A program made the translations under genes and the position numbers. Shown here in pieces: positions 1 through 64,000 of a DNA stretch of 64,000 nt. Under the pieces are notes generated by a model. That model worked only from the letters and a program-made list of their open reading frames with translations, had not been told where the DNA came from and searched no databases. Positions within the stretch are counted from its first letter, which is position 1. Each line of letters opens with the position of its first letter. The stretch spans positions 5,332,001 to 5,396,000 of the forward strand of contig NC_003279.8 in assembly GCF_000002985.6 (NCBI RefSeq), in the 5' to 3' direction. The DNA comes from Caenorhabditis elegans. Taxonomy: Eukaryota; Nematoda; Chromadorea; Rhabditida; Rhabditidae.

Positions 1-91
1 TCTTCTCCAACAAAGTTGACTAAGTTGTCATATCCATTGTCAGAAATGATGTCAACCTCTGCCGAGACGACTACTTCTGATCTTTGCTTAC

Positions 92-157
92 CGATTTCTT
101 CTTTGGTGTAGTCTTGTTGTTGAGAGCAGTACTGATGTCAATTTCTTCGTCGGACAT
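92..157 (-). CDS. 5' coding exon of a partial gene leaving the window (unrecognised)
   Basis: Reading the minus strand, an ATG at 157 opens a 22-codon exon beginning MSDEEIDISTALNN and ending in a Lys-rich KKKS. It stops at a clean GTAAG donor (87-91) in phase 0. Without splicing the frame meets a stop eight codons later, so the donor is needed. The rest of the gene lies left of position 1. The start is acidic and then basic, with no signal peptide, so the protein is probably intracellular. I do not recognise the family. The next gene (340-760, same strand) ends 183 bp from this start codon, so little room is left for a promoter. Confidence 0.5.
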
Positions 158-339
158 TTTATCTAGTCGGTTTGCGAAATAATCAAAATATTTCAATTCT
201 CCCCCCTCCCCCTACTTTTTATAATAAAATATGAACTTTAAGTTCATAAGGGTGTCACGTTGTTTTATTACAAAAACATTAAATTGAACATTTTTTATTG
301 ATAATATTCTTTCGTGAACAAAATAATCGTCCAAATAGT

Positions 340-760
340 CTACTTTCTCTTCTTTCCTTGATAATAATTGTATCCAGGATAACTGTAATAGTAGTTATTT
401 GCCGGTTGACGGAAAAATGTTCTGTCGACCACTGCTCCACCAAGAGCTGTAAGCCCGACTTTTGCAGCTGTACTGGAATATAGAAAAGTGTTATTTTTCT
501 TGATCCTATAAAAATTTTGCCTAAATTGCAATATGTGTTTCACATGTGAGACGTGCTAAAATTCGGGATTTGCAAACTAAAATTTAAAAAATTATTTGGA
601 AATTAGATGTTTTGATGAGTTTTGGCATTTGAAAATAGTGATATAACATTCACAAACATCACAACAATTATTCAATTTACCTTAATTGGGCTTGAGCTAC
701 ATTGAAAGTAATAGCAACAGCGAGAAGAATTAGGAAAAAGGTAGAAATTGAAGCTCTCAT
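340..760 (-). CDS. Small secreted peptide, about 70 aa
   Basis: Two exons, 681-760 and 340-472, joined by a GTAAATT donor and a TTCCAG acceptor in phase 2. The predicted protein has 70 residues. Residues 1-24 form a typical signal peptide (MRASISTFFLILLAVAITF, then a small-residue cleavage region ending AQA). The mature part has a short Ala/Gly stretch and a Tyr-rich segment (YYYSYPGYNYYQ), and ends in the basic tail GKKRK. It has no cysteines and lacks the C-terminal Cys module of the four neighbouring secreted-protein genes, so it is not clearly their paralogue, although the Tyr/Gly-rich tail is similar in style. A plus-strand TTTATT near 261 could be its poly(A) signal on the minus strand. 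Function unknown; a cuticle-associated or antimicrobial-type secreted peptide is only a guess. Confidence 0.6.
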
Positions 761-1915
761 GTTTGTTGAAGATCTGATCTGATTCCGTAATTATGTCCAG
801 AGTTTAAGTACTCATCTTCCCGCTTGAATTTGGCAAACGAACAAATAAATAAGTTTGTAGCCTTGTATGTTTCTACTGATCTTCTAAAAGCGTCTAGGAT
901 ATCAAACCGCCTATTCTCTGGGTACAAAGTATAAGAAGACAGTCGAAAAAAGAAAAAAAACTGGAACAAACTGTTTCTCAACTTTTCAGTTTAATTTTAA
1001 TCTGCACTGTTTTTTTTTTGTATGAGTTACCTAGAACTTATGTAGTTTGAAAGAATCAAAAATTAAGTAAATTCACTATAATAGTTGCCAGTAATTTTGA
1101 AAATTTGTCTGAAAAACTTTTGCTAATTTAAGAGGTAAAGATTATTTTTCAGATTTCATTTCCTATATTTAATGTCAAATTTTATCGTGTTGCATTGATA
1201 CAAATCTGAAAATTGAATATTTGATAGACGGTCATTGTGCAAGTTTTAGATGATTTTTACAGATGTGCCCCGGCCCGAGAAATTGTCTTTGATAGCAATT
1301 TTGAAAAAATAAAGTTTTTTTTCAATATGTTAATTCTTTCGTACAACGTTAATTAGTTAACCTTTAAAACTATCCATGAACTTTTTATATTTTCTGTTTT
1401 GATCTAATACAAAGTAGTCTCAAGACTCTTCGTCTCTTCATCACACATACTGCCTTCATATTATTTTGTTAAATGTTATTCTAGGCTACAAACGTCCAAA
1501 AGTTCGAAGAAAATTTGTTAGATATTGTGTTCCATATCTGTAGAGAATCAAAAATCATTTAATTTGAAAGTGAAGACTATGGAAACACATCTGGACAACT
1601 TTTCGAAGTAAGGCCAATTGCCAGAGTACAGTAAATTCTTAAATGGACTTTATGGAATGTGGAGTGATCTGGGGGAAAACTGTGGAAAATGTTTAAAAAT
1701 ACGTCCAATAAAAACTTCGCCCGAAAGTGCGATTTTGTCATGGTTAACGGGAAATATTCATAAAAAATACCCACTAACGATGTTTTTTTTTAATATTTAT
1801 TTTGAAAAATAATAAATTTACAAATATACATTTTTATATTATTATTAAATAATTGTTAAGTCATTTCAGCAACAAAAAATATTGGCATCACGTCATAATT
1901 TGATTAGCTCTTAAA
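761..1915. other. Intergenic, AT-rich, no gene seen
   Basis: The stretch holds several homopolymer T/A runs and no exon-like open frame with splice sites. The left part is the upstream region of the 340-760 gene. The right end (around 1795-1915) carries TTTATT on the plus strand, which would be a poly(A) signal for the minus-strand gene ending at 1916. Short frames around 1577-1812 on both strands lack a signal peptide, splice context or a recognisable domain. Confidence 0.5.
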
Positions 1916-2919
1916 TTATTTCTTTCCATAGGAAACAGCCATTGGGGTACACTGATTCCATTGATAATTTGGTGCATATGGTGGACAATCACAGTAGTAA
2001 CGAGGAGTTCCACCAACATAATCAATGAGTTGAGCTACTGAAAGAACAACTTCTTTTTTATTTTGAATGTTCAAGGCTTTGGCAACACACTGATTTTTTT
2101 TCAATAATGTAATTTTCAAATTACCTCTACAATATCCGCGATTATAATTCCCATATCCATAATAACTTGGATAGTATGAGTAGCTGGGTCTTCTGAACAA
2201 TCCTCCAAACAAAAGCCGTCCAAGCCCAAATCCACCACCTCCCCCATAGTAATTGTTACTACTGTAATCAGAAGAACTTCCCGAATAACTTGAATGGTGG
2301 TGATGATGGAATCCTCCGCCACCGCCATGATAGTGACCACCTCCTCCATGATGATGGTGACCTCCACCACCTCCGCCTCCGCCATGATGATGTGATCCGC
2401 CGCCTCCGCCTCCACCATGATGACCTCCTCCGTGCGCTTCACAGGACAACACTGAAAGAAGTGGTTCATACGAATACCTTGAGATGTATGAAGTTTCTGA
2501 ATTTTACAGAACAACCTACCTCAAGAGCTAGCTCAAAATGTTGAAACATCTATAAAAATTTGGGAAGCCGGCTACTCAAGATTACAGCTAGAAGTTTTTT
2601 AGAACAATATTCAAGCCATTTTCAAATTATTAAGTCTTTTTGGTTATTATAATGTACTTTTCTGGGGCATTTCTATGTAAAATTGTATCTCAGTTTTTCT
2701 TTTCATTAGTTCTACTCTAAATATGGGAATTCCAGGCATTCCGAAGCGTCTCCAAGGAGTCTCTTTTCCGCCTCTTCACTCGCCCTCATCGCACCATACA
2801 GGCAGCCTTGAAGGAGCTATGGAATGCGTAACCGATTGCCAAATTGGCGCCAACTCTAGATGAAGCTTACCAAAAACAGCAAAAGCCACAATAGCAAGCA
2901 TCAAATAATTGTTGTTCAT
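1916..2919 (-). CDS. Secreted Gly/His-rich protein with C-terminal Cys module (paralogue 1)
   Basis: Three exons: 2871-2919, 2125-2451 and 1916-2037, with intron phases 1 and 1, giving 165 residues. The first exon encodes a signal peptide (MNNNYLMLAIVAFAVF, completed by VLSCEA from exon 2). The middle exon is a low-complexity run of Gly and His, then Ser/Tyr, followed by a hydrophobic GRLLFGGLFRR segment and a Tyr-rich stretch ending in YCRG. The last exon carries the family module VAQLIDYVGG...RYYCDCPPYAPNYQWNQC and ends in GKK. The same module, with four cysteines counting YCRG, occurs in the three genes to the right. Here the middle intron found in the paralogues is absent, so their two central exons are fused. 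The His-Gly runs could bind divalent metal; this is inference. A TATA-like box lies 37 bp upstream of the ATG. Function unknown. Confidence 0.8.
2735..2828. repeat. Short imperfect inverted repeat in intron 1
   Basis: GCATTCC (2736-2742) pairs with GGAATGC (2821-2827), and CTCCAAGG (2750-2757) pairs loosely with a CCTTGAAGGAG stretch. It looks like a small degraded foldback element inside the first intron of the secreted-protein gene at 1916-2919. No target duplication was recognised. Confidence 0.35.
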
Positions 2920-2955
2920 TGTTAGTATGATATCTTACAAGCTTCCCACATTCTA

Positions 2956-2962
2956 TTTTATA
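2956..2962 (-). promoter_or_regulatory. TATA-like box of the 1916-2919 gene
   Basis: On the minus strand the sequence reads TATAAAA, 37 bp upstream of the ATG at 2919. The two plus-strand paralogues have TATAAAAG at a similar distance, which supports a shared promoter type. A TGATCAC motif that recurs upstream of the paralogues lies further upstream at 3152-3158. Confidence 0.5.
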
Positions 2963-3291
2963 CTGTGCAAGTGAAAATACGCTTGGCGAATTGTAATTCG
3001 AGTTTTGGTCAAAGACTGATGAATGCAGACGATTTCTTAATAGGAATTCATCTTTCAACTTGCTTTTGCGTACTATTTGTTCTCAGAAATTCGGCGAGAT
3101 CAATCCGTTTGTGGTTTGATGGGTTTTGAGATGAAAAAGAGAGAGAAATAGTGATCACTTGACATCATTTACTTCCGAGATAACCACGTGATAGTTAAGA
3201 ATATCTTTATTGCTTCACTGTAGCTTTCATAATCCTAACTTTGCGAAAACTTTAAAAAAGTAAATTAATTTTGAAAAACTGAAACGAAGAT
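2963..3291. other. Intergenic: upstream region of 1916-2919 and 3' region of 3292-5955
   Basis: Contains the TGATCAC motif at 3152-3158 and, at about 3206-3211, a plus-strand TTTATT that gives AATAAA on the minus strand, a plausible poly(A) signal for the gene ending at 3292. No other coding signal seen. Confidence 0.45.
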
Positions 3292-5955
3292 TTATCCACT
3301 ATACATCGGACTGCACTGATTCCATTGATAATTTGGCGGGTACGGTGGGCAATCACAGTAGAATCTTGGAACTCGACCGACATAATCAACAAATTGAGAC
3401 ACTGGAACAAAAAACTTTAAGTCTTGCTGTAACTGAAGCTAACCTCTACAGGTATATCCATAGTTTGGATATCCATAATACCCATTATTATATCCACGTC
3501 TTCTCCATCCAAACAAACGGCTCAAAAGACCACCACCCCCACCTCCGTAATAACTGAAAAAATAAAGCTAATGTTTTTGCTAATGTTTTTTCGTTTTTTT
3601 CTATTTTTATTTTTTTCTTGGATATTATTTTACGGTTGTATAGAAGACTGTTAGTAATGACAAACCCAACAATATCAGCCATATCGGTCAACTTCCAGAT
3701 TATTTAAAACTCAGAACTATGATGACGAAAAAAAAATTTTTTTTCGAATTTTTTCATTTCTTTGTCAAATCAAAAACTTTGTGTGCGTAGAGGTATTAGA
3801 CAATTAGTTAAACAAAACTGAAAAATTTCAGACTCCGGCATAGCTTGTTGGTAGCGCTACATCTGTTGGAAGTGCCGAAAACGCTTGCAAAATTGACTTT
3901 TTTTTTATGTTTGAGCGGTGCTAACTTTTAAACCATGGGAGATATACAAAAGTAATGTATTACAACATTAATGTACACATCATCAGCTACATTTTATCAG
4001 TATGTTACACTGTTGCCCCTCCTCACGTTTCTGAGTTACAGTCGATAGAAGTGAGCTTGGTCCAATTTTCAAAAACCCTAATTTTTCACGTTTTCGCCTG
4101 TAACTCCGAAATCAGGCGCCTGATAAAAAAACTTCAAATTAAAAATTAAGTGGTTTTAAATTATTTTAAAAAAGTTATTAAAAACAAATGTAATATTTTC
4201 ATTACTAATTAGGCTATCATAATCAAAAAACAGTTAGAGGTTATCTTGTAAAAAAATTTTTGGAAATTTTTTTTCGATGTTTTTTTGAAAATTTTCTGAA
4301 ATTTCCGCAACTTTTCTTTGACAATTCATATCTTTGCCCACATATAACATATGACAAAACGGTCAACTGTGTACCTGATTATAATTTAAAACCACTTAAT
4401 TTTTAATTTGAAGTTTTTTATCAGGCGCCTGATTTCGGAGTTACAGGCGAAAACGTGAAAAATTAGGGTTTTTGAAAATTGGACCAAGCTCACTTCTATC
4501 GACTGTAACTCAGAAACGTGAGGAGGGACAACAGTGTAACATACTGATAAAATGTAGCTGATGATGTGTACATTAATGTTGTAATACATTACTTTTGTAT
4601 ATCTCCCATGGTTTAAAAGTTAGCACAGCTCAAACATAAAAAAGTCAATTTTGCAAGCGTTTTCGGCACTTCCAACAGATGTAGCGCAACCAACAAGCTA
4701 TGCCGGAGTCTGAAATTTTTCAGTTTTGTTTAACTAACTGTCTAATACCTCTACGCATACAAAGTTTTTGATTTCACAAAGAAATGAAAAAATTCGAAAT
4801 TTTTTTTTTGTCATCATAGTTCTGAGTTTTAAATAGTCTGGAAGTTGACCGATATGGCTGATATTGTTGGGTTTGTCATTACTAACGGTCTTCTATACAA
4901 CCGTAAAATAATATCCAAGAAAAAACCAAAACTAGAAAAGAACGAAAAAACTTATTGAACGACCTAATACTTTGTTCGGGAATCTACGTAAACACAAGAT
5001 GCGATTTAAAAATTGACGTCTTGAGCTTTCAGAATAAGTTCTTACTGACCTATAATTATTTCTACATCATCATACAAATAGATCTGCTTTTCCATGGAAT
5101 TTCAGATTGTTTCAAATAAACTTTCTCATTGAAAATGATTCACATTTAAAAATAGCGTTAATTACGTCTGACTTTAATTTTTGATGTAGATTTTCAAATT
5201 TCGCCGAAAAATTCGTTAATTTCAAACTAACTTTCTTCCTCCAAATCCAGTAAATGGTCGATATCCCCATCCGTTATCACCACCTCCACCTCCGTTTCCA
5301 TGGTCATGATCATGTCCTCCCCATCCACCATGATGATGATCATGATGATCATGACCACCCCAACCTCCATGATCATGCCCCCCGTGGTCATGTCCCCCAT
5401 GGTCGTGGCCTCCATGATCGTGACCTCCATGATCCCCGCCGCCATGGTCACCACCTCGAGCAGCAACTTCTGAATCAAAAATTTTTAAACAGAAAATTTG
5501 AATATTTTCAATGTAGCAGATTTATTTGTAGCAAAAAAAACATCGAAGTTGTCAGAACTTCGTTTGGCTGGTATTTTAGAAAAATTTAATTTTTATAAAA
5601 CAACAAAATTAGGGCTCTTCTTAAAATTAGAGGCTTTAAAATGCTTTATTATGTTATTCTGTATATCCTCTATATTAGTTTTGCACCCCTTTGCTCAACT
5701 TTGGCAGCTCATATCTCAGTAGTCGTTTGTTCTATAGAAAAGATTTCAACTAATAAAATATTTGTTAGATGTTTTTCTATAGTATGTAGTATGTTAAGTA
5801 TTTGTATGTTCAAAACAAAATGAGATATGAACTGTCAAAGTTGAGCAAAGGGGTGCAAAACATAGAGGATATACGGTATGTATATCAGTGACTGATTTTT
5901 AAAACTTACCAACAAAAATCAAAAAAATAAGAAGAAATATAAAGTTTTGATTCAT
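3292..5955 (-). CDS. Secreted Asp/His/Gly-rich protein with C-terminal Cys module (paralogue 2)
   Basis: I join four exons: 5910-5955 (signal peptide MNQNFIFLLIFLIFV), 5232-5469 (repeats of the type GGHDHGGHDHGG, then WGGHDHHDHHHGG), 3444-3553 (YYGGGGGGLLSRLFGWRR, ending in CR) and 3292-3401 (the module with RFYCDCPPYPPNYQWNQC). Intron phases are 1, 2, 1, exactly as in the two plus-strand paralogues, and the total is 167 residues with no stop. Joining across the 1.7-kb middle intron is supported because 5232-5469 ends two bases into a codon at a GTTAG donor and 3553 supplies the missing base. That intron holds a 1.4-kb foldback repeat, and intron 1 holds a 214-bp one. The HDH runs suggest metal binding (inference). 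The alternative is two separate gene pieces, but 3292-3553 has no signal exon of its own. Confidence 0.7.
3585..4955. mobile_element. Long foldback (inverted-repeat) element inside an intron
   Basis: A left arm of about 3585-4156 is matched in reverse complement by about 4383-4955, around a loop of some 226 bp. The inner arms are almost identical over more than 500 bp, with a few substitutions seen by eye (for example CAACAGT/GTTGCCC-type single changes near the 4000/4530 pair). The outermost 30 bp diverge, so the exact ends and target duplication are unclear. Each arm contains a short open frame, but these resemble no transposase. It is probably a non-autonomous DNA transposon, located in the third-exon-side intron of the secreted-protein gene 3292-5955. 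Confidence 0.75.
5661..5874. mobile_element. 214-bp foldback element in intron 1 of paralogue 2
   Basis: The left end GTATATCCTCTAT followed by TTTTGCACCCCTTTGCTCAA is mirrored at the right end (TTGAGCAAAGGGGTGCAAAA, then ATAGAGGATATAC). Arms continue inward through CAACTTTG and TCATATCTCA. The left arm has a small extra insertion (ATTA) relative to the right. Internal sequence is AT-rich with no coding content. Non-autonomous MITE-like element. Confidence 0.7.
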
Positions 5956-6939
5956 TTTATTTGAAACAAAAAGTAAATGAAAAAGGAAATCAGTAAACCA
6001 AATCAAATTGAAACGAAAATAAATGAGATCACACCCGTTTCTGATGGTCGATCAGAACAAATTGATTTGTTTTACTAGGTTACCCTTGATGATGTCACGA
6101 TACTTTTCGGTTTTGATTTGATTCTCTTCATCTTATACTTTTGATCAAAAACAAATATTGGTTCAGATCATTCTGATTTAGAACATATGCCTGTTCAGCC
6201 TATTTTTGGTTGACAAACGGACGGTGGCAATACACATAATTTCGTAGCATATATCCTCTATAACCACAACTTTCCGAGCTTACCTGAGAATTTTATCCGA
6301 GGTTTTAGAGATATTCAAAGTTGAGGGTTGCATATCAAATTTGGATTTACTGAAAAATAACGAGGAAACTATTAAAGGCGCTAGGTTTCTCGAAAATGGC
6401 ACAGACTCAATTTTCCAACAAAAAAATTATCTAGAAAATTTTTGCCAAATTTTTTGATTTTTCCATGGTTTTCAACTGATGATTGTTCGAAAAAAATTTC
6501 CGAACTTCTAGAATGCTTAAAAATTTAAAATAGTAGGCTCATAAATGAAAACAAGCTAAGATTTCTTTACGTTATGAGAAAATTGGTCTAAAAGTGATGT
6601 TGAAAATCAAACGAAACTGCATTACACTGCACCCAAACATGTTTGTAGAAACAAACTTTGAACCGAACTGATTGGAAAAATAACTACCACGAAATTAATT
6701 TTTTGACCTCAAAGAAACTGAAAAATTGAATTTTTCCATTAAAACGAATGTCTTGATTGTAATAACAAACTATATCAAGGTATTCCGTATCTTAATTGAT
6801 CACGCTATCACTTGGGGGAAAATACCAATAATTTGACTTATAGAAATGAGGTAAATCAAAGAAAAAGTATAATGTCCTCGTGGCGGGTGTACCTTATAAA
6901 AGCTGGCTGAATTCCAGAAAAATGATAAATCACAACACG
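5956..6939. promoter_or_regulatory. Divergent intergenic region between two paralogues
   Basis: Separates the minus-strand gene starting at 5955 from the plus-strand gene starting at 6940. The right part (about 6660-6900) resembles 8570-8860 upstream of the next paralogue: both have runs of similar AT-rich sequence, an AAACTATA motif, TGATCAC (6797-6803) and a TATA box. No extra coding exon was recognised. Confidence 0.45.
6895..6902 (+). promoter_or_regulatory. TATA box of the 6940-8195 gene
   Basis: TATAAAAG, 38 bp upstream of the chosen ATG at 6940. The paralogue at 8895 has the identical octamer 37 bp upstream of its ATG, preceded by a similar TCCTCG..GGG stretch. Confidence 0.6.
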
Positions 6940-8195
6940 ATGAGTAAGAATATTTTATTGTGTCTACTCGCTATTTTTGCAGTTTACTTTGTTGGTAAGT
7001 TCACTTATTTTGAGGCATCCCTTGATTATTATATCAAAAGTTTTGTTTTGAAAAAAAATTTATTTTTCAAATAAGCAAATAACTTGAAAGATTTTTGGAA
7101 CTTTTTATTTTTTGGTAAACGAATTTGAACTTTTTCGAGAGAATTGGACAAAAAATGTTCAAAATGCGTTATTTTTCCTAAAGCGTCCAGATCCCATTCA
7201 AACAAACTTAAACAATTTGAAAAAAAAATTCGTGGATAAAAATGCACCGAAAAAAATATTTCGGATCTCTATTTCAGGGGTTCAGAGTTTAGTTCCGCCG
7301 CTATAATTTTTGTGGTGAACAAGTCTTAGCTTTCAATCAATTTGCTTTTCGTTTTGAAGCCTCAAAGTTTCTTTAACTTTCTTTCCTTGTCAGATATTAC
7401 AGAACAGGGGCCAGTTTAGTTCTATTCTTTCTTTAGGGATACTAGGGTTTCTGGGAGTTTACGGAATTCATTTGGAGGAGCACGTAACAAGTTATTTCCA
7501 GTTGAACTTAATGCTTTGCAAGAGGATGGCAATATTCAGTATAACAATGTTAAAGTTACACATGTACGTGGTAACGGGTATAACGCAAATCGAAAAGGAA
7601 TTTCTGTATCTTCGCTCCAACCAGTATCTAATCAATCCAAAAATAGAACTGTGTGAGTTTGTTATTCCTAGCTCTTTTTTCGTACTGAAAATGTCAAAAA
7701 CTTTCTTCATATATCCGATATTCAGCGTCCGAGGAAGAGCACGTGCCGCAGGAGTTCTTGGATTACTTTTTGGAAATAGACAACAAATAGGATATAACAA
7801 TGTTTACGGTAATGGGTACTACGGTAATGGATACAATAATGGATATTATGGTAATGGATACTACGGTAATGGTTACGGTAATGGATATGGTAATGGCTAT
7901 TACAATCAATATAATGGAGGATATGGTGGCAACGGCTACTACAACCAATATTACAATGGAAATAACTATTATGGAGGAAATAGAGGATATTACAACTATA
8001 ACCAAGGTCAAAGTTACTGTAGAGGTTAGACAATTGAATATTTTAGTTTCCCATTCAATTTTAAAAGTTTCAGTTGCACAATTTGTGGATTATGTTGGCT
8101 CAACGCCTCGTTACTACTGTGATTGCCCGCCATATGCACCAAATTATCAATGGAATCAGTGTTCTCCAATGTCTGGTTACTACGGAAAGAAATGA
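6940..8195 (+). CDS. Secreted Tyr/Gly/Asn-rich protein with C-terminal Cys module (paralogue 3)
   Basis: Exons 6940-6994, 7502-7652, 7726-8024 and 8074-8195, phases 1, 2, 1, giving 208 residues. Exon 1 encodes the signal peptide MSKNILLCLLAIFAVYFV. An in-frame ATG 18 bases upstream (6922) is possible, but 6940 matches the paralogues. Exon 2 is an unusual non-repetitive segment (VELNALQEDGNIQYNNVKV...). Exon 3 begins RGRARAAGVLGLLFGNRQQ and then has many GNGYY/NGYGNGY repeats, ending in YCRG. Exon 4 is the Cys module (RYYCDCPPYAPNYQWNQC) ending in GYYGKK. AATAAA at about 8250 is a likely poly(A) signal. The Tyr/Gly/Asn repeats look like a structural or cuticle-type secreted protein, but the function is unknown. 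Confidence 0.8.
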
Positions 8196-8894
8196 TTTTA
8201 AAAAATTGATTCTAATTGAAGAATGCAGATATAACTAGAATGAAGTAACAATAAACCTTTTCCTATTGAACTTCACAAAAGTATCCTTGTACAAATCGTT
8301 TAAACGCAAATAGCCTAGAAAAAACTATGCCAGAGATATTTTTGAAAATTTTCTGAAAATATCTTCAAACTGTTGCTTTAATTCTATTGAGCCGATTATT
8401 GAAGAAAAACTCATTCAGTTATTTATTTATATTGCAGCTTCTTCCCCAACTCTTGCCAACCACGCCCAGAGTTTCCCAAGTCGAGTAATAAGAAAGTTAT
8501 TGGAAAACTCAAGGATATTTGGTAGGAATTTTGAATAAACTTTAATAATTTTCTGTTTTCAACAGTTATCTCTCAACACTAAATCAAAACTACAACAGAA
8601 ATAACATTTCGACCTAAACGAAAATTGAAAAGTTGAACCTTTTCTATCAAAACTTAATTAAATTTTTTTCAATTCAAAAATCTTCCGACAATAGGCGGTC
8701 AAGATCAAACTATACCGCATTCTTCTCTATCTGATTTGATCACTCATCTAAAAACAAGCCTAGAGAGATGACCAAATGGTTTGGTTTTCGCTAAATCAGA
8801 AAATTAAGTTCCTCGCGGGAATTCGTCAAATCAATACATCGCAGCTACCCTATAAAAGTTGACTGACCATTGTGAAAAACTAGATCAAAAGACC
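8196..8894. promoter_or_regulatory. Intergenic region upstream of paralogue 4
   Basis: Begins with the 3' end of the previous gene (AATAAA near 8250). It then carries promoter sequence that resembles 6660-6900: an AAACTATA motif, TGATCAC at 8737-8743 and TATAAAAG at 8851-8858. No coding exon seen. Confidence 0.45.
8851..8858 (+). promoter_or_regulatory. TATA box of the 8895-9994 gene
   Basis: TATAAAAG 37 bp upstream of the ATG at 8895, the same octamer and spacing as in the neighbouring paralogue. Confidence 0.6.
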
Positions 8895-9994
8895 ATGCGT
8901 AGGAGTATTTTATTATGTATGCTTCTTAATTGTTTAGCCTATTTTGTTGGTAAGTGTAGCTTGAACGAATTCGGTTTTTGAGGTTTATATATTATATCTG
9001 ATTGAATTTTTTTTTTTCAACATAAAAAATTTCGCAGTTTTGAAACTCCTAGGGCAATTACTTTATAAGAATCGCTATTTACTCTAGCATTTAAGTTTTT
9101 AAAACCGTTTGGAGTAACTTTCGAACGTTTTTTTGTATGTTTTGATTTTCTCTCGGTGTTCCTTACCGAACTGTAGGGCTACAGTAGTTAGATTTCTTTA
9201 TATGCCAGCCAGGGCCTTAAGCCCAATGTCAGTCTTTTCTCACAAACCAAAACTCTCAAGGAATTCTTTTTTTTTTCAGTTGAATCTGATGCTCAACGAG
9301 GCGGTGGTCGTGGTGGCGGCGGGAGCCGAGGTGGTGGTGGTCGAGGTGGCGGCGGAAGAGGTGGAGGTGGCGGTCGCGGTGGCGGAGGCCGCGGAGGCGG
9401 CTGGGGAGGCGGGCGAGGTGGAGGACGTGGAGGATGGGGTGAAGGACGTGGAAGAGGTGGATGGGGAGGTGGAAGAGGAGGTAGTGGATGGCATAACTCG
9501 CATAGTCATGAAAGCTCCGGTTCTAGTTGGCATCCAACGTATTATAACAGAAATAATTACTATGGGTGAGCTATTTTTTTCTAGAAGATACTTTCAGATG
9601 AACTTCGACGGCGTTGAATCTTTAACTTTGATGTAAAAATTTGCAATATGCATTTATGTTTCCGTTTTTAGATCATCCAAAAAATCAAAAAAAAAATTCT
9701 AAATTTTAGCGGCTGGGGACGACCACGCGGTCCAGGACTCCTGGGTCTACTTTTCGGATTTGGGAGGCGTGGTGGATATGGCGGAGGAGGTGGATATGGT
9801 TATCAGCCTCAAGGATACTGTAGAGGTTAGATTAAATGCTACACAATTTCAGTTAACCCATACAATTTTCAGTTGCTCAATTCGTTGATTACGTCGGCCC
9901 AACGGCTCGTTACTACTGTGATTGTCCACCGTATCCACCAAATTATCAATGGACTCAGTGTACATATTTGCCTATAAAAAGTACAAACTTTTGA
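8895..9994 (+). CDS. Secreted Gly/Arg-rich protein with C-terminal Cys module (paralogue 4)
   Basis: Exons 8895-8949, 9280-9565, 9710-9825 and 9873-9994, phases 1, 2, 1, giving 192 residues. The signal peptide MRRSILLCMLLNCLAYFV resembles paralogue 3. Exon 2 is an RGGGG/GRGGGW-type repeat running into a His/Ser/Tyr stretch (HNSHSHESSG). Exon 3 starts GWGRPRGPGLLGLLFGFGRR and ends in YCRG. Exon 4 has the module (ARYYCDCPPYPPNYQW), but Thr replaces the usual Asn before the last Cys, and the tail (TYLPIKSTNF) differs from its relatives. The exon-2 DNA is far more GC-rich than its surroundings because of Gly codons. The Arg-Gly repeats resemble RGG boxes, but with a signal peptide this is more likely an extracellular protein. 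Function unknown. Confidence 0.8.
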
Positions 9995-10480
9995 TTAATT
10001 GGTTTAATTTTTGATGTGGAGAGTACAAATGAAGTTCAATTTTTTTTAATTTGTTGATGAAACGGCCGCTCTTTTTCATTTGAAGTTGAAACTTCAATGC
10101 ATACCTGAAACTGGAAATGAAGGATTTTGTAATCCTTGGCCTTGTAACATAGACTTTAACTTTAAAAACTCAAGTTCTTATCGGAAACTTTGTTTATATT
10201 TAACTCCGAATTCAATAAATAACTCTGAAAAACGAACAAAAAAAAGGAAAGATACAAGAAACCAGGGGATGAAAAGCGTTGAAAAGAGCAACAAAAGACA
10301 ATATCACAGTTAATAAATTACTAGTTTTTTTCTCTCTCGGAATAAAATTAAACATTAAAAAAAAAATATAAGGCACCCAAGGGACCGAATGGCGGGGGAA
10401 TTGAATAGAACAAAAATTACAGGGATGACTGTTTTGGCTTGAAGGTGGCTTGAAGGATATTGGGAACAGAAAGCTTCTTA
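9995..10480. other. Convergent 3' intergenic region
   Basis: Lies between the end of paralogue 4 (+) and the end of apm-1 (-). AATAAA near 10216 fits the plus-strand gene. No coding signal with splice context was seen. Confidence 0.4.
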
Positions 10481-12704
10481 TTAGGTCATTCTCATTTGAT
10501 AATCTCCGTTTTGAGTAACATATCGTACCCATGGAAGTGCTTGATATCCAGATTTCTCTATGATTTTTAAATATCGAACCTGGAAGAATATGTTGAATAA
10601 TTGAAACTAGAGTTAACGACTTACTTGTAGTCCGGAAGTTGTGTAGTAAGGAATTTCAAATTTAACATTGATTGGCGGACGGCCTTCCAGCTCTTCGGAG
10701 CCAATTGATGGGAGCATGAACGAAGATCTCATTATATATTCACGGCCTCCTGGAACAATTCAACAATGTTATTAAAAGTTAAGATAACTATACCAAAGGT
10801 AAAGATAATATAGAAAAAAAAAATTTCGGACAGAATTTTTTTTCTGTATTGAACAGTTTTCCAACAAATATGCATAACATTTCTATTGAGCTGACTGAAG
10901 CATCAAAGTTAAAGTTTTCAATAAAATATTTAAAACTATAGTAAACTATTTGAAAATATTTCTGACTTGATGCTCACCTGGGAAGCTTCGAATACTCCAA
11001 ACAATAGCATTAAGCTCTGGAACATATTTTGCTGTACCTGCTCCAGTTTTAAATTTTGGAGCACTGACGTCGGATGGAACAGGGATAATAACTTCGACAT
11101 GATTGGCAACAGATTGACGTTTGAATTGAGATTTCGCCTGGAAAGTAGAGATTCTATAATTCATAATTTGGAAGTGAAAGTAATCACTTTAACCATATAT
11201 TCAACTCTTGAATGTGCATGTCTCTCAACTGCAGCCTCAACCCAAATCAATGGTTTAACTTGTGTTGTCAATCGATAACTCATCAGCTCAAATTCTCCAT
11301 CCGGTGGAATAAAAGAAATGGTTCTTTCGGAATCAAAGCGAGATAAACGGACACATTGATGGAATTTGATATCTTCCAATTCGACTCCTTTTCCACTGTT
11401 ACCACGTCCTACAATTCAATATTTGATACTATTTTACAATTTCAACACTTACTAGAACTTGCACCAGATTGCTGGAAGAACACCTTGTCATTAAGTCCAA
11501 GTCGAAGTTCCGGCATTCCAGAAAGAACAACACGGAATCGAATTGAACCAACGATTTCTGAACGGAGTACGGTTCCTTGAGCATTTGCCTAGAAATTTGG
11601 TTATTAGGCTTTTTAAAACGGGACTTTGTTTCGGAAGTATAACTATAAAAATATTAACAGCTCACCAGCATATTAACACTTTCAATAACATCGAGAAAAA
11701 CTTCATTTTTCCGATATTTGATCCCTTCTGATCTCCATGAAACCGCGTTTGTGACTGCCATGGGTGGACGAACTGTCTCCAAACGATTACCTTGTTGTGT
11801 TATGAATCTGAAATTTTAAAATAGTTGTGAATGAAATCTAGGTGTAGGTACTTCATCTAGATCCTAAAATCCTTTAGGCGCCTCTTCATCGCTTTTTTAA
11901 TAACTCACTCTTGAAGAATCTTGCTCTCCGTTGTCTGTGGATATCCAAAATCGAGCATTTCGTCGAAAAGTTCATAAATAATAACGAAATTATCGCGAAC
12001 AGCTTCTTCCTCCAATGTTTTGAAATATTCGCAGAAAACCTCGACAATTTTGTAAAGAGCCGACAATACAAGAATCACATTCGTGTTTTTCTTCGAAATC
12101 GTCACCACTGAAAATCTTTTATTTTAATCTTTGTGTAGGATTATTTTTTCAAAAGTTGAAACTTACAGTAAACATTCATATATTTAATATATGTATAACT
12201 AATTCCTTGATGCACTAATACTGGAGATGCACTTCCTTCGTCTTCCTTTTCAACCAACAGTGGCATAAACTTTTCGATACACGACATATCCACATCTCCG
12301 CGGTAATTCCTCGATATTACTACCTTTAAAAATAATTTTTAGGATGTTTTGTTTTGAGGTTCCATTCAATTTGATTGATATTTGACTGCTTTTCAGTATT
12401 TCTGTGCTTGTCTAAAAAAGTTTGCGCGTACAACGAAGCGCCGAATGTGCAGATGCACAGAATACTACGACAGTGAACTTTTTGAAAAACGAAGTGCTTC
12501 GCCGGAAATTTCCGTTCGATTTTTTCATTTTTCGTTGGTTTTCCTTCAAATTTACTGAATTTTTATTTTTTTACAACATTCATTTTGTTCTAAACAGTTA
12601 TTTCTGTGCTAAATTCATATATTTAACTCGCCTGCCTATCAAAAAATCATTGTGAAACTCACATTTCCTTTGAGGTCCAAGATGAAGAGACCGGAAATCG
12701 ACAT
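10481..12704 (-). CDS. apm-1: AP-1 clathrin adaptor complex, medium (mu) subunit
   Basis: Nine exons on the minus strand: 12663-12704, 12167-12323, 11909-12107, 11666-11807, 11453-11588, 11188-11408, 10978-11137, 10625-10749 and 10481-10579. They sum to 1281 bp (426 residues), close to human AP1M1 (423). The N-terminal longin part starts [14 protein letters not shown] and continues [19 protein letters not shown], where AP1M1 has RNYRGDVDM. The C-terminal mu-homology domain runs from about residue 165 and ends [18 protein letters not shown], almost as in AP1M1. This subunit binds YxxPhi and related sorting signals for clathrin traffic between trans-Golgi and endosomes and is part of the AP-1 tetramer. 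C. elegans has two AP-1 mu genes, unc-101 and apm-1; I assign apm-1 from the neighbourhood. All splice sites are GT-AG. Confidence 0.93.
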
Positions 12705-13927
<1,223 letters not shown>

Positions 13928-16900
13928 ATGGTGCTGAACGATTCGTTTTCGGCACTTTTCTCGTCTCCCGCTTCACTCAAAAAGGCGAATGACAGTTTCA
14001 ATGAATCCTTCGGTGATAAGGTATTTAATATGCCCACATAAATAAAAAATTAACTTTATTTTCAGAATACTCTCTCTCCATCCACAATTTTCCGAAGTCT
14101 TCAAAAAGAGCATGATCAGATTTCATCAGTTTTGCGATCGCATCCACCAACAACGGCTCAATATCAAAATTCACTGAACGAGTGGGTTTTTAATTAGCCT
14201 TAATTTTATATTTATTTTGCTTTTCAGATTGGTTTCTCTCTACGAACGGGCCGAAGATCAGTCAACATTCGGATTACAGAAGCTCGTTCTCTCAGTTTTT
14301 CTGAAACTCGCCGCAAACATTCTCAGTGTGCTCGGAAAGGTTAGCACTGAAGAAAAAACTTCAAACTTCTTCAAATAAATAAATAAAAACCAGTTTTCTT
14401 TGTTTAAATCTCATAATTTCAGCCAAATCACCAACCGACACTCTACAAGTTATCCCAACTTCTCGCTTCATCGATTGTTCCCGATTTGAGTCCTGAACAT
14501 GAAATCGAGGAGATACATATGCAGCAGTGGGCTGATCGAGTTGTTATTGGTGAGAATTTTAAATAAAATGTATTAAAATAAATTATTAAATAATTTCAGA
14601 GTGCTCAATTCATCTTGCCAAGTTTACAAACTACAGAATCGACCTTGCTTTTGTAATATTTTCAGATTTATTCGTCTAATTTTCAAGTGAATAAGCTGTC
14701 TTTTTTTCAGAACATTGACAGTATCGTTGATGATTTGGTGTTAGCTAGCGGTCGATTTCAGTTCGTAAAATCTTCGATTTTCGAGTAAGAATTTCAAAAG
14801 AATTCTGCAATTTTCTTGCATTCTTCAGAGCTGCCCGTGATATTGTATCAAGTGAACAAATGGACCTCAACGCGATAATCACTCCAGAATCGAAATTCAG
14901 TTTATCAAATCTTGGCGATGAGCAGACGCTGAGGCTTCTTCTGTGGCTTTATTTATTTCAGAAATCAATGTTGAAAAGTGAATTTCTTTCATCGCTTTTC
15001 TCAAATCTTCCATCAACTTTGAATGCACAGGAGTATATGAAAAGTGCAGAATGCTCAATGTTGGATGTCAAAGTGAGTGATAAAATTCAATATTTCTTCT
15101 AAAACTCAAAATAATTTTTCATTTTTTCAGCTTTACATCGTAACATTATCTACAGTTGCCTCAACTACAACAGAATCTGGAATGACAATGAAATCAGCTC
15201 CAGTTGTTGCTTCACAATTATCTCTCACGAAGCGTCAGAAAGATTGTTGGAAAGCAATTGTTGATGCTTGTGCTGGGTTTGTTCTTTTCTTTGATTTCAA
15301 ATTCTCACCGGTCCGAAGGCATTCCAGAAAAACCGTCGCTGCTCTTTCACGCCTTCGCACTTCACAACTCGTCGAGGCGGTTCGTTTAATTTCAGACTCA
15401 TCGGAAGATGTTCAAGTATTGTTCGAAGCGTGGAAGCACTGTCTTCAACCATCAGCTGCTCACGATGATAATGTTCATGAGGCAATTCAAGTTGTCACTG
15501 AAAAATATAGAACCAAAATCAATAGTCTTCTTTGTTATGGGTAAGATTAAAAAATGAAATTACTCTGAAATTACGTTTTAATATTTCAGCCCGTTCTACT
15601 CAACAGCTCCAGTATCTTCCATGAAGCAAAGTACAGTAACCCGTCGAGATATGAAAGCTCTCTTTCCATTGCCATTTGACTATGAATACATTAATACAAC
15701 TGAATCCGAACATATAGGAACTATCATCAATAGTCTGTAAGTTGGAAATAATAAGGAAATCTAGATCGAAGAAAAATAGTTTGTTGGTTTTCTGCAATGA
15801 AATTTCTTTAAAAAATGTTTTTGGTGGCCCAAAGTTTTGAAAAAAAAAACCAAAAGTTGCGAAAATCTGAAGTTTCGCAGTTTTTAATTGAATCTAAAAA
15901 TTTCCAGTATTGGATGTCTGTCGACTGAAAATATTCAAAAAAGAGTGCTAATTCAATTTTGGCGGAATTTCAGATTTTAACAAATAAAAAATCCAAAACC
16001 TCTACTCCTTCAAATGGAATATTATTATTTATTTTTCAGTGAAGGATATTCAAATGTGGAAGCATCAGAAGAAGCAGAAGAAGACGATGAAGATATTTTG
16101 TGTGCATCAAATGATTTTTCATTTCGTGATGAAGACATATTCCATAGCTTTGATACTGCTCCTGATAACTTATCATCTGCTGACAATTCAATGTTTTTTT
16201 CTCCACTAAAACATAATCGTGATTCAATGCTTCCTTCAGCAGTTTCACAGTTGATTCGTGATGAATCGATTCTAAATTCATCTCATATTTCAACAAAATC
16301 TGTGATTTTGACTCCAACACGTGCATCTTATATTCCTGGAACTGTTCAAACTTCAGAACTCTCTTTTGAACGTAAGTTGCGAACTCTTGGAATAAAATAT
16401 AACTTATCCAATTTCTAGGTCATCAAAATGTCGCCATAAGTACTCCATCGAAAAAGGAATCATTCGACTCTTCTGATGAAGATGAAGAAGATGATGAAAT
16501 GGAAGCAGCACTTTTAAAATCTGCACAACGTCATGAGAAGAGCATTTTGGCTCAAAAAACCCCTGAAAAACTGGCTCCAAAAGTTGCAACTCCAATGAAA
16601 GACGCTCAAACTGAGACCGATGATGCGGTTTTATCATCTGGAGAAAGCAGTGTTGTTACTGTAAAATACACTCCGAAAATGGATGTTCAGAAGAAAAAAG
16701 TAGAAATTCCCGTGATATCATCGGAATCAGAAGAAGAAGAATATGAAGAGGAAGATGAATATGAGGAATATGAAGACGATGAAGATGAGGATGAATATTA
16801 TGAGGAAGAAGAGGAAAATGAAGTGGAAGATGATGATTTCTTGACTGAAACACAACTGGAAGAACTCATGGAACAAATTATTTTGCAGACTTCTGTCATG

Positions 16901-17461
16901 TTCAGAGATCAGCGTATGAAGAAGTTTGGGCTTGAAAAGGAAATGGTTAGTACTATTTTTCAGATCATTTCCCGCTGTTTATTCATTTTTCAAACTAAAA
17001 TTTGATAATTTACAGATAAAATTCGACGGTGCAACTGACGAGGAAATCCTTCTCCAAGCTGAGCAAAAACTGGCAAAGTAAAATTTTAATTTGAATAAAG
17101 CCCACTATGTTTCAATTTTCAGAATTACTGAAACTCTGAAGACCACTTCGAATAAACTTCAGAACTTTTGTACTCCGAGTAGTGAGTTGTACAATTTCAA
17201 TTTTTATCTATATATTTTTTTCAGGTTCAAGTGTGAAAACTCATCAGCCTCTTCAAGCTATGCCATCGGCTGTTTCTAAACTAGAGAAATCAGTGGACCA
17301 TGATTCGAAAAAGTGCCTTGGCTGTCAGGTTACTATTCCAAAAATTAAATTAATAAATAAAATATTTTCAGAGTGATGAAGTACAAGAAGCTGCTCTTCG
17401 TCGCCTCGAGCAAATGGCCAATGATTGGGATGCTGAAGGAAATGATTATTTGTACAAGTGA
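13928..17461 (+). CDS. Unrecognised 849-residue protein with acidic coiled C-terminal region
   Basis: Fifteen exons: 13928-14020, 14066-14181, 14228-14339, 14423-14549, 14600-14652, 14711-14784, 14829-15072, 15131-15540, 15590-15736, 16040-16371, 16419-16945, 17016-17077, 17123-17181, 17225-17328 and 17372-17461. The frame stays open across all 14 junctions. Residues 1-460 are hydrophobic/helical and look like a folded alpha-helical domain. Residues about 460-600 are Ser/Asp/Glu-rich and disordered with several S/T-P sites (TPTRAS, STPSKKE). Around 670-715 there is a nearly pure Glu/Asp/Tyr tract, then a helical segment (LTETQLEELMEQIILQ) and a short C-terminus with a CLGC motif. No signal peptide or membrane segment. 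I do not recognise the family; a nuclear or chromatin/centrosome role would fit but is a guess. It is divergent from apm-1 and convergent with nath-10. Confidence 0.85.
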
Positions 17462-17780
17462 AATCTCTCTTCTTGATCTATTATATTTAAATACCTCCCC
17501 GTTTATTCTTATCTAGTTTATTTCGAATATTTATTTATTTATTCGGTTTTTATTATTCCTATGCCCTGTTCTTTTCTTGTTTGAATTATCTCCACTAAAT
17601 ATTTACCATTCATCAGGCGTTTCTTACTATAAATTCGACAAAGATGTGCTTTGAAAAGTTTCATAATTTCTAAACAGACATAACAAATAACAAAACAACA
17701 AAGATTTCAAGAACAGAAAGTGGTAAACGATGAAAAATTAACAACGCGTGGATATTTTTTTTAAAAACTTGATATAGAAA
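17462..17780. other. Convergent 3' UTR region
   Basis: The 319 bp between the stop codons of the 13928 gene (+) and nath-10 (-). Repeated TTTATT around 17520-17555 gives AATAAA on the minus strand for nath-10. The transcripts may overlap at their 3' ends. Confidence 0.4.
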
Positions 17781-20700
17781 TCAACGGCGTCCACCAGACG
17801 AGAAGCGCTTCTTCTTTTTGGCATTTTTATTCGCCGGATCTTTTGCATCAGGAATTGCGGCTTGGATAGCAGTTCTGTAAAATTTTATTTCAATTTCTGA
17901 ACAATACGTGTTGAAAACTGACCGTTTGCTCTTAACGCTGACCAATTTGTTTGCATATTTCATATTAACAGATTCATAAGCTTCAGCCAACTCTTTCTCG
18001 TCCTGTATAATCTCATACTTTTGCAATTCGTTTCCAAGCTCAGCGAGCAGTGCTTTTCTGTCCCTATCGTGACGAGCACGAATCTCTTTGGCAGCCGACT
18101 CGAGCTCATCTTCCAAATTGGCAAGTGGCACAGCTTTCGGGAGACTTGATGTTGGCTTGTTCGCCGCAGATGCTTCAGCTTCTTTATCGAGATTTTCTCT
18201 GAAAGAAGGCAGATATTTAGTCATTTACGAATCGTATTTTCCGGACTAGACACATTTTTGCTAAGTGCAAGCGGAACGTTCGTTCCTGAGGAATTTTCAT
18301 TGATTTTTCATAGTTTTTCGATTGAAAATATATTAATTTATCAACAAATTAAAATTAAAAACATAACTTCTAACAAATCGTGAGGAAAACTATGAACAAC
18401 AATAATATTCCACAACAGCGAAACTTTACAATTTCAGTACTAATTAAAGGCGCACACCTGTTGGTATTTTATAAAAAAACATCGTGTCGAGACCGGGTAC
18501 AGTATTTTTGGTGCAAAAATTTGAATAGTTCACTCACCTAACTGCTGTCTCACAAACTTCATCGAACCAATCTCCGATTCGCCGAATCGCTTTTGTCAGT
18601 AAAGCGAATATCTGATTCATTGGAAGATCCAACTCTTTGGAAATATCTTCGAAATGTTTGTGTTGCAGACCACGAGCAAGAAGAATTGCAGATTGAGTTA
18701 CAGCTAATTTCAACTGAAGTTAGAGAAATTACGCATTCGATAAAATCTTTTTTAAAAATACCTCTTGTGGCAATCTCTGTTCGAAGTTCAATTTTGCAAC
18801 GATTGGGAGAATATCAGTGATAATATGAGAATCAACCATATTTCGTCCATATTGGCTCATTCGTCGAAGATCAGTGTTTGAAAGATGAATTGCCAACTCG
18901 GAACGTTCAATTACAAGCCGTTTCATCTGTTTTTCGACATGCTTATTCTTGAGTTGGAGAAGAGAAAGTGCCATTTGAGCCGGGAACGAGGAAAAGTCAA
19001 ATGAAAGTAGATTGACGATACGGCGACGAAATTCACGCCAATACACAGGCAGCCAAGTGGCAGATGGTTCTTCTGAAATTTGAAATTAAATTTACGAATT
19101 TACTTTAGAAAAACTCCTCGAAAATTTAAACTCAAATTCAAAAACAAATTTAACTTACCATCACTATCAGATCCTCCGTGTTCGAGTCCTTTCAGTATAA
19201 TACAAGTATGCTCTCCGGTAATGTCGTTCGAATTCTGACGAATGTAAACTGGCACAAACTCGTTTCGCTTCCAGAATTTTAAAAGTGGAACAGTGAGTCC
19301 GAATGATACGCCCAAATAGTCTAATCTTTCAGGCTTTCTTTCATCGAGACGTTGAAGCAGTGGTGGAAGATCAGCTCTGGGTTCAATACGCTCTTCAAGA
19401 AGTTCAACGGTATGGCCATCCTGTAAAAGACAGATTAAAACTGTAAGATCATGTAGATTGAAAAAAGTTACCTTCACTTGCTTAATCACTGTTTTAGATG
19501 GCGGAGCTGGTGCTTTTTCTTCTTCGTCCAAAGAGGTTGCCAATCCAAGATAGTACTGCTCAATCAATTGAACAGCACGACCACCATATCCCATTGACTG
19601 ATAATCTGGATGTACAGCGACACGAACAATTCTTCCACCACAAAGTGTTCCGAACTGCTTATCCATGAATTGTTGGGAAACTGTCCACGGAAGGAGATCT
19701 CCAGCTGCTCGTTTTCCACTTTCAAGTCCATTTTGAATATTATCAGAATCGAGGCGACCTTCTAGACAAACTTGGACCACAGCCAAGACTTCAGGAATCG
19801 TTTTTCGTGACTTGTCAATTGGAGCCATCAGAACAAACAGATTGTGAGCTGGAGCATCGGAAAGCATCTAAAAATATTAAACTTAGACGTGAAAAGCTTT
19901 TAAACTTCTTACTTGCAAGTCGTTTGGACTGTTCTTGTAATGCGCAGAAACAAAGATTGCCATGACTTGTTGCAGGAAGGCTTCAGATGCGTCATGGAAT
20001 GAGAAAAGCGTGTCTCGATTTACAATGTACAGCTCGCAGGCGGCTGGCGGAGGTGTTCCACACTCAAGTTTCAGCTGGCAGTTGGTGGCGTCAAGGCAGA
20101 GAAGTCGATTGAGCCATTTTTCGATCTGAAATCATTTGTTACTACAACTAAATTTAAATTTGATTTTGGCACCTTATCTCCTGGCTTGTATCTGATACTT
20201 TCCTCCATGTGCATTTCGTGAAGAGTTTTTCCTTTGTTCGACGCACTTTTACCTTCCTTTGCTTCTCCTCCAGCAGACTGTTGGCGGAGTTGTTGCAAAA
20301 GTTTCAGAGATAATGAACGACCGGTTCCTTCGTATCCATTGATTGTAGAAGATAAAAACGAGATGTATGGGCCTGAAATGATAAATCAATAAATAATTCA
20401 ACAATTAGATGTAGATTTACCAGAAATCAGCTCCTTGACCAGAGGCAGGGGAATTGCAGCGGCTTCATCAATTACGATCAGTTCACATTGACCAAGTTTC
20501 TGCACATCTGTGGGGCTAATGTACTGTAATTTAAATCGTTAATAAAAATATTAATTTTTTGCAAAATATTACCTGAATAGTCTGTTTGTGCTCACGGAAC
20601 ACATTGATTCGAACCAAACAGTTTTTGAATTCCGGATTTGCTGATTGAATAAGCTCATAATCAGTGTGTTCTTGATAATCCAGTGCATCGAATCCTTTGA

Positions 20701-21767
20701 CAACAAACTCGAACAATGTCTTCAAGTTTTCCGGTGATGGAGACGTCACAAAAATATTTGTGTATCCAAAAGCAATAGCTCCAGCCAAGGAGAGTCCAAC
20801 GGCTGCAGACTTTCCACGTCCACGACCAGCGGTCAAAGAGCAAGTGACATTCGATTGCTTTTCTGTGATGACGTCGAGAAAACGGAGAAGAGCCTTGGCT
20901 TGACAAGCAGTACGAGCACGAGAAAGCAATGGTCCGATTGGTTTTGTCTCTTTCATTGCTTCTTTCAAACTGGCAAGTTCTGCATCTGATTCGCTTTGGA
21001 TTTTCTGTTAAAAATAATATTATTATTTTCATTCATTTGCTCAAAATTACCTTTTGAGATGCTGGAATCGCTTCGACATTCTCAATGTGACTGGAAATCG
21101 GCAAAACTCTCAGTTGATCATCAAGAACCAGAACTGACGAACATGAAGCCAATGACAGAATGAATCTTTCATTGAAGCGAGCTGTAATCTCATTGTGAGC
21201 CTCCGTACGATATCTATTGTGAACATCCATGGAGATTGTGTAAAGTTGACGAAGAGAACGAACGGATTGCATCAGAAGAATGACCATTCCACCTCCTTCA
21301 ATCGTTTCGATGGTTCTCGCAAGAAGATTTGGCGTCATTGCTTCAAAGTCCTGAAATAACATGTTTTTTTGTGTTTCTTCTGATAAAATTTTAATTACCT
21401 GCAGGACGAGAACTCCAAATGTATTTCCTAAAATCTTCTCAGTTTCATTATAATAACAGTATCGAATCTGCGTTGAAGAAATGAAAACATCAAACGGATC
21501 AGCATCTGGCAGACTTCCGGAAATTGTTGTTGTGGCCTTCTTCATTTTCTTTGCCTTCTTCGCACGATGTGTTGAAAATGAAAGCTCTTTTTTGTAGCAC
21601 CAGAGAACATTTGGTCGAGCAGAAACTGTGGACTTTGATAGAATGTGATAAAGAATAGGAACTTGATCCCTTGCTTTATCACCAACTACCGCGAACATCG
21701 ATCGATGTCCACTGGCCACTCCATTTTCAATTTGAGTGCGAATGCGACCATCAAGTTTGGTCCTCAT
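17781..21767 (-). CDS. nath-10: RNA cytidine acetyltransferase (NAT10/Kre33/TmcA family)
   Basis: Twelve exons: 21399-21767, 21051-21350, 20573-21004, 20421-20523, 20173-20372, 19913-20125, 19472-19867, 19159-19420, 18762-19072, 18538-18713, 17923-18198 and 17781-17874; total 1043 residues (human NAT10 1025). It makes N4-acetylcytidine in 18S rRNA and tRNA, in the nucleolus, using ATP and acetyl-CoA. Visible domains: the N-terminal TmcA-like domain; the helicase domain with P-loop GRGRGKS (about 283-289) and a DEAA box in IVIDEAAAIPLP; the GNAT domain with acetyl-CoA motif QSMGYGGRA (about 629-637) after VRVAVHPDY; the tRNA-binding C-terminal region; and a basic Lys-rich tail. I start at 21767 because MRTKLDGRIRTQIENGV aligns with the human start; an in-frame ATG at 21782 adds five residues. 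Codon 746 (19196-19198) is ATA, Ile. Intron 10 carries a repeat element. Confidence 0.95.
18240..18520. repeat. Interspersed repeat in nath-10 intron 10
   Basis: Contains the recurring worm sequence AAAGGCGCACACC followed by GTGTCGAGACCGGGTAC (18484-18501). The same pair of words occurs in introns of dhs-2, ppk-1 and the TMEM126-like gene in this window, so it is a member of a dispersed intronic repeat family. Ends are approximate. Confidence 0.55.
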
Positions 21768-22367
21768 CTTCAAAGAAAACATTTTAATAGAGAACACAAA
21801 TTTGTTTTTTTTTTAATTTTAAAGAAATTTATTGAAATTAACTTTCAAAAGGGTAAAAAATTAATTGAAAACTTGAAAAGAAATAAAAAAGTAAATTCGA
21901 ACATCCTAAAGTGCGCCAATGCACCGATTGTGCGCCAATCCCGTTGTTGGCGCATATCTCGACATGACGGTGGACTACGGTCTCTTGCCACTTTGAAAGC
22001 ACTTGGGAAGGTCTAAACTAGTATTATGATGAAAACGAGAAAGAAAAAGGAGAAAAAGATTAAAACAGTTTAGGAAGTATGAAAAGTATAATCCAATATG
22101 CGAAAAATCGTCGTAACCTTCAATTTTATTCGATGTTGTGTACTCAAAATCTGTACAAGTCTATGGTAGACTCTACCGTGATGCCATCAGTAAACATTTC
22201 GTTATCACTTGCACTAAACGTGACTGATAAAGAGCCAGGTACTTAAAACAACAGCTCCGATATTCCTAAACACAAAATACTACACTTCCAGTGTTCAATT
22301 TAGACCCGTATTTTCTGTTTTTCAATTATAAAACTATATCAAAATTTCAGATTTCCAATCACTTGAA
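21768..22367. promoter_or_regulatory. Divergent promoter region of nath-10 and dhs-2
   Basis: 600 bp between two divergent start codons. It holds a cluster of GCGCCAA / TTGGCGC words at 21911-21955 and, just before dhs-2, a TTTCAG acceptor at 22344-22350 that could be a trans-splice site 17 bp upstream of the ATG. Confidence 0.5.
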
Positions 22368-24932
22368 ATGTTAGGTATTCTTTATTGGATTCTGAACTTA
22401 ACGGTTGTGGAATCTGTATTCTATCTTGTTGTGGCATTCTTGTTATTTTTAATTGGCAGGCACTTTATTGAGAAGCTCCAAATTAATAATTTATCGAAAA
22501 GGGCCGTTTTTATCACTGGATGTGACTCTGGTATATTTTTCGGAGCAACTTACAAATAACTAGATTTGTCTGTTTTGCAGGATTCGGTCGTGGATTAGCA
22601 TTAAAATGTTTGGAGCAAGGAATGCCTGTATTTGCAGGATGTCTCACTGAGCAGGTATATTATTTGTTATTTATTTTTTCCGTCGGGTCGAGACCTCGTA
22701 CCGTAATCTTCAGTTTTGAATTATTACCAGACGCGACATTTAGCGATTTTTGTGCAAAAAATCCCAGTCTATGAAAATTCCACAGCTACGAAAGTTTGAA
22801 ATTACAGTAATCTATAAAGACGCACACATGTTTCTATATAAAACAAAAATGCGTGTCGAGACCGGGTACCGTATTTTTCGCGTAAAAAATGGAAAATTTT
22901 GTATCTAACTAATCCAGTTTTCTTTCTTGTTCCTATAATTTTGTTTCGAGTTCAAAAGTTTTCCTAAAAATCCCCCACATCACATAAAACATGACCGTTG
23001 AATGGTGCCCCATTTCAGGGAATCGAAAGTCTTAGTGCGGAGGCTCGAAAATCCATCGGAAACGGGCGGTCTCTCGACGCGTTTTTGATGGACGTGACAA
23101 GTGACGAGTCTGTCGGTGAAGTGGCCAAACGACTTGAAAAGAAATGTGAACAATATGGAGGTATGTGCTCGGAGAGCTACCTATTTCAGCACCACATGAA
23201 ATCGAGAGCTTTGAACGCTTGTACCTTTCTTGTTTTTTGTTTTTTTTTAACAATTCAACAGCAAACATACTTGTCATAATGGCTACAATAATTTTGTAAT
23301 TGACAACTTTTCGGTATCATTGAAGATAAGTAAGATATAAAGTATCAAAAGAGAAGTAGGAAGACGCTTTGCCCTACAAAATTCCAAAGCGAATTGTGCA
23401 TTTATTAGAGTTAAAATGCTCCAAAAAGCTACCGTATCCCCAGAAAAAAACCAATATTAGAAGTAATATTCCTCCAGGACTACACGCCGTTGTTAACAAT
23501 GCTGGAATAACTGGAAAGCACATTGCTGATGATTTCTTAGATATAAATGAGTATCTGAAAGTTGCTAATATCAATTTGTGGGGACCAATACGTACAACAA
23601 TGGCAGTTAAGAAACTTCTCAAAAAAGCGAGGTAGATCTTGATTTTTTTAAAGCCTTAAAGTATTCACATTTTTTTTCTACAGAGGTCGTGTGGTTACTG
23701 TAGCCAGTATTTGTGCTCGTGTGGGTCTTCCAGGCCTCGGTCCGTATTCGGTGTCCAAGTACGGAGTATCTGCATATTGTGACGTCATTCGACAGGAGCT
23801 TCGACCATTTGGAATATCTGTTCATGTTTTGGAACCAGGATTCTTCAATACACCATTAATTAATAGAGAAAAGATTGATGTAGGTTTTGGAAAACTTTCA
23901 AAATTTTTTTTTGCTATACAGCTATATATATTTTAATGCTATACAGTTAGTGTTTTCACAATTTTCTGCAATTTCTGTAGATCAAACGTAGAGCCGATAG
24001 GTAGTGTTTTAGGTTTAGAGCTTTAAAATATTTAATCTGGTTATGACTGAGTTCTCTGGAAATTAAAAAAAATTAAGCGTTTTCAAGAACAATGAAATTT
24101 CAGGCAGAAATTCTTGAAGCCTGGAAACATGCTCCAAATGAAGTTAAGCAAGAATACGGGGAAAAGTTCTTCAATGATGGTGAGTTGTACATAGAAAATC
24201 GTTTTTTTTATGTACGAAAAAAAACTGTGAAAATAAAATGAAGATTTATCACAAATATACTAATTTTAATGAAATCATAAATAAAGTTTTCTCCAAAACA
24301 GAAATAAATTATCGAAAAATAGGGGTATTTTACGAAAAAATGGCACCTTCTAAAAGTACAGTAACCCATTTTGCAACTTAAATTAGTTTTCCACTACTTT
24401 TTTATCTCACAAAACACATTTTTGTGTAGCAACTATTTCAATTCAAACACATTTTGCGAAAGTAAAGAAAAAAGCGTCGGCAAACCCAAAAATAAAAAAA
24501 ATATCTTCCAGGGGTTACTGTACTACATAAAGGCGCCCTCGGTGACAGAGAGCGTCACGAGACCGAATCCGGAAAACCGCACGCGCTTGAGATTTAAAAA
24601 AAAAATTTTAACTTAAAATTGATATAAACATCCAATTTAATCATTTCAGCACGTGAATCCACTCATCTCTTCTTGAATTCCGTCGCTTCTTCCCAAATAT
24701 CCTTGGTAGTTGATGCCTACTTCCACGCGATCACATCAAAACATCCAAGATCTCGGTACCAAATTGGATGGGATAGCATTTTATTGTAGGCAACCTATAA
24801 CTATAATCATTCAGTTTCAAAATGTTCCTGATAATTTTCAGATTCATCCCATTCTCCTATCTTCCAACCGGACTGCAAGATTACATTTTTGCCGCCGCAG
24901 GTCTTTTCCTACCGAAACCGGCTTGCCGTTGA
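22368..24932 (+). CDS. dhs-2: Short-chain dehydrogenase/reductase, retinol dehydrogenase-like, membrane-anchored
   Basis: Eight exons: 22368-22530, 22581-22654, 23019-23160, 23478-23631, 23684-23879, 24104-24179, 24650-24785 and 24842-24932, giving 343 residues. An N-terminal hydrophobic segment (residues about 8-32) should anchor it in the ER or lipid-droplet membrane. Classical SDR motifs are present: cofactor-binding TGCDSGFG (50-57), NNAG (133-136), catalytic Ser186 in VASICAR, and Tyr199 and Lys203 in YSVSK. The acidic residue expected after beta-2 is not obvious, so NAD versus NADP preference is not settled. It resembles RDH/17-beta-HSD6-type oxidoreductases of retinoids or steroids. 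The symbol is from memory of the gene order, not from a search. Poly(A) signals AATAAA occur near 25011 and 25025. Intron 2 contains a foldback repeat. Confidence 0.85.
22675..22895. repeat. Foldback repeat in dhs-2 intron 2
   Basis: The left side has GGGTCGAGACCTCGTACCGT and the right side has GACGCACACATG and GTGTCGAGACCGGGTACCGT followed by ATTTTTCGCG. The two ends are not simple complements throughout, but the words match the family seen at 18484, 27660 and 33676. Confidence 0.5.
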
Positions 24933-26524
24933 TCGTGTTGCAGTTGGCAGGAAGCAATTTCCATAAATTTTTAGTTGTGCATGTTTTTTTTCGCTATAAA
25001 CCAGGAGAATAAAATTTGAAACCAATAAACCAGCCTGTTGTTTGTTATGGGTTACCGTGAACAAACTTAAATACATTTTAGAAATACGCTAAAATGTTTT
25101 GCAAAATTTGTTTTTTTTTTCTTTTTTCTATGCATTTATAAAAAAATGCATTTAAGGTCTTATAAGGAAAAAAAAGAAGCATTAAATTGAATATTAAAGA
25201 ACGCTACAGTAACATGTTTGCGAGCGCGACGAGACCCGCGTGCGACCGCTGCGTGTGAACCTTTAAACTCTACATAAATTGTTTTTCCTTTTTTTAAACA
25301 TTCAATTTGTTTTTTATGATTCCTTGAAAAATCCGTTTAGTTTTATTGAAATTATAAGGCATCTGGTCAAATTCCAACATTTTTCGGCTAAGAATTCATT
25401 GCTCATAAATAATTTCCGATTCTTCCCATCAAAAAAGGGTCATGATAGGACTTCCTCTAACCTCTTCGTGTAGATGTTGGAAACTCCTCCCACATTTTTC
25501 TTTCACTCTTTTTTTGCCACCAAGTACAAGTGCGGGGCGCTTCTATATCGATCTGGTTTTGGCGACGACAACGAATAGAGAAAAAGAGGAAAAAAAGGAA
25601 GGAAAGGAGGCGAGAAGAGCGGGGAGAAGGGAGCTGTGGAGCTTTCTCCCTGTGCTCTTTCCCAGCAACCCATTCCCACTTCTTCTTTTTTTCACTACGC
25701 CTTCTTTGATGCTGTCGCTTTCTTCTTGTTTCTTCCACTTTCTGATGCGTGAGAAGAGTTTTATTAGAAACCAAGTAATCCACGCAAAATATTTTTAAAA
25801 ACCTTCATAAAGATATCTGAAATCTTCACTCGCTTCGTTTTTTATTGATCTTTCAACGGAAATGTTAATTTTAAAGTCTCTAGAAAAATTCGTTTTGTTT
25901 ATCAAATTTAAAAACTTTTGAATGTTGGCATTTTAATATTTCTAGAATAAGAATAACATCTTTTCAAAATTCCTGAAAACTCTTGGAGTTAAAGAATATT
26001 ATCAGAATCATTTTCACAAAAAAATCACACCGCTAAACATTGACCCATGCGTAATTACGGAGTATCGTACCAATTCTATTGAAATTCTTTTTTCACAAAT
26101 TTTGAAACATTTTCGATCGATTTTCCCAATTTCCCATAAAAGAGCATTTCTCTTTGTGTCTGCGGTTCCTCGTTATTTTAAGTATCTCGTCGTTCCACAA
26201 ACGATAGATAACAGGAAATTGAGTAACGCAGACGGTGCGAAAAGACATCATCAACATCTGCCCCGTTTTCTCATCACCTCAACCGCCCGTCGTTTTTTTT
26301 TTCACATGAAATTCTGTCTTTTCTCTCGGTTTGGAAGAATTGAATGAAAGAATAGATTATTGTGAAAAATAGAGTGAGAGTTCAGAGAAATAGAGAAAAG
26401 AGCAAAAACAATAAAGCTCCTTGTGCTCTTCTTCACCTTTTTTTCCTTTTACTTCTCTTCCATTTTTTCATTTTGAAAGCTTCCTGGTTAATTCTTCCGT
26501 GTTTTTACAAGCAACTTTCAGATA
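24933..26524. promoter_or_regulatory. Intergenic region upstream of ppk-1
   Basis: 1.6 kb with the dhs-2 3' end at the left, a purine-rich then pyrimidine-rich block (about 25570-25740), and a CT-rich tract leading to a TTTCAG acceptor at 26516-26521 directly before the ppk-1 ATG, consistent with trans-splicing. No coding exon recognised. Confidence 0.45.
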
Positions 26525-29500
26525 ATGGCTTCTCGGTCCACAACAATCGCCTTCAAACGAACTGGCGATGCGGAAGAAGGTATTTGATCGAAAACTATAA
26601 TAATTATTAATAAAAAATATGTTTTCAGAAGGAAAACCTCCCGAGCAAGGCGACGATAACGGAGAAAAGGTGGGAAATTTAATAGAAGAAAATAAATCAA
26701 TTTTCAATAATTTTCAGCAAGAAGCTCCGATCCTCCGACCTGACAATGAAGCCAAGGATCTTCCATTGAACACTTTGGGTAATCAAACTTCACGAGAACA
26801 GCAAAATACAAAGGAAAAGCTCGGACATCGACGAATTGACGAACAGGGTGGAGTTTCGTACAAAAAAGTACCCACGAATGCTTTGATGCAGGCAATTCAA
26901 CTAGGAATTTCTAATTCGATAGGTAAAAACCGATTCTGCGAATTAAAAAAAAAACTAAAAAGCTGTTTTTTCAGGAAGTCTGGCGTCTCTTCCAAATCGA
27001 GATGTTCTTCTACAAGATTTTGAAAAAGTAGATATCGTTGCTTTCCCAGCGTAAGAAAAATTATTTTTTTCAAATATTTAATTTACAAAATTTCAGAGCT
27101 GGTTCCACAATAACCCCATCCCATTCATTCGGAGATTTTCGATTTCGAACGTACGCTCCAATTGCTTTTCGTTATTTTCGAAATTTGTTTCACATAAAGC
27201 CTGCTGATTTTTTAGTAAGTTCACATTATATTGATTCTCAATTCTATTTTCAAAATATTTATTTCAGAGATCAATTTGTACAGAGCCATTGAAAGAGTTA
27301 TCAAATGCTGGAGCATCCGGATCGATATTTTACGTGTCACAAGATGATCAGTTTATTATAAAGACGGTTCAACACAAAGAAGCGGATTTCTTGCAAAAAC
27401 TTTTGCCCGGTTATTACATGGTGAGATTTTTCCAAAAGAAACTACGATATCTTTCCTATTAGAAATGTTAAAGGCGCATGGAGATATTAAATGGGTCTCG
27501 GCGCGTAAAAATCTATTAGTTTTTCAAGAAACAATTTAAAAGACTCCAATTTTAACAGATTGCGAGAAAAACTATTAAAAAGCGATGAAAATTCCGCAGC
27601 AACAAAAGTATGAAATTACAGTACCCTTTAAAGGCGCAAATCTTTCGGCATTCAACACAAATTTGTCGTGTCGAGACCGGGTACCGTATTCTTGTCGCAA
27701 AATTTCGCGTATTGTGTAATATTTAATGTGCACTCAAAATAATCGATTGTAAAATAGACTTGCATGCAATACTGGTAATTTTTCAATACAAATGTTTTTT
27801 TTTCAGAATCTCAATCAAAATCCACGAACTCTTCTCCCAAAGTTTTTCGGTTTATTCTGTTATCAAAGTCTTGGAAAGAATATTCGTCTCCTCGTGATGA
27901 ACAATTTACTTCCACAAACAGTTACAATGCATGAAAAATATGATATGAAAGGATCAACGTACAAACGAATGGCCAATAAAGCAGAACGAGCAAAACCACA
28001 TCCAACTCTCAAAGATTTGGATTTTCTCGAAAATCACAAAGATGGAATTTTCATTGACCCAACTGCGTTGGAAGCATTAATGAAATCAATTAGTAGAGAT
28101 TGTTTAGTGATGGAAAGCTTTAAAATTATGGATTATTCACTTCTCGTTGGTATTCATAATGTCGAATTAGGAATTAAGGAACGAGCCGAACAAAATCGAG
28201 AATCTCATCCGGCTCCGTCCACGTCAAGTGACACATTTTCTGGAGAAAAAGCTGAAAATCATAAAGTTTTACAAGAAAAGTTCAGTGTATGGGATACCGG
28301 AGATGGAGATGTACCACATGGAGGAGTACCCGCAAGGAATTCGAACGGAGATCGACTTGTTCTTTATTTAGGTGAGAAATAAAAGATAAAAACATGTAAA
28401 TTTATTTTTTAAATATTAATTTTCAGGTATTATTGATATTCTTCAAAATTATCGACTATTGAAAAAGATGGAACATACGTGGAAAGCAATTCTTCATGAT
28501 GGGGTAAGTTTTTTTTATTCGAAACATTGAAATTTGAAGAGTTTTCGGCCTAAAATACAATATAAAATTATTTTAAAAAATTTAATTGTTTTCTGTTACT
28601 ATAGTTCTATGTAAAAAAAATTACAAAAAAAATCACACTTTTAAAAATGTTTCAAATAGATATTAAATAACTGAATACCTTCTAATATACTGGAAAAATG
28701 TTTAAATTCCAGGACACAATTTCCGTGCACAACCCAAACTTCTACGCATCTCGATTTTTAACTTTTATGACCGAAAAAGTTTTCAAAAAGGGAACAGGTA
28801 CGTTTTTGCATTTATTTTTTGGTTTTTTAGATGTTTTCTCTTTTTCTCTCTCTCTCTCTCTATCTCTCACTTTTTTCTCTTTCCCTATTCATTTTTTGGC
28901 ACAAATTTGAAAACGTCTTTTAATGAAAAAAACAATATTTTTTGAAATTTAATTCAAGCAAAAAGAGTTTAGTTCTTTTTTCATAATTATTTCTGTATTA
29001 TACACTCGATTCGCTTTTTTTGAAATTTTGTAGACGAAAAATGGGCAATTTGAATTCAAAATAATATATCGAGCAATTTAGCCAAAAACTGTAGAGTCCT
29101 CTGCAAAAAGTAGACGCTTCTCCTCGGGGAGTACAAAAGCTCCGTAAATCGACATTTTCCAAAATTAGGACTTCGGAATCCCGTATATAAAGTATCTATG
29201 AAACCCTGCAACCATTGGAAACTTGTCAACTTCTTCTCCCTTTGTTCAATTTCGAAAACCTTTTTTTTCTGCATTTTCTCCAACAGAGTCTCCCCACTTT
29301 TCTTTTTTTTTCAACTTTTCAGTGGTTGTGATGGCAACGCTATACCTGATTTGAGATTATTTGAAATTTGTGAGAGACAGAAAATGTACGTTGTCCGTAT
29401 TGGTTTTTGATTGTGACAATAGATGAGCTTGAAACTATCGCCAGAAACCATGATTTTTCGTTTAAAAATGTTTTTTTTTATTCTTCGGGGTGTATTAGTT

Positions 29501-32147
29501 TTGATTATTAGAAGACAACATCTAAAATTTCCAGATATTTCATCAAATTTTGAATGAAAAAATCTCTACTTCACTTCTACAACTAAAAAACTTTAATAAA
29601 AAATCTAAAATTCCACACTAATTTTACTAAAAACTACTAATACTGATTTTCATCCTACTTCTCATCTGATTCTAATACCTTCTAACAAAAAACTACAAGC
29701 TGGAATATGAGACCTGCTAATTTCATTTTTTTAATTCTATCGTAATCTCACTCAATTTTGACATGCCTTCTTAAAGGATGGGTCCTGGCGCGCAAAACAT
29801 GTTTACGGTAATTGTTTTTAATTTTTGTAGCTGCTTCGTTCATTTTCCTTGCATTTTTCAATGAAAATACTCAATTTTCGGGGAATTAAGTCATTGTTTT
29901 TTTTCTGTCAAAAAATTCTTTCTTCGCGCCGAGACCTATCTGAATAAATATGTGCGCCTTCAAGGAGAAATGTCAAAATTCAGTAAAATTACGGTAATTG
30001 AAATCTTCTAACCTCTCACTTTCTCTAATCCTCTAATTCCTTTCTCTCTCTCAATTAATGATTACAGCTGACGAAAAGAGAAGTGCGAAATTTCGTACTC
30101 TGGTCCACAGTTATCTCGGTGAATTTTTATTTTTTGAAAATGTCTTTATTTTTATTTTTTAAATATAATTATTTGAATATTCATAATCTAAATGGAATTT
30201 TTGTTTCGTCGCGTCACTTACGAGCATCTGTGAATAGTATTTTGTTTCATAACATTTTTTCGGCTAATGTTAATCGTAAAGTTCTAATGTTGGAAGACTA
30301 CAGTTTTTCAAAATTAATTTTTGAGATAGATAAGTAAAAAAATAATTGACCAAAAATTGCAAGACGCAAATTTTTCGAACTTTGCAAAAAAAAGAACAGA
30401 TTATTAAATTCTGCTCCACCGCACTCTGTTCATCATCCAATTTATATATTGTTTTGTGTTTGGTCGCCTTGTTGGTTTATGCCGCAACATTGAATACGAA
30501 TTGTGAATCTTCTGATCGTGATTGACCTGTAATGCTGCCTGCTTCTTTTTTAAATTTTCTTTTTAAATTTGGTTCATCAATATTTATATCTGTCCTTCTT
30601 TTTATTTTCTTCTTTCTGCCCCCGGCATGCTTCACTCAAAAATATTCGAATTTTTTGGTGCTCAATATTGAGAAGGATACTTTTTGTTTGGATTTTATTA
30701 TGTAGCCGTGTAAAATTGAGAATTTTCGCTACTTCTTACGCGCATGGGTCCCGCCACGCGGACAATGGGTTACTGTAGTTCGTGTCGGTTTATGAATTTC
30801 TATTGCACGTCATAAACCAACCCAATCTACAGCATCCCGCTGTCCGCGTGGCGAGACCCATGCGCGGAACAAGAAGCAAACAATTTTCATTTTCAAACGC
30901 CTATGTAATACAAAATTTTGATGTTTTTCACAACGATGTATATGCTCTCAGTGATATAAGTATTTTGACAGAGTCTCTTCAAATTTTAATTTTTTTCTAA
31001 TTATTGAATTTTCAGCTCTGAAACAGTCGCCATCTCGTAGACGGATGTTAAAAGGAAATAGTCATGAAGATGATTCAATTGTTATTGTAAGCAGTGGACA
31101 TCGACAACATCGAGAATCTGAACGAGATGGATTGAATATGACGGTTACAGTAACCGATGGAGCGAGTACATCAACACCACGGGGAGATACCACACAATTT
31201 GGATCTCAAACAGCACGAGAATCTACTAGACTATATAATAGAGATTCTACAGGAATCAATGAGGATCGGGGTACTTTTTTTTGGATTTTATCTAGAAATT
31301 TTGTGTAAATGTGGAAAAAATCAAGCCATCGAAAAGATATTCCATTTCCGGAAAATCAAAAAAAATCTAAATTTAAAAAGTTTACAATACAATTTTTTTT
31401 TATTTTGATCAGAAAAAATATGAGAAAATATATAATTTTCTTATTAGAAAAAAGGACCAAAATTTTGTTTGAAATTTTTGATTTAGAAGTTTTAGTTTTT
31501 CGCAGAAAAAGTTTCGGTTCTTTTTGTTGATTTTTCGGATTTTTTTTTAGAAAAATTTTAAAAACGGGAGTTATCAATTTTCTCCAGAATCGATTTTTCT
31601 TCAAAATTGCGAAAATTTACTCGCTGGAACTCTTTACTGGTTTATCAGAATTTTTTTATCTTCATAAAAAATACCAAATATTATTTAGAAACTAGACTTT
31701 TTTCCTCCGAAAATCGAAATAATGGAATAAAATAGTTTTTTCTAAGATCTCAAAAACCGAACAAAAATTTTTCAGATTTTTAGAGAATTTTTCTTCAAAA
31801 TTTTCAAAATTGGGATAATTTATTCTAATTTCATTTTCTTCGAGCAGTAAAAAATCGTTGCAAAATCACCTAATCTTCTTCATTTTCAGCAAATTCGGCC
31901 CGTGAACCTCCATCGTCCATGTCACGAGTACCTCTTCGAAGGTCTTACCGAGATGCAGGACAAGCTATGAGTGCTGATAAGAAAGAGAAGAAGGTTTACA
32001 TAATTAAATAAAACTTTAAATCTTAAAAATGAAATTATTTTGCAGGTAGAACGATTATTCGCGCAGTCAAAACCAACCGACGAAAAAGTGCCCGAAGAAC
32101 AGGAAGAAGCAGAGGAAATTGTGAGTGGTGACACACCTGTCGCTTGA
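26525..32147 (+). CDS. ppk-1: Type I phosphatidylinositol-4-phosphate 5-kinase
   Basis: Twelve exons: 26525-26579, 26629-26669, 26718-26922, 26975-27050, 27097-27214, 27268-27420, 27807-28371, 28427-28503, 28713-28797, 31016-31270, 31890-31993 and 32046-32147, giving 611 residues. It phosphorylates PI4P to PI(4,5)P2 at the plasma membrane. The PIPK domain spans about residues 95-465: [20 protein letters not shown] (Lys for ATP binding), DMKGSTYKR (262-270), [11 protein letters not shown] (324-334) and [19 protein letters not shown] near the activation loop. The C-terminal 150 residues are Ser/Thr/Arg-rich and Glu-rich, without a clear domain. The 2.2-kb intron 9 divides the catalytic part from the tail. 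The last exon also contains a GTGAGT donor at 32121, which could give a different short C-terminus by splicing to the acceptor before 32671. A TMEM126-like gene follows, probably in the same operon. Confidence 0.93.
27470..27705. repeat. Foldback repeat in ppk-1 intron 6
   Basis: The left side has AAGGCGCATGG and GGGTCTCGGCGCG; the right side has AAAGGCGCAAATC and CGTGTCGAGACCGGGTACCG (27659-27678). Same dispersed family as in the dhs-2 and nath-10 introns. Confidence 0.5.
28846..28868 (+). repeat. (CT)n microsatellite in ppk-1 intron 9
   Basis: A run of CT dinucleotides with one TA interruption near its end. Confidence 0.7.
29765..29995. repeat. Degenerate foldback repeat in ppk-1 intron 9
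   Basis: The left side has GGATGGGTCCTGGCGCGCAA and TTTACGGTAATTG; the right side has GCGCCGAGACC, GTGCGCCTTCAAGG and ATTACGGTAATTG. It is probably another member of the same GTGTCGAGACC/GGCGC repeat superfamily in a diverged form. Confidence 0.4.
30740..30866. repeat. Foldback repeat with GC-rich arms in ppk-1 intron 9
   Basis: CGCATGGGTCCCGCCACGCG then GACA (30741-30764) is complementary to TGTCCGCGTGGCGAGACCCA then TGCG (30841-30864) with one or two mismatches. The 76-bp spacer has no coding content. Confidence 0.65.
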
Positions 32148-33264
32148 AGAAAGATGCTTCTTCTTCATCTTCTTCTTCTTCTTCTGGTCTTTCCATCTTT
32201 CCATTTAGGTATTCTTTCCCAACGGATCCTAACATTATGTTTGTCTCTGAGCAAGTTCGGCTTGTAATATTTGTTGTGTCAACGTCTAGTTATTATCGAA
32301 AAGTGTGTCTCTTAAAAAGCTCAGAATAGTCCAAATTGAGAAAAGTAAGTAAAAAATCTCTAAAATGAGAAAATTCGATTTTTGTAATTTTTTTTTCAAT
32401 TTTGAGATATTTCAAAAAAATACCTTTAAATTTTGGTAATTTTTCTTCTTTTTAGATGTTGCAATCTTGCAAATATTTCAGATAGTTTTACGAAAATTCT
32501 TCAAAATAAAATTTTGCAAACAAGAAAAATATTTAGATGTCTAGTCATCTAGTTTCCATCTAGTCTCCGTGTGAGGTCCTACAGTACCATTGTGCTTATC
32601 TGTCTGCGTCTCTTGCCTGCCTTTCTTGTCTATAACTCTCTAACCATTAAAATATCTCAAAAATTTTCAGACTCGATTATAGTTCTATTGCATCCACCAT
32701 TGCCGTTCATTCTTCTTCTTCCGACATAGTCTTCAGTTTCAACCAAAATCTGCCAATGTTCCTTTCAAAACGATTGTGCCCTTTTCTCATCGAGTTGTGA
32801 AATAATATAAATTTTTTGTTTCTTTTTTTCACTATTTTTCCGCTTCCAAATTCAAATTTGGCTTTAGTTTCAACTTTCCAACATTCGGAATTTTCCAGTC
32901 AAGACCCGACCCTCCTTCTCTCCACGAAATTGTGATTGATTTGTCCCCCTCGCCGATTAGTATCCACCCGCAATAAAATTTTATAATTTAAAATTATTTA
33001 TGCTACAAAAACTAATGTATCTAATTTAATTTTTTTATCTCTTCCCTCTTATCTTTGCCTCGAACTTTTTTGTAATTTATTATTTTTCAATTTTTCAAAT
33101 CCCCTCTCCAACCACCCCGGCTTTCTTCTCATCGATGTTTTACAGACGAAATAAAAAGATTTTCCAACTTAAAACTTTGATTTTCTTTGCTTTCTTTTGG
33201 TTTTAAGTCGCTTTTTCAATATTTGAATAAACATTTTCAGCATCAGAACTTGAAAATATTTCAG
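32148..33264 (+). other. ppk-1 3' UTR and probable intercistronic region
   Basis: AATAAA at about 32973 and again at 33150-33155. The second is followed by a U-rich stretch (33175-33210) and then by two 3' splice-acceptor-like sites, at 33239-33240 and at 33263-33264, the latter directly before the next ATG. This poly(A)-site-to-acceptor spacing of roughly 100 bp is the usual layout of an SL2 trans-spliced operon junction in C. elegans. Confidence 0.5.
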
Positions 33265-34787
33265 ATGAGCAAAGAAAATGAGCAGAATAGTCCGCAATTT
33301 CTATCATTATGGCAGAATTCGGAAAATTTTGCAAAATTGGAATCACATGCCGTCAATAGAGGATTGGTGGCAGCGGCGAGGTGAAAAAATGCAAAAAAAA
33401 AACAAAAATCTTTTAATCCAACAAAAAATCAATTTATTTTCAGTTTCTGAGACCCTCAAGGATATTTTTTAAACATGCAAAAACACCTTTAAGGGGTACT
33501 GTAGTCTCGAACTGTCAATTTTTGCAGAGCTCTCCTAGATTTTCATTGTTTCTCTCCCATTCCAAATTTTTTTTGAAAATTTTTTATTTGAAAAACTGAA
33601 GTAAAACGCGCAAAAACGAGGAGTTGGAAACTACAGTAGTCTTTGAAGGCGCGCATACATTTGAAAAATTGCTCGTGTCGAGACCGGATACCGTATGTTT
33701 TCTGATGTTCTCATTTAAAAAAAAATTACAGTTTAGAAATCAATTCTTTTGTGAAATAAATCAATTTCAGCCAAATTATTTTTTCAAAAAGTCGAAAAAA
33801 AAAAAAATTTTCAACTATTTACTTCAGAGATGCCTCAACAGATCCATCAAATCGTTCAACACTATGGCAGAATCTATCTTCAATGTCTTCAGCTGATCAA
33901 GCTCATTTGATGAGTCGCCTCTCATCAACATGGCCATTTCGAGATGAGCGAAGAGCATTAACATGGCCAGTTCACGCTGGTTTAGTAGCTAATTGTGTCA
34001 CTTCTTCACTTATTGGTTTGTATTTTTAGAAAAACTTCAAAATTTCTGACGATAATTTTGATTTTCAGCCACTCGGATCAACTCTGAAATGTTCCTTTAT
34101 GATGCGAAAGCTAAATTCTTTGAATCAATCCGAAAGTGTCCGAAATCTCCATTTGTATTTGGAGTTTATTCCTCTGGTGTTACATATTTCATGCTTCATC
34201 AGGTTTCTTTTTTCCGTATTTCAAACATACAGTAACGCAATAATTTCAGGTTCTTGTAACACCTAAAGTCTACAATGAGCTTACACCATGTCCATCGTGT
34301 CTTGTCATTAATAGTATTGCTATTGGATTATTAACAGGAATTGCTCTTCCGATGCTTGCAACTCCATATTTGGCACATTATGTTCTGATCAATAGGGAAG
34401 CGAATACAGGAGGAAGTTCTAGAGCAATGCCAGTTGTCAATAATTTATTAGAGTTCTTGACTCTAGGATGGGAAGGTATATCGAATGTAAAATATAAATG
34501 CAATTTATTCTACTCTTAATTTTTCAGGCTCCAAACCCGCTCGTCCTGTAATTGCCATGTGTGCTGCCATTCAAATGATCGTCAGTTTTGGTTCAATGTA
34601 CGCGATGCTCTGGGGTCGTGAACGAATGTTCAACACTCTTGAACTGGACTCCGATTTGGCACGTCGTCTTGTTGCTGAAGCGCAAACATCATCCTCACTT
34701 AAGCAGAAGATTCTCGATTTTCTACGAAAGATTCCGCTCGTCAACGGGGCGATTCCAGAAGCACCGGAAAATGAACGTGTCGCTTGA
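33265..34787 (+). CDS. TMEM126-like four-helix mitochondrial membrane protein
   Basis: Exons 33265-33380, 33828-34015, 34069-34202, 34250-34475 and 34528-34787; 307 residues. Four hydrophobic helices can be placed in HAGLVANCVTSSLIATRI, FVFGVYSSGVTYFMLHQVLV, LVINSIAIGLLTGIALPML and VIAMCAAIQMIVSFGSMYAM. A loop with CPSC before the third helix, and the overall order of helices, resemble human TMEM126A/B, which are inner-membrane factors for complex I assembly. The worm protein is longer, with a hydrophilic N-terminus of about 95 residues (MSKENEQNSPQFLSLWQNSE...) and a C-terminal helix of some 40 residues. The ATG follows a splice acceptor immediately, so the start is firm if the message is trans-spliced. 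AATAAA at 34854 is the likely poly(A) signal. The family call is by eye and needs a profile search. Confidence 0.8.
33480..33705. repeat. Interspersed repeat in intron 1 of the TMEM126-like gene
   Basis: Contains CCTTTAAGGGGTACTGTAG at its left and GGCGCGCATACATTTG plus CGTGTCGAGACCGGATACCG at its right, the same words as in the ppk-1, dhs-2 and nath-10 intronic repeats. Confidence 0.5.
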
Positions 34788-35131
34788 TTTATCTAGTCCT
34801 AGATTTAGTTTTTTTTCAAATCATATCGTTTTTATTTTTGTTGTTTGTTTGAAAATAAAATTTTAATTGATTTTGTAATTTTTTCGATCCCCTTTCATCC
34901 AATTGATGGTGTCACGTTTTGCTCTGGATATGTGGGAAGAAGATAAATCAAGCATTTTTATGTTTATAGCTGAAAAATAAAACTATGGTCATCTATATTA
35001 CAGATTATGTTAAAACAGAGATCCTCCACGATTCGATTGAGACGAGCAGTTGGATGATGATGAATCAGATCGATTCCTCAATCCTAGAAGATCCTGAAAA
35101 AGCAACTTTAGGAACAGAAAAATCAATGATA
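34788..35131. other. Convergent 3' region between the TMEM126-like gene and zhp-1
   Basis: Plus-strand AATAAA at 34854 for the left gene; minus-strand AATAAA (plus-strand TTTATT) near 34830 could serve zhp-1, so the two 3' UTRs may overlap. Confidence 0.4.
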
Positions 35132-35816
35132 TCAGCATACATAATCGAGCAATTCGTCATTATCTACATCTGAACCAGCAACGGAAGGATTTGAAGAAGT
35201 TGGAGTACCTTGCATGAAAAACTCGTCATCATCGATATCACGAGAACTGGCAACTTTCAGTTCGAGAGCACTGATTCTAAAATAGAAATCAATATTTAGA
35301 TTAAATTTCGATCAGGGAATACATACAAATTCCGAAGCTTCTCGTTCTCGCGTTCAATATCTTCAAGCTTCTTACGATTATTTTCCTCAAAACTTGTTAG
35401 CTTCGACAATTGACAGTGCATTTCCTCCGTCTTTTTCTCAACTTTCTTGGTTTGTTCTTTTCGCATAACTGACTGAAATAAAGCGTTTTAATTCTGGAAA
35501 CTTAAAAAAAGAGTGTTACTTTTTTGTTTTCCATTTTCAATTGAATTGACTTCTGAATTTTTTGAAAGCCAATAACTCGAGCGAGGCGTTTGTGAATATC
35601 CGTACTCATCACACCCACATCGCCGAACATTTTCTTCACATTCTTCGGCAGACTTGCATCCATTTTGAGAGTTTTTGTCGGGATTTTACACAAATGACAA
35701 AAGTCAGCAGTGGGAGTTGTTCGGCATGTTTCACAGAAGACGTGGGAGCAGGCGGTGATAAAAAATTGTCTTTTACTTGGCGAGCATCCACATCCATTGC
35801 AAACGATGAACTCCAT
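35132..35816 (-). CDS. zhp-1: Zip3-like RING finger protein (putative meiotic SUMO/ubiquitin E3)
   Basis: Three exons: 35520-35816, 35327-35472 and 35132-35276, giving 195 residues. An N-terminal RING finger has ligands Cys6, Cys9, Cys23, His25, Cys28, Cys31, Cys40 and Cys43 (CNGC, CSHVFCETC, CHLC). It is followed by a coiled coil of about 90 residues rich in Lys/Glu (KSIQLKMENKK, then EKKTEEMHCQLSKL and RKKLEDIERENEKLRN) and an acidic C-terminus ending DVDNDELLDYVC. This is the layout of the Zip3/RNF212/HEI10 family that acts on the synaptonemal complex and crossover designation. C. elegans has four such genes (zhp-1 to zhp-4). I assign zhp-1 from the neighbourhood; the domain call itself is firm. 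Confidence 0.85.
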
Positions 35817-36477
35817 AGTGCCTACAGTTCTGAAATAAATGCAAATTGTTATTTTTGAACCATGTTTGGAACGATTAAACTTCTAAAACATCATAGAATA
35901 CAGGGAGCTCTCCCGGGAGAAAAGCACGAATTGCTTTTTAAAAAAACACAAATTTAAAGGAGCTTTCGAACAAACAACGCGTGGGTCCCGCACCGATCGC
36001 CATTTTCAAGTACGGTATTGCGTTGGCATTGCTGGCATTCACTTTTCCGGTTTCTTCGTCTGTTTGTGACAGTTTTTCGATAATTTTCAGCAATTTTCAT
36101 ATTAGTCTTATCTCAAATTTAATGAATATAGTTAGAAAATCTGTAATATTAACTAAAAAGTAGGATTTTGATAAATGTTAGACTTGTTTTAGAGATAGAA
36201 AAATGATCTCCATTTGATCTAGCCGCCAAAAAATAAATTATTCTTTCTTCATCATTCATCCAAATCCACCCTACAATGTTTAATGCCGAGACACCTCGAA
36301 ACTGTATTTTTTCCGTACAACTTTCATTTTCTCCTAGATTTTCTCTGGACGCTTCGCATCTGTTATCTTTTTCGTTTGTTTTTCACAGCGTGTTATCCTC
36401 TGTAGTAAATGACATGTGGATAATCTTGGCCCCTCTTCATATTTTTTTTTCAGATCTAATATTGCAATAGTAATAAG
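35817..36477. promoter_or_regulatory. Divergent region between zhp-1 and wago-2
   Basis: 660 bp with no coding signal. The right end has a T-rich TTTTTTTTTCAG acceptor at 36442-36453, 24 bp before the wago-2 ATG, a likely trans-splice site. One GTGGGTCCCGC word (35983) resembles the GC-rich arms of the repeat at 30740. Confidence 0.45.
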
Positions 36478-37060
36478 ATGTCTCCTCATCCACCACAACC
36501 GCATCCACCGATGCCTCCAATGCCACCAGTCACTGCTCCACCAGGAACTATGCCTCCAATGCCTCCAGTTCCCGCCGATGCTCAAAAGCTTCATCAAATC
36601 ACTGGCAACGACGCATGCATCAAACGTTTGCAACAGTTAAAAGTATATCTCTGTGCATTTAAAAATATTTCTAATGTCCTATTTGCAGGTTGAGAATGGC
36701 GCGAAAATGTACATGAAGCCAGCCGAACCTGGACAATTGGGTAGAAAAGTGGATATTCAAACTAATATCTTCGGAGTTAAAGTGACAAAGGAAACCACTG
36801 TCCACCGTTTTATGGTTCACGCAAAGGCCAATTTGACTCCAACTAACTAGGGAATGGTGTTACCCCTGCAATCGCTAGGAGGACAAAACAAAGTGAAAAT
36901 GGAAGATCAGATCTATGGCTACAAGAATCAGTTTTTGGAATCTGCTTAACTCGGTCCCAAAGCTGAAATTTTCGGTCTTAAAAAGTAGTCCTTTTTTTGC
37001 TCAAAATGCCGTTTTTCGTGTGTAGAAGTGGCTACATAAAAGTTTGGCACTGCAGCCGCC

Positions 37061-37144
37061 GTTCGAATGGCCGATTGGTGAACTCTTGTGCTCATTAATC
37101 TAAAGGTCACGGGTTCGTTCCCCACTAGGTATTAATTTTTTTTT
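37061..37144 (+). other. tRNA-like Pol III cassette in the left arm of the foldback element
   Basis: An A-box-like TGGCCGATTGG (37068-37078) is followed 32 bases later by a B-box-like GGGTTCGTTCC (37111-37121) and then by a T9 run (37136-37144), the usual Pol III stop. The intervening CTCATTAATCTAAAGGTCAC resembles the anticodon-arm to variable-loop region of an elongator tRNA-Met. The acceptor and T stems pair poorly, so it is not a functional tRNA but looks tRNA-derived, as in SINEs. Confidence 0.5.
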
Positions 37145-37338
37145 GAATTTTTCCTCTAGCATGAAATATGCACAAAAACACGGTTTCTTCAAAGTGAAAA
37201 TTTATCAAAAAAAGAAAACTTCCAAAAAGTTTCCAAATTACTTTTATGGTTCCCAGGAACCAAAAAATTTATTCCGAAGTTACCAAAAAACGGAAGAAAC
37301 CGTGTTTTTGTGCATATTTCATGCTAGAGGAAAAATTC

Positions 37339-37422
37339 AAAAAAAAATTAATACCTAGTGGGGAACGAACCCGTGACCTTTAGATTAATGAGCATAAGAG
37401 TTCACCAATCGGCCATTCGAAC
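37339..37422 (-). other. tRNA-like Pol III cassette in the right arm of the foldback element
   Basis: Mirror copy of the left-arm cassette: A box at 37405-37415, B box at 37362-37372 and T9 (as A9, 37339-37347) on the minus strand, with one base different in the anticodon region. The two cassettes would be transcribed toward each other. Confidence 0.5.
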
Positions 37423-40400
37423 GGCGGCTGCAGTGCCAAACTTTTATGTAGCCACTTCTACACACGAAAAACGGCATTTTGAGCAAAAAAGGACTACTTT
37501 TTAAGACCGAAAATTTCAGCTTTGGGACCGAGTTAAGCAGATTTCAAAAACTGATTCTTGTAGCCATAGATCTGATCTTCCATTTTCACTTTGTTTTGTC
37601 CTCCTAGCGATTGCAGGGGTAACACCATTCCCTAGTAAGGAAGTGACGTTCACCAAAAAAGGGAAAGAAGATTTCGTCGTTCTTGACCGTCGCGATAAAT
37701 GCTGCAACTTATTTTTCCATGCCGTGGAGAAAAATCCTGAATTCTTCAAAATGAAGGACGGAAATCAGATTGTTTATGACGGCCAATCAACTCTCTACAC
37801 AACTGTCAACTTGTTCTCAGAACTGGATGCCAACGGTACGAAGTCCAAAGTCTTCCAAATCAACGGAGCTGATATCAACAATGACGACCTTAAGACGTTG
37901 CCTTGCATCTCTCTCGAGATTTATGCCCCACGAAACAACTCGATCACGCTCTCTGCTGAAAATCTGAGCAAGCGTACTGCTGATCAAAACATTGAAGTGA
38001 ACAATCGGGAATACACTCAATTCTTGGAACTTGCTTTGAATCAACATTGCGTGAGAGAAACGTAAGTGAATTTAGGAAAGTCTTGAAAAACATTTCTTCA
38101 TTCTAGAAAACGTTTCGGATGCTTCGAGCACGGAAAGGTATATTTCCTCAACGCCACCGAGGAAGGATTTGATCAGCGAGACTGTGTCGACGTCGGCGAT
38201 GGAAAACAGCTTTATCCCGGTCTCAAAAAGGCAATTCAATTCATCGAAGGTCCTTATGGTCGTGGACAGAACAATCCATCTGTCGTGATTGATGGAATGA
38301 AAGCTGCGTTCCACAAAGAACAAACTGTGATCCAAAAACTGTACGAAATCACGGGACAAGATCCTTCAAATGGAATCAATAATATGGCCCGTGAGAAAGC
38401 CGCGGCAGTGATGAAAGGACTTGATTGCTATTCGACGTATACAAACAGAAAGCGCCATCTAAGAATCGAAGGGATCTTTCACGAAAGTGCCTCAAAGACC
38501 AGGTTCGAGTTGCCCGATGGAAAAACGTGCTCAATCGCCGAGTATTATGCGGACAAATACAAGATCACTCTACAATATCCGAACGCCAATTTGGTGGTTT
38601 GTAAGGATCGAGGCAACAACAATTACTTCCCGGCTGAACTGATGACCATTTCAAGAAATCAACGTGTGACCATTCCTCAGCAAACTGGCAATCAATCTCA
38701 AAAGACAACGAAGGAGTGCGCGGTTCTTCCTGATGTTCGTCAGAGAATAATCATTACCGGTAAAAATGCTGTCAACATTTCACTCGAGAATGAGTTGCTC
38801 GTCGCTCTCGGAATCAAAGTTTACTCGGAGCCTCTGATGGTCAGTTTGTGCAAATCGTTAAAAAACATTGATTTTCTTTCTCCAGGTTGAAGCGCGTGAG
38901 CTCGACGGAAAAGAGCTCGTATACCAGAGATCGGTAATGTCGGAAATGGGAAAGTGGCGTGCACCTCCAGGATGGTTTGTAAAACCCGCGAAGGTTCCAG
39001 AGTTATGGGCTCTTTACGCTGTTGGTAATCAAGGATGCAGATTCTCCAGTGGTGACGTGAAGTAAGATTGATAGAAATTTATTTGAATCGATTAAATTAT
39101 TTAGTCAACTTGCCGGAATGTTCGTTGATTCTTGAAAGAAGAAAGGTATGACGATCAAGCCACCATGTGAAACGGGCCTTTTCCATACGGATAAAATCAT
39201 GGATCAGCTGGAGAAAGTAGCTGCGAGCGGTTGCAAATATGTCTTGGTGATCACTGATGACGCAATCACTCATCTCCACAGTAAGTTGTTTTCGTTCCTT
39301 AAGTGTTCACTTTCCATTGAAAAATTTCAGAGCGGTACAAAGCATTGGAACAGAAATCGAGGATGACTATCCAGGATATGAAAATCTCCAAAGCCAATGC
39401 TGTTGTCAAGGATGGAAAGAGATTGACTTTGGAGAACATCATCAACAAAACCAACCTGAAGTTAGGTGGCCTCAACTACACCGTTTCGGATTCCAAAAAA
39501 AGCATGACCGACGAACAATTGATCATCGGAGTTGGTGTTTCTGCCCCACCGGCTGGAACGAAGTTCATGATGGACAATAAAGGACATCTTAATCCGCAAA
39601 TCATTGGTTTCGCTTCAAATGCTGTTGCAAACCATGAGTTTGTAGGCGATTTCGTCTTGGCTCCTTCAACACAGGATGTAATTGATTTAGATTTTCGAGA
39701 GTTTTATAATATAATTTTTACAGACAATGGCTTCAATTGAAGACGTATTGCAAAATTCAATTGATTTGTTTGAGTCGAGCCGCAAAACATTGCCAAAACG
39801 TATTATTATCTACAGGAGTGGAGCATCGGAGGGTTCTCATGCTTCTATTCTGGCTTATGAAATCCCACTGGCTCGTGCCATCATTCATGGATACTCGAAA
39901 GATATCAAATTAATTTACATCGTCGTCACTAAGGAGCATAACTATCGCTTCTTCCGTGATCAGGTAAATTTATTTGTATCATGCTCCCTTTACCGTAACT
40001 TTTCAGCTTCGTTCGGGCGGGAAGGCGACTGAAATGAATATTCCACCTGGTATTGTCTTGGATAACGCCGTCACGAATCCAGCATGCAAGCAGTTCTTCC
40101 TAAACGGTCACACGACTCTCCAAGGGACAGCGAAGACACCACTGTACACCGTTCTTGCTGACGATTGCGCGGCTCCAATGGACCGCCTTGAGGAGCTAAC
40201 ATTCACACTTTGTCATTACCACCAAATTGTTGCTCTGAGCACATCGATCCCCACTCCACTTTATGTGGCGAACGAGTATGCAAAGCGTGGAAGAGATCTC
40301 TGGGGGGAACGAACGTATGTTTTTTTTTGTTTAAAACAAAAATAATTTATATTTTACAGAGTGGATGGTCCTATCGAAGCTAAGGAGTCGCATGGCGAGC

Positions 40401-40471
40401 GTCTCAAGGAGTTGACGAATGAAATCGGTTACAAGCAAACTGATTTCAACGAGAAGCGCATCAATGCTTAG

Positions 40472-41408
40472 ATTGCCCCCATTCTACTCTGTTTTTATAA
40501 TTGATAATTGATAATTGCCTCATGATAATTGTTTTACGGAACTGCCCTTTTTTAATCATATTATTATAATCGAATGTTTTATAATTTTTGTAATGTTGTT
40601 CTATGTAAACTCGTTGTATGATGATAAAAGTTTTAGACAAATACTATGTTCAGTGCATTACGTTTTTGATCTTGTGTCAAGAATGGGAAATTTTTGGTAA
40701 GAAAATCAGTATGGAACAGACATCTGAATAAGAATTGAACACTCGGAATTTGAATCTGCACTGCACCTAGGCAATCTGAATACCTACCTGCGCAAATTGC
40801 CTAAGTACCGTAGAATGTTAGGATGGTATTTTGTATTACAGGAAAAACGATTTAGGTGTATACAATTTTTATTGTTTTTTTCTTTAAAATTTCAGATTTT
40901 GATGTATAAACTTCGTAGGAAATATACAGAAAAGTGTGTTTGAGGATCCCGTTAAAAACTAGCGAAAAATAGAACCAGAGAGGACAAATGAGAGAAACAA
41001 ATGAAACATGTGAATGATGTGTGGCGGATGAGCTTGATATCCACCGAACCAGCCGGTGTGATAAGCACGTTTTTTTCCGAAATAAAAGATTAATTTACAA
41101 AACAATTTTGGTCGAGGAGAGAAGGAAGCTAAACTTCAAAATGAAATAAATTGCACCAGTAGGCAAAAAGTTTGAGTTGAAGAGGGAAATGTATGAGGAA
41201 TCTATACAACACTAGAATGTGGTGCGTAACACACGTGGAGAATATATCTATTCGAAGATGAAAATAAGAAATTAAAGTGCCGACAAATTGATGGTGCCTA
41301 TTAACAATTATGTATAAAGTTGCAGAGAGAATTGTTTTTTTTTCAGTTGTGGTTTGATTTTCGAAGAAGGGTGGACAGAATGTAAGAGGGGGAAGAGGTT
41401 CAATTGGA
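40472..41408. other. Convergent 3' region between wago-2 and tent-5
   Basis: Contains a small inverted repeat around 40769-40802 (CTAGGCAAT...ATTGCCTAAG). A plus-strand TTTATT near 40867 gives AATAAA on the minus strand, about 540 nt beyond the tent-5 stop. Longer open frames on the minus strand at 41129-41614 are not used: the tent-5 terminal exon is read in another frame. Confidence 0.4.
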
Positions 41409-44400
41409 TCAGATGACTGGAATCCATGTAGCTGCATCTGGTGGCAAGTAGAAAAGAGTCGTTCGTGGAGGTGTTGAGGAACCTGATGAGAAGTTTGGTG
41501 GAGTGTAGCATTGCATTGAGAGCTGGAAATAAGAATGAATAGGAATCGTACTTTGAGAGGGATAGAAAAACATGCTGGAAGCTTTTTTGAATTAAAATTT
41601 TTTTTCCAAAACACCTATATATCATGTTTGTCTATTTCTAGATTCCCTTAAAATCATCAAAAGTATGGAAAATCCAACTATGAAGAAGTTCTACGGAAAC
41701 CGAAAGTAATTTTTTTCAAGCTTCATCCTCATGCTTGTCTTCTTCTAGATACCCTAAATGTATCAAGTCTTAAAAATCCATCTGTGAAGAAGTTCTACGG
41801 GAACCAAAATAGTGAAAAAATGACTAAAAATGTTTTATTTTTAAAGTGTTCCTCTTTAGCTGACTAAAAGTTTTGAAGGGGCCTATAGTTAAAATATATC
41901 TTTCAAATACCCTATTAGGTTTGAAGTCTACTGCCAAAACTTTATCAAAAAATTTAGAAAATGAATATCCCTAATTCTCACCTGGAATGCGACACGATCA
42001 ATCATGTTCAACGACATATTCCTTTCATGAGCCATCAGACAAACAGTACTTTCGTCAATTACTCGATACAAAAGCATCAAGAAGTCGTATTTAGCCTGTC
42101 CTGTAACCAAGAGAGAAGATGTGGTCGCTTGAGAAGTAGATGCTTCAGAATCAGTATCTGATCCAGATGAAGACCATTGATCGTAAGTGGCTCCGTTAAA
42201 TGATGTTCCAAAGTGAGAATCCAAGTAGTTTCGGAGCTTATTTTCCTGTGAGATTAGATCAGGGAAATCGATGAAGAAGCGGGAGCACATGTATCTGAAA
42301 AATACGTTATTTTTCATCATAAAATAGATTGAAACTGTTCAAAAAGAAAACTACAAACCTCTCCAATTTGCGACAATTCCATGGCTTCGCTGCTTTGTAT
42401 CCTCTAATAATCAAATGACAGTACTTCAAAAGTCCTCCACCACGAATTTCTTCCGGTTTGACAGTATCGATTAATCTCTCATGAAGATGAGTCATTGCTT
42501 GTTGAACATCACCGTACATGCTCTCAATTGTGATCTTTTTCTGTTCACACTCGTCCAACTCATTAAGAAGTGGATCCAAATGAATTTGGAATGAATCAAC
42601 CGAGAATTCAAATTGCCGCCTCATTTTGTTCACAAACTTCAGCTCAATGCACCGTCCGTACTCGTTGTTCAGTGAAAACAACGACCATTTATCATTGTCA
42701 GTGGAAACCTGAATTAATTTATAGTTATTATAAATATTATTACTTTCCAAAAAATACCTTAATCATTTTCCGGATATAGACATCCTTGAGAGTCTCAAAA
42801 TCGAATTTCTCCTTTCCGATGTTATCAGGCATTAGTTCACGAATTGTCATAAATACAGAATCACGAATCGCATCGAAAATTTGTTTTTCGACATTTTCAT
42901 CGGATTCTTCGTCAATTTGAATTGGGAATATCAGGTCGAGATCAGCATACGAGAAATCATCAGAAGAGGCTACAAATGATGCGGCGCCTCCGTTTAGGCG
43001 AACGTCACGGGCTTCAACTTGAACACTTCTGAAATTGAAATATTTTATATATGGCTAAAATCAGAAACTACTTACCCCATATGTTGTCGTAGACACCGAA
43101 TCAGATTAATGAGTTTGGTGGAGATTGTTGGGAAGTTGCCACGTCCATGGATTTCAACACGTTCTTCCAAAACTGCTCGTAGTCGTTTCATCTGAAATTT
43201 TGGTTATTTATAAGTGAATCGTCTCAATTTAAATGCGAGAGTAATCCTGCGAGAGTAATAGTTTTAAACCAAACTTCTCTTGTTGCGAAACCTATCCAAA
43301 TTTGAAAACTACAAAGCCCCCCAATACAAGATTTTCTATATTGATAATAAGTTCGTGTTATTTGTTTTCTAGTTGTATAAATACATATCTGATTACATGT
43401 TCTTCTCTCATTAAATAAAACTAAACTCGCATCGTTTTTCTAGTTCCTTGCCTCTTCTCATCTATTTCTATAACTAGAGAGTATAAATAGTGTGAAGAGA
43501 CGCAGAGAATATACATTCCATTCGACGTCATCATGTCAACTTCTGATGCGCTTGTAGGCAAAGAAAAAAGAAAAAAAGAAGACGAAGGAGAAGAAGAAGC
43601 TTGTTTTTGGCATCGGAAGTGTAAGGTTTTCAGTGACATATTGTGTCGGAGAGAGATCATGTACAGTACGGGAGAGTGCAGATTCTGTTTGATCAGGTGT
43701 TCCCATAAGTTTTTCCCTCAATTTTTTTCCGAGGGTGGGGTTATGGTTTAACCTTTGGTTGGCTTTCGGGAAAATTAAACATCGGGAAATCTTACAACAT
43801 TATACCTAAAGCTAGATAAGAAAAAAATCTCCAGAAACCGATTACTGTAATCAATCAAAGTCGTTCCCATTTCCCTCATTCTTTTAGAAATGTCTAAAAA
43901 CAAGTTTTTCTATAAGATCAAAATTTGTAGTCTTTATTCACAGTTTATTTGCGATATGTCCATCAGGAACCTCGTGAGATTGTGGACGCACGATGCACAC
44001 TTCGGCAACGTATTCTGGCACAGTGTGCACATCGCAAATTAACTGTGTTTTGATAAAGCCTACTAGAAAATAAATGGAACGTATGCCAAAAGCTTCCTGA
44101 TTTTAAAATTTTAGCTAGAAAGCCAAATTTTTAAATTGACTAAAATTGCACAAACCTGTCCCTTTGCCAAAATCATTGTCCTTGACACGAATTGCTCATT
44201 TTGTGGTTCCTGATATCCTTGATTCGAGTTCTGATGATTTTGTTGGTTTTGATAGTTATTCTGGCATTGCTGATATTGCTGGTTTCCCTGCTGGTTTTGT
44301 CCATTTCCGTTTCTCATTCTGTTTGTTCCGTGAGGAGCCAACTGAAAATTTTTTTTTAAATTAATAATTTAAAATCCAGATGTTAATTTTCTAAAATTTA

Positions 44401-47400
44401 GAGAAAGAAACAATTTTATCTGAAAAGAAATAAAAAATGAAATGATTTTCGACCACTTGTTTGTCAACTGATAACCTCCTTTTTTTCTTTTCAATGCTCT
44501 CTTTATGTATGGGAGATGCGATAAGAGACAAAATGTGCTGAAATAGACAGAAAAAAGAAGTGACGAAAAATCTGGAAACGGAAAGTTTCGAAAATATATA
44601 GAACATTTCACAATTTTTCCAAATCTAGAACATAAGACCTGTCATAACTGAAAAAAAAACTGGCCTCAAAAATAGATCAAAAGTTTGTTCTCGTTGGCCC
44701 CCCCCCCCCTTTGCCATTTGAATCTACAGAATTCTTGCCGTGCCAACCTCTCTAACTCAAACAATAGAGTTTGCTCGGTGAGAGCAAAGAAAGTTCCAAT
44801 CTTTTTGACACTTTTTCTTGCGCGTTTTTTTGTAAATTTTGAATTAGTGGATCGGAGATCTTACGTCACATGTGGCCTAGGGAGAGACAAAAACTCGGCC
44901 AACGATTTTTTAACTAGAAGGGAATTAAGATAAACATCATTAAATTGGAAAAATTGCAGTATGTTGAAAAAGCAAAAAAGAGTGTTTAACAAAATACAAA
45001 AATTCAAAATTTTCCATCAAAATTTTGGCAATTACCAATTTTCGAAAACATTGAATTTAAAAAACATATTGCAAGGTTAAACTAAAAAAAATTGAAGCAA
45101 GATTTAAACGGATAAAACGTAATTTGGTCGAATTCCAAAACGGGGAATTAATTTTCATTTTTTAGTAAACATTTTTTAAAATGTTCTAAAGTTTTAACAC
45201 AATAGTTGATCATTCTAGCACCATATAACTACAATTCGAATACAAAAAGTTAAAAGGCAATTTTCAAACAAAAAAATGTTTAAAAAATTGAAGAAAACTC
45301 ACAACTTTGTGCATATTTCCATGCTGATCATAAGTGATCACAGTGCGGGAACGTCTTCCACGCATTTTCAGAAATTCAAAGTTTTCTTTTAGATATCTTT
45401 TCGTTGCAGATAGAAAATAAACAAGTAGTTTGTTCAATGAAAAGAAATAGTGTATACGTCTGTGTTTGTGTGGAATGTCCCTATGTTTCTCTATTCAATA
45501 AACTCCGCCCTCTTCATATAGACGCCGCCCATTTTCGCGCACGACGTCATTTTGTTTTGGCAGCGGCGGCGGCGACGGACCCCGAATAGGGACGTCCTAC
45601 CCCCCTTCAGCTAGTAGAGAGTCGCCCTCGCAAAACTGGAGAAAACGAGAGAGCACTGGGATTAGTGGAGACGCAGATCCTAGAGTCCTGGCTATTTTTG
45701 CTTGCGAGAACCGCACATGAAGAGAGTGAGGGACTCCGGCATATAATGATGATGTCATTCTTAAAGACGTCATCTGGAACTGAGCAGGAATGAGCAGAGG
45801 AATAAAATGGGTCTCTCTTTCTCTCTTGAAGAAGTAGAGGAGGAGGGGGAGTAATTTGCATTTATCAAATACACCCTTAGGCTTCTCGAACTGCAAAGAA
45901 TTTCGGATAGTGACGTATGTTTTTTTGTTTTTGAGAAAATTGTTTTCATGCTGGAAAATGGGAAATCTCATTTCAGAAAACGTTGGATTACGGTAGATTG
46001 CATAATGTTTGGCAACAAAAAGAAAGTGAATTACACAACCGGTTGTAACAGATATCAAATAGTTTTGATATTACAAAACTAAAAAGTTTGGGAAGCTTGT
46101 GAACTGGGGAATCAGAAGCAAATCATTTAGATTTTTAGTTTTTTTCGATTTTTTGGCAATTTTTTGGAATAATTTTGGAAAAGTTTCCGGCATTCTTCTA
46201 TTTTATTTATGTCTTATTAAAATTTGAAGTACATAGAAAAACCGAAAAAAAAGAAGTTGATAATTTTTTTAAATTAAATTTTCCTTTAAAACATTTTGAA
46301 AACCAAAAAATCGAAACAATTCGAAAGTTTGCTTTCTTGATTTTTCCCCGATTCTCAAACAAACATTACAAAACTAATTAAAAAATCTTAGATTTTTTGG
46401 ATCCTCAAATTCTTTGGAACTTGAATATATACTCTGATAAAAATCTTTAATAATATTGAAAGTTTTCGAAGATTACCCACAACAATCTCCACACCTAATT
46501 AACGAACTCCATATTTGTTTCCACTTCCAGCGTCACTTTCAATGACGTAACTTTTAATTTGTTCTAGACAAAAAATTCCAAAATTAGGTTCTAGTTTTTT
46601 GACATTTTATGTAGTGACTCATTATGAGAAGCAACTTGTGCTCACTTAAAAGAGCACGTGTCATTCATTTACAAACAAAACGGATGAGAGAAGGAAGAGC
46701 TGCTGCGCGACGCCGCGGCAAAAGTTGACCAGACAAGTTAAAGATCACGGAAAGACCACGGAATTCGGAGAGTCTAATTGTGAGGAACTGATAAAATAAT
46801 TTGGGGAATGGAAGAAGATGAGGTCATTAAAAAGACTAGTTCTAGGGGAATCCTACAAAATAACTAAAAAAAACTAAAATTTCAGTTTTAAAACAATTTT
46901 GTATTAAATTGGATCAGAGTAGCATAAAGAGAAAAGGTAGCCGACTAAAAATTGTGGATAAGACTGGAAAAAAACGGTGGTACTAGTCCTAAATCACCCC
47001 GCCACTTTTTTCTTTTTTTTTTCGTTTTTTTTTGAACACGTGGAATAATAACTCGTTCAGATTAGAAAAGAAAGGAAGAATAAGATCAACCTCCGTCAGG
47101 AAGAATTCTCCGGTTTCTCTACAGATACCTCCAAAGATCCAAAGTTGAGGCAAAATTCTTCCAGAATTATTCTTTCTCTTAGAGAATAAGGATTCATCAA
47201 TCTCTACAATCATGTTTCTTTTAATGAGGTCCGCGGCCACCACCTCTCGCATGTACATGTTCCAAGAAATGAAAACTCTTCCACTTTTTCGAAAAAAAAA
47301 GGAAAACAAAAACCAAAAAAAAAAAGGAACAAAAAAAAAGTGGCGGGGTGATTTAGGACTAGTACCAAAACGGTTTTTAGGCCTGTCTGCCTACCATCTA

Positions 47401-50400
47401 CTTTTTGAATTTTTGCACAAACTCTGGTTCTTATCTCAAATAATTATTTTTCAAAAATTTCAAGGTAGTCTCAGTGGAAAGGATTTCTGATATGACCGAG
47501 CATCCTAGTAAAACTATTCAATTTTCTTTTAAGTACTTTTTGATTTACAGTCATAATTTGTATTTAGGCGTTTTCGAGGTTCGTGCCTGTAATTTTTTGG
47601 CAACTTTTCAAAACTAAAAAATTTGGTATCCTGCCAAAACTTTAACTGAAAATTCAGAAAAATCTAATGGCGTTTAGGATATTATTTATATGAATGGAAA
47701 AAATTGCGTTCAACTTGCAAATTATGACTTACCCTTCTTCTTCTATAAGTTGTCATAGCTAGAGTTGTTGATTGAATTTTTGAAGTAGCTATTTTCGGAT
47801 TCAAAAAAGAATTTCTCCAGAATTCTAAGCTTCTTTTATACTCTATTCATTCTCAATTCCTACATCATTTCGAGAAACTTCTCGAACCCTAATACACTCG
47901 TTGTTTGTTTGTTTGTCTGCGTCTCTTCCTCTTCTCCCACTGAGAGAGTAAACTGCTTCCCCCAGCGGCGCGGAAGATTCCGGAATATTCTGGCAATTCT
48001 CCTGATTTCTTGATCTCAAAATTTGGAGGAAGGAAGAAAAAAAACTAAAACAAAAAAACCTTATTTCTAATATATCAAATTGTCTCTTTTCTGTTACCTA
48101 ATCTGTCAACTGAATCTGTTTCGTCTCCTAATTTTTTAGATTTTTCTTCATCTCGTCGAATGCCATTGTCGTCTTTCAAAGGTCATTCAACAAAAGGCGG
48201 GTATATTTAGATCACATTCTCAAAGCGATTTCTCTAATTTTGGGTACTCTATTCAATTTTTGGCCTTTAAGAGGAACCACGAGGAATTTCTGGGGTTTGG
48301 TCGGACACTATTCGGAAGTTTTGAAAGTTAGAAAAAGGGATTTGTCGAATTTTTTTGGTTATCGCATAATAAAAATTAGTTTCAATACATAGAAAATTAT
48401 TTCATTGATCTGATATGAAAATAACTTTATTCAAGTTTTAAAAAGTGAACAATATATTCTCTAAAAGTTCATGAAAGTTTTTTGGCAATTGAAAACATTA
48501 ATTCCAATTTTTAGCATTTTTTCAAATTTCTAGACAAGAACGAATATTAATATCAGAAAAAATAAATATTTGTCTGTATTTTGAATCTAAACTTTGATGA
48601 GAATACGGCTCACAGGCTTGATGAAATACCATCTTCAAAATCCCCAGAAATTTCAGAGAAAATGTGCATCCGAACTTTTTTCCGTATATCCAGAAAGTAG
48701 GTTAATATGTATCTTCTTTTTTTGCAATTAGCCACCCCCCCCCATTTCTCTCAATTTTCTTCTCTCAAAACTGCATGTACACAGGATATTTTTTATTCAA
48801 GAATATGTGCCCCTTTCATCTTTGTCAATAAATTGAAAGCAATATACGAGAAAGTATATATTTAGAAGACCAGAAAATATTAATATTTTCTTATTTTGCA
48901 AAAATTTTAATAGGCTAGTTTTTTGTATGCGTGTGCTATAAGGGGTAATTTGCACAAAGTTCTGATTCTTTGGGGTTTTTTTTCGAATGAAAATGGCATT
49001 TCTTCGCCAATTTTAGATTTATTTGAGATGAGAAATTCAGACGTCAGAATGACGACAATTTTCGTTTTTTTTTGCTCTTTTTAGTTTTTCCTTTCCAATT
49101 GGGGTGGGTGGATGGGAAAATACGTTTTTCAAGTTTTGGAATAAATTATTTAAAAGGATATAACAGCTGAACATGTTGCAGGAAGTATTTTTGGAAAATT
49201 AAAAACCTCCTTTCAAGTGGTCAGCGACCAATCAGCAAAGTATGGGGCGGAGCCAACTCCGCTTATTGGTCAACCTGCTTTTTTAGGTGCGAAATTCGAA
49301 ATTTTTGGAGTTTTTTCTCTTTATTTATTCTTTAGAATTTTGACATTTAAGCATCAAAGCATGGGATGGTTGCCGCATGGCGCAATTTGCACAGCCTATA
49401 TCGCCATATTTGAACAGATTTCACACAGTTTTCCTCCGATTAACGAAAACAATATAAAAATGAGAAATAGTGTTGGAGATGAGGAGAGCTCAGAGACAAA
49501 ATGTAAAAAAAAAGTTTGTGGAATTTTTCAAAGCTGGTAGAGATGTGGGATATGTGTATGTGTGGGGATGGGGGAAAATGCGGAAATGAAGCGGTGGATG
49601 GTACTGAGTATTTAGGAGGTTTGGGATGGACATTGACATCTGGTAGACACCTGTTTTGTGAAAGGAAAAAATGTCTTAAATTTAGATTGTTAAATCAGAG
49701 TTCAATTAATTGGAAGAACTAGGAATGCACTTTTATAGACATTTCGGTTTAGGCCTTGGCTTAAAATTAGAGTGCAGACTTAGCTTCATAAGCAGGCTCA
49801 GGTTTGGTCTTGTGCATACAGTTACTAGTTAGGCTTAGGCTTAGGCTTAAGCTTTGAGTTCTAGTAAAAAGTATTTTCGTGGCAAATTATTTTACTGCTT
49901 AAAAAATGTTTTCCCTAATTTCAGGAGTAAATTTTTTCAAAAAAAAACTAAAAATGAGGACTTTTAATGGATTGCCTTGAATGCGACTAGATCCGTATGC
50001 TTTGAAAAATACAAATGAGGCTGTGCAAAAAGGCCAGTTTCAATTTCAAAAAATAAATCAAATTTCAATTTGAACATTTTTCAATGAAAAATTATTATGT
50101 CAACTTTACAATTAGGCAAACATATTTTTCAATTTGGTTTTTAATCTTTGAGTCTTTATGTTTCGCAGTTTTAATTTCAATTCGTTTTTTTAAAGCAATT
50201 ATAATACATGCTACTTTAAAACGAACAAGAAATACAATTTCACTTTGTAAACTTTGATCTAATAAAAGTAACATAAATCCTAATAAAAAAAAACGAAAAA
50301 AGAGAACAGTGGTATGTGTCATTTTGAAATTTCATCGAATTTTATATAATCGGATTTTTGTTCGCTTGTACCTCAAATGAGTGAAACTTGCCACTAAACA

Positions 50401-52469
50401 ATTCGGCGTTGATGTACTTTTTGAAACAAAAATGTTTGCGAAAACAGAACAAACTTGCATATCATTTCTGGAATTTCCAATGTTTTATACCAGAATAAAA
50501 AAGACTGAAAACCGAAGGAAAAGTAAAAAAAACAACGGTTTTTGATTACCAGACAGGATGATTTTTGAGTTATTTTATTTTCGAATATTATCCCCATAAA
50601 TTTCACTACTATTTATAATCAAACCTTATGTTAATTTTTCTGAATGATCAAGTTGTTTTGAATATTGGAAATGTCACGCGTCATGGACATTTTGCACCCC
50701 AGGAAAATCTGTGAATTGTTTTTCGAAACATTAGCAGACAATATCATATGATTTACTGATAGTAAGGGCGTTTTCCGAATAGTTTCATAAATATAAATAT
50801 TATTATCAATTCGTCAAATGCGGATTATTTGAGTGCAACTTTTAGGCTCCACCCACTGAGAAATCGAGAGATCGATCGAATGAATAATATATACATCTAC
50901 AGTCTAGAAATTCAATTGATTGTCGTCATAGTGTTTTTGGAAAATGATTATGATAGACGAGCATTTGGAAAACGTTTTGTTTTTTATTGTTCACTTATTG
51001 ACGAACTTCCAGTGGAATTGCAAAATTAACAATTAAAGATCGATAAGCGCCAGTGGCGGAAATGTTAAAAATTACTCTTATGCCAAAAGGTGCCAAAATG
51101 ACCAAATACCACAGTAAAACTTTCCAACATTTTTTTGAAAATGTTTTATTTTGTTTAAAAATGTGGGAATTACTAAGTTTTGGAACTTTTTGTCTTATTG
51201 CCATTTAAAAAAAAGGTTGTTGAAAAAAACAGTTTTAGACCTTTTTGAACCATTCAAATAATAAAAATTAACGTCTTATTTTGGAAATACGCAGCCGTCC
51301 GTTATGTGTTCGAAGAATTCAAACCACATGAAAAAGTTTTATCCATCAAAAAATGGTAATAAAATTTCAATTTCAAAGTCAGATATATATGACGTCTATC
51401 CAATCCAAAAAAGCTTTCACCCTTTATCTTATACCACACAAAAAATGTTTTGTCATTTGACAGCCTGCACACACACACAAAAAATCCGTCATTTTTTATA
51501 TATTTGTATGTGTCTGGAAAAATGATGTCATATCGCACTGAAAACAATTGGAACGAAAAATACGAATTTTTCGTTTCCAATTTCCTCAACTTTTAAGAGG
51601 TTTACCTCATTATCAAAGCAACAAAAAGTCACATGAAAAAGAAGAAAAAGCTTTTTTTGATTTTCGATTCATTTAATGCTTCCGGTGGGAAAATAGGCGT
51701 TGAATACTATTTGAAATTAAACGGAAACTCAACCCAAATGCGCGAAGAAAATATAAAGAAGAAAAGTTGAAGGAAAGAAAGCAAGAAAGGATAGATAGAA
51801 AATGACGAATTCTATAGGAAGAAGCTTCAAAGGTCCCCAGATCTAAAATTAGATGAGAAGATTCGGATTCAAAGGAGAAGATGTTAAAGTTCACATTATA
51901 TTTAGATATTTCAGATGACAAATTACTACTGCGTGTTTACAAATAGTTGGATTTTTCTTTTGAAACTCTCCAGTTTTAGTCTATTGTTCGGTTTATAGTC
52001 AAAGTAAGTAGCTGGAGATTGCAGTAGCTTCCAGACCAGATATTCAACTTCAAGGCTTCTCCTTGGATTTGGTGGTCTTTTCAGATTCAAACTCAACTGT
52101 TGAACAAAGCTGCACCACAACCAGTGCAATACATTTGACGCGTAAGTTTACTGTTCCTATTGAAAATCAACCTTCGCCCCCAAAACATGTTCCAATGTGC
52201 CATCTAGACACCTCACTTTCTAAAAACCATGTGACTTTTGTGATATATTTGTAATTATAATATCATCTATTACCTTATCATTTTACACCCACACTCTCTA
52301 CGTTCTTGCTCTTTCACTTTTTTTTATCGATAAAAAATCAGTTAATTGTTACATCATGGATTGTAAATTTGAATAGAAAATTACAACGTTTTAATATTAA
52401 TTTAAAAATGAAGAAACTCACCTCAACAATCCCCTCGACTTTCTTCCATACTACCTTCTTCTTACCCAT
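41409..52469 (-). CDS. pqn-44 (tent-5): TENT5/FAM46 non-canonical poly(A) polymerase with Q/N-rich N-terminus
   Basis: Shared exons: 44156-44341, 43076-43191, 42758-43028, 42359-42708, 41982-42294 and 41409-41522. Alternative first coding exons at 45303-45365, 47733-47756 and 52422-52469 all end in phase 0, giving about 470, 457 and 465 residues. The first shared exon is Q/N-rich ([19 protein letters not shown]), which explains the pqn name. The nucleotidyltransferase core has HGRGNFPT, the GGAAS turn in [11 protein letters not shown] and the catalytic DLDLIF (Asp151/Asp153 in the 45303 isoform). The C-terminal exon ends ATWIPVI, comparable to YPTWLPCN in vertebrate FAM46C. TENT5 enzymes extend poly(A) tails of mRNAs for secreted proteins at the ER; in worms a role in innate immunity is reported (from memory). 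Introns carry a Merlin-type remnant and other repeats. The two distal first exons are inferred from splice sites only. Confidence 0.88.
41626..41818. repeat. Two-copy tandem duplication in the last tent-5 intron
   Basis: The words CTTGT..TC-T-TTCTAGAT.CCCT, AAATCCA.CT and TGAAGAAGTTCTACGG occur in the same order at 41631-41706 and 41734-41812, with about 75-80% identity by eye. Confidence 0.6.
43939..44047. repeat. 109-bp inverted repeat in a tent-5 intron
   Basis: CACAGTTTATTTGCGATATG (43939-43958) pairs with CACATCGCAAATTAACTGTG (44028-44047) with two mismatches. The 69-base loop contains TGCACACTTCGGCAACG and similar mixed sequence. Either a small MITE or a hairpin-forming intronic element. 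Confidence 0.65.
44698..44709 (+). repeat. C12 tract (poly-G on the transcribed minus-strand gene)
   Basis: Twelve consecutive C bases in the intron before the Q/N exon of tent-5. On the coding strand of tent-5 it is a G tract, able to form a G-quadruplex. Confidence 0.85.
45303..45365 (-). other. pqn-44 (tent-5): tent-5 alternative first exon A
   Basis: ATG at 45365, 21 codons starting [18 protein letters not shown], ending at a GTGAGT donor in phase 0. It joins in frame to the exon at 44341. A GC-rich region with CRE-like sites lies just upstream (45480-45800). Confidence 0.7.
45480..45800 (-). promoter_or_regulatory. Probable promoter of the tent-5 exon-A transcript
   Basis: A locally GC-rich block (45530-45600, with a GGCGGCGGCG run) directly upstream of exon A, plus GACGTCAT at 45543-45550 and 45766-45773 and GATGTCAT at 45751-45758. 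GACGTCA is the CRE/ATF half-site. The role is inferred from position. Confidence 0.4.
46979..47366 (-). mobile_element. Merlin-type (IS1595-like) DNA transposon remnant, 388 bp
   Basis: Terminal inverted repeats of about 32 bp starting GGTACTAGTCCTAAATCACC are flanked by the 8-bp duplication AAAACGGT (46971-46978 and 47367-47374). The interior, read on the minus strand, encodes a fragment with [17 protein letters not shown], then [19 protein letters not shown], which matches the catalytic-core signature of IS1595/ISXO2-like DDE transposases used by eukaryotic Merlin elements (ExDESxFxKRKxNxGR...WxFGGIxR). An 8-9-bp duplication and GG ends are also typical of Merlin. The rest of the transposase is missing, so this is a deleted non-autonomous copy in a tent-5 intron. 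Confidence 0.8.
47733..47756 (-). other. pqn-44 (tent-5): tent-5 alternative first exon B (proposed)
   Basis: ATG at 47756, eight codons MTTYRRRR, then a perfect GTAAGT donor in phase 0. It would replace exon A with a short basic tail. Supported only by the donor, phase and similar basic composition. Confidence 0.45.
48735..48743 (+). repeat. C9 tract
   Basis: Nine consecutive C bases within the long tent-5 5' intron; a second, shorter G/C mononucleotide tract after the C12 at 44698. Confidence 0.7.
49205..49268. repeat. Small GC-rich foldback in the tent-5 5' region
   Basis: GACCAATCAG (49225-49234) and GGCGGAG (49247-49253) are complementary to CTCCGCTTATTGGTC to the right. A related GACCAATCA...TGATTGGTC pair occurs at 56438-56487. 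No coding content. Confidence 0.45.
49829..49852 (+). repeat. Interstitial telomere-like array (TTAGGC)
   Basis: Three perfect TTAGGC units followed by TTAAGC, preceded from about 49745 by degenerate relatives (TTTAGGCC, TTGGCTTA, GACTTAGC, AGGCTCAGG). TTAGGC is the C. elegans telomere repeat. Confidence 0.7.
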
Positions 52470-52508
52470 CGTTGTAGAGTTTCCCAAAACTTTTGCGGTT
52501 TTTGAGAT
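52422..52508 (-). other. pqn-44 (tent-5): tent-5 alternative first coding exon C (proposed)
   Basis: An exon between a TTTCAG acceptor (at 52509-52511) and a GTGAGT donor, phase 0. The ATG at 52469 gives [16 protein letters not shown] before the junction. The frame is also open upstream to the acceptor (ISKTAKVLGNSTT), so a further upstream exon, coding or not, must exist. Supported by splice sites and phase only. Confidence 0.45.
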
Positions 52509-53309
52509 CTGAAATATAAGGAAATTTAAAGTGTGAAGGTTTTTTTTTTGAGGAAATGAGAGCTCAAAAAAATAGAACGAGCAAGAAACAAAAACTGATA
52601 ATGACTCATTAAGAGTGCCGTTTATCAGGAAAAATTGATTAGGTACGGAGCCCAATATACATGTTTGCAAGGTCACCACTATCCCTTGATATTATCAAAA
52701 AATGGGAATCAAAGAAAAAGAGCCAAAGTTTCACTAATTCCTTAATGACAGCTGATTCCAGAAGGAATTGGGCGAAAATGTGAGAAATGAACAAAATATT
52801 TGATTTTGTTGTCGGTGTTTCGTCTAAGAATTATCTGATAAGAATAAGAAACTAGAACTAGAATTTGGAAATTAACATTTTCACAGAAAATTACAGGGAG
52901 ATCAGAATAATTGGGAATAAGTTGAGCTCAGGAAAACCAGAACTTCAGAGAGCTAGACAACAAATACTTTCAATTACCTTCTATCGTTGGCAACTGTTTT
53001 TCGCTGAAATATTGAGTGCGCAACTTTGGAAATTGGTGAAATTTTTTGGCAACTTTTCTAAATGCACCCCGAAATTCGATTTCAACAAAATTTAAGATTG
53101 TTCCAAGTGCCAAAACTTCTGCAATATAAATTTTAGAGCTCTGCTACTTTGCCGGCTACCAAAAAAATTAGCGTTCCTGGTTCTAGGTAGGCATACATAT
53201 ATAACATCTTTTAGCCTACATGCCTCCCTATCGGCTGAAATTTTTGACTGGTAACATATTATTAGAGTTATTTCTATATTTCAAAGGCTAAAAATTTTTG
53301 GCTCTCTAT

Positions 53310-53535
53310 GGTGCCCGGCCTCGACACGCAGTACAATAGTGTTTTTGCTCTTAAGGAGTACTGTAGTTTCCAAGTTCTCGCTGTCTCGCTGTTTTGTTTG
53401 ATTTGTAATAGTAGTTAGTGTTTTATTTCCGATTTTTAATAAAATTTAAAGTGGCAAGCGATAATTCATGAAAAATCAAAATTGCAACAACTAGGAGCCG
53501 GAAACTACAGTACTCCGCGAATGCACGTATTGAGA
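53310..53535. repeat. Foldback repeat related to the GTGTCGAGACC family
   Basis: The left side has CCCGGCCTCGACACGCAGTA and TTAAGGAGTACTGTAGTTTC; the right side has GGAAACTACAGTACTCCGCG and AATGCACG. GAAACTACAGTACTCC and its complement form the clearest arms (53358-53375 and 53498-53515). Confidence 0.5.
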
Positions 53536-56500
53536 AAAAAAAATACAGCAGAATTAAATAATTAATAATAATTAATTTTTCTTGAAAGTTTCACCATCCC
53601 TAACTAACCATTTTCGAATATGTTTTCAAAAGTTTTCGAAGTTCTTTTGTTTATACCAAACGAAAAAGTTTACTTCCGACAAAAAGTTGCAAAACGGAGA
53701 AGAGGTGATAACGAATGAGAGGTTTCAGAGATTGCATCGAGACAAAAAGATGCTCTTTTTCTGCTGAATTGAATTGTTTACACTTTTTTCTCCCGCTTCT
53801 TTTATGTCCGAATAAATGATTGGCAATGACAAAAGAGTTCGGACGATGAAATTATTTTAAGAAAAATGAGTTTTTGTTCGATAAAAAGGGGAGGAAAAGA
53901 GTAACAAAAGAACAGAAAATGGGAGTGGAGAGGTATTGTAACTGATAATACAGTAATCAAGAAGCACACTTTAGAGAGTCGCCTCTTTTAAATTGAACAA
54001 TAGGCTTAACTGTGAGATTTTTGCGGCGAACGGATCTGTCATTGAACCTATTCTATCACGGCTCTGTGGGAACATGGGAAATTAACTTTAAGGTAGAGTA
54101 TCTACTATGGAAAGTTTGTCTGAAGACATTCAAAAATTAGTTACATTTCCCGAAAGTTGTGGTAAATTGGCAAATATTCGAAGCATTAAAATATCGATTA
54201 ATTAACTTTGAGGCGCTGCAGTTTTGAACTCCAAAAAATAAAATATAAAAAATCATCAAAAACACTTTTTCCCACAGATCTTCATTCTTTAAATGTTTAA
54301 CTTGTTTCATAACCGTAGAATTTCCACATATGCACCTAAACGCTTACCTACCTTCTAGGCCTCTACAGGTACAGAGGTTTCAGGTTTGCTCAAGGTCCCT
54401 GAGGAAATTAAGCGTTGTTTCCAGAAAAAAGACAAATATAAAACAGATAATGTATTTGTCCAATATTCTTTCAAAATTTTGTTTTCTCAAGGTTTTCCTA
54501 GGAATCAGTTCAAATTATATGAGTTCTACAGTAACCTCAAACTGAATCAGAAGAGTAAGGCTAAGAACCCCAAACATAACTCCTAGTTTAACGTGACAAT
54601 CCCAGAAAATACAGTACACGTAGGACTGTATATTCTTCATTTCCAGCAAACGAGAAGTTGACAGTAGTTTGCACAAAGTATTGCAATTCAATGCATTCCA
54701 AAATCACAGTGAGAAAAAACGAGTGAAAAGACACGAAAATTTCAATAAAACCCCCAGCAGCACAAAAAGGACTTTTTTGTGTGCGTATTTATGTCATTTA
54801 CCAGCTTTCATATTCGCCCACGCTTCCCACCAGAAAAGGACAACAAATCGCATGGCAGAAAAAATAAAATAAAATACACAGTTAGTTTTTAGAGGGAAAA
54901 TGGGAAAATGGTGGCACAAACGCTTTTCAAACCATTTCCCCTCTCATGCCTCTTTCTTTTTCTCTTTCAGCCCCTCACCTCACTCACCTTTTGCCTATAA
55001 AGTGTCAATGTTTCTCTATGTTTGTCTGCGTTTAAAACAATTCGAACAGTGTTTCATCGATAAACAGATTCACTTCGAAAATCTTCTCTCGGGGCTTCGA
55101 AAAAGTTTTCAGAAACGACGCACAAGTAGGAAATGAAAAGCTGGATTTTATTCGATGCCCTTTTGTTTTAGATATTGCAAAAAATGGCGAAAAAAAACTT
55201 TTAATATGACCTTTTGCGTTTTTGTTTCTGAAAATTTTGAACTCTTGGTGTTTTTAGCAAAACTAGTAATTCCACAAAGGTTAGAGGTGACTGGGGTGCC
55301 TCTTCCATCGCCCTCCTAGCCCCCGGCTCGCTTCCCAGAGTGAAAGTTGTTGTCACGGTGTTTGCAGAAATGACATATCATAAAAGCAAATTTAGTGCAC
55401 GTTGTCATTACGTTAAAAAATGAAATTTGAATTTTAGAAATTATTCTCATATGATAGTGGATAGTGGCTAGGTTTCTTGATTTGTTTAAATTCATTTGCA
55501 TGGAAACGGGTAGGGCGGTATGAGGCGCCCCCGCAATACCTTGGACAGATGAAAACCATACCTAGAGTACAATTTGACGCGCACGCAATTTTTTAATTGT
55601 GATTGTTTCCGAGATACGGGAGCTTCAAGTTGAAAATTTGTTATTCGAAAAATTTTCTTAAGCTTCAAAAACAACTAGAAAAGTATAATAAATACTAAAA
55701 GTTCAGGTTACATGGAAATTCGTGATATTTAATAATTTGTAAACTGAATAATTTTCAAATTCCTGAATCCTTAGGCAAAAAGTAATGAGTAATAAAGTTT
55801 TAAATGAGAATTGTTGACCAATTGCATAAAGAAAAACAAATGAAGAAGTTAAGAAGAAGAAGTATAAAACTTGAAAAAGCTTCGATTCGACAGAAGAATG
55901 GGCTATAAAATTGTTCTACTCTGCATTTCGGTGGAACTAGAAAATTTGCAAAGTGATCGAAGTTGACTATTAAGGTGAATACAGTACTCTACTGTCAGAG
56001 GTATATAGGTAAAACATGAGTTTCTTTCGTTGCTTATATACAATTAAGACGAAAAAAACAAAAGATAAGACGAAAAAAAGGTTAAGAAGCAACATAATAG
56101 TCTAGACGTAAAAATCAAAACAACAGCATAATAAAATAGTCATAAATACGGTTTTTAAGTTTTGGTTGTTTTTTGAGTGTTTTTTGACATAAAGAGCAGT
56201 TAAAAACTAAATTATTCACAATTCAAAGTTTTTCATAAAGATCTTCTTGATCACAGTGAGATTTTTGATTACACCCGCACTTCAACACCTGTGAAAAGCA
56301 TAAAGGAGCAGTAGTTCTGTAGTTTAATTGTTTTTTTTTTCAATTAGTGTTTACTAATAGTCATATGGGTTTGTAGAACGTAAATATACGTTTTCGGTTC
56401 AAAAGAGAAAGTGTAAGTTCGCGCACAATGGCGCCGACCAATCACCGCTGCGCGTAGGGCGTGACCAACGTCGCTGATTGGTCAGACCTTTATGAGCATG

Positions 56501-57595
56501 ACTTTCGAATAAGCTCATTAAAATTTAAAAACCAATCAATAAATTCAAAAAGGTCTTTCAAACTTTTGTTGTCATGTTTATATTTATCAGTTAAATTTTC
56601 TCTAGAAAACGTCGCCCTTTTCTAGGTGCTTGTCAGTGCCAAACGTGATGAAGAAGACTGGTAAAGAGCACATGTTGATTACTGATAACTTCTATAAGAG
56701 ACTAAATGATAAGAACGAGACAAGCTGAAAAAGAAACACGGAACCGGATTTGGGTGACTTGCGTCTAATCGTAAAATAAATAGGTTCTTTTTCTGATAAA
56801 AAACTAGCAGGGTGTTAATGATCTCATACACAATTAATTGATAATCAGTTACTATATTTTTCAAAAATATTTATGAAAATTGGTAAGTCTAGGTTTTTTT
56901 GGGTTTAGCATCCTATTACAATTTCACACAAGAAAGGAAGTCATTTACAAAGAAAACTAGAAAAAGTCAATCCACAAATCCCTTAGACAGTTAGACACTG
57001 AAGAGAAGAAGATGAAATGAGAAGAAAAATAAAAACAATGGCAACTGTTTGGTATGGCATGATCTTCTTTTTCTGTTCAACATCCCTTCTTGTTCTAAAA
57101 GCTCATAGCTCTGTCAGCACCTGGACAATGGCTCTTTGGAAGCACAAAGTGAGGAGGTCAGAGAAATGTGAAAAGGAGCAACTGTTTTTGTTTCGAATGA
57201 TCTTTTTGTCATGGGAAATGCTCTTGGGTGTGTGTCAGACGAGTGCGATGATTCAGACAAGACAACTGACAGGATAACGCTTTTTGAAAAAAAAAGTACA
57301 AAACACAAAAGAGCAAAGGAACAGGCAATCAAAATATATATGTTGTCATTTTATTTACAAGGAAAGTATTTCGGACCACACTCAAAAGAGCCAAAAAATT
57401 AGGGGCATTACTGAAAGGGGCCATTGGGGGCATTGCTCTCAGATGACATTTTAAAAATCCCAGAGGGAGCAAATGTTTTTAATGTATACTTAATATGCAT
57501 ATTTTAATGGAACTACAATTATTCCAGCCCCGTAATCCTCCTTCACGTTTAATCAATAGTGGCATGAATCCTTCCGACCAACCTCATAAAGATTT

Positions 57596-57684
57596 AAGAT
57601 GGCGTAATTGAAGAAGTACCAACTAGGCTGGTTGGTGGCACACGCGCATAGTTGGTACATACAATTTCTACGTCACACCATCTT
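57596..57684. mobile_element. 89-bp MITE-like palindrome
   Basis: AAGATGGCGT, then AAGTACCAACTA, at the left pairs with TAGTTGGTAC, then ACGTCACACCATCTT, at the right with several mismatches. The central GGTTGGTGGCACACGCGC is the loop. Confidence 0.5.
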
Positions 57685-57897
57685 GATAGTTTTGTCCCCA
57701 CAGAGAAAAAGTGACCTGTGAGCTTGTAGAGGTGCACAGACAACATGACTGCCTCTTCCGAGAAAGAGCGACATCTAACAGGTGAGCCTGTACAACAGTT
57801 CTGGAGCCGACAAAATCTGATGCAGAAAAAAAAATTGTATGTCCAGCTGTGGGGAAGAAACTGTCAAGATGTTGCTGTATGTACTAACTATGCTGAT

Positions 57898-58308
57898 GTA
57901 CTCGGCATTCGCCGCCAGCTTCTTGCCCAAGTTTCACAGCTTTTAATCCAAGTTTCGCCCAAAAAAAATTAACATGGATTAGAAGCTGGCCAAACTTGGG
58001 CCAAACTTGGGCGATGCGTCATAAAAGGGAAAAAAGTCAACCGCTGCGTAGCCCACTCTCACTCAGCCCAAGTCTTGCCCAAGTTTAGCCCAAGTTTAAC
58101 CCAAGTGCGCGCCGCGTGTTCAAAGTTGGGCGAGACTTTGGCGAAACTTGGACCAAAGTTTGGCCAAAGTTTAGTGGGATAGTTTGCACTAGAAAACTTA
58201 AACTTCGGCCAGACTTGGGCTAAACTTGGATGAAAAGTTGGCTAAACTTGGGTAAGAAGCTGCTGAGAGCTAAAGTTGGGCAAGAAGCTGCAGGTAAATG
58301 CCGAGTAC
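57898..58308. mobile_element. 411-bp foldback element built of AAGTTTGGCCC-type units
   Basis: The left end GTACTCGGCATTCGCCGCCA then GCTTCTTGCCCAAGTTT is mirrored at the right end (AAGTTGGGCAAGAAGCTGCA, then GTAAATGCCGAGTAC). The interior consists largely of variations of GCCCAAGTTT / AAACTTGGGC in both orientations, more than ten copies, so it can fold in many ways. No coding content. Confidence 0.7.
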
Positions 58309-59141
58309 CAACTAACCAGCCGGTGAAGCAGTAAAATGAGACTTTTCACTTTTTTCAAATTCTGAAAAAATCTTAAAGTGCATTGGCAATTTGCGAGCTA
58401 AATAATTGCGGAAAACTCTCTTAAACTCCCCCAATTTAATTTAAGCTTTATCCAAAAAATAACTTAAGCAAAAAAACAGAAAGAAATAAAGACATTGAGA
58501 GTGAAGATCTCAATTTTACACTCGCTCTGTGAGGTTGGCTCAGTCATTGGTCCCCGACGAAAAGAGGAGACGATTTATTTATTTTTACTCTCTTGTTCTA
58601 TGGTTCACTCTGCATTTTTTATCCTCTTATTCTTAATATTATATCTTTCTTTTGTAAAACAACAAAGGTTTTTGAGCTTTATCATTGCTTAAGACATCAG
58701 GATATTCTAAATGATTAGTTTCAAATGAACTTGCAAAAGCGATTAAAAACTGGAAATGTTGCAAAAGAGATGTAATTGATCCGAGTTTTTTAATGTTCTT
58801 CGCTACAAAAAGTGATGGATTTGATGAGCAAGAGAAGCAACTTTCTTTGAGTTTTAAGTACCAAAAAAATTCGAAAAAAGTAACAAAAAAAATAAGAGCT
58901 CAAACATATGCTGCCAAGAAAAATGAGAGCCAGATGTCAAAGTTGACTAGAAAGTTGGTTTTTATGAGTCATTTGTCATATGAAAAACAGTGAGAAAAAA
59001 TTCCTAAACATAATTTTCAGCACATACAGTACACATTTAAAGTTACTATAACCATCTGAGCAATTCCAGCAAAACAAAACTACTATTGGCTGGGGTTATG
59101 CAGAAATTCCTAGGTAACACAAAAAATAGGACCAAAGTTAT

Positions 59142-59214
59142 GCCTTAAGCCTAAGCTGAAGCCTAAACCTAAACCTAAGCCTAAATCTAAGCCTAAACCT
59201 AATCCTAATCTAAA
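59142..59214 (-). repeat. Interstitial telomere-like array (GCCTAA, reverse orientation)
   Basis: Around eleven units of GCCTAA and close variants (ACCTAA, TCCTAA, GCCTTA, GCTGAA). It is the complement of TTAGGC, so it points opposite to the array at 49829. Confidence 0.75.
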
Positions 59215-60957
59215 CTAACAAGCTCCGTAAAACTGTCTGCAAAAAGGCAACGAGATTGTCTAAAAAGGAGCAGACATTTTCACAAATTGTTCGCCCCCAC
59301 ACATACGAAAAGGGGTGAAAAGTATTTGATAGTTTTATGAGAAACTGTTGCGTGAAGAATCATAAAATATTGAGAAGATGAGAAGATGGGGGTGAAGAGT
59401 GGGCAGGAAAAAGAGACAACGAACAGAGACAACTATACTTCTTTTTTTGAAATTCAAAGACAATTGTTAAATGGAACAAGATGGAGGGAAAGAGTAGAAA
59501 TTAGATGACACAAAAAACTAAATTACTCTTTCTTAGAGCTCCTTTTTGGCCATCAAGCTGCCAAAAAAAAACAACAATTTAGTTTAATTTGCATTTTTTC
59601 TCGAAATTTTAATTTTCTAAGAATATATCTTGATTTTACTTTCGAAAGTTTTTTAAACTAAGATTTTTTTTTCGAGTAAAGGACTTAAAAATTGGCTCTA
59701 CCCAACAGTACCCCAGTGCAAAGATACATAAAGGTTTAGAAAAAAGCTGTCCGTCAATTAAAAAACAAGTATTTTTAAAAGATGCAATCCTCTAAAGAAT
59801 TGAGTTTCCGAAATACTCAAAAAAATTCAGTTATTCAAAATAGCCACAATTGAATCATATTTCAACTTAAAATCGACCATAATTTTTTTCTAAACTTTTA
59901 TTGTATTTTTACACAACTTATAAAAAGGTAGATAAAGTCAAGTTGATTTTATTTTTGATAACTTGACTGGTTTGCTTCATAACTTAGACTAGCTAATTAT
60001 ACATTTTTAAACCAAACTTAATTTTTTTAATTATTAAAAACTCATCAACGAGACGGTTCTTATCCAACTAAATTCTCTTCCAAATTATCTAAATCTCTAG
60101 GAAGATCTCACTTTTAAAACTATAAATCATAGTCAAAACTGGTGTCAAAAATGCAATCACTTCTTTTTTCGTGTCCCGTTATTCACATAATCGGTCATAA
60201 CTTTTTTCATGTGGTTCCGGTAACGACTGAATTACTGAGGACAAAAACTGAGGACAAAAAATATTCATTTTTTTTGGATGAAAATGGCATGAATGGACAG
60301 GTGATGATGAAGAGCCTATTTGCATGCTTTTTCTGAAATTTTGAAGGAAAATTTGAAAAGAAGAAGAGATTCACACAAATTATTTTTCAATGTGGAAGAC
60401 TGGGAATGAAGAAAAATCATCTGACGGTTTTGCAAGGAAGGAATATTCAAATTTTTATAGTTTAGAGTTGGAATCAAGGGTTATTGTTATTTGAAACTTA
60501 GTAAACTGGGCGAGCAAATCTAATTTTTCTAAAAAAAACTTCAGATCTTTTCAGACACAATAAGATTACAAGCTACACACAATTTTTTAATAAATACTTT
60601 TGAAGAGACCACACTTTTCACAAAACGGAACTAATTTTGATTGTCTGTATCAAAAAAAAAAAAAATCTTCCGTCTACTCTTGAAACCATACTAAACAGAT
60701 TACAATCTTTTCTTTTCTTTTTTTCACAACCATTTGTTTATTTGTTGTTTGTACGAAAATGGAGGAAGTAGTAAGAAAAATGGGTATCTACTGACAATAT
60801 TTGCAAGAAAAAGGAACCGTTTAGATTTTGTCGAGAGATTTCATAGTTGTTATCATTTAGGAAATTTCATATATTTGAAATTTTAACGTCGTTTCTCACG
60901 AAAGCACAAAAATATCTACCTGCAGATATAAAACGAATGGATCCATCGAGTTACGCA

Positions 60958-60998
60958 TGCCTAGTAGGTAGGTAGGCATTTTTGAGGCGGCATGTGAA
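60958..60998. repeat. Short hairpin with TAGGTAGG units
   Basis: GCATGCCTAGTAGGTAGGTAGGCATT, then GCGGCATG. The GCATGCCTA and TAGGCAT words pair. Similar TAGGTAGGCA words occur at 53185, so this is a low-complexity dispersed repeat. Confidence 0.4.
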
Positions 60999-63900
60999 GC
61001 TTAATTTTTACAAAAAAAAGATTCCAAAAAAATTTAGAGCTTTTCCAAAATATCAAAAACTTTGAATTAAAATTTTAAAACTTCGATATGATAATTCCCA
61101 CCTCAGCTACCGGAAATGATATTGTGTCAATAAAATACAAAAAATACCTTAAATTTTGAAACAAAATATGTTTTGAATAACAAATAGTGTAAACGTCAGT
61201 GTTACGGTAAAGAGGGGTTTAAATGTTTTTGAACGCTAACAAATAGTTTTTTGAGTTGAAAAAAATTTCAAAACTTTGAAGAAAAGATTAGAAGAAGAAA
61301 TATACGATTTTTTCAATTTTCCGATTCAAGGAAATAGTTCATCTGAGCTCTAAAGTATTGAAAATCCTAAAGCGAATAGTTTATACATAGTAGGCGAACT
61401 AGAAACGGATGTCCAGTGCCCGGATTAAAGACGACATGGTTTAAAAAAATCGTTTTTTGATTTTTACTTTATGATTTTTGGTTTGTTGAAATTGCTGGAA
61501 ACTGAGTTTTTTTTAATCCGGAAAATTTGGGACTCCGAATGATACCCGAAAAAATGCTTTTGAGAAAACCCTACGTTAGTATTGCCAATCTAATTTTTCA
61601 ATAAATAATAAATACAGATCAAAATAACACCATAAGCAACATTCTATAACTCCAAAAATCTACGCAAAACAAACATCAGAAATAAAGTCTAGACTACTAA
61701 ATGGGTTTATTTTTTTACTAAAATCAAAGTTTTCAATCAACTTGAAAAGATATCCCCAGAATCAGTTCAAAATGAGAGAAAAAAGAAATGCAACAGTTAT
61801 TTTTTCCAAATTCCGATGCGGGTACAAGTCAGAAGATCATCGGTCATTGGGTATCTCTACAACTACTACTACTATCATTTAAAAACGACCCAATAAAGTA
61901 AGTGCCAAACGCCTCAAATTAAGTGTGTATTCTCAAAAAGACCTACAAATGAAGTACGAAGTCGAAGAAAAGACATGAAACCGATCAGAAAACTGTGACA
62001 TTGGGAGGGAATCAAAGGGAGGGAGAGGACAAAAAGATAAGTGTTGTGTAATATAGTCTGGTGGTGGTGGTGATGACAGTGGTGGCCAACAAATGAATGA
62101 AAAAAAACGACGAAGAAGTTGCCTTTTTTGTTTCGAGAAAAGATTCATTTGACAATATTTTTGGTAATGAGGAAGAAGTGTACTTTCATGAAACAATAGA
62201 GAAGCCACTAAGTTTTTAGCTAATTTAATATCCAGCATAAATCTTTGAAGAGGGGTAGTCGAATTGGGAATTTTTTAAAAATATTTTTATATGCCTCCAA
62301 GTTTGCTCCTGATTTTTTATATCTATGCGTAGTGCCTCCAAAAAATTACCTGATTTTATATTTCGCAAATTATTTTTTGTACTGATCTCCGAGAGTTGTG
62401 GGAAATTCACACCTGGGTTTTCTACTGGCGTCTTACAGAAATTTTGTATGATGACTCCTGAAATTCTTTAAGATCAAACCGGGAAGAGTTTGTGCACCAA
62501 TGGTGCTAAAATAAATACCGGAATTCAAATTTTCTGCAAATTCAAGAATCTCAAAAAAATGTATTAAAACCTCCTGCGCTTTAAAGAATTTACAGGTTAA
62601 TTTTTCTCATTGTTAACAAAATGTTCCAATTTTTTTGCAAAAAGTAAGTACTGGAGCAAGAAATTTAGACCCAAAAAGGTTTCCAGCTATCATTAAATTT
62701 ATTATTGAAGAAAATTACTGTTTTCTGTTTTATTTCCCGTACCAAAAATTCAAAACATAAGACCCAAACACAAGTCACGAAAGAGATACGTTCGGTAGAT
62801 AAAAGAAACTTGGGAGTAGCCGGCATATCATGCCATTTCCCCCTACTCACAACCCAATACTATCCGTTCCCATGCCCGTTTTCAATTTTCAAAACGAAAA
62901 CGAATACCCTCTCGAAAACATTGGCAACATGAAGAGGAGGAGGAGATAACCATCAAGAATGGTGGCAAAAATGAAACAAAAACTGGTGGTATTTGAGGGT
63001 AAGAAAGTGAGAAAGAGAGGGGTGCCCTTGATAACAAAAGTCAAATTGGGAATTATTAGCTGACGCGGAAAAAGAAAACAAATTATTAGATAAAACATTG
63101 ATAAACTCGCATGGCTTTGGTTTTATCACAACAGGTTCAAACATTCTCAAAATTAACTTCTATTTATATGAAAGTACAAAAATCTTAATATCTTCAAAAT
63201 CAGTACTGTAATTTTAAAACTTTGAATAATTTTCAAAGGTTTTTCTAATTTATAAGCTACTAAAAATGACATTCAATAGCTTTGAAAGACTACCGTTTTG
63301 TACCACAATTTTTTTGAAACATATTTGAACTTCAAAAAGGAGTTTGATAAAATTTAGTGGATGACATTTCCAGTTGTCAAAAATTAAGTTAAAATTTTCT
63401 CTCTTTTAATTTTCCCATTCAAAAATTAGCTATGAACCTACAATGTTAAAAAAAAAGTACAATAATTGAGTACCCAGATGCCTGCTGCAATTCTCCTCAA
63501 TAACTCCCTCCGATTTTTGACCGGTATCATTTGTTTTCTAGTACTCTTTTTTGATAGTAACTAGTAGTTACTACAACCCATCGAACACCATCTTGAAAAA
63601 AGTACTAAGAACCATGAAACTCAGAGTAAAAAGAGTGGAAATGAGGAATTTTTATGAGAAGAGGCAACGGTTATCTTGTGGCTGTGTGGACAGACAAAAC
63701 CGAAGTTTTATTGAGAAAAGTTGGTGTTTCATTCTGAGAATAATGATGGCTAACAGGAGTACTTTGAGAAAATTGGCTGAAGTTTTGGAAAAGAGCAATT
63801 TTTTGGGGAACTGAGAAAGATATTAGCTGTATTCAGTTGCATTTTTTATAATTTTTTAAACAAAATAAGAATAAATAAATAAAAACTTGTCTACTCTTGC

Positions 63901-64000
63901 TTTGCAAGTTTATGGTTTTTGGTCGATGAACAAAAATTTTAAAAGGCCTGAAATGCTCAAATATACATAATAAAACGTTTCACTCATTTTTTTTGAAACT

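What the first reader, a model, noticed from the sequence alone, without database searches (positions are those of the whole stretch)
36847..37635. An Argonaute gene interrupted by a near-perfect 789-bp foldback transposon
The wago-2 coding exon is split by an element with 343-bp complementary arms and a TAA duplication; removing it would leave the frame continuous, and the element itself brings an immediate stop codon. The arms differ at only two positions that I found, so the event is young. If the locus is transcribed, the RNA would contain a very long hairpin, a natural Dicer/ADAR substrate, inside a gene of the RNAi machinery itself. The insertion may be strain-specific.
Basis: partly seen in the sequence, partly recalled or inferred. 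Interest (0 to 1): 0.75.

Follow-up and report, generated by a model that had tools for sequence, protein, structure and literature searches.

The report
Tc4-like hairpin transposon in dead Argonaute
A small hairpin-shaped jumping gene sits inside a recently dead copy of a nematode RNA-interference gene, which also carries a second disabling mutation; both the kind of transposon and the dead status of the gene were already known, so this is mostly ordinary.

Summary
A 789-bp element (36847-37635), flanked by a TAA duplication, splits the second exon of a WAGO-type Argonaute gene (wago-2/F55A12.1; name recalled, location consistent) in a C. elegans reference-like assembly. Its 344- and 343-bp arms differ by two substitutions and one 1-nt indel. 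It is a non-autonomous Tc4/Tc5-type DNA transposon: 18 of 18 two-ended copies scored have a TNA duplication, 17 of 18 sit in CTNAG, the first ten bases equal those of Tc4v, and two longer relatives carry Tc5-type transposase segments. Its full-length relatives are 1.54-1.58-kb palindromes; this copy lacks 773 bp from the centre, off-centre. Otherwise the frame is pristine (no indel against wago-1, dN/dS 0.10), so the gene died recently. A paper lists it as a WormBase pseudogene, with no diverged, pseudogenised or missing alleles relative to the reference among 403 wild isotypes; this does not favour a strain-specific insertion but does not test it. The predicted RNA hairpin is extreme; whether it makes small RNAs or is edited could not be tested.

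The parts
36478..40471 (+). wago-2 (F55A12.1; name recalled) coding region, 9 exons: 36478-36642, 36689-38061 (split by the element), 38107-38839, 38886-39061, 39105-39280, 39331-39677, 39724-39963, 40007-40314, 40360-40471 (stop included)
   Evidence: Exons built from splice sites and matched exon by exon to the paralogue at C1:7.236 Mb, whose boundaries were set by homology and show GT and AG at the introns; PAZ and Piwi domains
36847..37635 (.). non-autonomous Tc4/Tc5-type foldback element, 789 bp
36847..37190 (+). left arm, 344 bp; 100% identical to one arm each of the copies in L010 (C5:182000-183562) and L011 (C4:7344350-7345895)
37293..37635 (-). right arm, 343 bp; 2 substitutions and 1 indel against the left arm
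37191..37292 (.). 102-bp loop: inner part of one full-length arm whose partner is lost in the central deletion
36844..36846 (.). target-site duplication TAA, left copy (target CTAAG)
37636..37638 (.). target-site duplication TAA, right copy
36848..36850 (+). in-frame TAG brought by the element
39133..39135 (+). second lesion: in-frame TGA at codon 562; TGC in the paralogues taken as wago-1 and wago-5
37513..37519 (+). possible cryptic 3' splice site ATTTCAG in the right arm; with the intron 1 donor (36643) it would give a frame open for 548 codons, up to the TGA
   Evidence: prediction only, one of 8 combinations tested
37068..37122 (+). tRNA-like A-box/B-box pair inside the left arm (mirror copy in the right arm), followed by T9 at 37136-37144
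   Evidence: 1 of 3000 shuffles as good; but no Rfam match and none by ARAGORN at default threshold

Best explanation
A Tc4/Tc5-type palindromic DNA transposon jumped, through a transposase supplied in trans, into a CTAAG site in exon 2 of the wago-2 Argonaute gene and duplicated TAA. The copy there is a 789-bp version of a 1.56-kb palindrome, shortened by a 773-bp off-centre deletion across its middle, made either before the jump or at the site. The gene also took a TGC-to-TGA change at codon 562, before its Piwi domain. Together they make wago-2 a recent pseudogene, probably tolerated because wago-1 and other WAGOs overlap in function. Shown: element, duplication, family signature, both stops, purifying selection on the gene until recently. 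Inferred: transposase in trans, time and place of the central deletion, order of the two lesions, redundancy as the reason for survival.
For: TNA duplication in 18 of 18 two-ended copies scored and CTNAG in 17 of 18, this copy included (16, 2 more). First ten bases equal to Tc4v, which was located with published Tc4v primers; the three Tc4v copies read also have TNA in CTNAG. Relative L008 has DDE_1 (E 1.1e-5) and Transp_Tc5_C (E 1.2e-23) segments; L009 has two Transp_Tc5_C matches. Seven fetched relatives align to their own reverse complement along their length in one piece, at 93-98%, and the junction against L010 is a clean 773-bp loss with no microhomology. wago-2 against wago-1: 2839 aligned bases without an indel, dN/dS 0.097; branch counts 81 synonymous/42 nonsynonymous against 85/33, Fisher p 0.33; neutral share of the branch about 4% (-2.5 to 10.6%). 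Element: 3 substitutions and 1 indel off the family majority in 789 bp, leaving out sites where the family itself is mixed. WormBase pseudogene according to PMC10763538 (passages).
Against: Beyond the first ten bases the arm found no match in the three Tc4v loci or the one Tc5 locus compared; the only Tc4v match, 47 bp at 83%, lies in what is here the loop. No copy with the same 789-bp layout was seen among the hit coordinates (by eye), so the origin of the deletion is open. Of the three changes off the majority, two are shared with 1 of 36 arms each and the indel with 2 of 36, so they may have come with the source copy. One of the 18 copies (L010, the closest by arm) sits in CTAAA, not CTNAG.
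Confidence: 0.92

Rival explanations
1. The element is an exonised or intron-like part of a still useful gene: transcripts splice from the intron 1 donor into a cryptic acceptor in the right arm and give a shortened Argonaute.
For: Of 8 donor-acceptor combinations tested, one (36643 to 37519) stays open for 548 codons. RNA of the locus is reported (passages).
Against: The open frame still ends at the TGA before the Piwi domain. One open frame in eight trials is near what chance gives (my estimate, not a call).
Confidence: 0.04
2. The locus now works as a regulatory hairpin: its transcript is cut into small RNAs or edited, and secondary 22G RNAs spread into exons shared with wago-1 and dampen the live paralogue.
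For: Very stable 343-bp hairpin. 248 sense 22-mers are shared with wago-1, longest identical stretch 71 bp. RNA of the locus is reported (passages).
Against: No small-RNA or editing data could be examined. The element itself shares no 22-mer with the wago-1 or wago-5 regions, so spreading is needed. A recent pseudogene explains the sequence without it.
Confidence: 0.05
3. The insert is an assembly or cloning artefact.
For: Long palindromes are prone to cloning errors (recalled).
Against: Exact TAA duplication at the family's CTNAG target, and differences from the other copies.
Confidence: 0.01

Closest known systems
Tc4 and Tc4v of C. elegans
   Same: Foldback; TNA duplication in CTNAG in the three Tc4v copies read; identical first ten bases CTAGGGAATG; Tc5-type transposase domain
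   Different: No match of the arm to three Tc4v copies beyond the tip; one 47-bp match at 83% in the loop part. This copy has no transposase segment and a central deletion
Tc5 of C. elegans
   Same: TNA duplication in CTNAG at the one copy read (L087); same transposase C-terminal domain family
   Different: Different terminus (CAAGGGAAGG) and arm; about 3.2 kb with 450-bp inverted repeats
wago-1 (R06C7.1) and wago-5 (ZK1248.7), C. elegans WAGO Argonautes (names assigned from recall and position)
   Same: wago-1: same exon layout, 866 of 946 codon positions with the same residue, terminal stop counted
   Different: the wago-1 frame is open to its terminal stop; wago-2 has two lesions

Membership tests
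Tc4/Tc5-type DNA transposons | 3-bp TNA target-site duplication | tested here: met
   TAA here; 18 of 18 two-ended copies including this one; copies with one recognisable tip or none in the stretch fetched were not scored (listed in the full report)
Tc4/Tc5-type DNA transposons | insertion in CTNAG | tested here: met
   CTAAG here; 17 of 18 (L010 is in CTAAA)
Tc4/Tc5-type DNA transposons | long inverted terminal repeats, foldback | tested here: met
Tc4/Tc5-type DNA transposons | DDE transposase of the Tc5 kind encoded by autonomous copies | tested here: met
   for relatives only, not for this copy: L008 DDE_1 and Transp_Tc5_C, L009 Transp_Tc5_C; their arms are 87-91% identical to this one. Whether they encode a working transposase was not tested; HTH_Tnp_Tc5 in L008 stayed under its cut-off (15.1 of 22.2 bits)
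Tc4 proper | arm sequence homologous to Tc4/Tc4v beyond the tip | tested here: not met
   against L081-L083 only one 47-bp match at 83%, in the loop part
WAGO-clade Argonaute genes | N, PAZ and Piwi domains, close WAGO relatives | tested here: met
   PAZ E 1.7e-27, Piwi E 1.9e-75; two N-domain models at E about 1e-5 but under their cut-offs; exon 3 is 95% and 88% identical to two paralogues
functional Argonaute gene | open reading frame through Piwi | tested here: not met
   TAG from the element and TGA at codon 562

The most novel reading that the evidence does not exclude
The dead Argonaute gene plus its hairpin is a young, self-made regulatory small-RNA locus: read-through transcripts fold, feed the RNAi machinery, and 22G RNAs spreading into the shared exons tune the live paralogue wago-1, so a transposon has turned a duplicated RNAi gene into a feedback brake on RNAi.
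Probability: 0.04. Interest if true: 0.75.

Novelty: new member of a known kind. Interest (0 to 1): 0.3.

Why it matters
It explains the loss of one C. elegans Argonaute: selection kept the protein intact for almost all of its history since it split from wago-1, and then two separate hits ended it recently. That fits the reported variation of WAGO genes among wild strains (PMC10763538, passages). The element also gives a clean 343-bp hairpin inside a locus with reported RNA, a ready test case for how worm RNAi and RNA editing treat long hairpins in pseudogene transcripts.

Tried and rejected
tRNA origin of the arms: an A-box/B-box pair with tRNA spacing and a T9 run stands out (1 of 3000 dinucleotide shuffles as good; the consensus is recalled and was chosen after seeing the sequence). 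But Rfam gives no match at E up to 10, ARAGORN none at its default threshold or at 90% of it; at 70% and 50% it gives weak, inconsistent calls, and the B-box lacks its usual A (recalled). A search of the 88-bp block in the assembly returned 39 places, 38 of them in places already hit by the element itself and one (C6:9647094) also there; no tRNA gene was recognised among them by me. Left as a side note. A paper search on TFIIIC, B-box and transposons listed 3 papers that I did not open.

Rfam miRNA-like hits to the hairpin (MIR5048, 101.1 bits against a gathering score of 160) I take as what any long hairpin can give. Precise removal by splicing was rejected on the boundary bases; bypass by a cryptic site was tested and cannot rescue the Piwi domain. 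PIF/Harbinger was considered because of the TAA duplication, and dropped when TGA, TCA and TTA duplications and Tc5-type transposase turned up. A branch stop at codon 744 printed by the script is an artefact of a codon with several changes; the translated frame has only the TGA at 562 and the terminal stop at 946. In one search I first joined the flanks at a wrong base; searches use the right one.

Literature: the Tc4 and Tc5 founding papers (PMC51441, PMC1206037) are not held. No held paper contains 'wago-2', 'transposon insertion' and 'elegans' together as whole words. F55A12.1 occurs in 7 papers (one of these only as F55A12.10), passages read in 4. 'wago-2' with 'pseudogene', 'C. elegans' and 'Argonaute' gave 8 papers; in the six of them looked at, one has the gene in a table, one uses WAGO-2 for an Ascaris protein, and the rest matched text such as WAGO-22G or had no whole-word match. 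The eLife survey PMC10101689 has no 'wago-2' (passages). So this insertion is not described in what I saw; the papers' supplements could not be opened.

Full report
Where it is. The window is C1:5332001-5396000 of an assembly of 100,286,401 bases in 7 contigs, whose size and contig lengths are those I recall for the C. elegans N2 reference. A RING-like zinc-finger reading frame next door (35502-35882, minus strand, by eye) fits zhp-1, F55A12.10, which PMC5906097 puts on chromosome I (passages). The Argonaute gene is therefore taken to be F55A12.1, wago-2; this name, and the names wago-1 (C1:7.236 Mb) and wago-5 (C2:5.814 Mb) for its two nearest paralogues, are recalled.

The element runs from 36847 to 37635, starts CTAGGGAATGG, ends CCATTCCCTAG and is flanked by TAA on both sides. 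Its arms differ by two substitutions and a one-base indel. The reading frame meets TAG just inside the element after codon 108, and is continuous across the junction when the element and one TAA are left out. As RNA it folds to -657.6 kcal/mol against a mean of -179.6 for 20 shuffles.

What the element is. A DNA search of the assembly gave 115 matching pieces, many of them the two strands of the same palindrome (a lower bound by the tool's own note). I fetched 20 of the larger places, 16 weaker ones (with two paralogue regions) and wider stretches of four. Scored for both ends: 15 fetched copies and the wago-2 copy, two short ones (L052, 346 bp; L053, 148 bp). All 18 carry a TNA duplication; 17 sit in CTNAG, L010 in CTAAA. 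Not scored: L013, L020, L021, L026, L027 (the first, third, fourth and fifth also in the wider stretches L089, L090, L088, L091), L044, L045, L048, L049, L050 and L057, each with one recognisable tip in the stretch fetched, and L042, L043, L046, L047, L051, L054, L055 and L056, with none. Copies located with the published Tc4v primers (PMC6829131, passages) begin with the same ten bases, and the three read show the same kind of duplication and site; the one Tc5 copy read has other end letters and the same kind of site. After those ten bases the arms of the present family and of Tc4v show no match; a 47-bp match at 83% lies in the loop part. A 3.5-kb relative, L008, has DDE_1 and Tc5 transposase C-terminal segments; two Tc5_C matches lie in the 4.2-kb relative L009. 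I conclude: a Tc4/Tc5-type family, not Tc4 itself, and this copy is non-autonomous.

How this copy arose. Seven fetched relatives align in one piece to their own reverse complement along the whole element (L010, L011, L017, L019, L020, L022, L024; 93-98% identity; L020 has a damaged right tip); L018 does so in two pieces. Those with both ends are 1544-1576 bp long. So the full element is one long palindrome. Against L010 the 789-bp copy lacks 773 bp, off-centre by 102 bp, with no microhomology at the joint. Other copies (L012, L014, L015, L016, L023, L025) are shortened in other ways. Off-centre loss of the middle is a known route by which long palindromes become stable (recalled). I saw no other hit with the 789-bp layout among the coordinates, so the loss may have happened at this site; that is inference.

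The gene. Built from its splice sites, wago-2 matches wago-1 in all nine exons without a gap: 2522 of 2839 aligned bases identical (2838 coding, one past the stop), 866 of 946 codon positions with the same residue, the terminal stop counted. Two things break it: the element, and TGA in place of TGC at codon 562, where wago-1 and wago-5 both have TGC. The TGA lies before the Piwi domain. dN/dS against wago-1 is 0.097. With wago-5 as outgroup (its first exon not included) the wago-2 branch has 81 synonymous and 42 nonsynonymous changes and the wago-1 branch 85 and 33 (Fisher p 0.33); 55 sites were ambiguous and 19 differing codons lacked the outgroup. That leaves about 4% of the branch (-2.5 to 10.6%) for neutral decay. 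The element departs from the majority of 36 family arms at three sites of 789, plus one indel; two of the three are shared with 1 of 36 arms and the indel with 2 (sites where the family is itself mixed are left out). With the mutation rate I recall, 2.7e-9 per site per generation, three changes mean roughly 1.4 million generations, with wide error. So 'young' is right on the scale of the gene's history. Which lesion came first is unknown.

Strain-specific? PMC10763538 (passages read) counts wago-2 among seven Argonautes classed as WormBase pseudogenes, with nucleotide diversity 2.09e-4 and 0 diverged and 0 pseudogenised or missing alleles in 403 isotypes. This is measured against the reference and does not test the insert. 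The same paper reports all but two of 62 RNAi genes as expressed in every strain examined, wago-2 not being one of the two; PMC3297578 (passages; it calls F55A12.1 wago-10) reports its RNA rising in synMuv B mutants. Confusion between wago-1 and wago-2 reads may affect such data.

Mechanism and function. The best reading is ordinary: a transposon insertion plus a nonsense change in a redundant gene. A cryptic acceptor in the right arm gives one long open splice form among eight tested, still cut short by the TGA. A role as a hairpin source acting on wago-1 is possible, since 248 sense 22-mers are shared, longest stretch 71 bp, but nothing here supports it directly.

Noticed in passing
window 37068-37122 and mirror copy 37361-37415: tRNA-like A-box/B-box pair with tRNA spacing and a T9 run inside each arm; by eye this block is among the best kept in diverged relatives such as L042-L045. 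Could be a fossil tRNA or a transposase-binding block.
   Followed up: partly
L084 1738-6036 (C5:6416000-6422200): A further Tc5-type element (Transp_Tc5_C) with 1037-bp inverted repeats 99.9% identical, starting TAACTAGGGAGTTATTC; its flanks do not show a clean TNA duplication.
   Followed up: no
L009 (C6:124930-129300): Transposase-bearing relative whose Tc5_C-coding part is present twice, in opposite orientation, within a 1.0-kb inverted repeat.
   Followed up: no
L020 (C4:12607580-12609340): Full-length palindromic copy with its right tip lost or rearranged.
   Followed up: no
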